Positions 1 to 64,000 of a stretch of DNA of 64,000 nucleotides are shown here, one piece after another. A program made the position numbers and the translations under genes. Position 1 is the stretch's first letter; each line of letters begins with the position of its first letter. The stretch covers positions 109,234 to 173,233 of the forward strand of contig JADHSC010000001.1 of NCBI GenBank assembly GCA_016777125.1, in the 5' to 3' direction. The notes under the pieces are model-generated. The model did no database searches. It was given only the letters and a program-made list of their open reading frames with translations, and was not told the DNA's origin. The stretch is from Candidatus Poseidoniaceae archaeon. Lineage in GTDB: Archaea; Thermoplasmatota; Poseidoniia; Poseidoniales; Poseidoniaceae.

Positions 1-540
1 ACAGGCAACCGCTACTAGACCTGCTGGACAAAGGTACTCGATTCGAGATGCCATGTCTGCAAAGGCTTTGTGGGCCTTGGAGGAGTTAGGCGTTTCTGCA
101 ACATAGATTTCCACACCTTGATATCCTGAAAGAAGGTCGAGAGATATGTTGAGTGGAGCAAGACGCTCAAAGACGCGTAGTTGGTCATTAAGGGATGAAA
201 TATCTGATTCAGCCTCACGGATTGCTTCGATGTTTTCTAAAGCAGCGTCAACCTTAGAGGACATCTTCTCTGCAAGTTTCTTTGCATTAGAACTTGAGAG
301 CGCACCTTTAGAGTTGTGAACGGCTATTGAACTACGTACGGCACGAACTTTGAGAAGAAGAGCACTGATCATGTCAGCATCTTCGCTTTGAATAGCACGC
401 CCCACGCCGATTCCTTCCTCAAATTGAGTGTAGTCTTCGATGTGAACGCAGCCCAAATCAGAGCATTTGCGCACGATGTCATGCATTGCATCAACAGGCG
501 CCGCCAGTGTGAGACGGGACATGTCGACAGTTGAGAACAT
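1..540 (-). CDS. atpI: V/A-type ATP synthase subunit I, N-terminal part (runs off window)
   Basis: Open minus-strand frame from ATG at 540 to the window edge, reads MSRLTLAAPVDAMHDIVRKCSDLGCVHIEDYTQFEEG..., directly downstream of an AtpH-like gene. Confidence 0.75.
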   Translation of the reverse strand, partial: MFSTVDMSRLTLAAPVDAMHDIVRKCSDLGCVHIEDYTQFEEGIGVGRAIQSEDADMISALLLKVRAVRSSIAVHNSKGALSSSNAKKLAEKMSSKVDAALENIEAIREAESDISSLNDQLRVFERLAPLNISLDLLSGYQGVEIYVAETPNSSKAHKAFADMASRIEYLCPAGLVAVAC

Positions 541-549
541 GATATCACT

Positions 550-876
550 TCATTGATTGAGGAGTCTTTCTACGATGAGAGAAACTGCTGCATCTTGATT
601 CTTTGCAGCATCGCCCTGAACAGCTTCAACGGACTTCGAGCCTTCTTTCTGAACTTTGGTTACGTTCTTCATTGCCGCTTCTCGGGCTGCATCAAGAGTA
701 GACTTGATTGTAGCCTGGGCATCTTCTGCGGCCTTCGAGACCATATCTGCTGCATCACGTCGAGCATCGCTGAGTATTCGACTGGATTCGCTCTGAGCGT
801 CAGAGAGAGTCTTTTCAGCAGCCTGCTCGGCTTTTTTGATGCTCTGGAGGACTTTTTCCATACCCATTACAACCAC
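550..876 (-). CDS. atpH: V/A-type ATP synthase subunit H (coiled-coil peripheral stalk)
   Basis: 108 aa, Ala/Lys/Glu-rich helical protein (KKAEQAAEKTLSDAQSESSRILSDARRDAADMVSKA) preceding the subunit I-like gene; start may be at the internal MGMEKV. Confidence 0.75.
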   Translation of the reverse strand: MVVMGMEKVLQSIKKAEQAAEKTLSDAQSESSRILSDARRDAADMVSKAAEDAQATIKSTLDAAREAAMKNVTKVQKEGSKSVEAVQGDAAKNQDAAVSLIVERLLNQ

Positions 877-941
877 TTCGCTTCGACCACCGAGAGGGGG
901 TTTATGAGGCTAATGGAAAGGCCAGTTGACGAAAAAGGACA

Positions 942-1685
942 TCACATTGGTTTCTTTCCACGGACTCGACTCGACATAAGGAAGGGGTACAAAAGGCGGC
1001 CAGAAACATTTTCAAAACCCACTTCTATCATCATATTTCGATAATATTTGTTTGTACCATAATAGGTGTAAGAACGAGCAAGTCCTTTCCAAGGGTGATC
1101 TTTGGTCTTTGTAACCCAACGAGCCATCCATTGAACCATAGTGCTCATCCAAATTCTCCCAGCTAAGCCGTGCAGTGCATTTGCTTTCCCAGCATCACAC
1201 ATAACGAGTTGGCCACCAGGCTTGAGGACACGGAATATTTCTTCAAGCCCTTTCTTCTTATCTTGGAAATCACGAAACGAAAAGAGACAAAAGACCATAT
1301 CAAAGGAACTGTCCTCAAGTGGAATTTCTTCAGCAATCGCTTGGACATATGCTGCTGGCGACTCTCCACGCTCTTTGCGTGCAGCATCAACTCGCTTTTT
1401 GGCAACTTTCAGCATTTCTTCAGAGGGGTCTAAACAAGTAACATCCAATCCCACGAGATCTTCTGCAAAACTTCCTGGACCACACCCCACTTCGAGAACT
1501 TTCATGCCTTTTGAAGCATGGTTGCGGACATTTCGCCTCCAACGCTTGTCCTGACCGAATGTCATTAATCGATTCACTCGGTCATAATCGGGAATGGTTG
1601 CTTCAAGTTGTTCTTCCAACTCAGTCCAAGCATCCAAATCAATACCAGATGGGTCGTAACCACCTGTTGCTGCTCGACTTGACAT
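942..1685 (-). CDS. Class I SAM-dependent methyltransferase (UbiE/COQ5-like)
   Basis: VLEVGCGPGSFAEDL motif I, EEIPLEDSSFDMVFCLFSFRDFQDKKKGLEEIFRVLKPGGQLVMCD; start placed at MSSRAATGGYDP (ORF track extends to 1793). Confidence 0.85.
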   Translation of the reverse strand: MSSRAATGGYDPSGIDLDAWTELEEQLEATIPDYDRVNRLMTFGQDKRWRRNVRNHASKGMKVLEVGCGPGSFAEDLVGLDVTCLDPSEEMLKVAKKRVDAARKERGESPAAYVQAIAEEIPLEDSSFDMVFCLFSFRDFQDKKKGLEEIFRVLKPGGQLVMCDAGKANALHGLAGRIWMSTMVQWMARWVTKTKDHPWKGLARSYTYYGTNKYYRNMMIEVGFENVSGRLLYPFLMSSRVRGKKPM

Positions 1686-1740
1686 GGTTGGTGGCAGGCT
1701 CCGCCCTCTTTGGAGGTGTCGCTTCGACCAGTAAACAACT

Positions 1741-2544
1741 TCAAGCAATACGCTCGACAGTTTCTGGTGTAATACCCTCTTCTGGAGTAACACGGAAAAC
1801 CAACATTTTCAGATTCTCGGGAGCATTTCTGAACTTAGAAACAATCATCGAGGTTTCGAAATCAGATCCAACAGTACGTACTCCAAAGGTGAGAACCATA
1901 TCAGCAATACTTGCAAGTTCTTGGCGTATTGAAGGAGATAAACCATTGACTGAAACGCTGATCAACAAAAGGCCACGATACATTTGTGTGTGAGCCTGAA
2001 GCATACGAATCATTGCTACAACCCGATTTGGATCATCACGTTGTAAGAAGAAGTCAAGACTGTCAATAGCAGCTCTGAAGTATGGCCCTAAAGCCATAAT
2101 TTCATTGGTCACTTCAGTGAGGTAGTCTTGGTTATTCTCGTCTACGAATCGTGTCTGAGCAAGTCGTTGAATATCTTCAAGACGGAATCCTTCGAGACGG
2201 TAACGGCTTGCTAGAAGTTCACGTTCGAGAACATTTGAGTTGTATTCTTCACCAATTGTGCGAACGTTAATGTCGAGTGGCCATCCGTATTTCTTGAAAA
2301 CACGAACAATCTCTGGTTGTCCTTCGTTGGTTGAAATGTAGAGAGTATTTTCGGACTCTTCGGCAGGAGAAACGTACTGCTTTGCGAATAATTCAGCACC
2401 AGAACCCGTTTCAGTAAACGCAACCATTGTAAATCCACGAGGGATTCCTCCGTTCATTTCACCATCGAACTTAGGGACTCCAAAAGAGCCAACTTGTCCA
2501 AAGAATTCTTCATCTTCCTTATCGAATGTAATCTTCTTTTTCAT
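1741..2544 (-). CDS. KaiC/RecA-superfamily-like protein with degenerate Walker A
   Basis: GGIPRGFTMVAFTETGSGAELFAKQY resembles the KaiC P-loop region but lacks GKT/S; downstream AAIDSLDFFL Walker B-like strand. Confidence 0.65.
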   Translation of the reverse strand: MKKKITFDKEDEEFFGQVGSFGVPKFDGEMNGGIPRGFTMVAFTETGSGAELFAKQYVSPAEESENTLYISTNEGQPEIVRVFKKYGWPLDINVRTIGEEYNSNVLERELLASRYRLEGFRLEDIQRLAQTRFVDENNQDYLTEVTNEIMALGPYFRAAIDSLDFFLQRDDPNRVVAMIRMLQAHTQMYRGLLLISVSVNGLSPSIRQELASIADMVLTFGVRTVGSDFETSMIVSKFRNAPENLKMLVFRVTPEEGITPETVERIA

Positions 2545-2556
2545 CTAAATCCCTCC

Positions 2557-3147
2557 TCAATGAATGACCACTTGCCCACGATCAACAAGGTCAGTACAAT
2601 ACAAATCAAGATTTGAAAGAACCAATGGTGGTGTTTGGTCAGGTACATTTAGGATAATCGAGAGAACTTCTCTCTGCCTAAACGTGTTGATGAACGTATG
2701 AAGGTATTCAGCAAGCATTCGATCCTCGTTGTAGATTGCAAGCGCATTTACGCTGTCAATGAACACAAAATTTCTTGCGGAAGAGGTCGTTCGCAGAATA
2801 TACAATGTCCGTAGAAGGACTGATTCAAGCATAATTGGACTATCAACAAAGTGGATGTTTGAATATTCCACATCGGTGCCTCCCAGAATACCTGATGAAA
2901 CAAGGTCGATGAATTGAATGTTTGAAACATCAACGCCGATTGATTCGAAGGCTTGGATAATTTCTACTGCGCCTCGGCTTGCAGTAATGTAGACCCCGCC
3001 CATTTCGAACATCTGCATCAATGGAAGCATTGTACTTGCAGTAACCATAAATGCATTTGAATTTCCACAGCGAACTTGGACGGAACTGTTCAGAGAGATT
3101 GTCGATAATTGTTCAGCAATTCTTTGATCGAGTTCAAACATAATCAT
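2557..3147 (-). CDS. KaiC/RecA-like protein lacking Walker A (putative pseudo-ATPase)
   Basis: Fold-like pattern (NFVFIDSVNALAIYNEDRMLAEYLHTFINTFRQREV) similar to its neighbours; no GxxxxGK[ST]. Confidence 0.5.
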   Translation of the reverse strand: MIMFELDQRIAEQLSTISLNSSVQVRCGNSNAFMVTASTMLPLMQMFEMGGVYITASRGAVEIIQAFESIGVDVSNIQFIDLVSSGILGGTDVEYSNIHFVDSPIMLESVLLRTLYILRTTSSARNFVFIDSVNALAIYNEDRMLAEYLHTFINTFRQREVLSIILNVPDQTPPLVLSNLDLYCTDLVDRGQVVIH

Positions 3148-3923
3148 GCACCCCAGTTAGCGCTATCAGTTTGAGATCCCCATTTCAACATCGGCGTCAA
3201 CATGACACCAAGCGGCGTCAGTTCAATAGCGTGTTTCGCCCTACTGTGCGATGTTCCGCGCATCTTTACGACCTGCAAGAATCTCAATAAATGGCCCATT
3301 CGTTCAACGTCTCCCATGACAACAATTCCATCGGCTATCGCTTCTTCAACACCAAATGAAGACCAATGAGCATTTTCTGTCGCTGATGTAATTTCAGAAA
3401 TCAGGATGGTTGTGCAACCGAGAGTCGCAAGTTTCTTTCCGAGTGTAAACAGGAAATCCCGAATCAGTTGTTCGGATTTAATCTTGTAACATAGAGTCGT
3501 AACTGAATCAATAACCAATCGCGTAACACCGATTGTGTTAACAATATCAGTGATGGATTTGATCAGTGCGTGAACATCGTCTAGATCAAAAGTTGATTTG
3601 TCAAGACCGAGCCAGGAGTAGAGAACGTCCATGTCAAAAACGTTGATCAGGCCTGTATCGACCATATTCATGTCAAAGAACGCATATTGGCGGATATTTT
3701 CTAAAAGTTTTACCGAGGGTTCAGTTGCAGTAAAGTGAGCACATGCCTCACCGGCGAGAGCGCCACGAACAAGGAATTCCATAGCCAAAGTGGTTTTTCC
3801 AGAACCGCAGGTCCCAGAAGCCAGAACCGTGGAGCCATAGGGAATGCCTCCTCGCAAAATCTCATCCAATCCATGGATGCCTGTAACACAACGGTCTCGT
3901 GAATAAGTGGAAGCGGCTTGCAC
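3144..3923 (-). CDS. KaiC-domain ATPase (RecA superfamily), intact Walker A
   Basis: TGIHGLDEILRGGIPYGSTVLASGTCGSGKTTLAMEFLVRGA and RLVIDSVTTL; typical KaiC/GvpD/RAD55-type. Confidence 0.88.
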   Translation of the reverse strand: MQAASTYSRDRCVTGIHGLDEILRGGIPYGSTVLASGTCGSGKTTLAMEFLVRGALAGEACAHFTATEPSVKLLENIRQYAFFDMNMVDTGLINVFDMDVLYSWLGLDKSTFDLDDVHALIKSITDIVNTIGVTRLVIDSVTTLCYKIKSEQLIRDFLFTLGKKLATLGCTTILISEITSATENAHWSSFGVEEAIADGIVVMGDVERMGHLLRFLQVVKMRGTSHSRAKHAIELTPLGVMLTPMLKWGSQTDSANWGA

Positions 3924-3952
3924 GGGTATCGTCTATGCTAGTGCCACCGAGT

Positions 3953-5059
3953 TCATGAAGCATTTGTTACACTCGGAGGCACATCACCGGGTGTTGCAAC
4001 TTGATTTACATTCCAAGATGCCGAGTTCAACGGGCTACCGCCCTCCCAAACAAGCGCATTATTTATTCCAAGTAACAATCCTGTTTGACCACCCCACTCC
4101 GCTCGAGAATTTGGTAGCGGTTTTGTTTGACCTGGCCGGGTAAATCTCAATTCAATGACACTACTACCATCGTCGAGGAGATTCATAGAACCCGTGCCGA
4201 GAATGCCGAAGGTACCCAAATCGATCATCTGAGTGGCGTTACCTTGTACTTGAGACGAAATTGAACCAGTAAATAATGCGGTTGAATAACCGCTTATCAC
4301 TCCACTTTGGAACAAAACATTGTTTGTTGAACTTGGAGAGGTCACATTGAGAGACCATCCAAAGAGGCTTGTTGCAAAGGAATTGTCATTGTAAATTTCA
4401 ATCCATTCAGGGCCCCCTCCAATCGGGCGAGCCATTACTTCGGTTAGCACAAGATTCTCGCTTTGCCTTCCCGCATCATGAACTTGTAAAGTAACGATAA
4501 CGAGTTCGCCCGACATACGCACGATACTTGAGGCCGTAGATGCCATTCGAGCTGAATTAATATCTGAGCCTCCCTCGAAAAGGACGAGGCCAACACGAGT
4601 AGTGTTTGTGGAGGTCTGGACACTGATATGCAAATAGGCGCTCAGGTCTTCAGCAAGACCAAGCCCTTCGGAAAAGGATTCGAGCGTCACATTCGACAAT
4701 GCTTTGAGTCGATTTTCATCGAGTTCCCCTGCCAAAATAAGGCCGGTTTGAACACGCCCCTTTTGCAAGTCCTCGGCACTTACATCGTCCCAATCTGATG
4801 TTGAGTTCGTATGGTCTAATTCGCCATTTTCTAGCGCAGGAACGTACCAGCCCGAATCGCCAACAAGGCGGTCCAGTGCAAACACTGTAGCTTGGTCAAC
4901 TTGGTCGATTTCTGTATCATTCGATCCCATTTCAAGTTGGGCGAGAGACATAAACGCAGTTAATATCATGAGGAAAAGTGTGAACGCTGAGAGGAATTCA
5001 ATCACTGCTGTTAAGCCTCTCTCATCTGAGCGAATGCACGTGTGCCCAGACTCCTCCAT
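3953..5059 (-). CDS. Pilin-like N-terminus fused to lamin-tail-like domain, secreted/surface protein
   Basis: N-term RSDERGLTAVIEFLSAFTLFLMILTAFMSLAQLEMG (type IV pilin-like hydrophobic helix); C-term VLTEVMARPIGGGPEWIEIYNDNSFATSLFGWSLNV (LTD-like). Confidence 0.6.
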   Translation of the reverse strand: MEESGHTCIRSDERGLTAVIEFLSAFTLFLMILTAFMSLAQLEMGSNDTEIDQVDQATVFALDRLVGDSGWYVPALENGELDHTNSTSDWDDVSAEDLQKGRVQTGLILAGELDENRLKALSNVTLESFSEGLGLAEDLSAYLHISVQTSTNTTRVGLVLFEGGSDINSARMASTASSIVRMSGELVIVTLQVHDAGRQSENLVLTEVMARPIGGGPEWIEIYNDNSFATSLFGWSLNVTSPSSTNNVLFQSGVISGYSTALFTGSISSQVQGNATQMIDLGTFGILGTGSMNLLDDGSSVIELRFTRPGQTKPLPNSRAEWGGQTGLLLGINNALVWEGGSPLNSASWNVNQVATPGDVPPSVTNAS

Positions 5060-5195
5060 ACCAACACCAACACAAACGAAGTCATGAACGTTGCCGAACC
5101 ATCAAGGGGTGAATTTACTGTAATTTGACCCCAAATCAAGCGATGAGTCTTTGAATCATCTATGCGACCACCGTATGATGACAGGAGCGGATAGC

Positions 5196-8135
5196 ATGAC
5201 CGTTGGCAAGAAAAAGACGAGCTTTAGCTTGGTTTTCCTTATGCTTTTTTCAGCATTTTCAATGCTAGCATATGTACCGAGCGCGGCTGCTGTCGAACAA
5301 ATTGACCTCGCTATTGTGTCTGGTCAGACTCCAGTCGAGGATCGCTTTTATTCAGCATTAGACCCAATTACGTTCACAGTGGAAGTCGAAAATCAAGCAT
5401 TAAGCCCTTTAACAAATACGCGGACGTTGAAATGGTACGTTTGTGATGGGCCTCGAACTGCAGTTTCGTGCATCTCGAATAATATCGAAGATGGAGGGAT
5501 GAACATTAACGGATTACTAAGTGGAGAATCTGCTAACTTCTCTGACTCGAACAGATGGTCCCCCTCTGGCGCCACTGGTACCTTTACAGTCGTTTTCAAA
5601 TTCGATTATGCAGACATTGACACAAGCGATGATATCCACTCATACAACATCAATCTTACAGCTGAATTCAGCGATATTGCAATCGATAACGAACAAGACC
5701 CTCGAGATACTCTTTCTGCCCTACATACCTACAACGGTGAAGTTGTATTGAATACTGAAGTCGAGTATGAGATGGACATCTATGGAATAGCAAACACATG
5801 CGGAACGTGCAATCTTGTTGCTAACATCGGATGGAACCTCATGACTCTCGATGGAACCGTCGTCAGTAATGCAACACGAAGTGTGACAAACCTACCATCT
5901 GGAGGATACGAACAACCATTCACAGTTGCCATGCCTGCATTAAATTATTCAATACCGGGAAGATTCATCTTTGAATTCGGACTCATGAGTAGTTCTGGCT
6001 CATATGATGGTGACCTCAATTCATTCAATGATCTTACACAAATCGAAATTGTTCTAGACAATACACTTGATCTAAGAATTGCGAGTATGTATCCATCGCA
6101 TGACCAATCATCGCCTTCGTACTATTACGGAGAGGATATGATTTCTGCTAAGATAGAAAACATAGGCAATTTCACAATTATAGACACTACAGTCACCTTT
6201 GAGATGTTTGATGCCCAAGGAGAATCAGAACATCTTGAGATGTGTGACATCGATTCACTTGGCCCATCACAGTTCATCACATGTACATTTGATATCGTCG
6301 AAGAAGGAGATGGGAAGGAACTTCGCGTCTATATGCCAACATCATTTGATGGTCGTGCAGACACAGCCCCTTCTGACAATACACTGGTCGAATATGCCGA
6401 CATAACTGCGGGAGGTATCGATCCTTCAATTGGGCTCAACACAGTATCGGGCACGTTCACTACTGCTGATACAATCGATCTCAGCGCACAAACCAGCAAC
6501 ATTGCAGCCAACCCCCTGAACTACACGTGGACGCTTAATACAGCTTGGCAAGGCCATGGGCAATTCCTAAGCATCAATGCCTCGTCTTTCCCTCTGAAAT
6601 CATATATTGTCGGATTGGCAGTTGAAGACGCTCTTGGAAACACAGAATATGCATACAGGACGATACAACTCATTGACGAAGTCGTCGTTGAAGAAGAACC
6701 CCTGATGACAGGTTCAATTGTTTCTCTCGATAAAGCCGAATTTTCGTATGATTATTTCTTGCCGATACAAGGTTCGGAATACAATATTGCTGGAGGAAAA
6801 GAGCCTCTAATGATTCTCGAACTTAATGCTATGAAACTCGACGACAACACGCAACCTGCAGATATTCAGTCGATGGATTTGACAGTGAATCTATCAGCGC
6901 TTTTGCCGGATATGATTCCATTCGAGTCTGTAGAAATCCTGGAATTACCAGATTCGGCCGAAACGTATTGGGATTATCTTGAATCACCGAATTATTACTC
7001 ATTTGATGGAATTCAAAACATTTCATTAAGCCTGAGTAGCAATACTGTTATCCTCTTCATCGGATCGTTGCCAGAGGCCGATGTTTCTGCTAATAACACC
7101 GAATACAAGCAACTCGAAGGCGGTTCTATAGAATTATCTTGGACTGCTGAAGGTGATGTATCCAACCCATATTTAGGAGGCTGGAGAGTCTACAAACTAC
7201 CCGTTGGCGAAGCAGGTGGAACAATCTTCCCAAATCCTGATGAAGAAGACAGTCAAAGCCTGTGGACTCAACTTATTGATGAAAGATTTGTAGAAATGAT
7301 ATCAATTACAACCGAGAGTTGGGTTGATCCAGAACCACTCCCTACTGGAACTTGTGCTTCCTATGCCCTCATTCCTTCAAATCGGGCTGACGTTCCAGAT
7401 TTGTCCAGAATTAATGTGTTCATGAATGCTGAAGGAAGTTCCATGTTGTGCGGAGATGCAATCGCTCCGTCAAGTACGGTCTCTTCATTCACCCATTCTT
7501 ACAGATTTACCAATTCAACGACGTGTTTCGATCTTCAGCGAAATTGGAATTCTTGCTATGAACTAAACCTCACATGGACATGGCCACAAAATGAAATCGA
7601 TGGTGAAGTGACATGGAACCTGTATCGCCTCGATACACGACCTAATCAACTTGAATTGAGGTATGTCAATCCTATTGCCACTGGCTTAAGTGGAATTCAA
7701 GGAGAAACAGGTACATTCAATCAATCTGGCTTGGAAGCAGATGGCATACGCCCAGGCAGGACATACTTCTACGTCCTCTCACCTGTTGATGGGCGAGGGA
7801 ATGCAATGACTATTGCAGAATACCCCAGTGAGAACACAGAACGCGTGGAAATCGAAAACAAATGGTGGGATTACAACCAGCACATCATTCCTGAAGAACC
7901 AGAGCCTCCAGAACCACCTCTTGGAATTGATTGGCTTGGGGATTTAGAGGATTCAATGGAAGTCAAAGAATTCCAATATGCTGGTATCGGAGCATTGATT
8001 CTCGTTGTTTTGAATGCCTTACTCATTCCAATGATGATCAAGCGTAGAAGAAGACTCAAGCGCGTGATAGCTGCTCGAAATCGTCGAATGGGCACAGCGA
8101 ATATGGCGGAAGAGTTCGAAGAATTCTTTGAGTGA
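5196..8135 (+). CDS. Large secreted/surface-anchored protein with signal peptide and C-terminal TM helix
   Basis: MTVGKKKTSFSLVFLMLFSAFSMLAYVPSAAA signal; CARDB-like repeated beta segments; C-term YAGIGALILVVLNALLIPMMIKRRRRLK. ORF track starts at 5151. Confidence 0.7.
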   Translation: MTVGKKKTSFSLVFLMLFSAFSMLAYVPSAAAVEQIDLAIVSGQTPVEDRFYSALDPITFTVEVENQALSPLTNTRTLKWYVCDGPRTAVSCISNNIEDGGMNINGLLSGESANFSDSNRWSPSGATGTFTVVFKFDYADIDTSDDIHSYNINLTAEFSDIAIDNEQDPRDTLSALHTYNGEVVLNTEVEYEMDIYGIANTCGTCNLVANIGWNLMTLDGTVVSNATRSVTNLPSGGYEQPFTVAMPALNYSIPGRFIFEFGLMSSSGSYDGDLNSFNDLTQIEIVLDNTLDLRIASMYPSHDQSSPSYYYGEDMISAKIENIGNFTIIDTTVTFEMFDAQGESEHLEMCDIDSLGPSQFITCTFDIVEEGDGKELRVYMPTSFDGRADTAPSDNTLVEYADITAGGIDPSIGLNTVSGTFTTADTIDLSAQTSNIAANPLNYTWTLNTAWQGHGQFLSINASSFPLKSYIVGLAVEDALGNTEYAYRTIQLIDEVVVEEEPLMTGSIVSLDKAEFSYDYFLPIQGSEYNIAGGKEPLMILELNAMKLDDNTQPADIQSMDLTVNLSALLPDMIPFESVEILELPDSAETYWDYLESPNYYSFDGIQNISLSLSSNTVILFIGSLPEADVSANNTEYKQLEGGSIELSWTAEGDVSNPYLGGWRVYKLPVGEAGGTIFPNPDEEDSQSLWTQLIDERFVEMISITTESWVDPEPLPTGTCASYALIPSNRADVPDLSRINVFMNAEGSSMLCGDAIAPSSTVSSFTHSYRFTNSTTCFDLQRNWNSCYELNLTWTWPQNEIDGEVTWNLYRLDTRPNQLELRYVNPIATGLSGIQGETGTFNQSGLEADGIRPGRTYFYVLSPVDGRGNAMTIAEYPSENTERVEIENKWWDYNQHIIPEEPEPPEPPLGIDWLGDLEDSMEVKEFQYAGIGALILVVLNALLIPMMIKRRRRLKRVIAARNRRMGTANMAEEFEEFFE

Positions 8136-8202
8136 GACCATTTATTTCAGTGAATTACCAACCGTCATATTCATGACCAAAAGGCAGGTGGGTTGCTTTA
8201 CT

Positions 8203-8289
8203 GCGGTGATCGCATAGCCTGGCCATTGCGCTGGATTGCTAATCCAGTGGGTTTTACCCTCGGGAGTTCGAATCTCCCTCACCGCGCCA
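8203..8289 (+). tRNA. tRNA-Ser (anticodon GCT), with encoded CCA
   Basis: Acceptor GCGGTGA/TCACCGC, anticodon arm CTGGA-TTGCTAA-TCCAG, type II variable arm, T arm GGGAG-TTCGAAT-CTCCC, 3' GCCA. Confidence 0.95.
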
Positions 8290-8294
8290 TATTC

Positions 8295-9299
8295 TCAACC
8301 CAGTGGACCGAGTATTCCAAGCCATTCAGGTGGAATAAAGGAGATGATTACAAGTGACAAAAACATGTATCCTAAGTAAAACAAAGAACGGAAGAAACTC
8401 TTAGCAGCTTTCGGCATTCTTCCATTCTCATCCAACGGTTCATCGATATCAATCCCCCATACAGAGGCTGCATACCAAAAGGTGAGACCTCCTGCGACAA
8501 ATGACCACAAAAGTGGAAGTCCTGAGTTGGGCCAAAAACATGGCACAGAGCCTAGTAAGAATAAACCAACACAATAGAATTTTGATTCAGTAACTGTCCT
8601 TTTTGCACCTTTCACTTCATTCATCATTGGAACATTGGCTTTCGCATATTCTCCTGAACGATACAAAGCCAGTGCCCAGAAGTGAGGGGGTGTCCAAAAG
8701 AAAATGAGAGCAAAGAGCATCCATGGGATTGGCGAACCAAGGTCGAATGGATTCATTGAGTCAATGGATGCTGCTGCTGCACCTGCCCATCCAATCAAAG
8801 GTGGAGTTGCTCCTGCAGCCCCTCCAATGACGATGTTCTGTGGCGTTCTTCTCTTCAACCACATTGTGTATATGAACACGTAGAAAAATACTGAAAAGAA
8901 TGACCAAAAGGCTGCTTTCCAGTGAAGCAAGAAGAACAATGAAGATCCTAAGACAGAGATTGTAACTCCAAACAAGAGAACGGTATTTGGAGTAAGATGC
9001 CCTTGTGGCAGAGGCCTATGCTGCGTACGACGCATCTTCGTATCTATGTCTCGATCGTACCACATATTGATCGCATTCGATCCGCCTGCGCTCAATGTAC
9101 CTCCAATCACTGTAATGAGAGAAGTCCAAGCAGTGTCAAGCCATGTTCGTTCAATATCAATTAAATCATATCGAGCAAGTGAATCGTGGACAAGAATTGC
9201 ACAGAGAGCAGTGATTTGTAGAAGAACAATGACTCTTAGCTTCATCAGTTTGATGAAAAGAGAAAACATCGAAGGAGTATCCTCGGTTTGTTCCATCAT
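8295..9299 (-). CDS. ctaB: Protoheme IX farnesyltransferase (haem O synthase)
   Basis: NAINMWYDRDIDTKMRRTQHRPLPQGHLTP and FFWTPPHFWALALYRSGEYAKANVPMM are hallmark CtaB/CyoE motifs. Confidence 0.97.
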   Translation of the reverse strand: MMEQTEDTPSMFSLFIKLMKLRVIVLLQITALCAILVHDSLARYDLIDIERTWLDTAWTSLITVIGGTLSAGGSNAINMWYDRDIDTKMRRTQHRPLPQGHLTPNTVLLFGVTISVLGSSLFFLLHWKAAFWSFFSVFFYVFIYTMWLKRRTPQNIVIGGAAGATPPLIGWAGAAAASIDSMNPFDLGSPIPWMLFALIFFWTPPHFWALALYRSGEYAKANVPMMNEVKGAKRTVTESKFYCVGLFLLGSVPCFWPNSGLPLLWSFVAGGLTFWYAASVWGIDIDEPLDENGRMPKAAKSFFRSLFYLGYMFLSLVIISFIPPEWLGILGPLG

Positions 9300-10366
9300 T
9301 CTTCCTCTGTTTCTTCAGGTTGTTTGAGATAAGCAAGTCTCAGCATCATCAGTGTTGTCGCTGCAGCAATGAAAGAAGCGACACCGAAGATAAGGTGGAG
9401 AAGAGAAAACGATTCTGGGAATTCATTTGCATCTGCAAAAACAATGTACATACCTCCAACGAAGACATTTAAAATCCACAGTCCAGTAACGGTTTCAGCT
9501 GCTTTTGAAAAGCCTTCACCTTCATTGAAATCTCTCGAATCCACACGTACCCGAGCCGCGCTTAGAATCAAAACGACACCAACAACCCCAGCGCCAAATC
9601 GATGGAGCATTTGGACGAGTATACCGGGCTCACCATCAATGCTAGGAAGGAAGGACCCTTGGCACTGCGGCCATCCGTTTGGGAAACCTATTGAGCAGCC
9701 TTGATTGTATTGTCCACCTGCTGTACTTGACACCCAAGCACCCAGAATTAAGAGAATGAATACTGAACTCGTAATTCCAATGAAGCGTTTCTTTTGTTTG
9801 TCAAGGAAAGACCTTGAAGCATTAAGGAACTTCCATTCACTGCCTTCAGCAACCCGCATAGCCATGTATTGCCATACCAAAAGCGAGGTGAAGATACTCG
9901 CCAGAGAGAGATGAAGGGCAACAGTCCAATCCGCATTATCAAATCGAACAGTTACTGCACCAGCTATTGCCTGTACGACAAGTAAAATCGCAGAAGCAAT
10001 GGTTAGATTTTTTAATCCATTTCCGTACGTCTTTTTCTTTTTATGAGCCATAAAAACGTTCAACAGAATTGGAATAGCGATGATCCCCACAAGCATACGG
10101 TGGAACCATTCGACGAATATTTCGAAGATTGTGTACCGATGCTCTGGGCCTCTGCTGTCAATTTGATCAGGGTTCTCATCCCAATACGCAGTTTGTTCTG
10201 CTTCATCAACTGTAAAGCCCCAGGTCCCAAAACACTGAGGCCAATCAGGGCAAGACTCACCTGCATCGTTTATGCGAATTGTCCCTCCGACGACGATGAT
10301 GAGTATAGCCATCGCAGTAAGGACAAGCGGCAGAGTGGAAGGGCGCTTCCACCAAGGTTGGTCCAT
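9296..10366 (-). CDS. ctaA: Haem A synthase (COX15/CtaA family)
   Basis: Polytopic; GGTIRINDAGESCPDWPQCFG, FVEWFHRMLVG, LHRFGAGVVGVVL; overlaps ctaB by 4 bp. Confidence 0.93.
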   Translation of the reverse strand: MDQPWWKRPSTLPLVLTAMAILIIVVGGTIRINDAGESCPDWPQCFGTWGFTVDEAEQTAYWDENPDQIDSRGPEHRYTIFEIFVEWFHRMLVGIIAIPILLNVFMAHKKKKTYGNGLKNLTIASAILLVVQAIAGAVTVRFDNADWTVALHLSLASIFTSLLVWQYMAMRVAEGSEWKFLNASRSFLDKQKKRFIGITSSVFILLILGAWVSSTAGGQYNQGCSIGFPNGWPQCQGSFLPSIDGEPGILVQMLHRFGAGVVGVVLILSAARVRVDSRDFNEGEGFSKAAETVTGLWILNVFVGGMYIVFADANEFPESFSLLHLIFGVASFIAAATTLMMLRLAYLKQPEETEEE

Positions 10367-10417
10367 GGTTGTCCGTGAAGGCGGCCCTCTTTTAACAAGA
10401 CCCTGTGTCCAAGAACC

Positions 10418-11317
10418 ATGATGAGATTCAGAAAGGCGTTGGTCTGTGCCCTCATGTTGGTCTTACTCATACCTACATCAACTGCGCATGGAAATGAGAA
10501 TGGGGATGAAACTGCATCAATTCACGATGTGAAGACATTTGATGTTCAATGCACCTTGACAAATGAGACTTGTATCGCCTCATCAACCACTCATCTGATT
10601 GAATATTTTTCAGCAGATTGGTGTGAACCATGCCACCTTGTGTCAGCTGAATTAGAGGGCTTAAATCGTACTGACGTCACTCTTTTACAACATCACCCGT
10701 CCCCTGATGATTTACATTTCCTCAGTGATTCTAAATTTCGTTTTGAATCAACGTACGGATTTTGGGGCGTTCCTGACCTTGTCCTAAATGGTGAAGGGTT
10801 GCTAACAGGACCTTCGCAATCTCAGGAATTAAGCAGAGTACTCGACAACTTTTCTCGAGAATGGGGTGGATTCTCTTCGATTTCGCTCAATAACGGAACA
10901 CTCTCTTGGGTCTCAGATGATGGGGATGAGGTTCATGTATGGATCACCGAAAACAGCGTTCATGAATTCAATAATCAAGACCAGCCTCACGTTGTAAACC
11001 ATCACATTGCTGCAAGTAGCGATGATCAAACACTGGACTTATCGGAATTGATCAATAACAATACAACAAGTGTTGTCGTTACACTGGAATCACCTGGTAG
11101 GTTTGAACTAAGAAGTGCTTCGACATTATCCTCTCAAGGATATGCTCTTGTTGACGAGGGAACGGATGAGACGCATGAAGAATCCAAAAACAAAGGACGA
11201 GAATCCGATATGGCCATTGCTGTGTTTGGATTGTCGATGGCTGCACTCGTTCCAGCATTCATAATGTATGTTCGAATCGTTCGAAAAGAACCAATTTTTA
11301 ACGATGAGTCAGAATGA
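10418..11317 (+). CDS. Membrane-anchored thioredoxin-fold protein
   Basis: Signal peptide, LIEYFSADWCEPCHLVSAELEGL (CxxC), C-terminal TM helix. Confidence 0.75.
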   Translation: MMRFRKALVCALMLVLLIPTSTAHGNENGDETASIHDVKTFDVQCTLTNETCIASSTTHLIEYFSADWCEPCHLVSAELEGLNRTDVTLLQHHPSPDDLHFLSDSKFRFESTYGFWGVPDLVLNGEGLLTGPSQSQELSRVLDNFSREWGGFSSISLNNGTLSWVSDDGDEVHVWITENSVHEFNNQDQPHVVNHHIAASSDDQTLDLSELINNNTTSVVVTLESPGRFELRSASTLSSQGYALVDEGTDETHEESKNKGRESDMAIAVFGLSMAALVPAFIMYVRIVRKEPIFNDESE

Positions 11318-11388
11318 TGTTCTTCCAAAGGGTTGAAGAACGAGGCCTCAGTCCAAGGGCTACGACGGTTTTGTCGTAGGTGTAAAAA

Positions 11389-11643
11389 ATGGTCAAGCCA
11401 GCACGTCTCCACACACGTTTCGAACGAGCAAGAATCATTGGTGCTAGAGCACTCCAAATCGGAATGGGCGCCCCACTTTACGCCAACGAAATCGAACTCA
11501 GAGAAGAGTTCAAAGCCGAACTTATCTCACTCTATGGTCTTGAAGAAGCAAGTGTCCGCTTCGTCCTCGACCCACTAAAGATTGCTGTCTACGAATACGA
11601 TAACGAACTTATCCCAATCGACATCGATCCACACGCAGATTAA
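11389..11643 (+). CDS. rpoK: DNA-directed RNA polymerase subunit K (Rpb6 family)
   Basis: TRFERARIIGARALQIGMGAPLYANEI...DPLKIAVYEYDNELIPIDI, 84 aa. Confidence 0.85.
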   Translation: MVKPARLHTRFERARIIGARALQIGMGAPLYANEIELREEFKAELISLYGLEEASVRFVLDPLKIAVYEYDNELIPIDIDPHAD

Positions 11644-12770
11644 TCGGAATTAAATCCGTAATAATCGGTTGAAACGATATCTGCAAGGTTTTTCCTTGGC
11701 AGAAGCATTGTTCGAACAGCCCACAGATCTTTGAAAATTCTGTATGTTGCAGTCTTGTCCAAATAATCCACGCCACTCGAACCGCCTGTCCCCATTCTAC
11801 GCCCTATCATCCGTTCAACCATTCGAGCATGGGAGTGGCGGAAGAGGAGCATTGATTGTTCAAGTTGAACAACAGTATCTACGAATTTACGAGGCCATGA
11901 AAGAAGTGGTAATTCGGGATAGGATTCAATGAAAAGTAACCCCGCACGAGAGCGGCTTACCGTACCATCGGGCGATAAGAATTCACGAACTTGGGTATGA
12001 TTCGCATCCATCCTAGGGCGAATCGATTCTTCGGTCCCATGGCCGATGGAAACCATATGCGAGACAACTTGGTCTGCATGAGATTTCATTGCGCTCAAGT
12101 GAGCTGAAATAAATCCCTCAACGACTTCTGAATCACCTTCATTTGAAGGTACGGAGCCATTGATTGGAGTTCTAGAAAGCCATTCTGATACCAGATCATT
12201 GAGTGTCTTATCGGTTGCTATTGTTTTCATGATTTCAAACGCATCATCAGAGATTTTATTCTCACTGTGTAGTTTTTTCATATGTTCCATTGGATCCATA
12301 TCTGCAACACGTTGTTCTTGTTTCAAACCAAGACGCATTTCGAGTGCACGCATTTGCCACGATTCAAAGCCCGAGGATGTTCCTAAACGGTCCCTAAAAG
12401 CGAGGAAACCTTGGGGACTCAGGGTCTCCATTACCTTCCACTGGTTCGATAAGAGACGAAAGATTTCAATCACTCGCTCCAGATGGTGAACCATTGTAGG
12501 GAGTTTTTCTTCGCGTACGGATTCTTCTGATAAATATCCATGAACTTCATTCAGTTCAGCACGTATTTGCTTGAACCAAAGTTCAAACGTTTGGTGCGTG
12601 ATAATGAAATGCATCTCATCGTTTGAGAGGGAAGGTAGATATCCTTCAGGACCTGATTGCAATTTTAGAAGCTCATCAAGTTGTAAATATCCAGAATATG
12701 TCATCCGGCTACCGGGTGTGGGGGAACTCGCCATGTTCCTTGATATGCATTCGGCACTTGAAGTCTTCAC
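11640..12770 (-). CDS. kynA: Tryptophan 2,3-dioxygenase
   Basis: YLQLDELLKLQ, IITHQTFELWFKQIRAEL, GTSSGFESWQMRALEMRLGL, HARMVERMIGRRMGTGGSSGVDYL; true start may be internal (MASSPT or MTYSGY). Confidence 0.93.
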   Translation of the reverse strand: MKTSSAECISRNMASSPTPGSRMTYSGYLQLDELLKLQSGPEGYLPSLSNDEMHFIITHQTFELWFKQIRAELNEVHGYLSEESVREEKLPTMVHHLERVIEIFRLLSNQWKVMETLSPQGFLAFRDRLGTSSGFESWQMRALEMRLGLKQEQRVADMDPMEHMKKLHSENKISDDAFEIMKTIATDKTLNDLVSEWLSRTPINGSVPSNEGDSEVVEGFISAHLSAMKSHADQVVSHMVSIGHGTEESIRPRMDANHTQVREFLSPDGTVSRSRAGLLFIESYPELPLLSWPRKFVDTVVQLEQSMLLFRHSHARMVERMIGRRMGTGGSSGVDYLDKTATYRIFKDLWAVRTMLLPRKNLADIVSTDYYGFNSD

Positions 12771-12827
12771 AGCCCCGATATCAAAGTTTTATCAATTGCA
12801 TCGTAATATTGGGATAACAGTCATAGA

Positions 12828-13961
12828 GTGCATACTAAACCCCTCAATATGGGCGTAGACCACTCCTCACTTCTCTCCTGGCTTGCGGACTACGATAAGG
12901 AGAACATCACGATTAGTGTTGTAGCATCTCATTCATCACTTCAAATCCTTCATGGAGCACGTCAAGAAGGATTCAAAACACTTGGAATCGCAGTAGGTGA
13001 AAACCGGAGACGCTTCTACAAAGCCTTCCCGGGTGCAGAACCTGATGAATGGTTGATGCTTGATGATTATCGTGAAATGTTAGATCATGCAGACTGGCTA
13101 AAGAGCAAGAACGTCGTCATCATTCCTCATGGATCTCTTGTTGAATACCTTGGAAGTGAAAACTTCCGTAATTTGGAAGTTCCAACATTTGGGAATCGAG
13201 ATATCCTTCGATGGGAAAGCAGCCGTGCAAAGCAGAGAGACTGGCTCCTTTCGGGAGGATGTACAATGCCCAAGGTTCTCGAGGACCCCCATGACATCGA
13301 TGGCCCTGTTATCGTAAAATACGCTGGAGCGAAAGGTGGAAGAGGATATTTCATCGCTCGAGACTATCGCGATTTTAGAAGAAATGTAGATATTGAAGAA
13401 GAATTCACAATTCAAGAATACGTCCTCGGATGTCGATATTATCTTCACTTTTTCTTTGACCCAGTTGCGACTGATGGGTTTCAAGTCCAAGGAAAAGGAA
13501 AACATGCGGGAATGAATCTCGGTCGCTTGGAACTCCTCTCCATGGATCGAAGAGACGAAGCGAATGTGGATGAATTCTACAAACTTGGTTCATTGAGAGA
13601 TCTACGGGAAGCCGGTATGGAACCTTCGTTTGTTGTAACTGGAAACCAACCCGTTGTCATCAGAGAATCTCTTCTTCCAAGAGCCTTTGAAATGGCTGAA
13701 GGGACTGTTGCTGCGTCCTATGAGCTTGAAGATGGAGCAAGAGGTATGATTGGACCTTTCTGCTTAGAAACAATCGTAACGGATGCTTTGGAGTTCAAGG
13801 TCTTTGAAATCAGTGCCCGAATTGTTGCAGGTTCAAATCCGTTTGTAGGGGGTTCACCTTACTCTGACATTAACGAAACACGTATGTCTACAGGACGACG
13901 TATCGCACGTAGCATCAAAAATGCATTGAAGAACGAACGTCTCGACGACATCCTGTCTTGA
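12828..13961 (+). CDS. purP: 5-formaminoimidazole-4-carboxamide ribonucleotide synthetase (PurP), ATP-grasp
   Basis: VVASHSSLQILHGARQEGFKTLGIAVGENRRRFYKAF; GPVIVKYAGAKGGRGYFIA; GPFCLETIVTDALEFKVFEISARIVAGSNPF; start may be internal MGVDHS. Confidence 0.92.
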   Translation: MHTKPLNMGVDHSSLLSWLADYDKENITISVVASHSSLQILHGARQEGFKTLGIAVGENRRRFYKAFPGAEPDEWLMLDDYREMLDHADWLKSKNVVIIPHGSLVEYLGSENFRNLEVPTFGNRDILRWESSRAKQRDWLLSGGCTMPKVLEDPHDIDGPVIVKYAGAKGGRGYFIARDYRDFRRNVDIEEEFTIQEYVLGCRYYLHFFFDPVATDGFQVQGKGKHAGMNLGRLELLSMDRRDEANVDEFYKLGSLRDLREAGMEPSFVVTGNQPVVIRESLLPRAFEMAEGTVAASYELEDGARGMIGPFCLETIVTDALEFKVFEISARIVAGSNPFVGGSPYSDINETRMSTGRRIARSIKNALKNERLDDILS

Positions 13962-13967
13962 TTCAAA

Positions 13968-15311
13968 TCAACCTAAGTCTGGTGCAGGTGGAACACCTGA
14001 ACCATCATCTTCAACATCATTAACTAATTCGCTTTCGATTTCATCGACCAATTCACCGAATTCGATTTGCTTAGGAGTTGCTTCGTCTTCAAGAATCTTA
14101 TCTGCAGCAACTTCACCTGTTTCCGCAAGGCGTACTTGTTGCTCTAACTGACGCTTGATTTCTTCTCTCTCTTCCATTGTTGGAACATTGAAACTGCAGA
14201 CGAGTTGAATCTCTTCACCAAAGTTGAGTTCACCGGAGTATTCCAAAAGGTCCCCATATGCGTTTGCAATGACTTGGAACTTGGTTGGATCTTTGGAACG
14301 TCGCTTCTTGTGCTTCTTGTAGTAGTGAACGAAGACTTGGTAGGTTCCAGCAGGCGCTTCACCTTCTGGCCAAACGACGTTTTCAATTGGTTTGCGTGAA
14401 TCAGGTCGTACGTTTGCATCGACGTCAAGTTCTCCATTACAGGAGGACTTGCGATTACCACCGTGGATTCGCTCTCCAGATGGACAAACGACGTGCAGAT
14501 CGAGATCATTGTAATTATTCCACATTAATGAAACTTGGACATCTGATGAACGTGCACCTTCTCTCTCGAGTCGTGCTCGAAGTTCATCGAGTGCTCTGTT
14601 TGCTGCTTTTCTGCGTTCGAGAGCATCTTTCTCCTGGGCCGCTTGGATTTCGGCCAAGCGTTGTTCTTCAGCTGCTGCAAGCTCTGCTTGACGTGCTGCT
14701 TCTTCTGCATCTCGCTCAGATTGAGCTGCTGCATCACGTTCTGCAGCAAGTCGTGCTGCTTCTGCTGCTTGTTCAGATTCGAGACGCTCTTTCTCTTGCT
14801 GCTCCTCTTGATCTTTCTTGAGACGTTCTTGTTGCTCTTGGAGAGCAGCCTCTTCTTCTTCTTGTTGACGACGGCCTTTTTCATCTTCTTGCCGAGCCCA
14901 TTCTTCATCACGAAGTCTGCGGCGTTCGAGAATCTGGGCTTCAGTCTCTTCTTCGTCGTCATCAACAACATCTGGAGCTTCGCTCATGACTGGTTGCTCT
15001 TCAACCGGTTGTTGCAAGAGGGTTGCCTCACCAAGTAGATTGATGCTTCCACCCGAGAGGTTTCGTCGTCGACGCTCGGCTTCAATTTGCAATAATTTGC
15101 GTTCGAATTCGCTTCGGGCGCTAGAGAAACTGGAACTCTGTGCAGGCTTTCTCAATCCGTCAGCAACGATTCCACGACGCATGTCCAGGTCTGCATCACC
15201 TCGGATGAGAATATACCACAGGCCGACAAAAAAACCACCTGCAAGGATTCCAACCATGAGCCAAGCACCAGTCTCCATAGCCAGCCCTAAGCATAGTTCT
15301 TCTTTTATCAT
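13968..15311 (-). CDS. N-terminal TM, long Glu/Gln/Ala coiled coil, C-terminal YfaP/DUF2135-like domain
   Basis: ETGAWLMVGILAGGFFVGLWYILIR TM; about 150 aa coiled coil; VSLMWNNYNDLDLHVVCPSGERIHGGNR...PAGTYQVFVHYYKKH. Confidence 0.65.
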   Translation of the reverse strand: MIKEELCLGLAMETGAWLMVGILAGGFFVGLWYILIRGDADLDMRRGIVADGLRKPAQSSSFSSARSEFERKLLQIEAERRRRNLSGGSINLLGEATLLQQPVEEQPVMSEAPDVVDDDEEETEAQILERRRLRDEEWARQEDEKGRRQQEEEEAALQEQQERLKKDQEEQQEKERLESEQAAEAARLAAERDAAAQSERDAEEAARQAELAAAEEQRLAEIQAAQEKDALERRKAANRALDELRARLEREGARSSDVQVSLMWNNYNDLDLHVVCPSGERIHGGNRKSSCNGELDVDANVRPDSRKPIENVVWPEGEAPAGTYQVFVHYYKKHKKRRSKDPTKFQVIANAYGDLLEYSGELNFGEEIQLVCSFNVPTMEEREEIKRQLEQQVRLAETGEVAADKILEDEATPKQIEFGELVDEIESELVNDVEDDGSGVPPAPDLG

Positions 15312-15379
15312 TCGCTTTGTAAGTGTCTACCCATCGCACAAATGCAAAGCATTGAATTGCAGGGGGGACTGGCCAAGTT

Positions 15380-16177
15380 ATGGACAAAGCCTCACGCCTG
15401 GAGAAAATGCTCCCAAATGGAAAGGGCCTATGGATTCCAATCGATCACGGATTGTCCGACTACCCAAATCCTGGATTGGAAGATACTGAAGCATTAATTC
15501 GAGAACTTATCGAAGCAAAGGTAGATGTTATCGTGGCTCAGAAAGGACTTGTAGACTACTTTTCTCACCTTTGCCAAGGCACTCAAACAAGCATGGTCAT
15601 TCACCTTTCGGCTTCAACCCGTCATGGTGGTGATGATGCATCGAGGAAAGTGCTCGTTGGCAACCCTTCTGAAATTTTGACTCGCGGTGGAATCGGAGCA
15701 TCTGCCCAAGTCAACATGGGCACAACTGGTGAAGCAGAAATGCTCGAAGCGCTCGGTAAAGTGACAACCGAATCACATCATATTGGCCTTCCTGTCCTTG
15801 GAATGGTGTATGCACGTGGGTCCAATTTGAATCCTGTTCCAGGTGATAAAACGCAAGGTGTTTCCCAAGCAGCCCGCGTTGCATTTGAGATGGGTTGCGA
15901 TGTCGCTAAGACCACTTGGACAGGTGATTCAGAGTCTTTCAAGCATGTCACATCTGCAGCACCAATACCAATGCTGGTTGCAGGCGGGGCTAACACTGGG
16001 GACACACGCAGCGTGTTGCTCATGGTGGAGAAGGCAATGAAGGCAGGAGCCGCTGGCGTTTGCATGGGGCGGCAAGTCTTCGCTCACAAATATCCGGGCA
16101 AGATGGCTATGGCACTACGTCGAATTATTCATGAAGGAATCGCTTCAACAATAGCAGCAGATGAATTCAATCTTTGA
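15380..16177 (+). CDS. 2-amino-3,7-dideoxy-D-threo-hept-6-ulosonate synthase (class I aldolase family, archaeal shikimate entry)
   Basis: GLWIPIDHGLSDYP, VHLSASTRHGGDD, GAAGVCMGRQVFAHKYPGKMAMALRRIIH; immediately upstream of DHQ synthase II. Confidence 0.88.
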   Translation: MDKASRLEKMLPNGKGLWIPIDHGLSDYPNPGLEDTEALIRELIEAKVDVIVAQKGLVDYFSHLCQGTQTSMVIHLSASTRHGGDDASRKVLVGNPSEILTRGGIGASAQVNMGTTGEAEMLEALGKVTTESHHIGLPVLGMVYARGSNLNPVPGDKTQGVSQAARVAFEMGCDVAKTTWTGDSESFKHVTSAAPIPMLVAGGANTGDTRSVLLMVEKAMKAGAAGVCMGRQVFAHKYPGKMAMALRRIIHEGIASTIAADEFNL

Positions 16178-16186
16178 GGTACAAAC

Positions 16187-17188
16187 ATGGAAGTCTGGCT
16201 TAATTCGAATTCTATGCCCTCACATGATGGTGTTGATTTTTATTTCACAGAAAAGGACTCAGAGACCTCTATTTTTGCGACAGAAGGTTTTCTTTACAAA
16301 GGAAATTCAAAGATTGGCGCTCATGTCCATATCAATTCAGAAGAACGCCAGCAATATGCGCGTTCGCTTGCAGGAACTGTGGATTGGATTTATCTTACGT
16401 TCGAAGATTGGTCGATGATACCAATCGAAAATGTCGTTGCTGCATGTGATCAGACGCCAACACGCATCGCAGCTGAAATCATTGAACCGTTACAGGCTCA
16501 TGGAGCAGGTTTTGCTCTCGAGATTGGTGTAGATGCACTCGTTTGTTCTGAAAAGGAACTCGAAGCCGCTTTAATTGTCAAATCCCTACGTAGTTCTACA
16601 GAAGAAGTCCGAGATGAAAGAACAAATGATGTCGATGACATCCTTTCTTTGAGTGAAGTCAAAATTACATCGATTGAATCTGGACATACAGGGGACAGAG
16701 TATGCATCGATATGACATCGCTCCTCGAAGTTGGAGAAGGGATGCTCATTGGCTCTACAGCCCGTAGTCTTGCCCTCATACATGGTGAAACCATCGAATC
16801 AACCTATGTCCCAAAGCGTCCGTTTAGGATTAACGCAGGAAGTGTGGAAGCATACACAATGATGGCTGACGGGAGCACGAAATACCTCAGTGAATTGATT
16901 TCAGGTGATCACGTTATGATCGTTTCAAAGCAAGGAATCACCCGTAGTTGTACAATTGGACGCTTAAAAATAGAGACTCGCCCTTTCATTCTATTGAGAT
17001 ATTCAGATGAAAAACATAATCAAGCACATCTGCTCTTGCAACAAGCGGAGACGGTAAGGGTGCTCGGCAAAAATGGTGCTGCCTGTTCTGTAACAGAACT
17101 TGGCATAGGCGATGTTATTCTCGCTTACAACACCAATTATACGCGTCATATTGGCGTGAGTGTCTCTGCATCGTCAGTGGAGCGCTAA
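16187..17188 (+). CDS. 3-dehydroquinate synthase II (archaeal type)
   Basis: VCIDMTSLLEVGEGMLIGSTARSLALIHGET and RPFRINAGSVEAYTMMADGSTKYLSEL. Confidence 0.93.
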   Translation: MEVWLNSNSMPSHDGVDFYFTEKDSETSIFATEGFLYKGNSKIGAHVHINSEERQQYARSLAGTVDWIYLTFEDWSMIPIENVVAACDQTPTRIAAEIIEPLQAHGAGFALEIGVDALVCSEKELEAALIVKSLRSSTEEVRDERTNDVDDILSLSEVKITSIESGHTGDRVCIDMTSLLEVGEGMLIGSTARSLALIHGETIESTYVPKRPFRINAGSVEAYTMMADGSTKYLSELISGDHVMIVSKQGITRSCTIGRLKIETRPFILLRYSDEKHNQAHLLLQQAETVRVLGKNGAACSVTELGIGDVILAYNTNYTRHIGVSVSASSVER

Positions 17189-17190
17189 AA

Positions 17191-18096
17191 ATGGCAATAT
17201 TAGGCAGAGGTCGTGCACACGGTGCTTGTAGCCTTCTTCATGCTGCAGGAACTGGATACGGCGCAAGCATGTCCCTCGACCTACCGCTCGCGATTCGTTT
17301 ATTGGATAAACCGAGTAAAAGGGATCTTGCCGATGGAGATCGAATACTCTCCTTCGTTGTCGAATCATGGAAGAAAGCGGGTCATGAACTACCAATTCCC
17401 GAAGAAGATATCCATTGGGCAGTCCAATCAAAGATACCAATCGCTCAAGGCCTGAAATCGTCTTCTGCGTTGTGTGTTGCAGCAGTTCGAGCGCTCTGCG
17501 ATGCGACTGGAATTGATCTCGATTTAGCAGATATTGTTTCGATAGCCGTTGATGCCCAACTCGAATCCGGAATTACATTGACTGGAAGTGTGGATGACAC
17601 ATGGGCTTGCGCCACTCCTGGATGGAAACTAATCGATGCGAACCAACCTGACGTACGAGAAGGGATTCTTCTCGAAGGCGATGGCCCCAAACAAGAAGAT
17701 TGGGACGTTCTCATCGTCTCAAGAGGCCCGAGAGAAAAGCGACCCTCGCTCGAGGATTTTATTCCTCATCAACAACACTTCATACAAGCCCTTAATGCAT
17801 TACAAGAAGAAAATGAACTTGTAGCATTGACAATGAATGGCCGAGGTGTTATTGGCGCAACAGGAGATGTCAAAGGACGAATTATGACAAATGACGCACT
17901 CGTGAATAGCGCCCGTGCTGCTGGAATTACAGGTTCTGGAACTGCGATAGTAATTGTCGTACCAAAGTTGCTTCAAGGCATCATGGATCGATTGAAACAA
18001 TGGTATGAAAGTAAGTATCCTGAAGTCGAACTTATCGAAACAAATTTCCTAAATCCGGATAAAGAGGATAGTGCGGCCGAAACCCCAAGTTCTTGA
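17191..18096 (+). CDS. Shikimate kinase, archaeal GHMP type
   Basis: GACSLLHAAGTGYGASMSLDLPL, IPIAQGLKSSSALCVAAVRALCDA, AAGITGSGTAIVIVV; located before chorismate synthase. Confidence 0.9.
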   Translation: MAILGRGRAHGACSLLHAAGTGYGASMSLDLPLAIRLLDKPSKRDLADGDRILSFVVESWKKAGHELPIPEEDIHWAVQSKIPIAQGLKSSSALCVAAVRALCDATGIDLDLADIVSIAVDAQLESGITLTGSVDDTWACATPGWKLIDANQPDVREGILLEGDGPKQEDWDVLIVSRGPREKRPSLEDFIPHQQHFIQALNALQEENELVALTMNGRGVIGATGDVKGRIMTNDALVNSARAAGITGSGTAIVIVVPKLLQGIMDRLKQWYESKYPEVELIETNFLNPDKEDSAAETPSS

Positions 18097-18117
18097 ACAG
18101 CAAACAAGTCGGTAGGA

Positions 18118-19200
18118 TTGAGTCCAATGCATATGCGCCTTGGTAAACTACTGACTGTGACCCTATTTGGCGAAAGCCATGGTGCAATGGTGGGCGCATT
18201 GATTGAAGGAATCCCTCCTGGAGTGCTTATCGATCAAGAGTACATCCAAGAATGCATGGACATGAGAAGACCAGGGGGTCATTTCGCAAGCAAGCGGAAA
18301 GAAAGCGATATTGTTGAAATATCTACAGGCGTCCATGAAGGCTCTTCAACAGGGCAACCAATCTTACTGATTATTCGTAATAACGATGCGCGTTCCCCAG
18401 ATTATAGCTTCATTCCAAATCATCCTCGTCCTGGTCATCAAGACATGGTCATGAATATCAGAACGGATGGAAACGCTGATTTGAGAGGTGGTGGGTCTTC
18501 ATCTGCACGATTAACAGCAGGACTTGTTGCTGCTGCTGCAATCATAAGCCCACTTCTAGGAGATATCCAAATTCATGCGCACGTAGGAGCAATCGGTGAT
18601 ATCGAAGCCAAACCCATAGAGACGTGCCCTCCAGAATGGGAGAGTGAACTTTGTAAATTGTTGAGATGCCGAGATCCGATCGCTGCTGAGGCAATGAAAG
18701 AACGTATAGAGATGGTTCGAAGTCAACGCAATTCAATTGGAAGTCGTGTTGATGTCCATGTTACGAATCTACCAATTGGAATTGGTGAACCATGGTTTGA
18801 TGGAGTCGAACCTGCCCTTGGTAGAGCATATTTCGCAATACCTGCATGTAGGGGAGTCGAATTCGGAAGAGGTTTCTCAGCTGTTACAATGACTGGTCTT
18901 GAGCATAATAGTCCGTGGGGCGGTTCCTCGAAAAATCCAATCCAACTGGGAGAACGTCCAGATGGAAGTCTGGCAGGAATGACCTCTGGTTCAGATATTC
19001 ATGCTCGAATTGCCCTCAAACCCCCCTCAAGCATCGCTCAAGAACAAACAACTCTGGACTTAGAAGAAGATGGTCAAAAACAACTCGTTGTAAAGGGAAG
19101 ACACGACCCTGTGTTAGGACCAAGAGGCGTAAGTGTGGCGATTGCTATGACAAAGATTGTTCTCGCTGACCTCCTCTTACGGAAAAGGGATGCCTTGTGA
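18118..19200 (+). CDS. aroC: Chorismate synthase
   Basis: GKLLTVTLFGESHGAMVGALIEGIPPG, RPGHQDMVMNIRTDGNADLRGGGSSSARLTAG, HDPVLGPRGVSVAIAMTKIVLAD; start may be internal. Confidence 0.97.
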   Translation: MSPMHMRLGKLLTVTLFGESHGAMVGALIEGIPPGVLIDQEYIQECMDMRRPGGHFASKRKESDIVEISTGVHEGSSTGQPILLIIRNNDARSPDYSFIPNHPRPGHQDMVMNIRTDGNADLRGGGSSSARLTAGLVAAAAIISPLLGDIQIHAHVGAIGDIEAKPIETCPPEWESELCKLLRCRDPIAAEAMKERIEMVRSQRNSIGSRVDVHVTNLPIGIGEPWFDGVEPALGRAYFAIPACRGVEFGRGFSAVTMTGLEHNSPWGGSSKNPIQLGERPDGSLAGMTSGSDIHARIALKPPSSIAQEQTTLDLEEDGQKQLVVKGRHDPVLGPRGVSVAIAMTKIVLADLLLRKRDAL

Positions 19201-20528
19201 GTTACCGAATCGTTCACAAATTTGGGGGCTCTTGCCTACGTGATTCTGCTGATCTTGATAGAATTGCGGAAGTGATACAAGGAGATCATCAATCTATTGT
19301 GATTGTATCAGCACTTTGGGGTACAACAGATCGATTGTATCGAGCTGCCAAGGAACCACGATATGCAAGCAGACTGGTTCATGACCTATCTGCTCAACAT
19401 CTTCGATTTGCCCCTGGATTGGATACGTCAAGTAATGCCCATCTGTTCTCCTTAGTCCTTCACAGCATCAAAGATTCCTTACGAGAACTTGCTCAAAAAC
19501 CAGATGATAAAGCAGCATTAAACCGATTATTGGCCTCAGGAGAACGGCTCAGTGCTTTGGTTGTAGCTCATCGACTCCAGCAGAGAGGCCTTGACGCATA
19601 TCCACTCGGTGCTGAAGACATAGGGATCACTTTGGATGGCAATTACTCTGCAACGCATGTTGATTTACAAGCCTCAAGTACGAAATTGAAACGAAATACA
19701 TTGGAAGGAACTCCTGTCATTACAGGATGGTTTGGAGAAGGCCATAATGGAGAACTCGCAGTTCTTAGTCGCGGAGGATCTGACCACTCAGCAACCGCAA
19801 TTGCACATCTTGTTGAAGCAGATGAAGTCATTCTTTGGAAGGACGTGGATGGTATTTTCTCAATCAACCCAAGATGGGGGGTACGTTCCAAAACCATTCG
19901 TTACCTAGGCTATCAAGAAGCAATCGAACTCTCGTTAATGGATACACCTATTCTGCATCCTTCAACCATAGAACCTCTTATTGAATTCGGAATCCCTCTC
20001 CATGTGAAGCATTTGCATCGCAATAACGATTCAGACTTTACAACAATTGGTCCTCAGAAACAAGATGTATCTCTCAAAGGCATTGGTTGTTTACCAAACG
20101 TAATGAGTTTAGGATTCTCACACAACAATGTTGAATTACATCAGCGACATCTCGTTGAACTTCTTGGAAAATTAGCAAAAGAAGGCATAAATTGGTGGGG
20201 ATTGGAATCGAGAATGGGTGATTCTAGGCTGATTGTTTCACAACACGATATGCATCGAGCAAAGGAGGTATTTACAAAATCTAATATTTCTCCAAATATC
20301 CATCAACATCTTGGCCTTATTTCTCTCATTGGTGGTGATGAGAACATGTTTGAGATCATTGCCCAATCACTCGAAAATGCAAACTTTGACTTGACTTGGT
20401 TGAGCAAAACCGCTCATTCTGCTAGAATTGCTCTCGATGGAGAAGAATTGGCGATAGCGCTCAGTCTCTTGAACAAGATTATGAATGAACAAGAGAGTTC
20501 AATCCAAGTGATGATAGAGCAATCTTGA
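19197..20528 (+). CDS. Aspartate kinase
   Basis: GTG start overlapping the aroC stop; VHKFGGSCLRDSADLDRI, LASGERLSALVVA, LSRGGSDHSATAIAHLVEADEVILWKDVDGIFS. Confidence 0.93.
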   Translation: MSYRIVHKFGGSCLRDSADLDRIAEVIQGDHQSIVIVSALWGTTDRLYRAAKEPRYASRLVHDLSAQHLRFAPGLDTSSNAHLFSLVLHSIKDSLRELAQKPDDKAALNRLLASGERLSALVVAHRLQQRGLDAYPLGAEDIGITLDGNYSATHVDLQASSTKLKRNTLEGTPVITGWFGEGHNGELAVLSRGGSDHSATAIAHLVEADEVILWKDVDGIFSINPRWGVRSKTIRYLGYQEAIELSLMDTPILHPSTIEPLIEFGIPLHVKHLHRNNDSDFTTIGPQKQDVSLKGIGCLPNVMSLGFSHNNVELHQRHLVELLGKLAKEGINWWGLESRMGDSRLIVSQHDMHRAKEVFTKSNISPNIHQHLGLISLIGGDENMFEIIAQSLENANFDLTWLSKTAHSARIALDGEELAIALSLLNKIMNEQESSIQVMIEQS

Positions 20529-20529
20529 C

Positions 20530-21453
20530 TTATTCGTCACTTGATTCTCTCTTCTTTTGGATGTAGGTTGGTAAATCCAAGGCGAATAGAGCTCCAACAA
20601 CGATGAAGACGAAGAGTGTTCCAAGTGCAACACCGTATACAGAACCAAGTTCTACAGACTCTCGTAGTCGAGTCGCTGTATCCTCGGAAAGGATTCCAAC
20701 GAACCACGGTAAGATTGTATTTGCTGAAAGGACAATGGTTGCAAGTACTGTAGCGATGATTGGATTAATGATAAGAGAACGGTGGTACTTGCCAACGATT
20801 TTCTTTGGATTCATGACATATACTTCGTTTGTTCGAATACTTGTATCGAGCATCGAGTATCGCATAACACCGTTTGACAACTCAAAGTACATGATCAGTA
20901 AAACTGAGTAGATGACGACAAGTGATGCAAGGAGCGTTGGTGAATCTGCTAATCCGAAGAGGTCGTTTACGCTTGTCTTGGAAGATGCAAAACGCATGAT
21001 TGCGAGGATGAAGAGGGAATATGAACCGAGCATATATCGGGCATCACGTTGGTACGCACCCCAGAACCCGAGTCCTGTAGCTCCAGCAATAATTCCAATT
21101 TGGAAGATAAGTGCAAGATCTGAACTTCCAAGAAGCATAAACCAGATGGTTCCTTCTGGAGGGGAAATAATGTAGGTTAGCAAAGCAAGTCCAACAAGAA
21201 TAACATATACTCCAAGTTGCATGTTTTGAACAAACTTATCAGGAGGTAGGAACTTCATCTTTGGAACAATTGGACCACCGATGAGGCTTTCAATGAATGA
21301 AGGCATTTCCAATTCTGGAATTGCATCCTTTGGAATTTCTGAACCAATACCTGTTTGACCTGCAAGTTTCTTACGACTTGGTGCTGATGAACGGACGGTC
21401 TTACCATCATACAAGTGTGCTGTGTCGGAGGATGCTTTTCTCATTGTCATCAT
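20530..21453 (-). CDS. Polytopic membrane protein of MoxR/DUF58 cluster
   Basis: Multiple hydrophobic segments; adjacent and co-oriented with DUF58 gene. Confidence 0.6.
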   Translation of the reverse strand: MMTMRKASSDTAHLYDGKTVRSSAPSRKKLAGQTGIGSEIPKDAIPELEMPSFIESLIGGPIVPKMKFLPPDKFVQNMQLGVYVILVGLALLTYIISPPEGTIWFMLLGSSDLALIFQIGIIAGATGLGFWGAYQRDARYMLGSYSLFILAIMRFASSKTSVNDLFGLADSPTLLASLVVIYSVLLIMYFELSNGVMRYSMLDTSIRTNEVYVMNPKKIVGKYHRSLIINPIIATVLATIVLSANTILPWFVGILSEDTATRLRESVELGSVYGVALGTLFVFIVVGALFALDLPTYIQKKRESSDE

Positions 21454-21459
21454 ATCACC

Positions 21460-22773
21460 TCAGAAACCTCTTGCACCAGCAAGGGCGGTGGAGAGGAGCA
21501 TATCTGGCTCCCAATCCATAATATTGACACCGAGACCACGAAGTTCTCCGAGGAGGGCATCTCGTTCGGTCTTCATGACTTCATATCCGGTTCGATCAAG
21601 TCTACGAGCATCAAATTCGAACTCAAGAGAAGATGGAGAGAGTACGGTAACATCAAAGTCTCGAGCACGGAAATCTCTCAATGCGTTAACAATGGTTGGA
21701 TCGTCTTCTAGATTTGACAAGAAGATGATTGGACTACCTTTGTTGATGTGTGGCAGGATTCTGTTGACAACAACTTGCAAAGGAATGTTTCCTCGTGCGA
21801 CTGCACCTGCAAGTTTGGTCAGAATAACGTAGAGTTGCTTCTTTCCAGTATCTCGGTCAACGCTGACAACTTCATCACCGTAAACAACAACACCAACTGA
21901 ATCACGCCTTCCGAGGAAGTACTTTGCAAGCGATGCTGCTGCACGAGTGGAATACACCAATGCGTTGCGGCTTACAGGACCTGTTTCGCTGACAGCTCTC
22001 GAATCGATAATGATGATGATGTCTGAAACAGCGTCACGCTCACGTTCGTTGACCATCAGTTTACCTGAACGTGCATATGCACTCCAGTTAATCGCTCTGA
22101 ACGAGTCTCCTTCGAAATATTCTCTGAGAGAATAGAATTCAGAACCAGGACCTGGTTGTCGGATGTTAACTGCACCTGTGAAAATCTTAGGCACTCGAGA
22201 TTTGACGAATGTATCTTTGAGGTCTTCCATCTTCGGGAACACAAGGAAGTCGTTGTAGACATGCAATTCCTTTTCCTTGTGGAACAATCCGAATGGATCC
22301 TGCATACGCACCGCAACAGGACCAACACTGTAGAATCCTCTCAGAGGACATTCAACTGTATACTCGATATAGGTTTCACGACGAGGGCCCAATTCCATCA
22401 GAATGTAATTCGATCCTTCTTTGATACGCATGACTTCAGGTACTCGATCTCGAACTTCGAGAATCTTAGCAAGACCTGAATTATTCTGCATCCGTAACGT
22501 AACAGTGAGTTCTCCATCTTCGAATATTCGAGCACCTGAAAGTTTCCTCATGGCAAGAACGCTGCCAAGGGCTACGCCTTCTTCGCCGGTCCATTCATCG
22601 GCCCGGCGACCACTGGAAGCGACGTCAGCATGACCGCCAAACAAGGCAGCCCACGTTAAGAACACAAAGATGACCACAGCAATTGTGACCAACTGAGAGT
22701 TACGTAGCGTAAGACCAAGAAGATACATGGCAACTGCCATGCTCCCTAGCAATGCTGATTTACGACTCCACAT
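21460..22773 (-). CDS. DUF58 domain protein (vWA-like)
   Basis: REYFEGDSFRAINWSAYARSGKLMVNERERDAVSDIIIIIDSRAV is the DUF58 signature. Confidence 0.9.
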   Translation of the reverse strand: MWSRKSALLGSMAVAMYLLGLTLRNSQLVTIAVVIFVFLTWAALFGGHADVASSGRRADEWTGEEGVALGSVLAMRKLSGARIFEDGELTVTLRMQNNSGLAKILEVRDRVPEVMRIKEGSNYILMELGPRRETYIEYTVECPLRGFYSVGPVAVRMQDPFGLFHKEKELHVYNDFLVFPKMEDLKDTFVKSRVPKIFTGAVNIRQPGPGSEFYSLREYFEGDSFRAINWSAYARSGKLMVNERERDAVSDIIIIIDSRAVSETGPVSRNALVYSTRAAASLAKYFLGRRDSVGVVVYGDEVVSVDRDTGKKQLYVILTKLAGAVARGNIPLQVVVNRILPHINKGSPIIFLSNLEDDPTIVNALRDFRARDFDVTVLSPSSLEFEFDARRLDRTGYEVMKTERDALLGELRGLGVNIMDWEPDMLLSTALAGARGF

Positions 22774-22809
22774 TTAGAAACCTCCATTCCGTAATTATTC
22801 AAACGAGTC

Positions 22810-23943
22810 TCAAACAGTAGGGACAGGTACTTCGCGAAGAATGCTTTGCATAACTTCGCCAGCTTCGAGTCCCTTGATTTGATGTTCTGGCTTGAGAATC
22901 ATTCTGTGAGCGATAGCAAGTTCTGCAATAGCCTTGACATCATCAGGTGTGACGAAGTCGCGACCACGCATTGCAGCTGCAGCACGAGAAGTCTTCAAGA
23001 GAGCTTGGGAACCACGAGGAGAAGCACCAACAAGGACACGTGGATCTTCACGGGTTCTTGCGACGACTTCGACCATGTACATACGAATTGCAGGATCAAC
23101 GTATACATCTTCACACGCTTGTTGCATAGCAATAACACGTTGTGGGTCAGTAATGACGTCAACATCGACTGCGTCCTTTCCACGAGCAATACGTCGGGCA
23201 AGGATTTCGTCTTCATCAGCACGGTCAGGGTAACCGACACTCATCTTGAACATGAAACGGTCAAGTTGTGCTTCTGGAAGTGGGTATGTACCTTCTTGTT
23301 CGACAGGGTTTTGTGTTGCCATAACAATGAACGGTGCAGGGAGTTTGTGAGTTACAGTACCGATAGTAACTTGCTTCTCTTGCATAGCCTCAAGCAAAGC
23401 AGCTTGAGTCTTTGGAGGAGCACGGTTAATCTCGTCAGCAAGGAGAAGGTTACAGAACAGAGGTCCTGGCTTGAACGTAAATTCGCCCTTCTTAGCGTCG
23501 TAGATGTTAGTACCTGTAATGTCGGCTGGTAGCAAGTCAGGCGTGAATTGTACACGCTTGAAGTCACAACCAAGAGCATCGGCGAACGTGTTGGTCATCA
23601 ATGTCTTAGCCAATCCAGGGTAATCTTCGAACAGAAGGTTACCATTGGAGAGGATATTGACGAGTACGTTGTCGATAACGTGGCTCTTTCCGATAATTAC
23701 CTTCTGTACTTCAGCGCTGATCGCATTAGCGATTGCGCCGACAGCTGTAAGGCGTTCTCGGACCTCTGGGGTGCTTTGGTGCTTCGGCTGGGCCGGAGCG
23801 GCCGGTGCTACAGGTGCGGCTGGCGCTACTGGTGCTGCAGGTGCGGCTGGAGCCGCTGGCGCTGCTGGCATTGGTGGCGCTGGTGCCGCTGGCGCTGCAG
23901 GTACTGGCGCGGGCGGGGTTGCTGGTGGTGCGGGGGGTTGCAT
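22810..23943 (-). CDS. MoxR-family AAA ATPase with Pro/Ala-rich N-terminal extension
   Basis: GNLLFEDYPGLAKTLMTNTFADALGCDFKRVQFTPDLLPADITG, NLLLADEINRAPPKTQAALLEAMQEKQVT. Confidence 0.96.
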   Translation of the reverse strand: MQPPAPPATPPAPVPAAPAAPAPPMPAAPAAPAAPAAPVAPAAPVAPAAPAQPKHQSTPEVRERLTAVGAIANAISAEVQKVIIGKSHVIDNVLVNILSNGNLLFEDYPGLAKTLMTNTFADALGCDFKRVQFTPDLLPADITGTNIYDAKKGEFTFKPGPLFCNLLLADEINRAPPKTQAALLEAMQEKQVTIGTVTHKLPAPFIVMATQNPVEQEGTYPLPEAQLDRFMFKMSVGYPDRADEDEILARRIARGKDAVDVDVITDPQRVIAMQQACEDVYVDPAIRMYMVEVVARTREDPRVLVGASPRGSQALLKTSRAAAAMRGRDFVTPDDVKAIAELAIAHRMILKPEHQIKGLEAGEVMQSILREVPVPTV

Positions 23944-23967
23944 GTCAATTTCCTCCTATATTTTTTT

Positions 23968-25548
23968 TCAGTTTCCCCAACGTCGGACTATGGGTATAAT
24001 TTCCCTTAGTTCTTCGTTGGAATAAGATCTTGCTGAACTTACAAGTTCAACAAGGCGGGGTTCACGAACCATCTGCATAATTTCAGCAGGGGTCTTGCGG
24101 ACGAATTCGTCTCGCGTGAGATCATTAAATTGCCGGACTTTGGAAAGGAAAGCCTCTCGGACTCGGACCTGATACAATGAGGAATCAATCTTTGTTGGCC
24201 GCTCTCTAAATCGTGTTAAATCAAAGACGTGTCTCCAATTTTCTTTTTCAGGAACAACCATGATAGCGATGGCAAGAAGCGCAAACAAATTCAGAATGAT
24301 AAGCCACTTCAGATATGTATCGCTTGTTAGCAAAACAACTGCTCCAATGGCTTCAGTAAATGGTTGAGTAATGGCACTAGAAACGTGACGGCTTTCATCG
24401 AAAACGATATTGAACTCATCTTGGTTTCGAGTAATGGTAGTTGAAAGTTCCTCGTTATCAAATTCCATCATATCTCGGATGAGAGCACGGAAGTAGAGTT
24501 GATTACCATTCCATTTGGTATCGCCTTGGGCTGCAACAAGACCGTCTGGGTCTGTGTCCCAGCAGGAGTGCCCATTATCAGGATATAAGTCCGAGCCACA
24601 TTGTTGCTTACCGGTCAAATCTGCATCTGCTTCGTCCCAAAGATGGTTCGCGAGAACAGAATGGTCGGATACGAACACAATGCTTCCAGTGACTTCAACC
24701 TTGCCGAGGTCTTTGTCTGAAGTCTTGTCATAGGCTTCAATGCCAGGGTAATCGATTCGGATCATGAGGTCGGTTTTACCGGTCTTTGGATTTGCTACGT
24801 TGTTGATGTCATATCCTGAACGAGCAACGAATGCTTGGTCGCTTGCAGAAGCAAGAACACTGACTTCTCTGCTATCATCTTCAACATCTAGGACTTGAAT
24901 CGCAGTAGGTGAGTGGAAAAGTACTGGCATACGGCAGTTATCTACCTGGGAGTTCGAGACCAATTCTTCAGTGCATGGAGTGCGCAAGGATGCTTCGTCC
25001 ATCTCATCAAGATCTTGATTTACGGATGCTACAGACCACAAACGTGTTTGATCCTCAGGTTCTCGTTCTCCAACTGAGTTAGCTACTTCATAGAACCACT
25101 TTTGGTCCAAGATAGGTGCATCGAAGTAGAGAATACCAAACTCTTCCGCAACACGTTGTGCATTTGTTGAACTTGCTGCAAGGATTACTTTTCCACCTTT
25201 CTCAGTTACGAAGTCATGGATTGCACTTGCTTCAGCAGCATCGAATGGTTTCTCAGGCGCAGTAATGATGAGCATGGTTCGGTGAGGATCTTGCCAATCA
25301 TTCACGAGCATTGGGGTTGACATAGTGTTGTAGATTTCGTAACCGTCGTCCTCTCCAAGAGAGTCTCTCATCTTTGTTAGTTGTTGATATTGATATGCTC
25401 CATCAGCATCTCGCACATATGGAGAGAACACTGTTTCTTTAGAAGAGCTTGCGAGAACAATGAGTGTTGTGGAAAGGAGAATAGAAACGACAAGACCTGC
25501 CAATAATTTCTTTTCTACAGAGAGTTTTGTTTTCTCTGCTTCTGCCAT
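23968..25548 (-). CDS. DUF4350-like membrane protein of MoxR cluster
   Basis: N-term TM, TAPEKPFDAAEASAIHDFVTEKGGKVILAASS, distal TM and cytoplasmic tail; directly upstream of moxR. Confidence 0.65.
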   Translation of the reverse strand: MAEAEKTKLSVEKKLLAGLVVSILLSTTLIVLASSSKETVFSPYVRDADGAYQYQQLTKMRDSLGEDDGYEIYNTMSTPMLVNDWQDPHRTMLIITAPEKPFDAAEASAIHDFVTEKGGKVILAASSTNAQRVAEEFGILYFDAPILDQKWFYEVANSVGEREPEDQTRLWSVASVNQDLDEMDEASLRTPCTEELVSNSQVDNCRMPVLFHSPTAIQVLDVEDDSREVSVLASASDQAFVARSGYDINNVANPKTGKTDLMIRIDYPGIEAYDKTSDKDLGKVEVTGSIVFVSDHSVLANHLWDEADADLTGKQQCGSDLYPDNGHSCWDTDPDGLVAAQGDTKWNGNQLYFRALIRDMMEFDNEELSTTITRNQDEFNIVFDESRHVSSAITQPFTEAIGAVVLLTSDTYLKWLIILNLFALLAIAIMVVPEKENWRHVFDLTRFRERPTKIDSSLYQVRVREAFLSKVRQFNDLTRDEFVRKTPAEIMQMVREPRLVELVSSARSYSNEELREIIPIVRRWGN

Positions 25549-25684
25549 AATTATACCTCATTTCTACTACAAGAGTAGTATGTTCCTTTCTTCGGAACCT
25601 CGTTACACACATAATGATTCTGCCTTGACGTTTAGTCTTATTTGGTATAAAATTAGGCCTTAATACTACCAGTTTTCGGGCCAC

Positions 25685-26644
25685 TCAATCGTTTTTAGAA
25701 CGAGTTAATGCAGCGATTGCGACTAAAACGAAAGTCGTCAAGAAACTCAAGGAAGGGAGCGCCGAAGAGTCCTCATCTGACGAGTCTGAACTCGAGGAAC
25801 CTGAATCCGTCCCAGAATTCGAATTCGAATCGGAACCATCACCGTCTTGAATTTCAATATCAAACACGACACTCCGCTGAATATTATTCCCTTCAGATGT
25901 GATTGAAATAGTGACTTCACAGGTACGGCTGGGGTGGGCAGAAGATGGTTCAATTCTGAAGGTAAACGACTCTGCCTCTTGCCCGTTAATTCCAGTAGGT
26001 TGTACCTGTACGTTTAGAGCAGAATCAAGTCCAGTGATATCAAGAAGCGGACAACTTCGGACCTCGGCTTCTATTGCCTTTGCAGCATCTACAGAGTTGC
26101 CCATATTATTGAGATGGAGCGTCGCTTCAACCCAAGTTCCTGCAGAGATGGCGTATGTCGGCGTAGTTGCCTCTGGAACGAGTTTGTGTGAGCGAGGAAC
26201 CTTGAGATCTGCTTCAATTTCCTTACTGGATATTTCAGCCGAACCTGCTGTTTCAGTGGCTGTAATCTTAATTGAAAAGGAGGTATCTGTAGAGAATCCA
26301 CGAACATCATCTGGATTTGAACTGAGTAATTCAACAGAGAATGTTTTGTTTTCTTGAGATGCAATACTGATTTCTTCATCAAATGTCGCCTCCAATAATT
26401 CATCCTCAGAATCAAATTCTACTGAAATTGTTAGAGAAAGGTCATTCATACGAGTGTTTTCAACATAAAAGTAGAGCATGTCTTCAATTTCCCACTTGTC
26501 ACCATCGAGCATCAGCTCATAACTTGGCTCTACATCAGTTTCCCAACCAAATTCCCATGGACTATTATCTGGAAATTGAGCCGATGAGTTCGGTATGAAT
26601 CCTAGCAAAAGCAATGAAAATACAAGTAAACATCTTACTTTCAT
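25685..26644 (-). CDS. Secreted protein with Ser/Asp-rich linker and C-terminal TM sorting-like tail
   Basis: Signal peptide MKVRCLLVFSLLLLGFIPNSSAQ; tail SDSSDEDSSALPSLSFLTTFVLVAIAALTRSKND. Confidence 0.65.
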   Translation of the reverse strand: MKVRCLLVFSLLLLGFIPNSSAQFPDNSPWEFGWETDVEPSYELMLDGDKWEIEDMLYFYVENTRMNDLSLTISVEFDSEDELLEATFDEEISIASQENKTFSVELLSSNPDDVRGFSTDTSFSIKITATETAGSAEISSKEIEADLKVPRSHKLVPEATTPTYAISAGTWVEATLHLNNMGNSVDAAKAIEAEVRSCPLLDITGLDSALNVQVQPTGINGQEAESFTFRIEPSSAHPSRTCEVTISITSEGNNIQRSVVFDIEIQDGDGSDSNSNSGTDSGSSSSDSSDEDSSALPSLSFLTTFVLVAIAALTRSKND

Positions 26645-27621
26645 TCAGAAGCCTCCAAAATCTGATTGAGTGAACGCTTTGCTAGCACCTTGACCATAGC
26701 CTTCCTGTATCGTGGAGGAAGCGTCGTGTTGTTCACTGGCTTGATGGATTTCATTACCGCTTCAGACAAAGACTTGATCTGATTTGAGTTAAATTCGCCA
26801 GAAAGTTCCGCAACTTGTTCTAAATGGAGGCGAGGGATTGATTCGAGCGCTGTGGAGGCAACTCGGAGGGTTGAACCATCACCTGGAATCCATGCTGCAG
26901 AGATTCCTGCTTCAGGGAAGTCCCATGATTCACGTACACGCAATTTATGGTAAGATCCTACTCTTGAAGAAACGTTCTCTGGGAAGGTTACCTTGAGCAC
27001 AAATTCGCCCTCTTCAAGCACATTTCTTGTAATTCCATCAAGTTGGAAAAACTCTTCAGCAGGTATTTCTCGAGATCCGCTAGGGCCAATAAGGTGAATG
27101 ATTCCTTCGAGAACCATCAATGAAGGAGCGAGATCTCCTTGATAGGTGGCAACACAGAGAGTATTCTGATTTGGAATAACTCTGCAATCAGACCCGGTAC
27201 CGCAATCTTCCTTGTGGCACCAATCGATTGAACGACGCCAATCTTCACTTTGATTGAACCAGAAACAACGGGTATCAACACAAAGATTTCCTCCAAGGGT
27301 AGCGTTGTTACGAATCAAGGAAGAAGCGACTTTGGCTGCTGCTTCTGAGAGAAGTGGATGGACATCATCCGATTCAGTGATCGCATTAAGGCGAGCCATT
27401 GCTCCGATTTCAGTCATTGAAATGGTATCTGTTCCGGAAATCTTGGCAAGGGAGATGACGTGCTTTTTCACATTGATGTGCCATTTGTAATTTGGAAGCA
27501 AGTCCGTGCCACCAGCAACCCAATCAAAGGATTCCCCGAGTTCCATAAATGATGAAGCCATCTTACAAGCTTCTTCTATAGATTTTGGATGGTGGAGTTC
27601 AAACGGAGGCATAAGCATCAT
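26641..27621 (-). CDS. Molybdenum hydroxylase FAD-binding subunit, 4-hydroxybenzoyl-CoA reductase beta-like (Cys-rich insertion)
   Basis: WVAGGTDLLPNYKW, NNATLGGNLCVDTRCFWFNQSEDWRRSIDWCHKEDCGTGSDCRVIPNQNTLCVATYQGDLAP. Confidence 0.85.
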   Translation of the reverse strand: MMLMPPFELHHPKSIEEACKMASSFMELGESFDWVAGGTDLLPNYKWHINVKKHVISLAKISGTDTISMTEIGAMARLNAITESDDVHPLLSEAAAKVASSLIRNNATLGGNLCVDTRCFWFNQSEDWRRSIDWCHKEDCGTGSDCRVIPNQNTLCVATYQGDLAPSLMVLEGIIHLIGPSGSREIPAEEFFQLDGITRNVLEEGEFVLKVTFPENVSSRVGSYHKLRVRESWDFPEAGISAAWIPGDGSTLRVASTALESIPRLHLEQVAELSGEFNSNQIKSLSEAVMKSIKPVNNTTLPPRYRKAMVKVLAKRSLNQILEASE

Positions 27622-30437
27622 TGTTCACCTCCCATCTGGCGTTGTTCTTGCTTGAGCCATGCTTTTCCAGCCAAGCCAAGTTCTGCAAGTTGTTCAGGAT
27701 TTGGTTCAACGGCAGTCCTCCATCCTTCGACTTGATCTTCCATCGGCCTTTCAGGGTCGAAACCAAACAGGACACCGTTGACATATGCAGACGTGTCTTC
27801 GCTTCTTTGTCGCTTTTTGTCGCGTGCTTTGTGTTCATTTCCACGTTCGACCAATGTTGCTTGGAGAGGTCCATGGGTTAAACGTGGTGCAGGTAAATCG
27901 GTTGAGTCAATACCATCCAATGATTTTGTCTTGGCAGAAACAGCTTTCCAGACAACATCTGGAGTAAGTGGCAATTCTCTGATACGAACTCCTATTGCAT
28001 CATAGACCGCATTCACAACTGCAGGAAGAATCGGCAATAGTGGCCCTTCTCCTGCTTCCTTTGCCCCAAATGGCCCTTCTGGATCAGATGATTCCACGAT
28101 AATCGGCGTTACGTTCGGCATTTCGTGAATAGATGGAATCTTGTATTCCAAGAGATTTGGATTTTGCAGATGGCCAGTTCGACCGTAAACCATCTTTTCA
28201 GACAGAACTTGCCCGAGACCCATGTGGCAGGAGCCAATAATCTGTCCTTCAACTGCAAGAGGGTTGAGGGCTTTTCCACAATCGTGTGCAGCCCATACAT
28301 CCGTACAAGAAATAAGACCTGTCTCAACATCTACATCGACTTCAGCAACATACGCAGAGAATGAATAAGCAGGAGCCAGTCCAGCAGCTGCACCTTTGTG
28401 AACACCACCCATTGGAGGTGAGCGATATGCACCACTTGCAATTAACGAGCCTTTATCTTCCTGGGCTTTGTGGAGAGCTTCAAGATATGAAACGCCGACG
28501 GCGGGGTCGTGTTTGTAGTAGATTCTTCGATCATTTAAGACCAAAACGTCAGGATGGTATCCAATCATTTCCCAAGCAGCGTTAAGCAACTTTTCTCGAA
28601 TGTCTAGTGCTGCTCTTATGGCCGCATTTGCATTCATGAACGTCACTCTGCTTGAATAGGAACCCAAATCGACAGGGCTTGTATCGCTTTCATGAGAACG
28701 AACGTGAATCATTTCGATTGGAAGGGCTAACACTTCTGACACAACTTGTGCGACAGCAGTGGTAGAACCTTGTCCGATATCTGCAGCACCGGTATGGACA
28801 GTTACACCTCCATCCATGTCGATTTGCATGTGAACGGTTGCATGAGGGAATCTGTTTGGATCCCAATGGATTGGTAATCCCGAACCAGAGATGAAGAAAC
28901 CACAACCGATTCCAATTCCTTTTCCGAGCGGCATTTGTCTAAATTTCTGGTCCCAATTTGAGCCTTTACGTACGCGTTCAAGTGCTTCTCGCATCCCGTT
29001 GGATGTGATGCGGAATCCAGAAATTGTTCGGCTATGAGGTGGCAAGAGATTGGCAAGTCGCAAATCGATCGGATCGACCTCAAGTTGTTCGGCCATTTCA
29101 TCAAGCCCAACTTCAACAGCACATCTCGTGTTTACAGCACCATGCCCACGCATTGCTCCACTTGCTGGTTTGTTGGTCCAAACCCGAGCACCTGTGTAAT
29201 GGAAAGAACCGAGTTCGTATGGCGCGGTTGCAAGGACACCATTGTAGTATGATGTTACGTGTCCGAAGGATGCAAATCCTCCGCCATCGATGAGAGCATC
29301 GATATCAAAACCGGAAATTCTCGCATCTTCATCTGCAGTCATCTTGACTTCAATATGACTTGGATGACGGCCCCGATTTATCCAATAGACTTCTTCTCTG
29401 CTGAAATTGATACGGACAGGACGACCTGCCTTACGTGCAAGAATCGCAGCACACATCTCGTGAGGGAATGGATCCGATTTTCCACCGAAACCACCACCAA
29501 CAAAGGTTCGTATGACGTTGATTTGGTGCATTGGAACTTCGAGTACAGTCGACAAGGCACGATGTGCATAGTGTGGAACTTGTTGAGGCGTGTATAATTG
29601 CAGACGTCCGTTTGGATCCCAGTGTGCTACAACTGCATGCGGTTCGGTAAAGCCGTGATGGACACCTTCCATTCTCCACTTTCCATGCGATGACGCAGAT
29701 GGTTCTTCAACCAGCGAACGGTCTCCGAATTCTTGGAATACACGCTTCTGAACATTTGTCTTTCCAACGTGATACTTGCCACGCCAGTGAATTGGTTCGT
29801 CTTGATCTTCCAAGCCTTTCTTTGGATCGAAGACTGGTTCGAGCACTTCCCATTCGATTTCAAAGAGATTCAGCGCTTCCATTGCAGTTGCTTCGTCTAT
29901 TGCAGCAACGCATGCGACGAGATCTCCAACGTGTCGAACTTTCTCAACTGCCATTGCATGCTCGTCTTTTGTTACGGGTAGAACACCGAATGTATTCGGT
30001 GCATCTTGGCCTGTTGCGACTGCGAGAACGCCAGGTAATGCTTCAACCTTGGAGGTATCAATGGATTTGATTTTTGCATAATGATGAGGTGAGCGTAGTA
30101 TCTTTCCAATAATTTCGTTTGGTAAACGTACATCGTCGCCATACCATGCTTGTCCTGTTACTTTAGCGTGCGAATCAACCAACGCACGCGGTTTCCCGAC
30201 CGAGGTGCCAGTTCGATATCTGTCGTGGATGTGTGAACCAGCAGGTTGTGGCTCGTTGCCCCCGACAGATTCTGGTATCCAATCGAGATCACGGGGCGCC
30301 ATGTTTGGATGTGAACCGCCTGAACCTGGAGGAGGAAACTTTTGTTTCCCAGCCACACGCTTCCCATCTTTTCGAGTGGTTCCACGTGAAGCCCCTGGTT
30401 GCTGTCGATATCCACCAGACATGAGATCATCTCGCAT
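27618..30437 (-). CDS. Molybdenum hydroxylase large (molybdopterin-binding) subunit, XDH/4-HBCR alpha family
   Basis: IRTFVGGGFGGKSDPFPHEMCAAILARKAGRPV, SGAMRGHGAVNTRCAVEVGLDEMAEQL, DIGQGSTTAVAQVVSEVL, FGAKEAGEGPLLPI; start at MRDDLMSGG (ORF track to 30521). Confidence 0.92.
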   Translation of the reverse strand: MRDDLMSGGYRQQPGASRGTTRKDGKRVAGKQKFPPPGSGGSHPNMAPRDLDWIPESVGGNEPQPAGSHIHDRYRTGTSVGKPRALVDSHAKVTGQAWYGDDVRLPNEIIGKILRSPHHYAKIKSIDTSKVEALPGVLAVATGQDAPNTFGVLPVTKDEHAMAVEKVRHVGDLVACVAAIDEATAMEALNLFEIEWEVLEPVFDPKKGLEDQDEPIHWRGKYHVGKTNVQKRVFQEFGDRSLVEEPSASSHGKWRMEGVHHGFTEPHAVVAHWDPNGRLQLYTPQQVPHYAHRALSTVLEVPMHQINVIRTFVGGGFGGKSDPFPHEMCAAILARKAGRPVRINFSREEVYWINRGRHPSHIEVKMTADEDARISGFDIDALIDGGGFASFGHVTSYYNGVLATAPYELGSFHYTGARVWTNKPASGAMRGHGAVNTRCAVEVGLDEMAEQLEVDPIDLRLANLLPPHSRTISGFRITSNGMREALERVRKGSNWDQKFRQMPLGKGIGIGCGFFISGSGLPIHWDPNRFPHATVHMQIDMDGGVTVHTGAADIGQGSTTAVAQVVSEVLALPIEMIHVRSHESDTSPVDLGSYSSRVTFMNANAAIRAALDIREKLLNAAWEMIGYHPDVLVLNDRRIYYKHDPAVGVSYLEALHKAQEDKGSLIASGAYRSPPMGGVHKGAAAGLAPAYSFSAYVAEVDVDVETGLISCTDVWAAHDCGKALNPLAVEGQIIGSCHMGLGQVLSEKMVYGRTGHLQNPNLLEYKIPSIHEMPNVTPIIVESSDPEGPFGAKEAGEGPLLPILPAVVNAVYDAIGVRIRELPLTPDVVWKAVSAKTKSLDGIDSTDLPAPRLTHGPLQATLVERGNEHKARDKKRQRSEDTSAYVNGVLFGFDPERPMEDQVEGWRTAVEPNPEQLAELGLAGKAWLKQEQRQMGGEQ

Positions 30438-31029
30438 GGCCCGGTGGCATCGATGGCTGGTCTGGCCCTTCAGGGTGAGGATTTGGATGAGGATTGCTTG
30501 CAGGTGTTGGAGCAGGGGCATCTCCTCGCTTAATTTCCGCTGCAGCTTCTATTGAATCGATAATTTGTTGATATCCAGTACATCTGCACAGATTTCCGTC
30601 AATTGCACAAGAAATTTCTTCTCGGGTGGGTTCTGGATTTGAATCGAGTAAGGCTTCAGCAGCCATGAGGAAACCGGGTGTGCAGAAACCGCATTGAGAG
30701 CCACCATGTGTTGCGAAGCAGGTTTGAATCGGTGCCAAATGCGCCCCTTCAGAAAGTCCTTCAACTGTTGTAATTTCATCGCCTTCAACTTGACCCGCAA
30801 GACAGAGGCAAGAAAGACGAGGTTCACCATTGACCAAAACTGTACAACAGCCACAGGTCCCAAGATCACATCCACGCTTAACGCCAAGCATGCCTACTTC
30901 ATCTCGTAAAACGTCGAGCAGAATAGCGTTTGAAGGTGCGAGAGCTTGTACAGCATGACCGTTAACATTCGCAGACCATACTTTCTTGGGTGTTGTTGGT
31001 ATCATTGATACGTGTGCTTCTCCAACCAT
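30427..31029 (-). CDS. Molybdenum hydroxylase small [2Fe-2S] subunit
   Basis: GCDLGTCGCCTVLVNGEPRLSCL and HGGSQCGFCTPGFLMAAEALL...CAIDGNLCRCTGYQQIIDSI: both 2Fe-2S motifs. Confidence 0.96.
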   Translation of the reverse strand: MVGEAHVSMIPTTPKKVWSANVNGHAVQALAPSNAILLDVLRDEVGMLGVKRGCDLGTCGCCTVLVNGEPRLSCLCLAGQVEGDEITTVEGLSEGAHLAPIQTCFATHGGSQCGFCTPGFLMAAEALLDSNPEPTREEISCAIDGNLCRCTGYQQIIDSIEAAAEIKRGDAPAPTPASNPHPNPHPEGPDQPSMPPGHAR

Positions 31030-31083
31030 ATGACTCGCCCAACCTTACCTAATCAAATCCGCATATCAATATAGGGTTCGCAA

Positions 31084-32988
31084 TTACTGCTCATCAACCG
31101 TATCTTCATCCCGGGATGATGCTGCGATTCCTAGGCCAATGATGGCCATTGTTCCAATTACACCAACTGCTGGAAGACCTTCGCTTTCTTCATCTGTGAT
31201 GGCATCAGTATTTGCATTCATAATCATTACCTCAGCAGTCACAAGAGGTGTCGAGGAAGACTGGCCTCCAGATTCATTGTATTGAATTCCGCGTAGAGAA
31301 ATAGTATGATTGCCCATCACATCTGTTCCTGGAAGATGTTTCAACTGATGGACGATATCGATCAAGTAAAGTTCACCTGATGGATTTCCTTTATCGAAAC
31401 CGTGAATGTTTGACCAATCGTCGCGAAGGTGATTGCTTCTCCATTGAACTGTCTCGATATCCCCGACAACATCAAAGGAAACTGAATCGCCACGATCAAG
31501 ATGGATCCTATTATCCATTCCGGCTGTTGTCGAGACAACTACGGAGATTGATGTGTCGAATTCATAATCTTCCTGTGCTGCTTCAAGAACGGCGTCAAGA
31601 GCTCGTACTTCACCGTGCCCATACACATTGTTTTGACGATTCTTAGGAATTAAATCTTCAGCGCATGGCTCGTTAGCAAGCATGTAAGCACATTGACGAT
31701 AGGTTGCTGTTTCTTGCATAATATTTCGAATATCGAAAGGAGATAGATCTGGATTTGCTTGTAGCATGAGTGCTGCGACACCCGCTGCACCTGGGGTTGC
31801 CATCGATGTACCAGACATGTCTGTGTATTGATCTCCTGTATTGAAGGCGACCGACATAACGTTGCTTCCAACATAGGCAATGTTTGGTTTTACACGTCCT
31901 TCTTCGGTTGGACCTTGGCTTGAGTAGACTGCAATGGCTGAATTCTTGTCAAGCGCACCAACTGTAATTGCATCTTCAGCCGAACCGGGTGTACCGATTT
32001 GAGCAGATACACCGTTGTTACCTGCTGCGATGAACAATGCAATTCCAGCACGTACCATTTCGTTCGCGTATCGGTTTACACTGTCTTCCTCGGAAGAAGT
32101 CCATTCGATTGCACCTGGCCCACCTAAACTCATCGAAGCAGCGCGGATATTGTATTCATATCGCTTTTCGACTGTCCACTCCATCCCAGCCATGACTGTT
32201 GCGAAACTTCCCGAACCACCTGCATCAAGCACCTTCACGCCGACGAGAGAAGCTTGTGGAGCCATTCCAATGTGCTCGTATGTGGGAGCACCGGTTCCAG
32301 CGGTTGTTCCAGCGCAATGAGAACCATGCCCCTGATCGTCATAAGCGAATACTTCGGTCCCATTTGTTAAAGAAGGATTGTTCACAGGATCGTAGAATCC
32401 GATGACCTTCGGATCATGGGTTAATGGATCATCATCATGATCATCAAGGCTGGAGTGATTTCCATCAATCCCAGTATCAATGATAGCAACTGTACTACCT
32501 GCACCGTCGTATCCTGTATCTTGCCAGACTGTATCGACGCCGTGAAGAACGGCCGCATCTCCATTTGTTACCTCAAGAATTCCGTCGAGTTCAAGCATAA
32601 CAACTCCTGGAAGTCGAGATGCTGTTAGAATATCGCCAACAGGCACTCTGCCTGCCAAAGCATCAATCCCTTCAAGAGTCCATTGGTGTTGGAAATTCAC
32701 CTGTTCCGCAAGCATCTGGATCTCTTCATCACCGGGTGTATGGTCAAAGTCGATAATCAGTGGAAGTGTTTTCTCTGCATCAAGGAAATATGGGTTCTTT
32801 TGATGAACTTCAATCATATCTCCAATGCCGTTCCCGTCTCTATCGACAGTGGTATCGACCCACCATCCTTCTTCTTGAGGCTCTGAGGCTGTATCTTCAA
32901 CAGATAAGGTTGCAAGAACTGTGGGAAGTAAAAACATGGTCATACACGCTAAAATCAAGGTTGAACGTGCTCCGCTCTTTCGGCTCAT
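31084..32988 (-). CDS. Subtilisin-like (S8) serine protease, secreted, C-terminal sorting-like tail
   Basis: Catalytic D (AIIDTGIDGNHSSL), H (GHGSHCAGTTAG), S (MSGTSMATPGAAGVAAL); signal peptide; C-term LPAVGVIGTMAIIGLGIAASSRDEDTVDEQ. Confidence 0.95.
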   Translation of the reverse strand: MSRKSGARSTLILACMTMFLLPTVLATLSVEDTASEPQEEGWWVDTTVDRDGNGIGDMIEVHQKNPYFLDAEKTLPLIIDFDHTPGDEEIQMLAEQVNFQHQWTLEGIDALAGRVPVGDILTASRLPGVVMLELDGILEVTNGDAAVLHGVDTVWQDTGYDGAGSTVAIIDTGIDGNHSSLDDHDDDPLTHDPKVIGFYDPVNNPSLTNGTEVFAYDDQGHGSHCAGTTAGTGAPTYEHIGMAPQASLVGVKVLDAGGSGSFATVMAGMEWTVEKRYEYNIRAASMSLGGPGAIEWTSSEEDSVNRYANEMVRAGIALFIAAGNNGVSAQIGTPGSAEDAITVGALDKNSAIAVYSSQGPTEEGRVKPNIAYVGSNVMSVAFNTGDQYTDMSGTSMATPGAAGVAALMLQANPDLSPFDIRNIMQETATYRQCAYMLANEPCAEDLIPKNRQNNVYGHGEVRALDAVLEAAQEDYEFDTSISVVVSTTAGMDNRIHLDRGDSVSFDVVGDIETVQWRSNHLRDDWSNIHGFDKGNPSGELYLIDIVHQLKHLPGTDVMGNHTISLRGIQYNESGGQSSSTPLVTAEVMIMNANTDAITDEESEGLPAVGVIGTMAIIGLGIAASSRDEDTVDEQ

Positions 32989-33012
32989 ACACTATCCAAT
33001 CGATACTATTGT

Positions 33013-36000
33013 TTGAACTCTTTCAATTGGAGCGTAAGTTTTCCCCATGGAATCCTAACTATCGGGCCCTGTGCAGGGCATATGCTTAAGAATCCGATGA
33101 AGTATTTCTTCTCGATTAAGATGCCAGCTCCAGTACGTGCTCCCAAGAAAACAATTTCCATTGCAAATGATGCAATCTTTGCAAGCAATGAAATTCAACC
33201 TAGTGCACCAATCGTTGTTCGACCGCCTGGTTCAAGTGATACGGGCCAATTCCTTGAACGGTTCACTGAGGTGATTATGTTTGGAGTCGCCATGCTTGCG
33301 ATATGGATTGGGTTACTGAGTATCGCATTCGCTGAAGATGTTGGTGAAGAGAAGTTCCTCATCCTCTTTATTGGAGGATTGCTTTCGTCAGCAATTGCAT
33401 TGCTTATGGTTGAATTACAAGCTAAAAAGAACGATAATCATCTGATGATTTCCCAAAATTATCTTCTTGGTTTATCCTTTTTCTTCATGGCAGTTGGATT
33501 GTTATGGGGTGTTCGTTACCTTGCAGGATACGTGATAATGGAGTCCCCTTGGAGTTCCCAATTTCATTACTTAGGCGAAGATGTTGACGGCGTTTTCATG
33601 GCAAAAGGTGAATTGATCTATGCCCAAGCAATTGGAGCAGCACTCATGTGCTTCGGACATCAACGTATACTGAAGAGGTACAAAGGAGAAACTTCCTTTG
33701 GCTGGGCTGTTGCAGCCTATATTCCACTTGCCCTTTTACTCGTCGGAGTAGGAACCTGGATTGAATGGGCTGATTATGAGGTCTCCTATCCATTAGGAAC
33801 TGCAATAGTGGGTCTCTCCGGTCTTTCGATGTATACGGCTCTTCAATCGAACAAAGCGATTAATTTTGGTGTTGTAAGCGTTGTCTCTGGATTGATTCCA
33901 ATTGTGTACGAACTTCTCAATGAAAATGCAGGAGATGATGGAGCAGGTGGTGCTTTGTCACTTCTTGTCTTCATCATTATCATACAAGGGACACTCGCGA
34001 GCAGTGAGAAACTAAAGCGTGAACTTGTAGAGAAAATGTCCTTTATTCTCATCGGTGAAGTGATTGTTGCAATGCTCATTGCGAACTTGAATGACTACAA
34101 TCTTATCTTGGGCCCAATCAAATCTACGAGTACAGAATGGGGCAGTGAACTCCAAACAGTATTTACTCTCCCAGTCGTTCTTTGGCTCACTCTGCTTTTG
34201 GCGTATTTCCCTGCAGCCCAAAAGAATCGAATTCCTGCAATGCCGATTGGGCTTGCTTTCGCTTTGTGGACACTGGACGGAGACCAAGCGATTATGCCCT
34301 GGTGCGTTGCATTGGTGATGATCTCCTACATGTTATTCGCAGCAGAAGCAACCCGGAAGTGGGTTGCAAACCTCACAATTTCTGCACTCTCATTCTCCTA
34401 TCTGTTTGGAGATGTCATTGGAAACAGTATCCAAAACGAAGCAGTCAACGTAACTGTTGCAATCGGCATTGTTGTCATTGCAGAAACTGCCCGTCGCATG
34501 GACAAAATATCAATCTGGAGCAATGTGCAATCCGTTATATTCATTGCACTAAGCAGTACAATTCTTGACTCTCCATATTGGTTTGTTACATGGATCTTTG
34601 TTGGCTATCTCTTATCGATGGTGTATGAGTCCATGCGTAAGGCTCGAAGTGGAGATGATATTGAAAAGAGAAATGCTACTCTAGCCCTTCTTACCTCTCT
34701 TACACTGAGTTCTGGATTACTTTTGTTCGGAAAACTCGACATTCCCGATTCATACAAAACAGATAGTTTGAACGGACTTTCGATTGAATTTATGCTTCTC
34801 GGGTTCATCGTCTACGCATTATTTAATTCGGTTCGAGATGTTGAACTGGACTTTGGAAAATTGTTAGATATCATCGCCATTAATGCAGCAGGAAGCTACT
34901 CCTATGACGCTGAAACAAATGCCTGGTATCTCAAAGACGAGGCTGACAAAGCCACTGAAATGCGATCATATGGCACAATTGCTCGACCATCCCTTGCATT
35001 TGCTCTTCTGGCTATTTCTATCGGAATTAGCACACTTGACCCCGATGTTTTACTCAATTCAAACTATTACATCATAGGGATTTACCTTTTACCAATCTCA
35101 TTACTCATCTATGAAGTCTACAGAATGGATGTTATTTCCTCTGAAAGTCGAGCACTTGGCACGCTCATGCTTTTGGTGATTGCTGGAGCATCTATGCCCC
35201 TGATGAGTGAGGCTCGAATGGACCACACAGATGATTTATTCAAAGCAGGAATTGTATGGGATCTTGTCTTCCTCCTCGCCCCAGTAGCAGTACATTCCAT
35301 CATTACAAAGAGAGGTCTGGACAGAGATGTTCTGAACAGAGGTGCAGATCAAGTTATGCTCGGTGGATTACTCTTTCTAGGAATGCTTGACCAATCTGGA
35401 GGCTTGCTCTTCTTGACCATGTATGGTCTGGTCGCATCGACTGCTTTCAAGTATCGACACCACGTTGTATCATGTATTGCCCCCCTTGCATTAATCTCGA
35501 TGTTTTGGCTTGAAGACCATGGCTTAGCACACCAACTTCTTGACGGTATTCTATCCAATGTAGAACTAGCAACAGAACCAACAGTTCTGTGGTTTAGCGA
35601 AGTTACTGGATTAATCGTAGGAGCCCACATGATGCTCATCTTGTGCTCGAGTATCTATGACATCCGTTCAAGGCTTGTCGCAGATGAGGTTATTGAAAAT
35701 CCATATCCATGGGTTATTCCAGCGATATGGTTCCTCTTTTCGATTGCAGCAGTCTTACCTACTGCATCCTGGCTTCCACTCATTGCCGTCATTTTTGGAA
35801 TCACCAATTCATGGATCCGTGGAGATTTAGCGCTCATTCCGATGTTATCCGTAGCCCTCATCTTCTCCTTCCTCATTGGATTCTCGGATGGACTTTCAGA
35901 TTTCGATGACCATGTATTTGGAAGTTCAATGCTCTGGTCTGGTATTGGTATCTTTGGATTGTGGCTATCAGAACAACGAGGCATTCTACGAATGAACGTC

Positions 36001-37104
36001 AAGGAAGGCTCAAATTCCTTTGAAATGGACCTTCCTCTTGAAGCACAACTCAGATTTTTGGCAATGGCATCACTTCTTCTTTCCTTCAACGTGTTTGGCG
36101 GCATAGGAATGATTGCTGCAAGCGCATGGGCAACCCAGGATGCTTTCCAGAAAGGAAACAAAATCTCAATCCTCTTCCTTCCCTTGCTCCATGGCTTAAC
36201 GGTTGGAAATGAACTCTCAACCTTTGAGATTGCTGATGAGGCTATGCGAAACATATTGGTTGGTTCTGTGTTCTTTATTGAAGGCTTGGTACTCGTCATT
36301 TATTCATCCAAGACCGATCTAATTTATGATTCCAAACTCTTTGATTGGGAAAATGATGAGGAGTTCTTCAACTTTGTAGAGTATATCGGCTTTGCAGGTG
36401 TCGTATCAGCCCTTACCGGTGTCCTTTATGGGCTTGGAGAAAATCAAACTGAACTTGCTCTCTTTATTACAACGGCATTACTAACTGGGCTTGCTATTAC
36501 GGGCTTTGACTCAAAGCATTCACATGTCCGATGGAGAAGAGCATTGGGTGTTTACGGTTCAATGATTACCTTGATCATCTTATTCAACCAAATTGATGAA
36601 GTCATCTATCGCTCACTGACAATTGTCTTGATGGGATTATTGGCTCTTGGATACGGATTCATCTATCAACAAAGACGACATACAATCGATGTACGTGATA
36701 CCGAAGAAGTACACGAATTGAATACATGGATTGAGGAAGCTGAAGTCACTCCAGCCAAGGGATTAATGGCGAAAGTTGAGGATGCTGATGAGAAAGTTGA
36801 GGATGCTGATGAGTCTGAAGTTGTCGAAGTTATAGAAACGGTCGAGGAAGCTGCTGAAGAAGTCGTAGAGAAAATTGCAAAGGCAGTTCCGGTTCCAAAG
36901 CCAGTTAAGGCTGCTCCAATGAGGACTCCGACGAGGAAAAATGAAGGCTATATCGAAACACTTCAATCATTCGATGTTCGAATGCCTCCTGAAGCGATTG
37001 AACAGATCAAGCGCACAATTGAGATGACTCCCCATGAAGGATTCAATCCGGTTGTTCGAGTCAATTTGCTTGGACAAATCATCCTTGACTTTGAGCCAAA
37101 GTAA
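33013..37104 (+). CDS. Giant polytopic membrane protein (about 1,350 aa), DUF2339-like architecture, soluble C-terminal tail
   Basis: Single uninterrupted frame with many hydrophobic segments; acidic/Pro-Lys C-tail. True start possibly MPAPVRAPKK at 33121. Confidence 0.75.
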   Translation: MNSFNWSVSFPHGILTIGPCAGHMLKNPMKYFFSIKMPAPVRAPKKTISIANDAIFASNEIQPSAPIVVRPPGSSDTGQFLERFTEVIMFGVAMLAIWIGLLSIAFAEDVGEEKFLILFIGGLLSSAIALLMVELQAKKNDNHLMISQNYLLGLSFFFMAVGLLWGVRYLAGYVIMESPWSSQFHYLGEDVDGVFMAKGELIYAQAIGAALMCFGHQRILKRYKGETSFGWAVAAYIPLALLLVGVGTWIEWADYEVSYPLGTAIVGLSGLSMYTALQSNKAINFGVVSVVSGLIPIVYELLNENAGDDGAGGALSLLVFIIIIQGTLASSEKLKRELVEKMSFILIGEVIVAMLIANLNDYNLILGPIKSTSTEWGSELQTVFTLPVVLWLTLLLAYFPAAQKNRIPAMPIGLAFALWTLDGDQAIMPWCVALVMISYMLFAAEATRKWVANLTISALSFSYLFGDVIGNSIQNEAVNVTVAIGIVVIAETARRMDKISIWSNVQSVIFIALSSTILDSPYWFVTWIFVGYLLSMVYESMRKARSGDDIEKRNATLALLTSLTLSSGLLLFGKLDIPDSYKTDSLNGLSIEFMLLGFIVYALFNSVRDVELDFGKLLDIIAINAAGSYSYDAETNAWYLKDEADKATEMRSYGTIARPSLAFALLAISIGISTLDPDVLLNSNYYIIGIYLLPISLLIYEVYRMDVISSESRALGTLMLLVIAGASMPLMSEARMDHTDDLFKAGIVWDLVFLLAPVAVHSIITKRGLDRDVLNRGADQVMLGGLLFLGMLDQSGGLLFLTMYGLVASTAFKYRHHVVSCIAPLALISMFWLEDHGLAHQLLDGILSNVELATEPTVLWFSEVTGLIVGAHMMLILCSSIYDIRSRLVADEVIENPYPWVIPAIWFLFSIAAVLPTASWLPLIAVIFGITNSWIRGDLALIPMLSVALIFSFLIGFSDGLSDFDDHVFGSSMLWSGIGIFGLWLSEQRGILRMNVKEGSNSFEMDLPLEAQLRFLAMASLLLSFNVFGGIGMIAASAWATQDAFQKGNKISILFLPLLHGLTVGNELSTFEIADEAMRNILVGSVFFIEGLVLVIYSSKTDLIYDSKLFDWENDEEFFNFVEYIGFAGVVSALTGVLYGLGENQTELALFITTALLTGLAITGFDSKHSHVRWRRALGVYGSMITLIILFNQIDEVIYRSLTIVLMGLLALGYGFIYQQRRHTIDVRDTEEVHELNTWIEEAEVTPAKGLMAKVEDADEKVEDADESEVVEVIETVEEAAEEVVEKIAKAVPVPKPVKAAPMRTPTRKNEGYIETLQSFDVRMPPEAIEQIKRTIEMTPHEGFNPVVRVNLLGQIILDFEPK
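36772..36813 (+). repeat. Perfect 21-bp tandem duplication (aaagttgaggatgctgatgag x2) encoding KVEDADE repeats
   Basis: Direct reading of the sequence. Confidence 0.95.
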
Positions 37105-38424
37105 TCAGTCTTCTCTGAAGATTGCTGCATACGGGACGTATGATTGCGTCTCGCCTACAGTTGTTGGATAAATGCCCCAATATGCTTCTCTCATCTGCTG
37201 ATTAGCATCCATACAAAGAACGACATCAGATGGCCTGTTATCCATAGGTTCACTGCCGTTTAAATGCTTGATGATCAGATCAATGTTTGAGATGTTTACG
37301 ACACCCCATCCAACCTGAGTACATGGAGCAACAGGAGAGATTGGCATAGTCCCGGATGTAGGATCCCATGTTGTAAACGTCGGATACCAAGCAGATATGT
37401 TCAACGCATGACGCATTTCTGAGTTTCTCATTGTAAAAGAGGATTCATCAGATGTGGCTCCATTGACGAGATAACCTCCACGTTCAGCAGAAGCACCCGA
37501 GCCCCAATCTCCAAATTCATCTCGGAGTTGATGGAGAACAAACGAAAGAATCCCAGCAGTGCGTGGTGTAGCAAAGGAAGTCCCGGACGTCTCATGATAG
37601 CCATCAGTATCGTCGTGATTCGGCAGGACTTGTGTCCAATCAGCAGCAATATCAGGATACGAGCCACTCATAGTTTCCTTTTGGTCATCACCTTCCTCTG
37701 CGTATCCAGAGATTCCAATAGACCAAGGAGGCCCTGCTGTAGCATCTTGGATGGCTGGAGAAGGTGTATTATCTGCAGCGCCTGTGTGGATTTTGTTTTG
37801 AACAACAACTGCCTCATAGGTTGCAGTTTCGATTCCAGGAACAGGGAGTGAACCAATGGCACCAAACGATGTGGAAATAATATCAACAAGCGGTTGATTT
37901 GCTGCTGCAAGGACTGCCTCGGTGGAAAATCCTTCAACAAAGAAGATGACTGCATCTGGATTTGCATCCAGAACCGCCCCTGTCACGGCTGTTCCATGCC
38001 CATCTTCAGGATCATCCAAAATGTGGATATTTGTTCCACCATCAGGGGAAGTTCCAATGATTTTAGTGCCATAAAAATAGACGATATCACTGGTGGTAAT
38101 GACATCCCAGCAGGTTTCTCTGTCTGCTTCATACCGTTCTTGCCAACTTCCCTCAAATGTGATACCACAGGTCATTGTTACACCCAACTGTTCCAAAAGC
38201 CAGTTTGGATAAATCTCATCGGTACGAAAGTGGTCGTGATAGACGTTTATCCCCGTATCAATCGGTGCTACTACGGAATAGTGACGCCAATCGGTGGATG
38301 TGTTTTGCTCAACAATCACAGGACTTGAACTCGAATCTGCAGTGAATTCATGAGCGATATATGCAAAGAATATCACACTGAAAATTAGAGCAGTAAGGCC
38401 AAAGGCAATTGGTTTTCTAGGCAT
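37105..38424 (-). CDS. Subtilisin-like (S8) serine protease, secreted
   Basis: Catalytic D (VVAPIDTGINVYHDHF), H (DGHGTAVTGAVLDA), S (TSGTSFATPRTAGILSFVL); signal at MPRKPIAFGLTALIFSVIFF (ORF track to 38490). Confidence 0.85.
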   Translation of the reverse strand: MPRKPIAFGLTALIFSVIFFAYIAHEFTADSSSSPVIVEQNTSTDWRHYSVVAPIDTGINVYHDHFRTDEIYPNWLLEQLGVTMTCGITFEGSWQERYEADRETCWDVITTSDIVYFYGTKIIGTSPDGGTNIHILDDPEDGHGTAVTGAVLDANPDAVIFFVEGFSTEAVLAAANQPLVDIISTSFGAIGSLPVPGIETATYEAVVVQNKIHTGAADNTPSPAIQDATAGPPWSIGISGYAEEGDDQKETMSGSYPDIAADWTQVLPNHDDTDGYHETSGTSFATPRTAGILSFVLHQLRDEFGDWGSGASAERGGYLVNGATSDESSFTMRNSEMRHALNISAWYPTFTTWDPTSGTMPISPVAPCTQVGWGVVNISNIDLIIKHLNGSEPMDNRPSDVVLCMDANQQMREAYWGIYPTTVGETQSYVPYAAIFRED

Positions 38425-38545
38425 TGGAATCACTTCCAAGAGCACCGCATCAAGAACATCGGAGGCATCCGCCATACCGTGTCGTGGCATGGGTGTATCA
38501 AGAACTCTGCGCCGACTTCAAATGCTCTGGCTTGTTGGCCACATC

Positions 38546-39094
38546 ATGGAGAATAGAGATGACCGTATGGTCTGGATTGATTTGGAGATGACAGGTTTAG
38601 ACATCTCTAAAGAGAAAATCATAGAGATTGCTACGGTCATTACAGATGGTGAATTGAACATCATCGCAGAAGGCCCCAACCTAGCAGTTTCAGTCGAAGA
38701 GACGCTTTTGGAAGGAATGGATGAATGGAATACTCGACATCATAATCGAAGTGGTTTGGTTGAGCGTGTTCGCAATAACTCGGTTACAGTGGAAGAAGCA
38801 GAACGGCAGACGATGGAATTTCTTCGTGAACATGTGAATGAAAACACAGCCCCACTATGTGGGAATTCAGTTTGGAATGATCGCCTCTTCCTCCAAAAAC
38901 AAATGCCTGAAATTGTTGAATTCCTTCATTACAGGATGATCGATGTATCAACTGTTAAGGAACTTGGACGGAGATGGTATCCCGAAGTATCACGATTCAA
39001 CAAGAAAGGAGCACACTTAGCTCTTGATGACATACTCGAATCAATTCAAGAACTTGCATATTTCAGGAAAAGGATTTTCATCTCCCATCAGTAA
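38546..39094 (+). CDS. orn: Oligoribonuclease (DEDDh 3'-5' exonuclease)
   Basis: MVWIDLEMTGLDISKEKIIEIATVITDGELNIIAEGP, CGNSVWNDRLFLQKQMPE, HLALDDILESIQELAYFRKRIF. Confidence 0.95.
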   Translation: MENRDDRMVWIDLEMTGLDISKEKIIEIATVITDGELNIIAEGPNLAVSVEETLLEGMDEWNTRHHNRSGLVERVRNNSVTVEEAERQTMEFLREHVNENTAPLCGNSVWNDRLFLQKQMPEIVEFLHYRMIDVSTVKELGRRWYPEVSRFNKKGAHLALDDILESIQELAYFRKRIFISHQ

Positions 39095-40184
39095 CAAACC
39101 CTTTCCATCTTCTCATGTATTCAACAAAGAGAGGGCTTAATTCAGCATCTCTTAATTTCTCAGGAGTGAATGGAGGCTTTGCAGGGGCGTAGTCCGTGGA
39201 AGCGCTGGAAAGAGCCCAATCTGGGAATGGCAAAGCAACCCGAGCGACACCGACTGCGTCAGCCCCTTCTTCGAGTAAAAAGTGAGCATCATTACCTGTC
39301 CATACAGAACCCGTAGAAATAATCGGTATACGGTGATCGATAAACTGTGAGATTTCTTTTGTAAGAGTCAGTCCCGTCGTATGCTCTTCGAATACATCCC
39401 AACACGATATATGCAGCCCTTCTATAGATTTAGAAAGTAATGATTCGCAGACAATGAGCGTATCTTCCAGAGTGATTCCTATGTCATCTGAAACAGGTGA
39501 TAGCCGCACAAGAAGAGAGAACTTCGAAGAGACAATCGCTCGTATCGCGTCAATTATTTTGTTGAGAAATGTCATTCTTTGAAGAACATCTCCTCCAAAT
39601 TCATCTGTTCTTCTGTTGGTCTTAGCCCCAAGGAATTGGGCGATGAGATAACCGTGAGCACCATGAAGTTCCACCCCATCGAACCCTGCTTCTTCGCATC
39701 GTTTTGCAGCATTGGCAAACGAAGCGATTGTTTCGTTCACTTCCTCTAGAGTCATTGGGCGAGAAGTTCCTTGTGAATCTGAGATGAAGTTTTCACTTGC
39801 TGAAACCGGTTGTTGTCCTGTAAGCGAAGATGGGCTCCTCATCCCTCCATGGAATAACTGAACAAAACTCTTAGAACCATATCGACGAATTTCATCAGCC
39901 AGACGAGAGAGACCAGGAACATGATGATCGCCCCATACCCCCATTTCCCCAGTCCAACCTTGACCAGATTCTTGAACATGGGAAGCTGCTGTCGTAATGA
40001 TTCCAAAACCGCCCTTGGCCCTTCGTTTCAGAAAATTGATTTCATTATCCGAAAGGCAACCATTCTCATGACTCTGTTTATTGGTCATAGCAGCAAGTAC
40101 TGAACGGTGAGGGATGACCATACCGTTTCGAAGAGTCCAAGACTCATCCATTGATACCATGTTCAGACCTACTTTTCTCGCCAT
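39078..40184 (-). CDS. NADH:flavin oxidoreductase / Old Yellow Enzyme family
   Basis: RRAKGGFGIITTAASHVQ, GFDGVELHGAHGYLIAQFLGAKTNRRTDEFGG, ISTGSVWTGNDAHFLLEEGADAVGVARVAL; likely starts at an internal Met. Confidence 0.9.
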   Translation of the reverse strand: MARKVGLNMVSMDESWTLRNGMVIPHRSVLAAMTNKQSHENGCLSDNEINFLKRRAKGGFGIITTAASHVQESGQGWTGEMGVWGDHHVPGLSRLADEIRRYGSKSFVQLFHGGMRSPSSLTGQQPVSASENFISDSQGTSRPMTLEEVNETIASFANAAKRCEEAGFDGVELHGAHGYLIAQFLGAKTNRRTDEFGGDVLQRMTFLNKIIDAIRAIVSSKFSLLVRLSPVSDDIGITLEDTLIVCESLLSKSIEGLHISCWDVFEEHTTGLTLTKEISQFIDHRIPIISTGSVWTGNDAHFLLEEGADAVGVARVALPFPDWALSSASTDYAPAKPPFTPEKLRDAELSPLFVEYMRRWKGFVTDGR

Positions 40185-41101
40185 GTTGGTGAATCAACAT
40201 CGACGCCTTTGTGCAGTGAAAGAATCTCTGCAAGTACTGCAATCGCAATCTCTTCTGGAGAATCTGCTCCAACATTGAGACCAATTGGACATCGAACATC
40301 TGAAAGATATGCTTGTTCAATTCCATCATCAATGCAAGCGGATTCAAAGGTTTGCCATTTAGAGCGACTTCCTATCGCACCAATTCGTGGAAATTCGTTA
40401 CCATCGAGAGAAGATTTACTCGATTGAGCTGTGTGTAAAATCATCTTTAAACGCTCAAGATCCTCTTGATAATCGTGCCCCAGAAGAAGGATATCCGAAA
40501 AACGAGACAGACTTTCATGCGTTTCATTTTCAAAGAAATCAACCACGCCCATTGCGTGTAATTCAACTGCATCCGGATACAGTCCCGAATGTGCAAACGC
40601 TTCGCGTGTATCTTGAACTGAATAATTCCATCCCGTTAGTGGAAGCAGTTTGGAAATAGCTTCTGAGCAATGCCCCCCTCCCATCAAAAGTATGTGTGGC
40701 ATTGGCATCATCAACTCCAACGCGATGGTTACTTGTCCACCGCAAAGAGAGTCAAGAGGTTGAACTTCATAGCCCTTCGCACCTTTGTTTAACCCGAACG
40801 TAACCACCTCAGATGTGGTCGTGGACTGAGTAAGCAACTCTTCACATCGGCTGAGTATCCTCTTTTCCAAACCAGCACCACCAACTGTACCAATCCAGGT
40901 GTTGTCTTTTCTCATCGCAAGCCGTGCACCAGATTTACCTGGCACACTACCTTTTGTTGCAACGACTGAAGCGAGAACTACCGATGAGTTGTGTTGTAAC
41001 TGTTCCAACACCCATCCCAGTACCCTTGCGGTCATATCCATCCGTTGTGATTGATACACATACGGTTTGCCCTTAGAACCAAGGTTCCTTAGCAACAGCA
41101 T
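40169..41101 (-). CDS. XdhC/CoxI-family molybdoenzyme maturation protein
   Basis: VVLASVVATKGSVPGKSGARLAMRKDNTWIGTVGGAGLEKRI; HILLMGGGHCSEAISKLLPLTGW; RCPIGLNVGADSPEEIAIAVLAEIL. Confidence 0.92.
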   Translation of the reverse strand: MLLLRNLGSKGKPYVYQSQRMDMTARVLGWVLEQLQHNSSVVLASVVATKGSVPGKSGARLAMRKDNTWIGTVGGAGLEKRILSRCEELLTQSTTTSEVVTFGLNKGAKGYEVQPLDSLCGGQVTIALELMMPMPHILLMGGGHCSEAISKLLPLTGWNYSVQDTREAFAHSGLYPDAVELHAMGVVDFFENETHESLSRFSDILLLGHDYQEDLERLKMILHTAQSSKSSLDGNEFPRIGAIGSRSKWQTFESACIDDGIEQAYLSDVRCPIGLNVGADSPEEIAIAVLAEILSLHKGVDVDSPTWREK

Positions 41102-41666
41102 TGAGTAATTCTAAATCTTCGGGAGTATCGATGTTCAGATGCAATGAATCGAAGTCAACCTCAACCGCTTGACAGTTTACAATATCCTTGAGTGGAACAT
41201 CTCCCTTTGAAAGATAAACTGAACGTATGTCTTCTTCTTCCAAGTAAAGAGGGTGACCCCCTCTTCCAGATGAGACTGGATATGTCGAAATCCCAGGATC
41301 TACTAACAACTTGATTATGTTCTCATCCCATCCAGGCCGATCAATTGGAACAATGAGAACCCGTTTGGGTAAGGAACCAAGTCGTTCAATCATCGAACGA
41401 AGACCGCATCGTATCGATTCTGTACGACCTAAATCTGGAGACGGATTAAGAACGACATTTACGCTTGGACATGCAAGCATAACATCTGCGAGAAGGTCAC
41501 TGTTCGTCACCGAAGTAATTGATGTCATTCCAGACCGATAAAGCCTATTCACGATATGATGAACCAATGGGTGGCCATTGATGTCGATCATAGCCTTGTG
41601 CTGGCCAAGTCTTCTCGAGAGCCCAGCTGCTAGGACTAACACCTCAATTGCTTTGGCCATGCTCAT
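41073..41666 (-). CDS. MobA/MocA-like nucleotidyltransferase (molybdopterin cytidylyl/guanylyltransferase family)
   Basis: VLVLAAGLSRRLGQHKAMIDINGHPLVHHIVNRL, VLIVPIDRPGW, SSGRGGHPLYL; overlaps xdhC-like gene. Confidence 0.88.
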   Translation of the reverse strand: MSMAKAIEVLVLAAGLSRRLGQHKAMIDINGHPLVHHIVNRLYRSGMTSITSVTNSDLLADVMLACPSVNVVLNPSPDLGRTESIRCGLRSMIERLGSLPKRVLIVPIDRPGWDENIIKLLVDPGISTYPVSSGRGGHPLYLEEEDIRSVYLSKGDVPLKDIVNCQAVEVDFDSLHLNIDTPEDLELLNAVAKEPWF

Positions 41667-41725
41667 GCGTAAGCGGCAAGTACATTCAGATTTCTGTTCA
41701 TAAACAGTCGAAGATTAGAAGTTTC

Positions 41726-42439
41726 ATGTCCTCAGAAGAAAGTACGGATCCATTTGAAAAATCGATGGAATTTCTAAGAGGCATATGCCAAATGGAACAC
41801 TTTCATTTGATAGAAACCTTTTCCCAAGGGATGATTCAAGTACGAGTCAAGGGTACTTCAGGGAGACACTACGAAGTAAAAGCAAAGCAACAATTACCTC
41901 ATCCAGGACTGAGTGAGAACTCGAATAGGAGGAGGAAAACGTGGTCTACTTCAGTCATTGGTGCGGCGTGGAAGAAAGATATCGAATCAAAAGACCAAAA
42001 TTTTACTGCAAGTCTTTGTTTGAACATCAATGAACAAAAAACCCACCTTCCAATTGGCGATAAGTTGGCATCACTGGCCCTCAGCCTACGTAATGATAAT
42101 GAATTAGCAATGGATATTGCCCTCGTTGCTCAATTCATTGTTTGTCCTCGAAACAAGTTGGAACATATTTTCACGTTTCAAGATGAGATGATTGTCACTC
42201 AGGACATGATTGACATGAATGATGAAGATGATGAAGAAATGGATTGGGAAGAAGAGGAAGAGTACTTCAATTCGCTCCAGATTATGGACCTCGAAGGAGA
42301 TATCGTTGATTTTGAACATAACATAGACCAAGTCGAAGAGGACCTCTTCCCCGATCTAAATAGAGCAGAGGATTTGGTTGACCATCTTATGAGAGCCTTT
42401 GATGTTCAAGAAGACCAACGAACTAGAGGTTCTTTGTGA
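41726..42439 (+). CDS. Hypothetical acidic protein
   Basis: Continuous frame, acidic stretch NDEDDEEMDWEEEEEYF; start chosen at MSSEESTD (ORF track from 41648). Confidence 0.55.
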   Translation: MSSEESTDPFEKSMEFLRGICQMEHFHLIETFSQGMIQVRVKGTSGRHYEVKAKQQLPHPGLSENSNRRRKTWSTSVIGAAWKKDIESKDQNFTASLCLNINEQKTHLPIGDKLASLALSLRNDNELAMDIALVAQFIVCPRNKLEHIFTFQDEMIVTQDMIDMNDEDDEEMDWEEEEEYFNSLQIMDLEGDIVDFEHNIDQVEEDLFPDLNRAEDLVDHLMRAFDVQEDQRTRGSL

Positions 42440-43571
42440 TCTCACGACCAATGATCATACGCTGTACTTGGCTACTTCCCTCATAGATTTGCATGACCTT
42501 TGCTGCTCTCATCAAGCGAGCGACTGGGTATTCCTCAGAATAACCATATCCACCATATACTTGCACTGCATCAGTTGATATTTTCATTGCAGCATCAGAT
42601 GCAAATCGCTTTGCATGGGCTGCTGATTCTGTATTTTTAACGCCTACATCTGCTTCTGAAGCAGACTTCCAAGTAAGCATACGGCTGGCTTCAATATCCG
42701 TTTTCATATCAGCAAGCATGAATTGGATTGCCTGATGACTGTGAAGGGGCTTACCGAAGGTTTGTCGCTCGCTACTGTATTGCAAGGCATGCTCATAAGC
42801 AGCTCTGGACAATCCTGTTGCATGTGCTGCAATGTTTGGTCGGCTCAAATCAAAGGCACTCATTGCATTCATCCATCCACCTGATTCGCTTTCACCAACG
42901 AGTTGATTCGCAGGAATACGTACATTATCGAAAGATATACTACGAGTATCACTGCATCGTTGACCCATGTTGGTTTCTTTCTTTCCAAGCGAAAGGCCTT
43001 CTCTATTGGATTCGACAATGAAACCAGACATGCCTTTGTAGCCAGCATCAGGATCAGTCTTGGCAAGAACGAAGAAAAAGTCAGCATATCCTGCTCCAGT
43101 AATCCACATCTTTGAGCCATTGATAACATATTCATCTCCATCCCTTACTGCAGTTGTTTTGATGGCTGCAACATCAGATCCTGCCCCAGGTTCTGTAATG
43201 GCATAGGATGCGAGAGCGCCTTCTTCGGCAACCTTTCGCAACCAGATATCTTTCTGAGCCTCAGTAGCTCCTGTTATGATTGGAGCACAGGCCAGAGCGG
43301 TTGCATAAGCAGCAGTCGCAAAACCAGGGTCGCCCCATGCAAGTTCCTCATTGACAAGAACTTCTTCCATGCAGCCTAATCCAGGCCCGCCGTATTTCTC
43401 TGGAATGTGAAGATTGAGTAGACCCATCTCATGAGCCATTTGAATGACTTCTTTTGGATAAACTGATTCTTCATCCCAATGCTCAGCATGAGGGCGTATT
43501 TCATCCACTGCAAATTCATGAGCAAGTTCACGAAGCATCTCTTGCATTTCATCAAGTTGGAAGTCGACCAT
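42423..43571 (-). CDS. Acyl-CoA dehydrogenase
   Basis: ASYAITEPGAGSDVAAIKTTAVRDGDEYVINGSKMWITGAGYADFFFVLAKTD, QVYGGYGYSEEYPVARLMRAAKVMQIYEGSSQVQRMIIGREI. Confidence 0.97.
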   Translation of the reverse strand: MVDFQLDEMQEMLRELAHEFAVDEIRPHAEHWDEESVYPKEVIQMAHEMGLLNLHIPEKYGGPGLGCMEEVLVNEELAWGDPGFATAAYATALACAPIITGATEAQKDIWLRKVAEEGALASYAITEPGAGSDVAAIKTTAVRDGDEYVINGSKMWITGAGYADFFFVLAKTDPDAGYKGMSGFIVESNREGLSLGKKETNMGQRCSDTRSISFDNVRIPANQLVGESESGGWMNAMSAFDLSRPNIAAHATGLSRAAYEHALQYSSERQTFGKPLHSHQAIQFMLADMKTDIEASRMLTWKSASEADVGVKNTESAAHAKRFASDAAMKISTDAVQVYGGYGYSEEYPVARLMRAAKVMQIYEGSSQVQRMIIGREITKNL

Positions 43572-43617
43572 GTCACCCCCACAGAGCGACCAAACATAAG
43601 TCTTGATTTCATTTCAA

Positions 43618-44721
43618 CTAACGATTAAGTTGTAAAACAACCAAGAAGACAAGGTAGAATAAAGCCAAACAGGCGCCTTCCCAACGCTCAAATCTGTAAG
43701 TTCGTCGCATGAAAATTAAGGCGAGAAGCACTCCCAATACTGTAGCGGGGGCTATAATCTCCATTGTAAGTCCGTTATCTTTTTCGCTGATTGATAATGG
43801 ATGGATCATTGAAGCGATACCAATCGAGAGAAGAGGGTCTGTGATATTTGACCCAATCAACGTTCCAATCGCAACACCCTTGCTTCTCTTTGCGGCCATC
43901 AACGCGATTGTGAGTTCAGGTAGGGAAGTACCGATTCCAGAAACTGTCGTACCCACAACGGAGTGAGGTACGTTAAGTTCGAGTGCTAAATGACAGGCCT
44001 TATCCACAAGGATGTTCGCAGCATATATTGCAAAACCAAGCCCTAGTATGATCATAATTGTATATGCTGCAGAACTCCAGTTTGATCCTTTGATTTCATA
44101 TTCGCCTGCTTCTTCAACTTCCTCAAGACGAATCGCTTCTCTTTTCATCAAAAGCCAGACAATATATGTCACGTACAACGTAGAGAGTATTGCTCCTTCC
44201 CAACGCTCTAATGTATCGTTTGTCCATACAAAAAAGATGAGTAAAAGCACCGATGAAAGCATGATTACTCCGTCTCTATTTAGCCAAGAAGGACGGACTT
44301 TCACAGACTTCGTCATCACAACGATTCCTAAAATGAGGGTTATTTGAACCAGAACAGACCCCAGTATACTCCCTATCGCAAAATCTGCTGAGCCGGCGGT
44401 ATTATCAGCCGCATCAAGGGCTGCAGAACTTGTAACGAGAATTTCTGGAAGCGAGGTTCCGATTGAAACAATTGTCAAACCAATAACAATCTCAGCAATC
44501 CCTGCCCTTCGCGCTAACCCCTTTGCTCCTTCGATAAAGAAATCTGCACTGGTAACGAGCAGGCCAAGCGAAAGCAGAAGAATTAACCCCATGATGATCA
44601 TCGAATTATCCGTTGTCATGTACTCAGCCAGGAGTATACCAATGAACAAAGCGCCTGTAATCAGCATTGCATTGAAGTGAATAAGTTGGGGAATTCCCAT
44701 CAACTCATCCTTTTTCTCCAT
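43618..44721 (-). CDS. Na+/Ca2+ exchanger family (CaCA) antiporter
   Basis: Two alpha repeats: SIGTSLPEILVTSSAA...GSILGSVLVQITLILG and GIGTSLPELTIALMAAKRSKGVAIGTLIGSNITDPLLSIG. Confidence 0.95.
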   Translation of the reverse strand: MEKKDELMGIPQLIHFNAMLITGALFIGILLAEYMTTDNSMIIMGLILLLSLGLLVTSADFFIEGAKGLARRAGIAEIVIGLTIVSIGTSLPEILVTSSAALDAADNTAGSADFAIGSILGSVLVQITLILGIVVMTKSVKVRPSWLNRDGVIMLSSVLLLIFFVWTNDTLERWEGAILSTLYVTYIVWLLMKREAIRLEEVEEAGEYEIKGSNWSSAAYTIMIILGLGFAIYAANILVDKACHLALELNVPHSVVGTTVSGIGTSLPELTIALMAAKRSKGVAIGTLIGSNITDPLLSIGIASMIHPLSISEKDNGLTMEIIAPATVLGVLLALIFMRRTYRFERWEGACLALFYLVFLVVLQLNR

Positions 44722-44805
44722 ACTCTTGCCAACCCCTCATGGGCTTTCATGCTTCTGCCAATCTAATTAGATAATATCAAGTTCTTAATGGAATTGGCAT
44801 AATCG

Positions 44806-45414
44806 ATGTGGAAGCGAGGTGCAGTCGAGTTTGTCGGCACTTTCGCTATGGTTTTCATTGGCTGCGGTAGTGTTGCAATGGAACGCTCATCTCTTGAAAT
44901 TTCTCTTGCATTTGGCCTCAGTGTTGGCCTTGTAATATTATCTCTAGGGCGATACTCTGGTGCCCATATTAATCCCGCAGTATCTATTGCTTTCTGGAGA
45001 AGAGGTGATCTTTCAAACAAAGATACCCTTTCTCATCTTATTGGCCAATTATGTGGAGGCGTTCTAGCAGGAGGGGTTCTAAGTGGAGCGGGACCTACCA
45101 TAAGGAATACCTCTTGGTTCAGTTTGATAGTGATTGAGATTGGAATAACATTCTTGCTCATGGCTTCAATTCTTCTCATTATACGAAAAACAGACAATTG
45201 GCTCCCTATTGCATTCGTCGTGGGTGCAACAGTAGCAGTATTGGCATTCATTTTTGGAGCATATACTGGAGCAAGTATGAATCCAGCACGTACATTCGGT
45301 CCAAATTTATTTTCTGGTGATGTTGAAATAATTCCAATTTATTGGTTGACAACAACACTTGGCGCTTGTCTTGCTGTTTGGCTTGAAGCCCTTATCCCAT
45401 CAAAGACTGAATAA
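44806..45414 (+). CDS. Aquaporin / MIP family channel
   Basis: Two NPA boxes, GAHINPAVSIAF and GASMNPARTFGPNLF; six hydrophobic segments. Confidence 0.94.
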   Translation: MWKRGAVEFVGTFAMVFIGCGSVAMERSSLEISLAFGLSVGLVILSLGRYSGAHINPAVSIAFWRRGDLSNKDTLSHLIGQLCGGVLAGGVLSGAGPTIRNTSWFSLIVIEIGITFLLMASILLIIRKTDNWLPIAFVVGATVAVLAFIFGAYTGASMNPARTFGPNLFSGDVEIIPIYWLTTTLGACLAVWLEALIPSKTE

Positions 45415-47977
45415 CCTTAATCACGTGATCAATCGAAGGGATTGTGTGATCTTCCAAAGGTGGAGAGAACGGTACAGGAGTGTCTAAAGCACCGATAACG
45501 ACTGGTTGTGCTTCCAGTTGATAGAACGTAGATTCAAGGATTTGAGACTGGATTGTGTGACCCAAACCACCATGCCATTGTCCTTCTTGAAGGACAACAA
45601 GTCTTCCCGTTTTCTGAACTGATGCTATACACGTTTCTTTGTCAAATGGAATAATTGTTCGAAGATCGATCACTTCTAATTCAATTCCATCAGAAGCCAA
45701 GTTCTCTGCAACTTGTTTTGCAATGTGAACCATTGCCCCCCATGTAACGAGCGTTAAATCTGTACCTCCTCGTATGATTGAGGCTTTACCTATTGAGTGT
45801 CGTTGTCCGTTTTCAATGGATTCATGAACTGATGTCGTGTCAACTTTTTGATTGATATTCTGGCCCCATCCAGTAAGACCTCCTCGAAGACCATACAATC
45901 CAATATGTTCCAAAAACAGAACTGGGTCCTCGAGATGTGCGGCTTCCACGAGTAATTCGTAAGCTGCTTGTGGAGTCGCTGGTGCGAGTACGACAAAGCC
46001 TGGGTCATTCGCAAACCATGATTCGATCATATTTGCATGGAAAGGACCTGAACGAGTGCGGGCACCAAGAGGGATTCGAACTGTCATTGGACAATCAGCG
46101 CCCCAGCGCCAGCGAAGCATTGCTGCATTGTTGATCAATGCATTAAATCCGAGCGCTGCAAAGCCTCCAAATTGAATTTCAACCATTGGACGCATGCCAG
46201 ATAGAGCGGCTCCCACACCAGTGTGAACGATCATTGCTTCGCAAAGAGGCATGTCGACGAGTTTCTCTTGATGACCAGCATTCTTGAGAGCCATATTCAT
46301 CCCAAAAGCTCCGGCAACTTCCATGTCTTCTCCGATGAACACACAATCATCGCCATATCGATTTGCAATATCGACCATTGCTTGTTGGATTGCTCGAGCA
46401 TAGGTCCAGCCCCCAGATTCGACGTATTCAATCGGTTCAACATCTGAATTTAGTTCAACCACTGAAGGCGAAGTAAGGGTATCGATTTGATCTTGATGTG
46501 TTCTTGCATCGTGAATCGTAGTAACGCCTTTGGTTACAGTTTCAGGTTCTGGCCAGGCCATTTCCTCTACATCTGAACGCGCATTGTCAACACGAAGTTG
46601 TTCCTCTTTTTCCATTCCTTCAAGTTCGCTTTCTTCAACGCCCAAGGTGAGTAAGAGTTCTCTGTGAGTTGGCAGAGGATCCTTTGCAGCCCAATACTCA
46701 AGCAAAGCCCTGTCTACGTATCCCGGTGGTGTTCCTGTTTCAGAACCAAGATACAGGTCGTCATGATGATGAGCATGGCCGCAACCTCGCATTGTCTCAA
46801 CGTGAACCATTGTTGGACCACCGCCTTCCATACTGAATTCACGCGCTGTAGCGACACTCGCGTGCCATGCAGCAGGATCAGAACCATCGATTGTCCAAGC
46901 AGGGAAGCCCATAGCAACCGCCTTATCCGCCCAAAGTTCAACACCAGATTGATTTGCGGGAGGCGTATCTAATGCAATTTGATTGTTCTGAAGAACGTAA
47001 CAGATTGGCAGACCACGAGCACCTGCAAGATTCAATGATTCCCAATATTCTCCTGATGAGGAGGCACCTTCACCAATGCAAGCAACATGGAAACGATCCA
47101 GTTCTTGTTTCCAAGCTGCAAAAGCAAGTCCCGTCATTGTCGCACTAGCAATAGGCAAAGGGGCAGTCGGTGGTAAAACTCCAACATGCCATGCACCTAT
47201 GTGCAAATCTCGGCCACCTGCTCCTTCATGTCCACCATTTTGATTGGAATCTGCTTTCCCCATTTGGGCAGCCATGACATCGACAACAGTGTCACCCATT
47301 GCGAGGGCAAGACCGACGTCACGAATCATTGGAGCAACAAGGTCTCCATCATATCCGTTACCGGGTGTGTGATCTTTATTCGGTTCATCTGTCTTGTTCA
47401 GAGCGGTTGCAATTGCAACAACTCCTTCTTGCCATGTTGAACGGAATCCTTTGCCTCCGAATCGAGAACCATCTGGAGTTTCCATTCCAGTGAAGAAAAC
47501 GTCCTTGAGGTGAGCATCCATTGCACGTGTTCGGGTCATCATACGTTGCCATTCCATTCGATTCTCCATGGAAGTCGACATGTAATGAGCCAAACGACGA
47601 AAACAAAGGCGTATATCGATTATGATATGATTTAAACGGCGATCAAGATGCTCATTTATGCTTCGTCGAGGCATTACTTCATCATCCAAGATAGGCTTGA
47701 TTTTGAGTTCGTTTTGAGCTCCAAATCCTTTTTTGAAAGCCTTCACAAAGCGCTCAGAGAAAGAATGCCATGATTCTCCATCAAAGGATTGCTGACCATC
47801 AACATGGAGATGATCCCAGACGTTTGCAGCAAGGAAAACATGACCTTCATGACGTTCAGCAAAGAAGCGCATCACCTCTGCACGAGCAGCGTCGATGAGC
47901 AATGGTTGTGTGAAAACACGTGCTGATTTAGGAACCCAATCAGTACCATAAATTGTTGGAAGTGTTCCTTGTGACAT
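45392..47977 (-). CDS. 2-oxoacid dehydrogenase E1, fused alpha-beta subunits
   Basis: TPP motif region (HVACIGEGASSSGEYWESLNLAGARGLPICYVLQNNQ) in N-half; E1-beta (DDCVFIGEDMEVAGAFGMN, AMLRWRWGADCPMTVRIPLG) in C-half; start MSQGTLP. Confidence 0.93.
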   Translation of the reverse strand: MSQGTLPTIYGTDWVPKSARVFTQPLLIDAARAEVMRFFAERHEGHVFLAANVWDHLHVDGQQSFDGESWHSFSERFVKAFKKGFGAQNELKIKPILDDEVMPRRSINEHLDRRLNHIIIDIRLCFRRLAHYMSTSMENRMEWQRMMTRTRAMDAHLKDVFFTGMETPDGSRFGGKGFRSTWQEGVVAIATALNKTDEPNKDHTPGNGYDGDLVAPMIRDVGLALAMGDTVVDVMAAQMGKADSNQNGGHEGAGGRDLHIGAWHVGVLPPTAPLPIASATMTGLAFAAWKQELDRFHVACIGEGASSSGEYWESLNLAGARGLPICYVLQNNQIALDTPPANQSGVELWADKAVAMGFPAWTIDGSDPAAWHASVATAREFSMEGGGPTMVHVETMRGCGHAHHHDDLYLGSETGTPPGYVDRALLEYWAAKDPLPTHRELLLTLGVEESELEGMEKEEQLRVDNARSDVEEMAWPEPETVTKGVTTIHDARTHQDQIDTLTSPSVVELNSDVEPIEYVESGGWTYARAIQQAMVDIANRYGDDCVFIGEDMEVAGAFGMNMALKNAGHQEKLVDMPLCEAMIVHTGVGAALSGMRPMVEIQFGGFAALGFNALINNAAMLRWRWGADCPMTVRIPLGARTRSGPFHANMIESWFANDPGFVVLAPATPQAAYELLVEAAHLEDPVLFLEHIGLYGLRGGLTGWGQNINQKVDTTSVHESIENGQRHSIGKASIIRGGTDLTLVTWGAMVHIAKQVAENLASDGIELEVIDLRTIIPFDKETCIASVQKTGRLVVLQEGQWHGGLGHTIQSQILESTFYQLEAQPVVIGALDTPVPFSPPLEDHTIPSIDHVIKVIQSLMG

Positions 47978-48050
47978 ACCCCGCCCCCGTCTCTGCGAAG
48001 GTCGCCTAAGTTTCAATGCTATGGATTGACTCCATATTCAGAAAAAGGAA

Positions 48051-48839
48051 TTATTCTTCTTCACCAATGGATTCTCTAAGAACTCGAATAGAGGTCCTGG
48101 TAACAATTACAGTTACGATTACAGTTGCAACTATGCCAAGCAAGAGCATGAACAAGCCGAGTGGAGAATTGGCCAATCCACCCATCCCAGACTGGCTTAA
48201 AGCAATTGAACCAAGCGCGTGTCCGTAATATGCATAAATCAAGCAATAGATGAGACTGGACGTGTTTGAAAGCAAAAACACTCGTAACGAAACCGGAGTT
48301 GCCGACATGATGTAATTGAGCCATTCATCAGGAAGTATTGGCGACAAGCGAACGAGTACTGATATTTTCATCGCGTCTTGATCGAGAGCTTTCTCGATAT
48401 TCTGCATTCGTACATCGTTCTGAATTGAGGCTTGAATCGATTCGCGAAACATCCACCGACCCAAAACGAAAGCGATGAGGCCCCCTATCATCGAGGCAAC
48501 AAAGTTAACCAATACTGCTATCCAAAACGGAAAAAGGGCTCCTGCACCAATCTTTACGAACGGAGTAGGCAATAATAATACGATTGCTAATGACAGCATA
48601 ATGGTGAATAAGAACGGCCCCCAGAGACCAAATCCTTTGAACCATTCAATGATTTCAGAGGCGTCTTTAAACAAAAAATATCCTGCAATTGCGCAGATAA
48701 AAAGTACGACAAATCCAAACATAGCCCTCCATCTATAGAGATTTGGTTGTTGTTCTTTCATCTTCTGAAGATTTTTTTGCCCATCCATGAGATGGAGTTC
48801 GGATGGCTTCGGTAGTTGAATATCAGAACGCTTCTTCAT
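48051..48839 (-). CDS. VTT/DedA-like (TVP38/TMEM64) membrane protein
   Basis: LPTPFVKIGAGALFPFWIAVLVNFVASMIGGLIAFVLGRWMFR...VRLSPILPDEWLNYIMSATPVSLRVFLLS. Confidence 0.88.
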   Translation of the reverse strand: MKKRSDIQLPKPSELHLMDGQKNLQKMKEQQPNLYRWRAMFGFVVLFICAIAGYFLFKDASEIIEWFKGFGLWGPFLFTIMLSLAIVLLLPTPFVKIGAGALFPFWIAVLVNFVASMIGGLIAFVLGRWMFRESIQASIQNDVRMQNIEKALDQDAMKISVLVRLSPILPDEWLNYIMSATPVSLRVFLLSNTSSLIYCLIYAYYGHALGSIALSQSGMGGLANSPLGLFMLLLGIVATVIVTVIVTRTSIRVLRESIGEEE

Positions 48840-48845
48840 TCCAAT

Positions 48846-49880
48846 CTACTCCTCTTCTGACTCAGGAAGCGATGATAGAACGTCACCAAGCATTTCAGTT
48901 GCGTCTTCAATTCGAGTCATGAGGGTTGTATCAGAAACTGCACCAGGACGGCCTAAATCCCACATTAATTCATGAACCATTTCGGTTGTTAAGCGAGTCA
49001 TATTCAGAACCTGTGGATCGATACGCTCGAGCCCATCATGAGGAAGTATTGCCACCTTTTCTGGTGTTTCATCAAGGATATCATCCATTACAGCTTCAAT
49101 CTCAGAAGCAATATTCTCCGCTTGCGTCTCAAGAATAGATTCCATTCCACCAGTTGTGACAGTTTTTGATTGGTCACTGAGGTCACCAAGGGCTTTTTTC
49201 TTCTTTAGTTCTTCAAAGGAAGGACCTGCTCCTGCTTGTCCTCCGTCACCATCTTGAACCAAACGATTTAGAGCAATCCGTAGAATGTTGGAAAGATCAG
49301 TAGCCTCGAGGCCAGTATCAACTTCCATTCCATCCTCACCCATCTGAGTAAGAATTTCATTGATGAACGACTCATTGATTCGATCAGGTCCTACAAGGCC
49401 TTTGAGCATAGGAAGGGCCCAGCCACTTCCACCAGCCATCATTCCAACATCGAATGAACCTCCACCCCCTCCGACTTCGACATCTGCGGGCGGTGGAACG
49501 AATTGTTTTCGAGCGTGTTTCCATAACTGCTCGATTAATTTGCTCATATCAACTGGTTTTGCAATGACCTCATGGACACCTGCTTTTGCTGCAGTAAGCA
49601 AAAACTCACTCGAATTGCTTCTCGACAACATGACGATTCGACACTTGAATGCAAATTCAGGATCGCCCATCAATCGTTGAGATGCATCAATTGGATCTCC
49701 AGAACTCCAGTCCCCTTCGAGTAAGACAATTTCGGGCATTACAGCCAGTGCAGTTCCTTCTGCTTGGCGTAACGTACCGGCTCGTGTAACATCAAAGCCT
49801 TCTCGCTCAAGCGTGGATGCAAGGAGGGTCCTACGACCCTGATTCTCATCCGCAACGATGACTTTTGCCATGATGACCAA
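48846..49880 (-). CDS. Response-regulator receiver-like domain plus C-terminal domain
   Basis: KVIVADENQGRRTLLASTLEREGFDVTRAGTLRQAEGTALAVMPEIVLLEGDW...VHEVIAKPVDMSKLIEQL; start probably MAKVIV. Confidence 0.82.
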   Translation of the reverse strand: MVIMAKVIVADENQGRRTLLASTLEREGFDVTRAGTLRQAEGTALAVMPEIVLLEGDWSSGDPIDASQRLMGDPEFAFKCRIVMLSRSNSSEFLLTAAKAGVHEVIAKPVDMSKLIEQLWKHARKQFVPPPADVEVGGGGGSFDVGMMAGGSGWALPMLKGLVGPDRINESFINEILTQMGEDGMEVDTGLEATDLSNILRIALNRLVQDGDGGQAGAGPSFEELKKKKALGDLSDQSKTVTTGGMESILETQAENIASEIEAVMDDILDETPEKVAILPHDGLERIDPQVLNMTRLTTEMVHELMWDLGRPGAVSDTTLMTRIEDATEMLGDVLSSLPESEEE

Positions 49881-49921
49881 CGAGGAACGAGAGGTTACGC
49901 TCTTTGAACCTCACCCTTGTT

Positions 49922-51076
49922 TTAGCCTCTTATGACATCTTCTGGGGCGATTTGACTCCATGCCATAATGCCCCCGTCTAAATTGTAAAGACGATTCGCG
50001 TCAATTCCTGCTTGAGTCAAAAACATGATTGCCATTTGTGAACGCATACCACTACGACAAATGACAACAATATCTCCCTCTTCTGGGACTTCTGATGAAT
50101 GAGACGCTATACCATCATGAACTGCATGAAGATCATACCTATTCAAGCGAATTTGATCGAGTTCTTCCGCACTACGTACATCGATAATGAACGGTTTCCA
50201 TCCTTCAGATTGTTTTGCCTTTACTGAAGCCACATCAATTGATTGCATCATGCCCCTTCCATTAGGAGACACTTCATCAATTTGTTTGTTTGACGGCATG
50301 CAATACAGCGGATCATCGAAGAGTTGCTGAACAACAGACAAATCCTCTATCTTCTGTCGATTATCTAAAGCATCAAAACGAAGCATACGAGTTGACATTT
50401 CAAGCGCATCGTACAAGAGTAATGAACCAATCAATTGAGTTTCTAATCCAAGAAGTAGTTTGACGACTTCTGTTGCTTGAATACCTCCAACAACTCCTGG
50501 AAGAACGCCAAACACTCCAGCATCTGCACAATTTTGTAACGCACCCGCAGGTGGTGCCTCGGGGAAAAGGTCTCGATAGCAACGGGATTGTTCAGTCGAG
50601 AAGACGGATACTTGACCCTCAAAACGATGAATCGAACCGTAAATCCACGGTATCGAAAGCAAATGGCAGGCATCATCAATGAGGTATCGTGTTGGAATAT
50701 TATCTGTTCCATCAACAACAACATCCCATCCTTGCAACACATCAAGAGCATTTTCTGGGTTAAGGCGATGGGAATAAATTTCAACCTCAATATTGGGATC
50801 CAATGCGAGCAATTTCGCCTTTGCTGAATCTACTTTCTTTGAGCCCACATCTTCAGTTCGGTGGATGATTTGACGTTGAAGATTTGAAACATCAACCACA
50901 TCATCATCGACAATACCAATCGTACCGATACCTGCTGCAGCCAAATAAAGGAGGACTGGACTTCCTAACCCTCCAGCCCCAATCACAAGAACGCGTGCAG
51001 CAGCTAGTTTTGCTTGACCTTCATAGCCAACATTGGGGAGAACGAGATGACGGGCATGACGTTCCATATCGACCAT
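49922..51076 (-). CDS. ThiF/MoeB/MoeZ-type E1-like adenylyltransferase with C-terminal rhodanese domain
   Basis: RHLVLPNVGYEGQAKLAAARVLVIGAGGLGSPVLLYLAAAGIGTIGIVDDDVVDVSNLQRQ; rhodanese loop VVICRSGMRSQMA; ORF track start 51235 overlaps trxB. Confidence 0.92.
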   Translation of the reverse strand: MVDMERHARHLVLPNVGYEGQAKLAAARVLVIGAGGLGSPVLLYLAAAGIGTIGIVDDDVVDVSNLQRQIIHRTEDVGSKKVDSAKAKLLALDPNIEVEIYSHRLNPENALDVLQGWDVVVDGTDNIPTRYLIDDACHLLSIPWIYGSIHRFEGQVSVFSTEQSRCYRDLFPEAPPAGALQNCADAGVFGVLPGVVGGIQATEVVKLLLGLETQLIGSLLLYDALEMSTRMLRFDALDNRQKIEDLSVVQQLFDDPLYCMPSNKQIDEVSPNGRGMMQSIDVASVKAKQSEGWKPFIIDVRSAEELDQIRLNRYDLHAVHDGIASHSSEVPEEGDIVVICRSGMRSQMAIMFLTQAGIDANRLYNLDGGIMAWSQIAPEDVIRG

Positions 51077-51116
51077 GGACAGCCCATGAGTACGTCTGTC
51101 AAATAGACATCGTTGT

Positions 51117-52136
51117 TCAATGGACGTTCTCTTCGAGCCACTTTTCAGCGTCCATGGCTGCTTGACAACCCATTCCGGCTGCTGTAATCGCTTGCTTGTA
51201 TCGGGTATCGACAACATCACCTGCCGCAAAGACACCAGGTACGTTTGTCATGGTATGTTCATGGTGAAGAATGTAGCCTTCATCATCAGTAGTAACCTGA
51301 CCACCAAGGAAGTCTGTTATTGGTGTGTGGCCAATTGCAATGAAAGCACCTGTTACTGCAATGTCTTCAGTAGATCCATCTCTTGGATCTTCTAGAACTG
51401 CTCCTGTAAGTCCTTTCTCATCACTGAGCCATTCCTTGACTTGTCTGAATGTTTTGATTTCGATCTTTGGATGATTTGCTGCTCGTTCATACATGATGGT
51501 TGATGCACGGAACACGTCTCTTCGGTGAACCAACGTGACCTTTGAAGCAAATCGTGTAAGGAAGGTTGCCTCCTCACATGCCGAATCGCCTCCACCAATG
51601 ACCATGACTTCCTCATCTCGGAAAAAGGCACCATCACATGTTGCACAAGTGGAAATGCCTCGACCTTTCTGTTCCGCTTCACCAGGTGCGTCAAGCCAGA
51701 TGGATTCTGCGCCAGTAGAGACGATGATTGAATGAGTAAGGAATTCTTCTCCTTCAACAGTGACCTTGTACGGGCGTGATGATAGATCTACACTTCCTAC
51801 GTTCTTATCCTGAACTTTGAGTCCAAAGCGTTCAGCTTGTTCTCGAAGTTGCATCATCATCTCAGGCCCTCCAATTCCTTCAGGATAGCCAGGGAAGTTC
51901 TCGATATCGCTCGTAAGCATAAGTTGTCCACCAGACATATATCCTGCAAACATAAGAGGCTCAAGCATGGCTCTTGCAGCGTACAATCCGGCAGTATATC
52001 CAGCAGGGCCGGACCCGATTATGACGAGGTTGTGGACTTCAGAAATCTGACTCACTTCCCGACCAACACCCCGACAGACTTGAACATTATCCATACAAAC
52101 TCTGGAATTATCCATGTTTAGTCTAATCGTTTTCAA
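51117..52136 (-). CDS. trxB: Thioredoxin reductase
   Basis: LVIIGSGPAGYTAGLYAARA, GISTCATCDGAFFRDEEVMVIGGGDSACEEA, GVFAAGDVVDTRYKQAITAAGMGCQAA; likely internal start. Confidence 0.96.
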   Translation of the reverse strand: MKTIRLNMDNSRVCMDNVQVCRGVGREVSQISEVHNLVIIGSGPAGYTAGLYAARAMLEPLMFAGYMSGGQLMLTSDIENFPGYPEGIGGPEMMMQLREQAERFGLKVQDKNVGSVDLSSRPYKVTVEGEEFLTHSIIVSTGAESIWLDAPGEAEQKGRGISTCATCDGAFFRDEEVMVIGGGDSACEEATFLTRFASKVTLVHRRDVFRASTIMYERAANHPKIEIKTFRQVKEWLSDEKGLTGAVLEDPRDGSTEDIAVTGAFIAIGHTPITDFLGGQVTTDDEGYILHHEHTMTNVPGVFAAGDVVDTRYKQAITAAGMGCQAAMDAEKWLEENVH

Positions 52137-52175
52137 TAATCGAAGATTGATAAGCGAGGGGTTTGTGGTTCTGCT

Positions 52176-52709
52176 ATGGACGTCGTCTCACACTGGTTCA
52201 TGGGTTCTGGAGCGACCCATGGACGGACCAAGTTTTGGGTTGCTGGTGCAATGGGCGTCCTTCCCGATCTTCTCGTCTTTATTCCAAATACGTTCATTGT
52301 AGGGGATCGCCCAGAAATTGATGACAATACAGTTACTGCTGACTTAGGTTGGTATGCATGGGAAGCATATCAAGTCACACACAGCTTGGTTTGGATGACA
52401 ATTGGATTCCTGTTTACTTGGATCTTTTTTGAGAAGCGAGGCGTATCTCGTCGTTTGTTTACCAACGATTCACTGTCTGCCAGAGATGCTGCTATGTGGA
52501 TGTGGTTGCCTTGGCTTATTCATATCTTCAATGACATTCCAACACATACAGCAGCATTCTTTCCAACACCGTTCCTCGCCCCGTTTAGTGATGTTCACTT
52601 CGATGGATTACGATGGAGTACACCATGGGTCTGGTTTACCAATCTTACAATCATTATCGTGATTTGGGGCTCAATTTTCTACAGGAAAAAACGAATGAAT
52701 GCATCATAG
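52176..52709 (+). CDS. Polytopic membrane protein, possible DUF457-like
   Basis: HGRTKFWVAGAMGVLPDLLVFIPN, several TM segments. Confidence 0.55.
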   Translation: MDVVSHWFMGSGATHGRTKFWVAGAMGVLPDLLVFIPNTFIVGDRPEIDDNTVTADLGWYAWEAYQVTHSLVWMTIGFLFTWIFFEKRGVSRRLFTNDSLSARDAAMWMWLPWLIHIFNDIPTHTAAFFPTPFLAPFSDVHFDGLRWSTPWVWFTNLTIIIVIWGSIFYRKKRMNAS

Positions 52710-53099
52710 GAACGGTATCAAAGCATCAACTGCAGCTGTAGCATGAGGTCCTAGTCTCGGCTTGATGTGCTCAGGTTGAGCGCCTGGTCCGATGATTCCC
52801 AAACCAATTGGCTTGTCATGAACGAGTTGTAGTTCGAGAATGGTTTTTACAACTGCTTGTCCCATTGCAAGACCATGATCTGTTTCGCCTTTTTCGATAA
52901 TTCCTAAGCAAAATGCACCTGCAACATCTTCATCCGAAAGCCCTCTATCCAGAGCAAGTGGTATTTCCATGCACCCTTGAACACGGATGACATCAGTGAT
53001 TGTCAAATCAAGATCTTCGGCTTGCGAGGTCGCAATTGTGAGCATTCGTTCAATTTCTTCTGAGTGGTACATAGCGCATACAGCAACAATATTTGTCAT
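52704..53099 (-). CDS. ribH: 6,7-dimethyl-8-ribityllumazine synthase
   Basis: VIRVQGCMEIPLALDRGL, GAFCLGIIEKGETDHGLAMGQAVVKTILELQLVHDKPIGLGIIGPGA; riboflavin operon context. Confidence 0.9.
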   Translation of the reverse strand: MTNIVAVCAMYHSEEIERMLTIATSQAEDLDLTITDVIRVQGCMEIPLALDRGLSDEDVAGAFCLGIIEKGETDHGLAMGQAVVKTILELQLVHDKPIGLGIIGPGAQPEHIKPRLGPHATAAVDALIPFL

Positions 53100-53101
53100 A
53101 A

Positions 53102-53701
53102 TTAATTCTCCTTTAGTAGTCGTTCAACAGTCTCCACAATCATCATGGTTGTTGAATCGATTTCGATATTTACTGCATCTCCTGCTTGTTTCGAGCCAAG
53201 TGTCGTCAAGCGGAGTGTTTCAGGAATAATGTGAAGGTCAAACTCATTTTCATTGACCTCTCCAAGTGTTAATGAGATTCCATCAATACCGATGTATCCC
53301 TTTGTTTGAATGTATTTCTGGATTGATGGAGGGGCTTTGAGTTTCAGTTGAGCGCCTTCACCGACACTCTCAGAATATGTAACCAATCCACGCCCAATAA
53401 TGTGTCCTGAAAGGAGATGTCCTCCGACCTCATCACCGTATCGAAGAGAACGTTCGATATTGACTACATCATCGACGACTCGTTCACCAAGAGTTGTTCG
53501 TTCCAATGTTTCAGGAATGATATCAAAGGTTACAAGTTCTCCTTTTATCGAAGTTGCAGTTAAGCAAACGCCGTCAATTGCCACACTTGCACCAATGGCA
53601 AGATCTTGAGTATCTGGACATTTGACGCAGAACGTTGTAATTCCATCTCCTTCTTCGATGGATTTGAGTGTACCTAAGCCTTGAACAATACCAGTAAACA
53701 T
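53102..53701 (-). CDS. ribE: Riboflavin synthase, bacterial-type (two lumazine-binding domains)
   Basis: MFTGIVQGLGTLKSIE, GASVAIDGVCLTATSI, GGHLLSGHIIGRGLV, GYIGIDGISLTLGEV. Confidence 0.96.
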   Translation of the reverse strand: MFTGIVQGLGTLKSIEEGDGITTFCVKCPDTQDLAIGASVAIDGVCLTATSIKGELVTFDIIPETLERTTLGERVVDDVVNIERSLRYGDEVGGHLLSGHIIGRGLVTYSESVGEGAQLKLKAPPSIQKYIQTKGYIGIDGISLTLGEVNENEFDLHIIPETLRLTTLGSKQAGDAVNIEIDSTTMMIVETVERLLKEN

Positions 53702-54147
53702 TACTCTTCACCGCCTTTGGCCCGAGAAAGAATACGAGCTATGATTTTTCGAGTTCCATCGAGATCGTCGCTCAACCCTTCAACCCGTACAACTTCTATA
53801 GAATGGAATCCTCTTTCTCGTAATGCGCTTTTTATTCTGTCTTCAGCGTGTTCCTGATCATAACCAAGCGCAATGACATCAGGTTCGATGAGTGGTAAGA
53901 TATCGAAAATTGGTACATCTGGAGCGTTGCCTATTCTCGCTTCATCAACCGGTTTTAATCCTTCAACCATTCGGCGTCTAAGATCTTGATTCGTAACAGG
54001 TTCATGCTTCCGAATTCGTACAGTATCATCATGGGCGACCACCACGGTTAGATGGTCGCCTAGAGCCTTTGCTTGCTCGAGATAATGAAGATGTCCAGCA
54101 TGGAGAAGGTCAAACACACCAACTGCCATGACCTTGCGCATTGTCAT
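53701..54147 (-). CDS. ribL: FAD synthetase, archaeal RibL (cytidylyltransferase-like)
   Basis: VMAVGVFDLLHAGHLHYLEQAKALGDHLTVVVAHDDTV (HxGH), PDVIALGYDQEHAED; riboflavin operon. Confidence 0.92.
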   Translation of the reverse strand: MTMRKVMAVGVFDLLHAGHLHYLEQAKALGDHLTVVVAHDDTVRIRKHEPVTNQDLRRRMVEGLKPVDEARIGNAPDVPIFDILPLIEPDVIALGYDQEHAEDRIKSALRERGFHSIEVVRVEGLSDDLDGTRKIIARILSRAKGGEE

Positions 54148-54156
54148 CCCTCAGGT

Positions 54157-54945
54157 TCAAGCAGATGCATCTGGTTTTTGAGATTGCTCATGAAAAGCAG
54201 CGATTACTTCTGCTCCTTCTAGGAATGGAATGTTTCGTTCTGCAGCCCACAAACGAGCATCTGCGACAGAAAGGGCGCCATCACCATCTGGTTGCAACAT
54301 TTCTGCTCCAATCACAACTGGTACGAGATTTGCAAGACGTGCAAGGCCAACTGCGAGTTCTGTGTGTCCTTGACGCGTGTCTAATCCTCCTGAAGACTCC
54401 CTGCAAACAGGGATGTGACCAGGCGTTCTGAATTCAGCACCCATTCGTTCCTGAGCTTCCGCTTCGCTCAGGTTTTCTTCGAGGACAGTTTTACTCAGTT
54501 CTGCAAAGCGACGAGTTGTCAGAGCACGATCATGGTCTGTAATTCCCGTATATGTTTCTCGATGATTTAGTGATAGAGTGAAGGCTGACCTCGAATCATA
54601 TCGTAGATCGTTGGTTTTCAAAACCGAGAGAATAGGATATTCGTCCATCAGAGCGTCATGTGTGTGCAAGTCCTGAAGGAATGGTAATCCGAAGACTTCG
54701 CCGACATCATGTCCCACAGCAAGGAAAAGAAGTCCACCACAATCCTTGCGGAGTTGTCGCATTGTGCTCGGCTCAGCATAGAGTGCAGGAAACAGCAAGT
54801 CCGTCTCTCCTTCGCGTTTATCTGAATCGAAGAGACAAACGGGATTTCCATCACGAAACGCTTGGAGTGCAGCCTCAATGTTATCGGACATATTGACCGG
54901 TTTCTTTTCACCTTCATGAACCGTCGTATTGGAGAGTATGTACAC
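54157..54945 (-). CDS. ribB: 3,4-dihydroxy-2-butanone 4-phosphate synthase
   Basis: FRDGNPVCLFDSDKREGETDLLFPA, RYDSRSAFTLSLNHRETYTGITDHDRALT, RQGHTELAVGLARLANL; probable start MSDNIEAAL. Confidence 0.93.
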   Translation of the reverse strand: MYILSNTTVHEGEKKPVNMSDNIEAALQAFRDGNPVCLFDSDKREGETDLLFPALYAEPSTMRQLRKDCGGLLFLAVGHDVGEVFGLPFLQDLHTHDALMDEYPILSVLKTNDLRYDSRSAFTLSLNHRETYTGITDHDRALTTRRFAELSKTVLEENLSEAEAQERMGAEFRTPGHIPVCRESSGGLDTRQGHTELAVGLARLANLVPVVIGAEMLQPDGDGALSVADARLWAAERNIPFLEGAEVIAAFHEQSQKPDASA

Positions 54946-54996
54946 AAATCCGGCAAACGGATGACGGAAAGGGGTTAATGCAGGGAACTGTTTGGC

Positions 54997-56169
54997 TTGG
55001 ATTCGCGGGGTGGAATGATGGGAGTAAAACTGGGACCTGCTGGCGTACCTTTGTCATGCAAAGGGCGTACAATTGTTGAAGGAATGGATGACATCATAGC
55101 CCTTGGTCTTGAGACCATGGAAGCACAAACAGTTCGGCTCATTCAACCTCAACATTTCGAGCAATATTGGCAAGCAGGGGTTCTTGCGAACAAAGCTGAC
55201 TTTGAGATGAACATTCACGGACCATACTATGCTGAACTCCTCGGAGATCGAGTTGCACGTGGACGCTCTCTTGCCAAGATCGAATCTACGCTACAAGCCG
55301 CTCGAACAATCAATGCACGTCACATCACTCTGCATACTGGACACTATGGTGATTTTGGGCGAGGTACCGCTGCAAATGAACAAGTTGCAAACATCTTTTC
55401 CAGTGTCGTACAGCGCGTCCATGATATCTGGCATGATGATGAGGATGAATTCCCTGTGTTTCCTTGGATAAAGGACGGCACGCCGTCAAAGATTGGTGTT
55501 GAAACATCAGGACGACAAGAACTGTGGGGAAGTCTCGAAGAAGTTCTCGAGGTGGTCAATCACGTCGAAGGAACAATCCCTGTTCTCAACATCGCACACA
55601 TTCACGCTCGTGGTCATGGTCGAATGAAGACCTCAGAAGATTATGGTGAATTGTTTGACATGGTTCGCGAATCTATTGGTACAAAGGAGTTCTATTGTCA
55701 CTTCTCTGGCGTCGAACATCGAACTGGAAATGCAATGCACTACACTCAAATCAAGAAGTCCGATCTCAACTTTGAACCTCTAGCTGAATTCATTGTTGAA
55801 GATGGAGGATGGTTAGACATCACCCTCATTTCAGATTCACCGCTTCTCGAACACGATGCTATGTACATGCTTCAGAACATTGACAAAGCCAAGCACAGGC
55901 AACTTGAGCGAAAAGCACGAGAAGACCGTCGAAGAGCACTTGCTGCTCAGACTGGAACCTCTGTTGAAGATATTCAGCGCAGGGAAGAAGAAATGGCAAA
56001 ACTTCGTCAGCAAGATGGCGCTTCAGAACCCGTTGCTGAAGCACCTGTCATTGAGCCTGTAAAAGAAGAAAAGAAGGCCCAAAAGAAACCTACTAAGGCG
56101 GCTTCCAAGAAGAAGGCTGCTGCTGAAGAGATTTCGTTTGAAGAAGACGATGATGATGATTTATTCTGA
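54997..56169 (+). CDS. AP endonuclease family 2 / endonuclease IV-like TIM barrel with Lys/Asp-rich tail
   Basis: VKLGPAGVPLSCKG...DFEMNIHGPYYAELLG..RHITLHTGHYGDFG..KIGVETSGRQELWGSLEEVLEVV; C-tail KKAQKKPTKAASKKKAAAEEISFEEDDDDDLF. Confidence 0.8.
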   Translation: MDSRGGMMGVKLGPAGVPLSCKGRTIVEGMDDIIALGLETMEAQTVRLIQPQHFEQYWQAGVLANKADFEMNIHGPYYAELLGDRVARGRSLAKIESTLQAARTINARHITLHTGHYGDFGRGTAANEQVANIFSSVVQRVHDIWHDDEDEFPVFPWIKDGTPSKIGVETSGRQELWGSLEEVLEVVNHVEGTIPVLNIAHIHARGHGRMKTSEDYGELFDMVRESIGTKEFYCHFSGVEHRTGNAMHYTQIKKSDLNFEPLAEFIVEDGGWLDITLISDSPLLEHDAMYMLQNIDKAKHRQLERKAREDRRRALAAQTGTSVEDIQRREEEMAKLRQQDGASEPVAEAPVIEPVKEEKKAQKKPTKAASKKKAAAEEISFEEDDDDDLF

Positions 56170-56260
56170 TTCGGAGACGTACTTACCCTATGGAAACCAA
56201 TTCTTCTACCTCATATCGTAGGCAATGCACATAAGTGCAAGTAATCCGAGGATTAACAGC

Positions 56261-57259
56261 ATGGCACATATCGCAGTATTAGGCTTAGGTAATTGGGGGA
56301 CAGCAATCGCACGTTTGTGGTTACTGGAAGGCCATCATGTGAAAGGATGGACGATCGAACAAGAAGTCTATGAGTCCATCATGATGGATGGTATGAATCG
56401 AAAATATCTACCAGACCAGTCAGTCGAAGGATTGGATGTCACTATGCGTCTTGAAGAAGCGATGGAAGGTGTAGAAATTGTTGTCTTAGCAATTCCATCC
56501 TCTGTTATCCTAAACGTTGTAACTGACGTCATACCACATCTAAGGCCCGGCCATGTTCTTCTCGACCTAGCAAAAGGACTTGCTCCAGGTAAGCGGCTCA
56601 TCTCTGAAGCCATTCATGAAGCTCTCCGTGAAGCAGGTTGTTCAAATCCACTTGCAGTCCTTACAGGGCCAACTATCGCCCCAGAGGCCGCAAGTGGTGT
56701 CATGACGACTGCTCTGGTAGCATCTGAGGATGTTTCAGTTGCAAAACGTTTAGCTGAAACGCTTTCCACACCAACGCTTCTCCTTCATGCTGCTTCTGAT
56801 CCAGAAGGTGCTGAATTATGGGGCGCATTCAAGAACGTCGTCGCCCTTGCTTGCGGACTGGTTGATGGTTTGAAAACAACAGGAACCCTTGGTGGTGACA
56901 ATCTAAAGGCTGCTATTTTTAGTGCTGGATTCAAAGAAGGATGCATCCTTCTCCCACTCTTAGGAGCAAAGGCAGAGGTTGCATTCGGACCTGCGGGTCT
57001 TGGAGACATGTACGTTACGTCGACGTCTCCATTTGGCAGAAACAGATCTATGGGCGAAAAACTTGGAACTGGATTGTCCCTTGAAGAGGCACTCGAAGAA
57101 ATGACAATGGTTGCTGAAGGCGTTCGTGCTGCTCGTATGTTCAGAGATCGAGCAATTGATCAATCGATTAACATTCCATTTACAAAAGCACTCAATACTC
57201 TGCTTGATGGTGATATCGATGCAGAAGAGTGCTGTCGTAGAATGGTTCTCTTAGGCTAA
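56261..57259 (+). CDS. gpsA: NAD(P)-dependent glycerol-3-phosphate dehydrogenase, bacterial GpsA family
   Basis: AVLGLGNWGTAIARLWLLEGHHVKGW, VLTGPTIAPEAASGV, ELWGAFKNVVALACGLVDGLKTTGTLGGDNLKAAIFSAGF, GPAGLGDMYVTSTSPFGRNRSMGEKLG; ORF track start 56225. Confidence 0.93.
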   Translation: MAHIAVLGLGNWGTAIARLWLLEGHHVKGWTIEQEVYESIMMDGMNRKYLPDQSVEGLDVTMRLEEAMEGVEIVVLAIPSSVILNVVTDVIPHLRPGHVLLDLAKGLAPGKRLISEAIHEALREAGCSNPLAVLTGPTIAPEAASGVMTTALVASEDVSVAKRLAETLSTPTLLLHAASDPEGAELWGAFKNVVALACGLVDGLKTTGTLGGDNLKAAIFSAGFKEGCILLPLLGAKAEVAFGPAGLGDMYVTSTSPFGRNRSMGEKLGTGLSLEEALEEMTMVAEGVRAARMFRDRAIDQSINIPFTKALNTLLDGDIDAEECCRRMVLLG

Positions 57260-57301
57260 GGCCGATTTCCTCATATGTTGGAAGTTTATCCTCCGTACAT
57301 G

Positions 57302-57526
57302 GCAGATGACCAAAGTACCGATTTGGATGAATTTGAAACGGGTCTCTTGACATGGTTGGTTGAATCTGACTTTCATGTTGAACCATGGTCAACATCAAAG
57401 GCTGCTAAAGCATTCATGGTTGATGAAGACACCATCTACGAGGCCGTAGCCTCTCTTTCTCGTAAAGTTCCTAACCGAATTCAAATCTTTTACAAGAACG
57501 GTGCATTGCACATCGCTGCAGATTGA
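57302..57526 (+). CDS. Small protein, possible winged-helix-like
   Basis: Short frame MADDQSTDLDEFETGLLTWLVESDFHVEPWSTSKAAKAFMVDEDTIYEAVASLSRK between gpsA and phnE; start uncertain (ORF track from 57275). Confidence 0.45.
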   Translation, partial: ADDQSTDLDEFETGLLTWLVESDFHVEPWSTSKAAKAFMVDEDTIYEAVASLSRKVPNRIQIFYKNGALHIAAD

Positions 57527-57527
57527 A

Positions 57528-58439
57528 TCACTCTACATCAGTTGAAGCCCTACGCTTCTTCCATAATTTGATCATGCCTCTCAACCATGTTGGTCGGCGT
57601 ACGTCTCCTTCATCAGTGACGAAAGAACGAATCATTAAGGAGAGTAAATCAATGATAACTACAACAAAGAAGATAATGATCAGGAGAGCCAAAACCTTGT
57701 CATATTGTAAAAATTTCAGATAGGTTGTGATGTAATATCCAATCCCACCTGCACCTACAATTCCGATGACTGTACCATGACGTACATTGTATTCGAACAT
57801 GAACATCAACTGACTCAAGAGATGGTTCCCTGTTTCGGGAATCACAACAGAAACAACCGTGCTAGGATGTGAAAGTCCCATTGCTCGACTTACTTCCAAG
57901 CAATCACTGGGCATGCCTTCGAAGGCTTCATACTGTAACTTTCCGAGATATCCTACTGTGTAAAAGGTCATTGCTAGGACACCTGCTAACGGACCAAATC
58001 CAATGATAATGACAAAGAGAATTGCCCAAATAAGGGACGGTAGACTTCTTGTTGCCGCAAGAATGAATCTGAACGGAAGTGCGACATAGAGAGGCACAAG
58101 GTTTCGAGCAGCGAGTGATGAAAGACAAAGGGCTCCAATGAAACCGAGCATTGTTGAAACAAAGGCGATTTTGATGGTCTCCATCATTCCAAGATAACCT
58201 ACTGAACAGAATAATTCGATGTCATTCTCACAAACTGGATAGGATTGTGCTTCCAGAACAGACCAATTTGGAGGCCACATGCTTTCTTCCACGAAGATGA
58301 CAAGATTATCCATCCCTCCCTCGAGTCTTCCCCAATCATCTACGAGATCATTGAGGACAAGCCAAGCAAGAATGAGCAGAGAAAGGACTGCAAGAATCCA
58401 TCCTCCTCTCATTCCTCTTCCTCCAAGGATTGTTCCCAT
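57528..58439 (-). CDS. phnE: PhnE-type ABC transporter permease
   Basis: TMLGFIGALCLSSLAARNLVPLYVALPFRFILAATRSLPSLIWAILFVIIIGFGPLAGVLAMTFYTVGYLGKLQYEAFEG. Confidence 0.9.
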   Translation of the reverse strand: MGTILGGRGMRGGWILAVLSLLILAWLVLNDLVDDWGRLEGGMDNLVIFVEESMWPPNWSVLEAQSYPVCENDIELFCSVGYLGMMETIKIAFVSTMLGFIGALCLSSLAARNLVPLYVALPFRFILAATRSLPSLIWAILFVIIIGFGPLAGVLAMTFYTVGYLGKLQYEAFEGMPSDCLEVSRAMGLSHPSTVVSVVIPETGNHLLSQLMFMFEYNVRHGTVIGIVGAGGIGYYITTYLKFLQYDKVLALLIIIFFVVVIIDLLSLMIRSFVTDEGDVRRPTWLRGMIKLWKKRRASTDVE

Positions 58440-59092
58440 TCTTCTAATGAGTAATCATGTAACTGATTGTCTTCGATGACCCAAATTCGCGTAGCAAATA
58501 ACCGAACATTCTCTTCGTGATGCTCCACCATGATGATGGAGGTTCCGTCTTCGAGCAATTGATGCACTGCCTCGATAACGATATCTACATTTTTGTGATC
58601 GAGTTCGCTAAGGAATTCATCAGCAAGGAGAAGTTGTGGTCGTTGGGCAAGAGCTCGAGCAGTTGCTACACGTCGAAGTTGCCCACCTGAAAGTCGGCGG
58701 ACTGGTTCCTTTAATTTGTCTTCAATACCAAGCGCTTTGACCGCTTCATCAACTCGATTTCTGCGTTCCTCAAACATTGTTTTTGAAAAGGAAATACTTG
58801 CTTTTGCTCCAAGAAAGACATTGTGTCGTACACTTGCATGTCGAACCAAACCAAGTCGTTGAGGAATGTAACCTAGTCCACCCTTTTTCTTGGTGTGAAG
58901 TGTTACTTCTCCTTGAAGTGGTTCAACCAGACCAGCAATTGTTCGGATCAATGTCGTCTTACCTATTCCCGAAGGGCCGAGCACAGCGATGATTTCACCA
59001 GGGAGGACTCGGGCAATGACGTTATTGACTAATGCGTCGTTGTAACCAATGTCTACGTTTTTCAACTCTAAAACTGGTTGCTGTATTGACAT
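58409..59092 (-). CDS. phnC: PhnC-type ABC transporter ATP-binding protein
   Basis: Walker A GPSGIGKTTL, signature LSGGQLRRVATARALAQRPQLLLADEF; overlaps phnE. Confidence 0.92.
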   Translation of the reverse strand: MSIQQPVLELKNVDIGYNDALVNNVIARVLPGEIIAVLGPSGIGKTTLIRTIAGLVEPLQGEVTLHTKKKGGLGYIPQRLGLVRHASVRHNVFLGAKASISFSKTMFEERRNRVDEAVKALGIEDKLKEPVRRLSGGQLRRVATARALAQRPQLLLADEFLSELDHKNVDIVIEAVHQLLEDGTSIIMVEHHEENVRLFATRIWVIEDNQLHDYSLEEWEQSLEEEE

Positions 59093-59165
59093 TCGATTCT
59101 CCCCCTTTTGCTGTAACCAAATGCATCTTCTTATTCAATAACGTGGAATTAATGTCGTCTTACAA

Positions 59166-60209
59166 TTAAGCCTCAATACCGTACTTATCTCCAAAATAGG
59201 TTTCGATTCCAGGAACATCCTCAACAAGAGCACCATACGAAGATAGATGTTCCACTGCAGTAGTCTTTACAATAGAAGGAGTGTTGAGAACCGATGATAA
59301 AATTGAGATGCCCTCAGAGGAATTCTTCATCGCAACCAAAGCATCTTGAATCAAGGTCACTTTTCCGCTGTCAAGAAGTTCTGGATTATACATGACTGGA
59401 TGAGATGGGGCTTGACCATAAGATGGAAGCAGAATATACTCTTCTTCATCGAGACACCAATCTTCATTGTCATGTGCATCTGTGTTTGCACAATAGGAGG
59501 CAACTGTTGAATCCTTGACAAAGGCAACATCTCCGACACCTTCAGAGAGGCAACGTAGCGCTCCAGAGTAGGAGTAGTAAGGCGTTCCTGAATCAGGGAT
59601 ACTCGAATCTTCGCTGAAGAAGTTTAGAATTGTTGAGCGTACAGATTCAATATCATCCGAGTCACCAATCACATCTGCATATCCATTTCCAATTAGATGA
59701 CCCATCGGCAGAAGCATACCTGCTGATTTCAACCAACCTGTGTGACAGGATGTTTTTCCTTCTAATAGAGAGAAAGGATCTGTTAAGTCGTTGCTATCAA
59801 GACTGGCATTAGCCATTTCCGACTCTTTCAATACAACTGCATGGGCATCGTAGTACGTACGACCATCACTGTTTTGATCGGCTGCAAGAGCCTCAAGATC
59901 ATATTGTTGCCATCCAATCCAGGCAGCAGCTCCATCCATGAATGCAATATCAGCGTTTCCAAATCGAAGTGCTTGAAGTATTGCTCCTTCAGAATCGACG
60001 GGGTATAATTCGACATTCATGTCGAGAGTATTTGCCAAGTAGTCGGCAAATCGTTGTGGGTTTTCGTCAACATTTGTGTAATCATCTTTCAAGTTGAAAG
60101 CAATAGTCAATGTTTCTTTATCATCATCATCGTTGCCGATACAACCGGCAACAGAGGCAATCAGAATCAAAAAGGCAAGCAGTAGTGGTTTTTTAGTTTG
60201 GTTTCGCAT
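59166..60209 (-). CDS. phnD: PhnD-type substrate-binding lipoprotein
   Basis: Lipobox LIASVAGCIGN; LTIAFNLKDDYTNVDENPQRFADYLANTLDMNVELYPVDSEGAILQALRFGNADIAFMDGAAAWIG. Confidence 0.9.
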   Translation of the reverse strand: MRNQTKKPLLLAFLILIASVAGCIGNDDDDKETLTIAFNLKDDYTNVDENPQRFADYLANTLDMNVELYPVDSEGAILQALRFGNADIAFMDGAAAWIGWQQYDLEALAADQNSDGRTYYDAHAVVLKESEMANASLDSNDLTDPFSLLEGKTSCHTGWLKSAGMLLPMGHLIGNGYADVIGDSDDIESVRSTILNFFSEDSSIPDSGTPYYSYSGALRCLSEGVGDVAFVKDSTVASYCANTDAHDNEDWCLDEEEYILLPSYGQAPSHPVMYNPELLDSGKVTLIQDALVAMKNSSEGISILSSVLNTPSIVKTTAVEHLSSYGALVEDVPGIETYFGDKYGIEA

Positions 60210-60268
60210 GTAGGCATCTCCATTTTCGGCCCCCCTAAAAATAGAATGTACATAAGGTTTCGTATACC

Positions 60269-61162
60269 CTAAACTACTGAATCAATCCAGGTCGAAACAA
60301 GAGTTTCAGCAAACGGATCCGTTGCTAATCCATCATGGAATACCGGACGAACAATGACTACTAAGTCAAGCACTCCGCCCCATCCCGCCACCCCTGTAAT
60401 GACGACTTCTCCTATTTTTGTTCCATCTGAATTTGTACCTGAGGTTGCAAGACAATCGTATACCCAGACGTTCATTTTGACATCTCCTGAAGAAGGTCGG
60501 AATGTATGTTCTTGTGCATCACCTCTTTGTTCGAGTTTGAATTCATCACTATCGATTCGAATGAAGGATACTCGCTCATCTACAATGTCGATTGCTTGTC
60601 GCATTCGTTCGTTCTCAAGGCCTAAGAATGAAGAGATCGCTACGGAAGACTCAGCTTGACTGAATATTCCAAACTGATGAGGCGTACGAATACGTAAGCT
60701 TTGAACTACTTCGAAATTTGATGCGTCTAAGTCATCAACAAGAATCCAGGTGAATTGTTCACTTGCAGGCCATGCTGGAGCATATGGGTTCTCCTTTGCA
60801 AACGGTTCTCCCCATTCCTCTGGTGAGCGTGGTTGATCGCAGGGCATCAACCCAGATAGGCCGAGCATCAAGAATACAATAAATACTGCAATAAGTCGTT
60901 CATTTCGATATTCCTTCCAATCAATTCGTCCTGCTGGACTTACAATGGAGAGCAAAAAGACGAACGGGACAAGGACAAAGAGACCGTATGGAATCAACCA
61001 CAAAGCAGCAATGGCTACGAGAGCGAAATAGGAGGTCTTTGAACCGAGGAATTGCTCAAACGTTTCCGCGTCCTCTCCTCTCCTCCATCGATGAAGCCCG
61101 TAACTAAGCGGTACAGACAGAAAAATGAGGAAGAAGCCAGCAACGCTTGCACCCAATCCCAT
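60269..61162 (-). CDS. Hypothetical membrane protein with extracytoplasmic domain
   Basis: Three N-terminal hydrophobic segments, then soluble domain. Confidence 0.6.
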   Translation of the reverse strand: MGLGASVAGFFLIFLSVPLSYGLHRWRRGEDAETFEQFLGSKTSYFALVAIAALWLIPYGLFVLVPFVFLLSIVSPAGRIDWKEYRNERLIAVFIVFLMLGLSGLMPCDQPRSPEEWGEPFAKENPYAPAWPASEQFTWILVDDLDASNFEVVQSLRIRTPHQFGIFSQAESSVAISSFLGLENERMRQAIDIVDERVSFIRIDSDEFKLEQRGDAQEHTFRPSSGDVKMNVWVYDCLATSGTNSDGTKIGEVVITGVAGWGGVLDLVVIVRPVFHDGLATDPFAETLVSTWIDSVV

Positions 61163-61251
61163 GAACCAAGATTAACATCCTCCATCATATGTATTTGGGA
61201 ACATCAATGGAAAAACAAAGCATTTGAGTGAGGTGACGAGAGAGCCGTATC

Positions 61252-62262
61252 ATGGCAGACAAGGAGGTGATGCAATTTTCATCCGTCAAGTTCCGCCATA
61301 AAGTACCGGCTCCAAAATGGTTCAATCCCTTCAAAAAGCAACACGGTGCAGGAATAGCTGAACTCGATTTTACCTTACAAAGCGGTAAAATCGTCGGTCT
61401 TGTAGGCACAAATGGTGCTGGAAAAACGACGCTTCTTCGAATGATGAGTGGGGTCTTGCCTATTGAATCTGGAAATGTAACCGCCAATGGAACAATTTTA
61501 TCCAGCCAGGAATTGCGAAGACGCGTTGGATTCATGCCGGAACATGTACGCTGGTCTGGTCATGAATCTGTTGAACAAACGCTTGTTGAGTTCGCTTTAT
61601 TGCGAGGTTGTTCCAAAGATTCTGCTATAGAAGTTCTTAACGTCATTGGCCTAAAGAATAGAGCATCATCCCCCTTGGATTCATTGAGCCAAGGCATGAG
61701 GCAACGGCTTTCACTTGGTATTGCATTGCTTGGAACACCGGATGTTCTCGTCCTCGATGAACCGTTCAATGGACTGGATCCTGTTGCAATCGATGCGTTC
61801 AAGCGTTTGCTTCAGTCACTCGCTCGAAAAGGAATTGCAATTGTGATATCGAGCCACCATTTATTCGAATTAGACCAACTCATCGACACCCTTGCTTTAC
61901 TTCATCGTGGCCAGTTAGTCGCCCATGGAACAACGGTTTCTATTCAAGAGAAATTAGGTTTTAAACAACTCGCAGAAGTATGTTTGGACTCGAAATTACC
62001 TAAGAAACTCATGAATGGGCTCGAAGTATTGGAACATTCTTCAACTGACAAAACGCATCATATGATCTTGCAATCTGTTCCTAATAATTTGCTTAAAGAA
62101 ATCGTAGAATCAGGTATAGGCGTCATTACATGGAGAGAAATTCAACCTTCGTTAATCGAGTTACTTTGTGCTGCGACTGGACTTGATCGACAAAGCATAG
62201 GTATGAATGTTGAAAACAGTGCATGGTTACCTATGCGGAAATTACAGGAGGAAGAAGAATGA
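61252..62262 (+). CDS. ABC transporter ATP-binding protein
   Basis: GLVGTNGAGKTTLLRMMSGVLP, SLSQGMRQRLSLGIALLGTPDVLVLDEPFNGLDPVAI. Confidence 0.96.
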   Translation: MADKEVMQFSSVKFRHKVPAPKWFNPFKKQHGAGIAELDFTLQSGKIVGLVGTNGAGKTTLLRMMSGVLPIESGNVTANGTILSSQELRRRVGFMPEHVRWSGHESVEQTLVEFALLRGCSKDSAIEVLNVIGLKNRASSPLDSLSQGMRQRLSLGIALLGTPDVLVLDEPFNGLDPVAIDAFKRLLQSLARKGIAIVISSHHLFELDQLIDTLALLHRGQLVAHGTTVSIQEKLGFKQLAEVCLDSKLPKKLMNGLEVLEHSSTDKTHHMILQSVPNNLLKEIVESGIGVITWREIQPSLIELLCAATGLDRQSIGMNVENSAWLPMRKLQEEEE

Positions 62263-63089
62263 CACCTTCATCTCGAATGTGGAAACTCGTCATGAGTGTA
62301 TTTCGTAAGCGGGTCCTATCGACACGAATGATGATTATGTTGCCAATTCTGTTCCTCTTCATACCTGGTATGGCATGGGGCTTCTCAGATCCAAACATCC
62401 AACTACCGGCTGACCAGATTCCTGAAACCGCTGCAGAGTCCATGTTCTTGGCAAGTATTGGTATTGTCTTTGCAGGAACTATGGCTGCGGTTTTACTGGC
62501 GCACGATGGTATTAGTAAAGACAGACAAAGCGGCGTTCTTGAGGTACGATTATCTCAACCAATGCCTCGATGGAGACAATCAATGATTCTCGTGATTGGA
62601 AACTGGGCAAGTATTGCAGTTCCAGTTACTGTCCTCATGCTCATTTCGATGTGGTTGGTTGGTTATCGAAGTGATATGTGGATTTCTGCTGGCGATTCTA
62701 TCGTGTTTGTTTTGGCAGCTTGGCTTGTTCTTCTTTGGTATACCATCTTCGCCTTACTCGCCTCAAGTTTAGCCAAAGAACAAGGATCTGCAATTGCATT
62801 CTCGATTGGACTTTGGTTCCTCTTCACCTTATTGTGGGTCTTGTTTACGACCCTCATTGCTGCTCTGAATGGCGTTCCTGTGGGTGAATCCAAAGATGCT
62901 TCGTATTCTGTTTTCGAAGGACGCCTTGACCTTCTGTCCCCTAATGGAGTGTACCATCATTTGCTTGAAACTCGATTAGAGGATGTGAACAGAGGTGTTT
63001 CCCCGACGGGAGCCGTTTTAGCAGCATTAGCATGGACCTTTTTCCCACTATTATGGTTTACTCGACGTATCAAAGGCCTTGTACCATGA
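62260..63089 (+). CDS. ABC-2 type transporter permease
   Basis: Six hydrophobic segments; LLAHDGISKDRQSGVLEVRLSQPMPRWRQ; ATGA-type overlap with ATPase gene (ORF track start 62223). Confidence 0.88.
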
Positions 63090-63135
63090 TGTTTTCTAAC
63101 CAAGACTTCATCAATAGAGTCGTACTCGTCATGTC

Positions 63136-64000
63136 ATGATTCCCGTACTTGTGATGCTATTGCTTTCAATTCTCACACCTTCAATAGAGACTTCAACATT
63201 GGAAAATGAGGAGCAAACACAAGCGACATCTGGACGACAAGGAAGCCTTGATGTCGATTGTAGTGGCTATACGTTTGAAGACCTCTTTGAGTATGACTTC
63301 GCCCTGTTTAACCTTGATATCAATGACGACTGGGCAACTGGTGCCATGGATGCGCAAGCATGGGTAAATGGCAGCAAATCTGCAGTTGTACGTGACAATC
63401 TTGATGGATTGTTTGAAGGAGTTCCTGGCGGCGATGATGACTGGATGTCAACAGATGAAAGGGAAGCAGTCCGTTCAATTGGACCGAAGTGCATCGCAGA
63501 CATGGAAACCCGTCTTGGAATCCGTGAAGGTATCGCTCACCGAGGAAGCGTTGACTGGAACGATCTTGAATTTGTTGAAGATGGAATTGCTCTAGACGAG
63601 GTTAACCTCGTTCCTGAAGACCATCCTCAAGAGCGTGCCTGCAGCAGCGCACTTTCTGGGCAAGGATGTAAAGAAGTCCCTGTTACAATCACTGACGATT
63701 TAGAAATTCATTTGCTTACCGATGCGAGTGAAAATCACAATGTTCGATTTGACCAACTACCAAACCAAGGAAGTTCAAACTTTACTCTTGGCATGAATGT
63801 AACAAATATCACAGATGCTCGTCTTGTTTTGACTTTCCCTGTTGAGCAAGGACTCAGAATCGCAGATTTAGGATTCTATGACGACGGTGTATTGCAGGAG
63901 GAACTTGCTACTCCAATCAGTGAGTTCTTGCCAGACGGTCGCCTTCGAGTTGTAGCAGATGTTGATTATCCACTCGGCTCTTACCCAATGATTCGAAATC
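63136..64000 (+). CDS. Secreted protein, partial at window edge
   Basis: MIPVLVMLLLSILTPSIETSTLENEEQTQATSGRQGSLDVDCSGYTFEDLFEYDF... open to window end, follows ABC permease. Confidence 0.65.
   Translation, partial: MIPVLVMLLLSILTPSIETSTLENEEQTQATSGRQGSLDVDCSGYTFEDLFEYDFALFNLDINDDWATGAMDAQAWVNGSKSAVVRDNLDGLFEGVPGGDDDWMSTDEREAVRSIGPKCIADMETRLGIREGIAHRGSVDWNDLEFVEDGIALDEVNLVPEDHPQERACSSALSGQGCKEVPVTITDDLEIHLLTDASENHNVRFDQLPNQGSSNFTLGMNVTNITDARLVLTFPVEQGLRIADLGFYDDGVLQEELATPISEFLPDGRLRVVADVDYPLGSYPMIRN

Follow-up and report, generated by a model that had tools for sequence, protein, structure and literature searches.

Several KaiC-related proteins have been described in archaea. ArlH, encoded by a single gene in the archaellum operon, binds but does not hydrolyse ATP; it phosphorylates itself and acts as a modulator of the motor ATPase (PMC8978795). 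KaiC-like ATPases are also encoded near archaeal type IV pilus loci, for which PMC4858521 lists arCOG01171, arCOG01174 and arCOG01175, and in Haloferax volcanii the KaiC-like regulator CirA affects motility as well as cell shape (PMC13286277). In addition, inactivated KaiC-like domains, called iKaiC, take part in archaeal signalling and are defined as such in PMC5847659. The locus considered here comes from a member of Marine Group II, which are described as outnumbering all other planktonic archaea in ocean surface waters and are thought to attach to particles (PMC6461757).

The source genome is that of a Poseidoniaceae archaeon (Marine Group II), and the window, to which all coordinates of the trio refer, is the whole analysed stretch of 64,000 nucleotides. 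An earlier note on this DNA had reported three neighbouring KaiC-family reading frames, one with an intact P-loop and two with degenerate ones, and the ORF calls together with Pfam confirm it. We call the genes K1, K2 and K3, and the pilin-like gene ahead of them PIL.

3144-3923, minus strand: K1, KaiC-family ATPase of 259 aa with intact Walker A, Walker B, TEP glutamate and KMR finger.
3789-3815, minus strand: K1 P-loop GTCGSGKTT, residues 37-45, from the sequence and orthologue alignments.
3258-3266, minus strand: K1 K-M-R finger, residues 220-222, aligned with KaiC K224/R226 and found in 52/52 distant trios.
2557-3147, minus strand: K2, KaiC-fold pseudo-ATPase (predicted fold), short (196 aa) and without P-loop.
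1741-2544, minus strand: K3, KaiC-fold pseudo-ATPase (predicted fold) of 267 aa with acidified P-loop and retained K-F-R-N finger.
2392-2415, minus strand: K3 pseudo-P-loop TETGSGAE, residues 44-51, with Glu51 at the Walker-A Ser/Thr position.
1825-1836, minus strand: K3 K-F-R-N finger, residues 237-240, from Poseidoniales and distant-trio alignments.
3953-5059, minus strand: PIL, pilin-like protein of 368 aa, first gene of the K1-K2-K3 operon.

The Walker A motif of an active ATPase, GxxxxGK[ST], occurs in K1 (within SGTCGSGKTTL), is missing in K2 and in K3 has FTETGSGAELF in its place, just as had been read from the letters. The tight spacing taken earlier as a sign of an operon holds as well, with a 4-bp overlap (ATGA) between K1 and K2 and a gap of 12 bp between K2 and K3. 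The Walker-B strands were less exactly described: a hydrophobic strand ending in IDS is present in all three proteins (LVIDS in K1, VFIDS in K2, AAIDS in K3), but the literal pattern [VA][IF]IDS fits K2 alone. Absent from the earlier note is the fourth operon member, PIL, which lies 29 bp upstream of K1. Its leader, RSDERG/LTAVIEFL, is of class III type by inspection, and it matches the lamin-tail domain PF00932 (LTD) weakly, with 29.9 bits under a cut-off of 34.3; the PIL homologue upstream of K1 in the distant locus L174 reaches 44.3 bits, over that cut-off. Divergent from the operon (window 5151-8135, plus strand) stands a gene for a secreted-looking surface protein of 994 aa with a C-terminal membrane helix, which is syntenic in most Poseidoniales loci, has no Pfam family and is possibly part of the same surface system.

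Regarding family membership, the Pfam KaiC profile PF06745 (gathering score 26.6) gives 177.9 bits for K1, 59.4 for K3 and 26.9, barely over, for K2, and all 23 of the 23 K3 relatives match it at E <= 0.001. K1 is assigned to the KaiC/RecA fold from its sequence. For K2 and K3 the same fold is predicted by AlphaFold2 models (pLDDT 86.3 and 80.3), whose best Foldseek matches in the PDB are KaiC, the KaiC-like PH0284/SSO2452 and FlaH, with E values of about 1e-7 for K2 and 1e-11 for K3; the view of the degenerate proteins as RecA-like is thus upheld by modelling. The link of K2 to KaiC is made by the fold search and the marginal Pfam match only: phmmer of K2 against the PDB gave no match, and hhalign of K2 against K1 or K3 gave nothing significant, which we attribute to the shallowness of the profiles (Neff ~1.6), while K3 against K1 gave an E value of 1e-5. 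By alignment, K2 is without the N-terminal KaiC segment and ends ahead of the C-terminal finger hairpin. The KMR of K1 was aligned by HMMER with KaiC residues 224-226 (K224-L225-R226). In KaiC, finger residues of the K224/R226 region contact the ATP of the adjacent subunit. Two other assignments fall away: K1 is no RadA/RadB recombinase, as the RadB profile gives it 24.9 bits where the cut-off is 278, and the proteins are no cyanobacterial clock KaiC, each having one KaiC domain in 196-267 aa instead of two. K2 and K3 combine a predicted KaiC fold, lost catalytic residues and conservation of the protein, which are the marks of iKaiC.

Within Poseidoniales, over 100 loci share the arrangement PIL-K1-K2-K3, with PIL adjoining K1 in nearly all of them, and K1 and K2 are better conserved than their neighbour genes. 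The median dN/dS, taken from close pairs as distant ones are mostly saturated, is 0.010 for K1, 0.008 for K2 and 0.016 for K3, against 0.047 for PIL, and strong purifying selection acts on all three genes. The P-loop GxxGxGKT and the KMR of K1 are invariant in 70/70 distinct Poseidoniales sequences, one unrelated KaiC having been set aside. As to K3, the Walker lysine position holds S, A, M or L in 81/82 sequences and the Walker-A Ser/Thr position holds Glu or Asp in 82/82, and its finger is conserved at K237 (81/82) and R239 (82/82). The K2 frames are open in the listed Poseidoniales genomes, with the sole exception of a stop in genus g15, which falls at the extreme C-terminus, at or adjacent to the normal stop.

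At the level of the phylum, a K2 profile found relatives in 116 of 243 Thermoplasmatota genomes and in 63 of 123 genera. Loci were taken around 80 distant K2 hits, some of the non-trio ones being cut by contig ends, and 52 of the 80 carry K1-K2-K3 in tandem, on one strand and in the same order. Together with the loci of Poseidoniales, this puts the arrangement far outside what chance would produce. In a FastTree phylogeny K1, K2 and K3 are each monophyletic (support 0.77, 0.99 and 0.98), and therefore the duplications are older than the sampled families. Residues in the 52 trios were counted with clean profiles, that is, without the long-ORF sequences described below. K1 has GxxGxGKT in 51/51 aligned sequences and T67-E68, D139-S140, E177, K220 and R222 each in 52/52; K2 never has a Walker A, and its D81, P104, L107, E108, D131 and S132 are invariant (52/52). 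In K3, Glu or Asp stands at the Walker-A Ser/Thr position in 48/52 and Lys at the Walker K position in 5/52, K55-Q56 and E74 are invariant (52/52), and the finger has K in 49/49 aligned sequences and R or K in 48/49. The pattern of one catalytic and two pseudo-ATPase subunits, proposed earlier from the window alone, is thus repeated in the sequences of all 52 distant trios.

Loss of the P-loops in K2 and K3 would also fit decaying pseudogene copies of K1. Against this, the two proteins form monophyletic, phylum-wide families with a dN/dS of ~0.01 and residues invariant in 52/52 trios, and relaxed selection and broken frames were not what we found; the probability left to decay is negligible. 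With a predicted RecA fold and such conservation, K2 and K3 therefore show neither of the two outcomes, a non-RecA fold or decay, that the earlier note had named as contrary to its view.

A second, divergent KaiC/K2 arrangement was seen in family f16 (loci L190, L230, L232 and L237), where ORFs of 800-1512 aa, each with a single K1-like KaiC domain at the N-terminus and a long extension, are followed by two tandem K2-like genes; pilin and TadC profiles match near L232 and L237. The candidate idea that these ORFs are covalent KaiC multimers was rejected, as a single KaiC domain is present, and the bit scores resembling several KaiC domains arise because the profile was built partly from one such long ORF.

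The trio is not complete everywhere. A search with the K3 profile gave no strong match in the K2-positive families f30, f38, f7 and f22 and only weak KaiC-level matches in f25 and f37, so that K3 has been lost there or is absent. The persistence of K1 and K2 in the K3-less lineages f30, f37, f38, f22 and f25 is what one would expect if the three proteins were co-expressed but formed separate homo-oligomers, K2 and K3 having other partners. We hold this rather improbable, for the tandem order is fixed and the spacing short or overlapping phylum-wide, and the retention of P-loop and finger is complementary in K1 and K3. The finger of K1 itself differs with the presence of K3: its Arg is found in 52/52 trios versus 13/23 loci where K3 is not beside K2, these 23 being phylogenetically clustered, partly cut by contig ends and including several K3-less families that keep KMR. 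By sequence, it looks as if the K1 finger were relaxed once K3 is gone, which is suggestive for a ring shared by K1 and K3. Six K3-less loci (L177, L178, L191, L198, L200 and L203) have K1 with the P-loop kept and the finger Arg lost, and most of them have also lost the TEP glutamate.

The earlier suggestion of a surface-appendage role gains support from the genes that adjoin the module. In L127 and L128 the operon runs prepilin-peptidase homologue, PIL, K1, K2, K3, type IV pilin; a pilin directly follows K3 in L132, L134 and L135, pilins follow K2 in seven distant loci (L177, L178, L185, L186, L200, L203 and L205), and the gene ahead of K1 in L174 and L192 encodes a PIL-like protein. The Pfam family Pilin_N matches neighbour pilins over its cut-off, and the peptidase of L186 reaches 39.0 bits for Arc_PepC_II (cut-off 29.9), that of L127 being just under with 26.7. 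Against the link, most trios of the large family f16, and likewise of f6 and f24, have no detected pilus gene next to them, and in the source genome the TadC/ATPase locus and a pilin lie far from the trio. This type IV pilin (L122:7980-8471, that is, G000:C1:7980-8471) shares the contig of the trio at a distance of about 100 kb and has homologues of moaA and aroA as its neighbours. Its counterpart in Thalassarchaeaceae comes directly after K3 and ahead of aroA; apparently, then, a rearrangement divided the locus. Since the trio recurs in the same order across the phylum, often near pilus genes, K2 and K3 are to be regarded as conserved working parts.

The machine in question is apparently not the archaellum, to which the earlier note had pointed through FlaH/ArlH. 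The archaellum genes of the source genome form an operon at G000:C42 that includes ArlI, ArlJ and an intact ArlH of its own, the trio being on contig C1. Two further loci are one of type IV pilus type, in which there are two TadC genes, and one of Tad type. Among 69 Thalassarchaeaceae genomes, where K2 is present in genera g15, g17, g19 and g21, K2 agrees with the two-TadC system (C7-type TadC) in 67/69 (11 both, 56 neither, 2 discordant), an association with p 8e-11 when genomes are treated as independent and phylogeny is ignored. In the same 69 genomes, and again ignoring phylogeny, K2 shows no association with ArlJ (p 0.29). For the Tad-type system the agreement with the trio is nearly as good as for the two-TadC one, the exception being the single genome of g21. 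This distribution may come from one or a few gain or loss events shared by many genes. In the phylum as a whole, T2SSF was found in 113/116 K2-positive versus 75/127 K2-negative genomes. As a side observation, g14 and g22 have retained the archaellum, and neither the trio nor the two-TadC pilus nor the Tad system is present in them.

An accessory module of the archaellum, with K3 as an ArlH-like subunit, would agree with the archaella of Poseidoniaceae and with ArlH (NF052589) as the best NCBIfam match of K3. The match is 49.7 bits, however, far under the cut-off of 215 (K1 has 35.8 bits and K2 no match; the genome's own ArlH scores 185.7, likewise under it), the genuine ArlH lies in the archaellum operon elsewhere, and the trio occurs without detected ArlJ in g17 and g21 while g14 and g22 have ArlJ without the trio. 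Such a module is therefore highly improbable, and an identity of trio members with ArlH was rejected on the same grounds of score, location outside the archaellum operon and missing co-occurrence with ArlJ.

A broader alternative is a general KaiC signalling hub in which K1 is the switch, K2 and K3 are input or output adaptors to transcription or other targets, and pilins are some of the targets. It draws on the recognition of iKaiC domains as a signalling element in archaea (PMC5847659) and on the several families in which no pilus gene was detected beside the trio. L174 (7285-8400) and L172 (3751-4875) have, moreover, a gene of ~370 aa between K2 and K3, which in L174 matches MetOD1 (methanogen output domain 1) with 24.5 bits over a cut-off of 23.8 and hints that the trio has an input or output in signalling. 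On the other hand, several different families encode a pilin, a pilin-like protein or a prepilin peptidase right next to the module, and the T2SSF platform gene accompanies K2 nearly throughout, as counted above; we regard the hub as possible, if somewhat doubtful.

For this ancient, phylum-wide KaiC-family module of Thermoplasmatota, the explanation to which we lean, slightly beyond an even chance, is a hetero-oligomeric KaiC switch of one catalytic and two pseudo-ATPase subunits that would control a type IV pilus system. The data themselves show three protein families with their predicted fold, tandem order and patterns of conservation, as well as the nearness to pilus genes and the co-occurrence with them. 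Binding and use of ATP would be left to K1 only. K3, given that its P-loop is acidified and its K-x-R/K finger nevertheless retained, would most likely sit beside K1 and complete the active site of K1 in trans, and the truncated K2, without P-loop and finger, would most likely be a cap or adaptor. By analogy with ArlH in the archaellum, the hetero-oligomer may act as an ATP-driven switch, perhaps an autophosphorylating one, its target being a separate machine of the type IV pilus type whose pilin-like proteins are encoded alongside the trio. A more specific form, which we put forward tentatively and think rather unlikely in all its details, is a ring of alternating K1 and K3 like the alpha/beta subunits of F1-ATPase. 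There the K-x-R/K finger of K3 would complete the ATP site of K1; the acidified P-loop of K3, with Glu/Asp in place of the Mg-binding Ser/Thr, would mimic a nucleotide phosphate and dock the KMR of K1; K2 would cap or break the ring; and the whole would have been a pilus switch fixed since the Thermoplasmatota ancestor.

KaiC-like proteins have been proposed as central signalling hubs of archaea, and the trio combines one active with two inactive subunits in a set that is fixed phylum-wide, hence a simple biochemical system for what pseudo-ATPases do in KaiC rings. It leads to predictions at the level of residues, namely that the K3 finger acts on the ATP of K1 and that the acid in the K3 P-loop is a structural substitute, and in Marine Group II archaea the trio becomes a candidate for regulating attachment filaments. 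In the literature searched, outside of which stands Makarova 2017 in mBio, no description was found of a fixed K1-K2-K3 trio in which a P-loop is acidified and a finger nevertheless kept.

Compared with cyanobacterial KaiC, the trio shares the fold and the KMR of K1; however, it has a single KaiC domain per protein, reaches 104 bits for circ_KaiC against a cut-off of 546, and has no recognised KaiA or KaiB gene alongside. With ArlH/FlaH it shares the KaiC fold and the link to type IV filament systems, but it consists of three paralogues outside the archaellum operon, two of them without a usable P-loop, in genomes that have ArlH as well. The ATPases of pilus loci in PMC4858521 are likewise KaiC-family ATPases encoded with type IV pilus genes, and K1 probably belongs to one of the three arCOGs named at the outset; a trio with two pseudo-ATPases is not described in the excerpted part of that source. 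The iKaiC proteins, in the excerpt defining them, are KaiC-family domains without catalytic residues and proposed partners of active KaiC-like ATPases, as K2 and K3 would be, but the examples given there are fused to receiver domains or DUF835/MEDS, whereas K2 and K3 stand alone, match PF06745 itself and belong to a fixed operon trio. The iKaiC category reportedly goes back to Makarova et al. (2017) in mBio. Inactivated KaiC homologues are already known as a category, and what appears new is their fixed place in the K1-K2-K3 trio.
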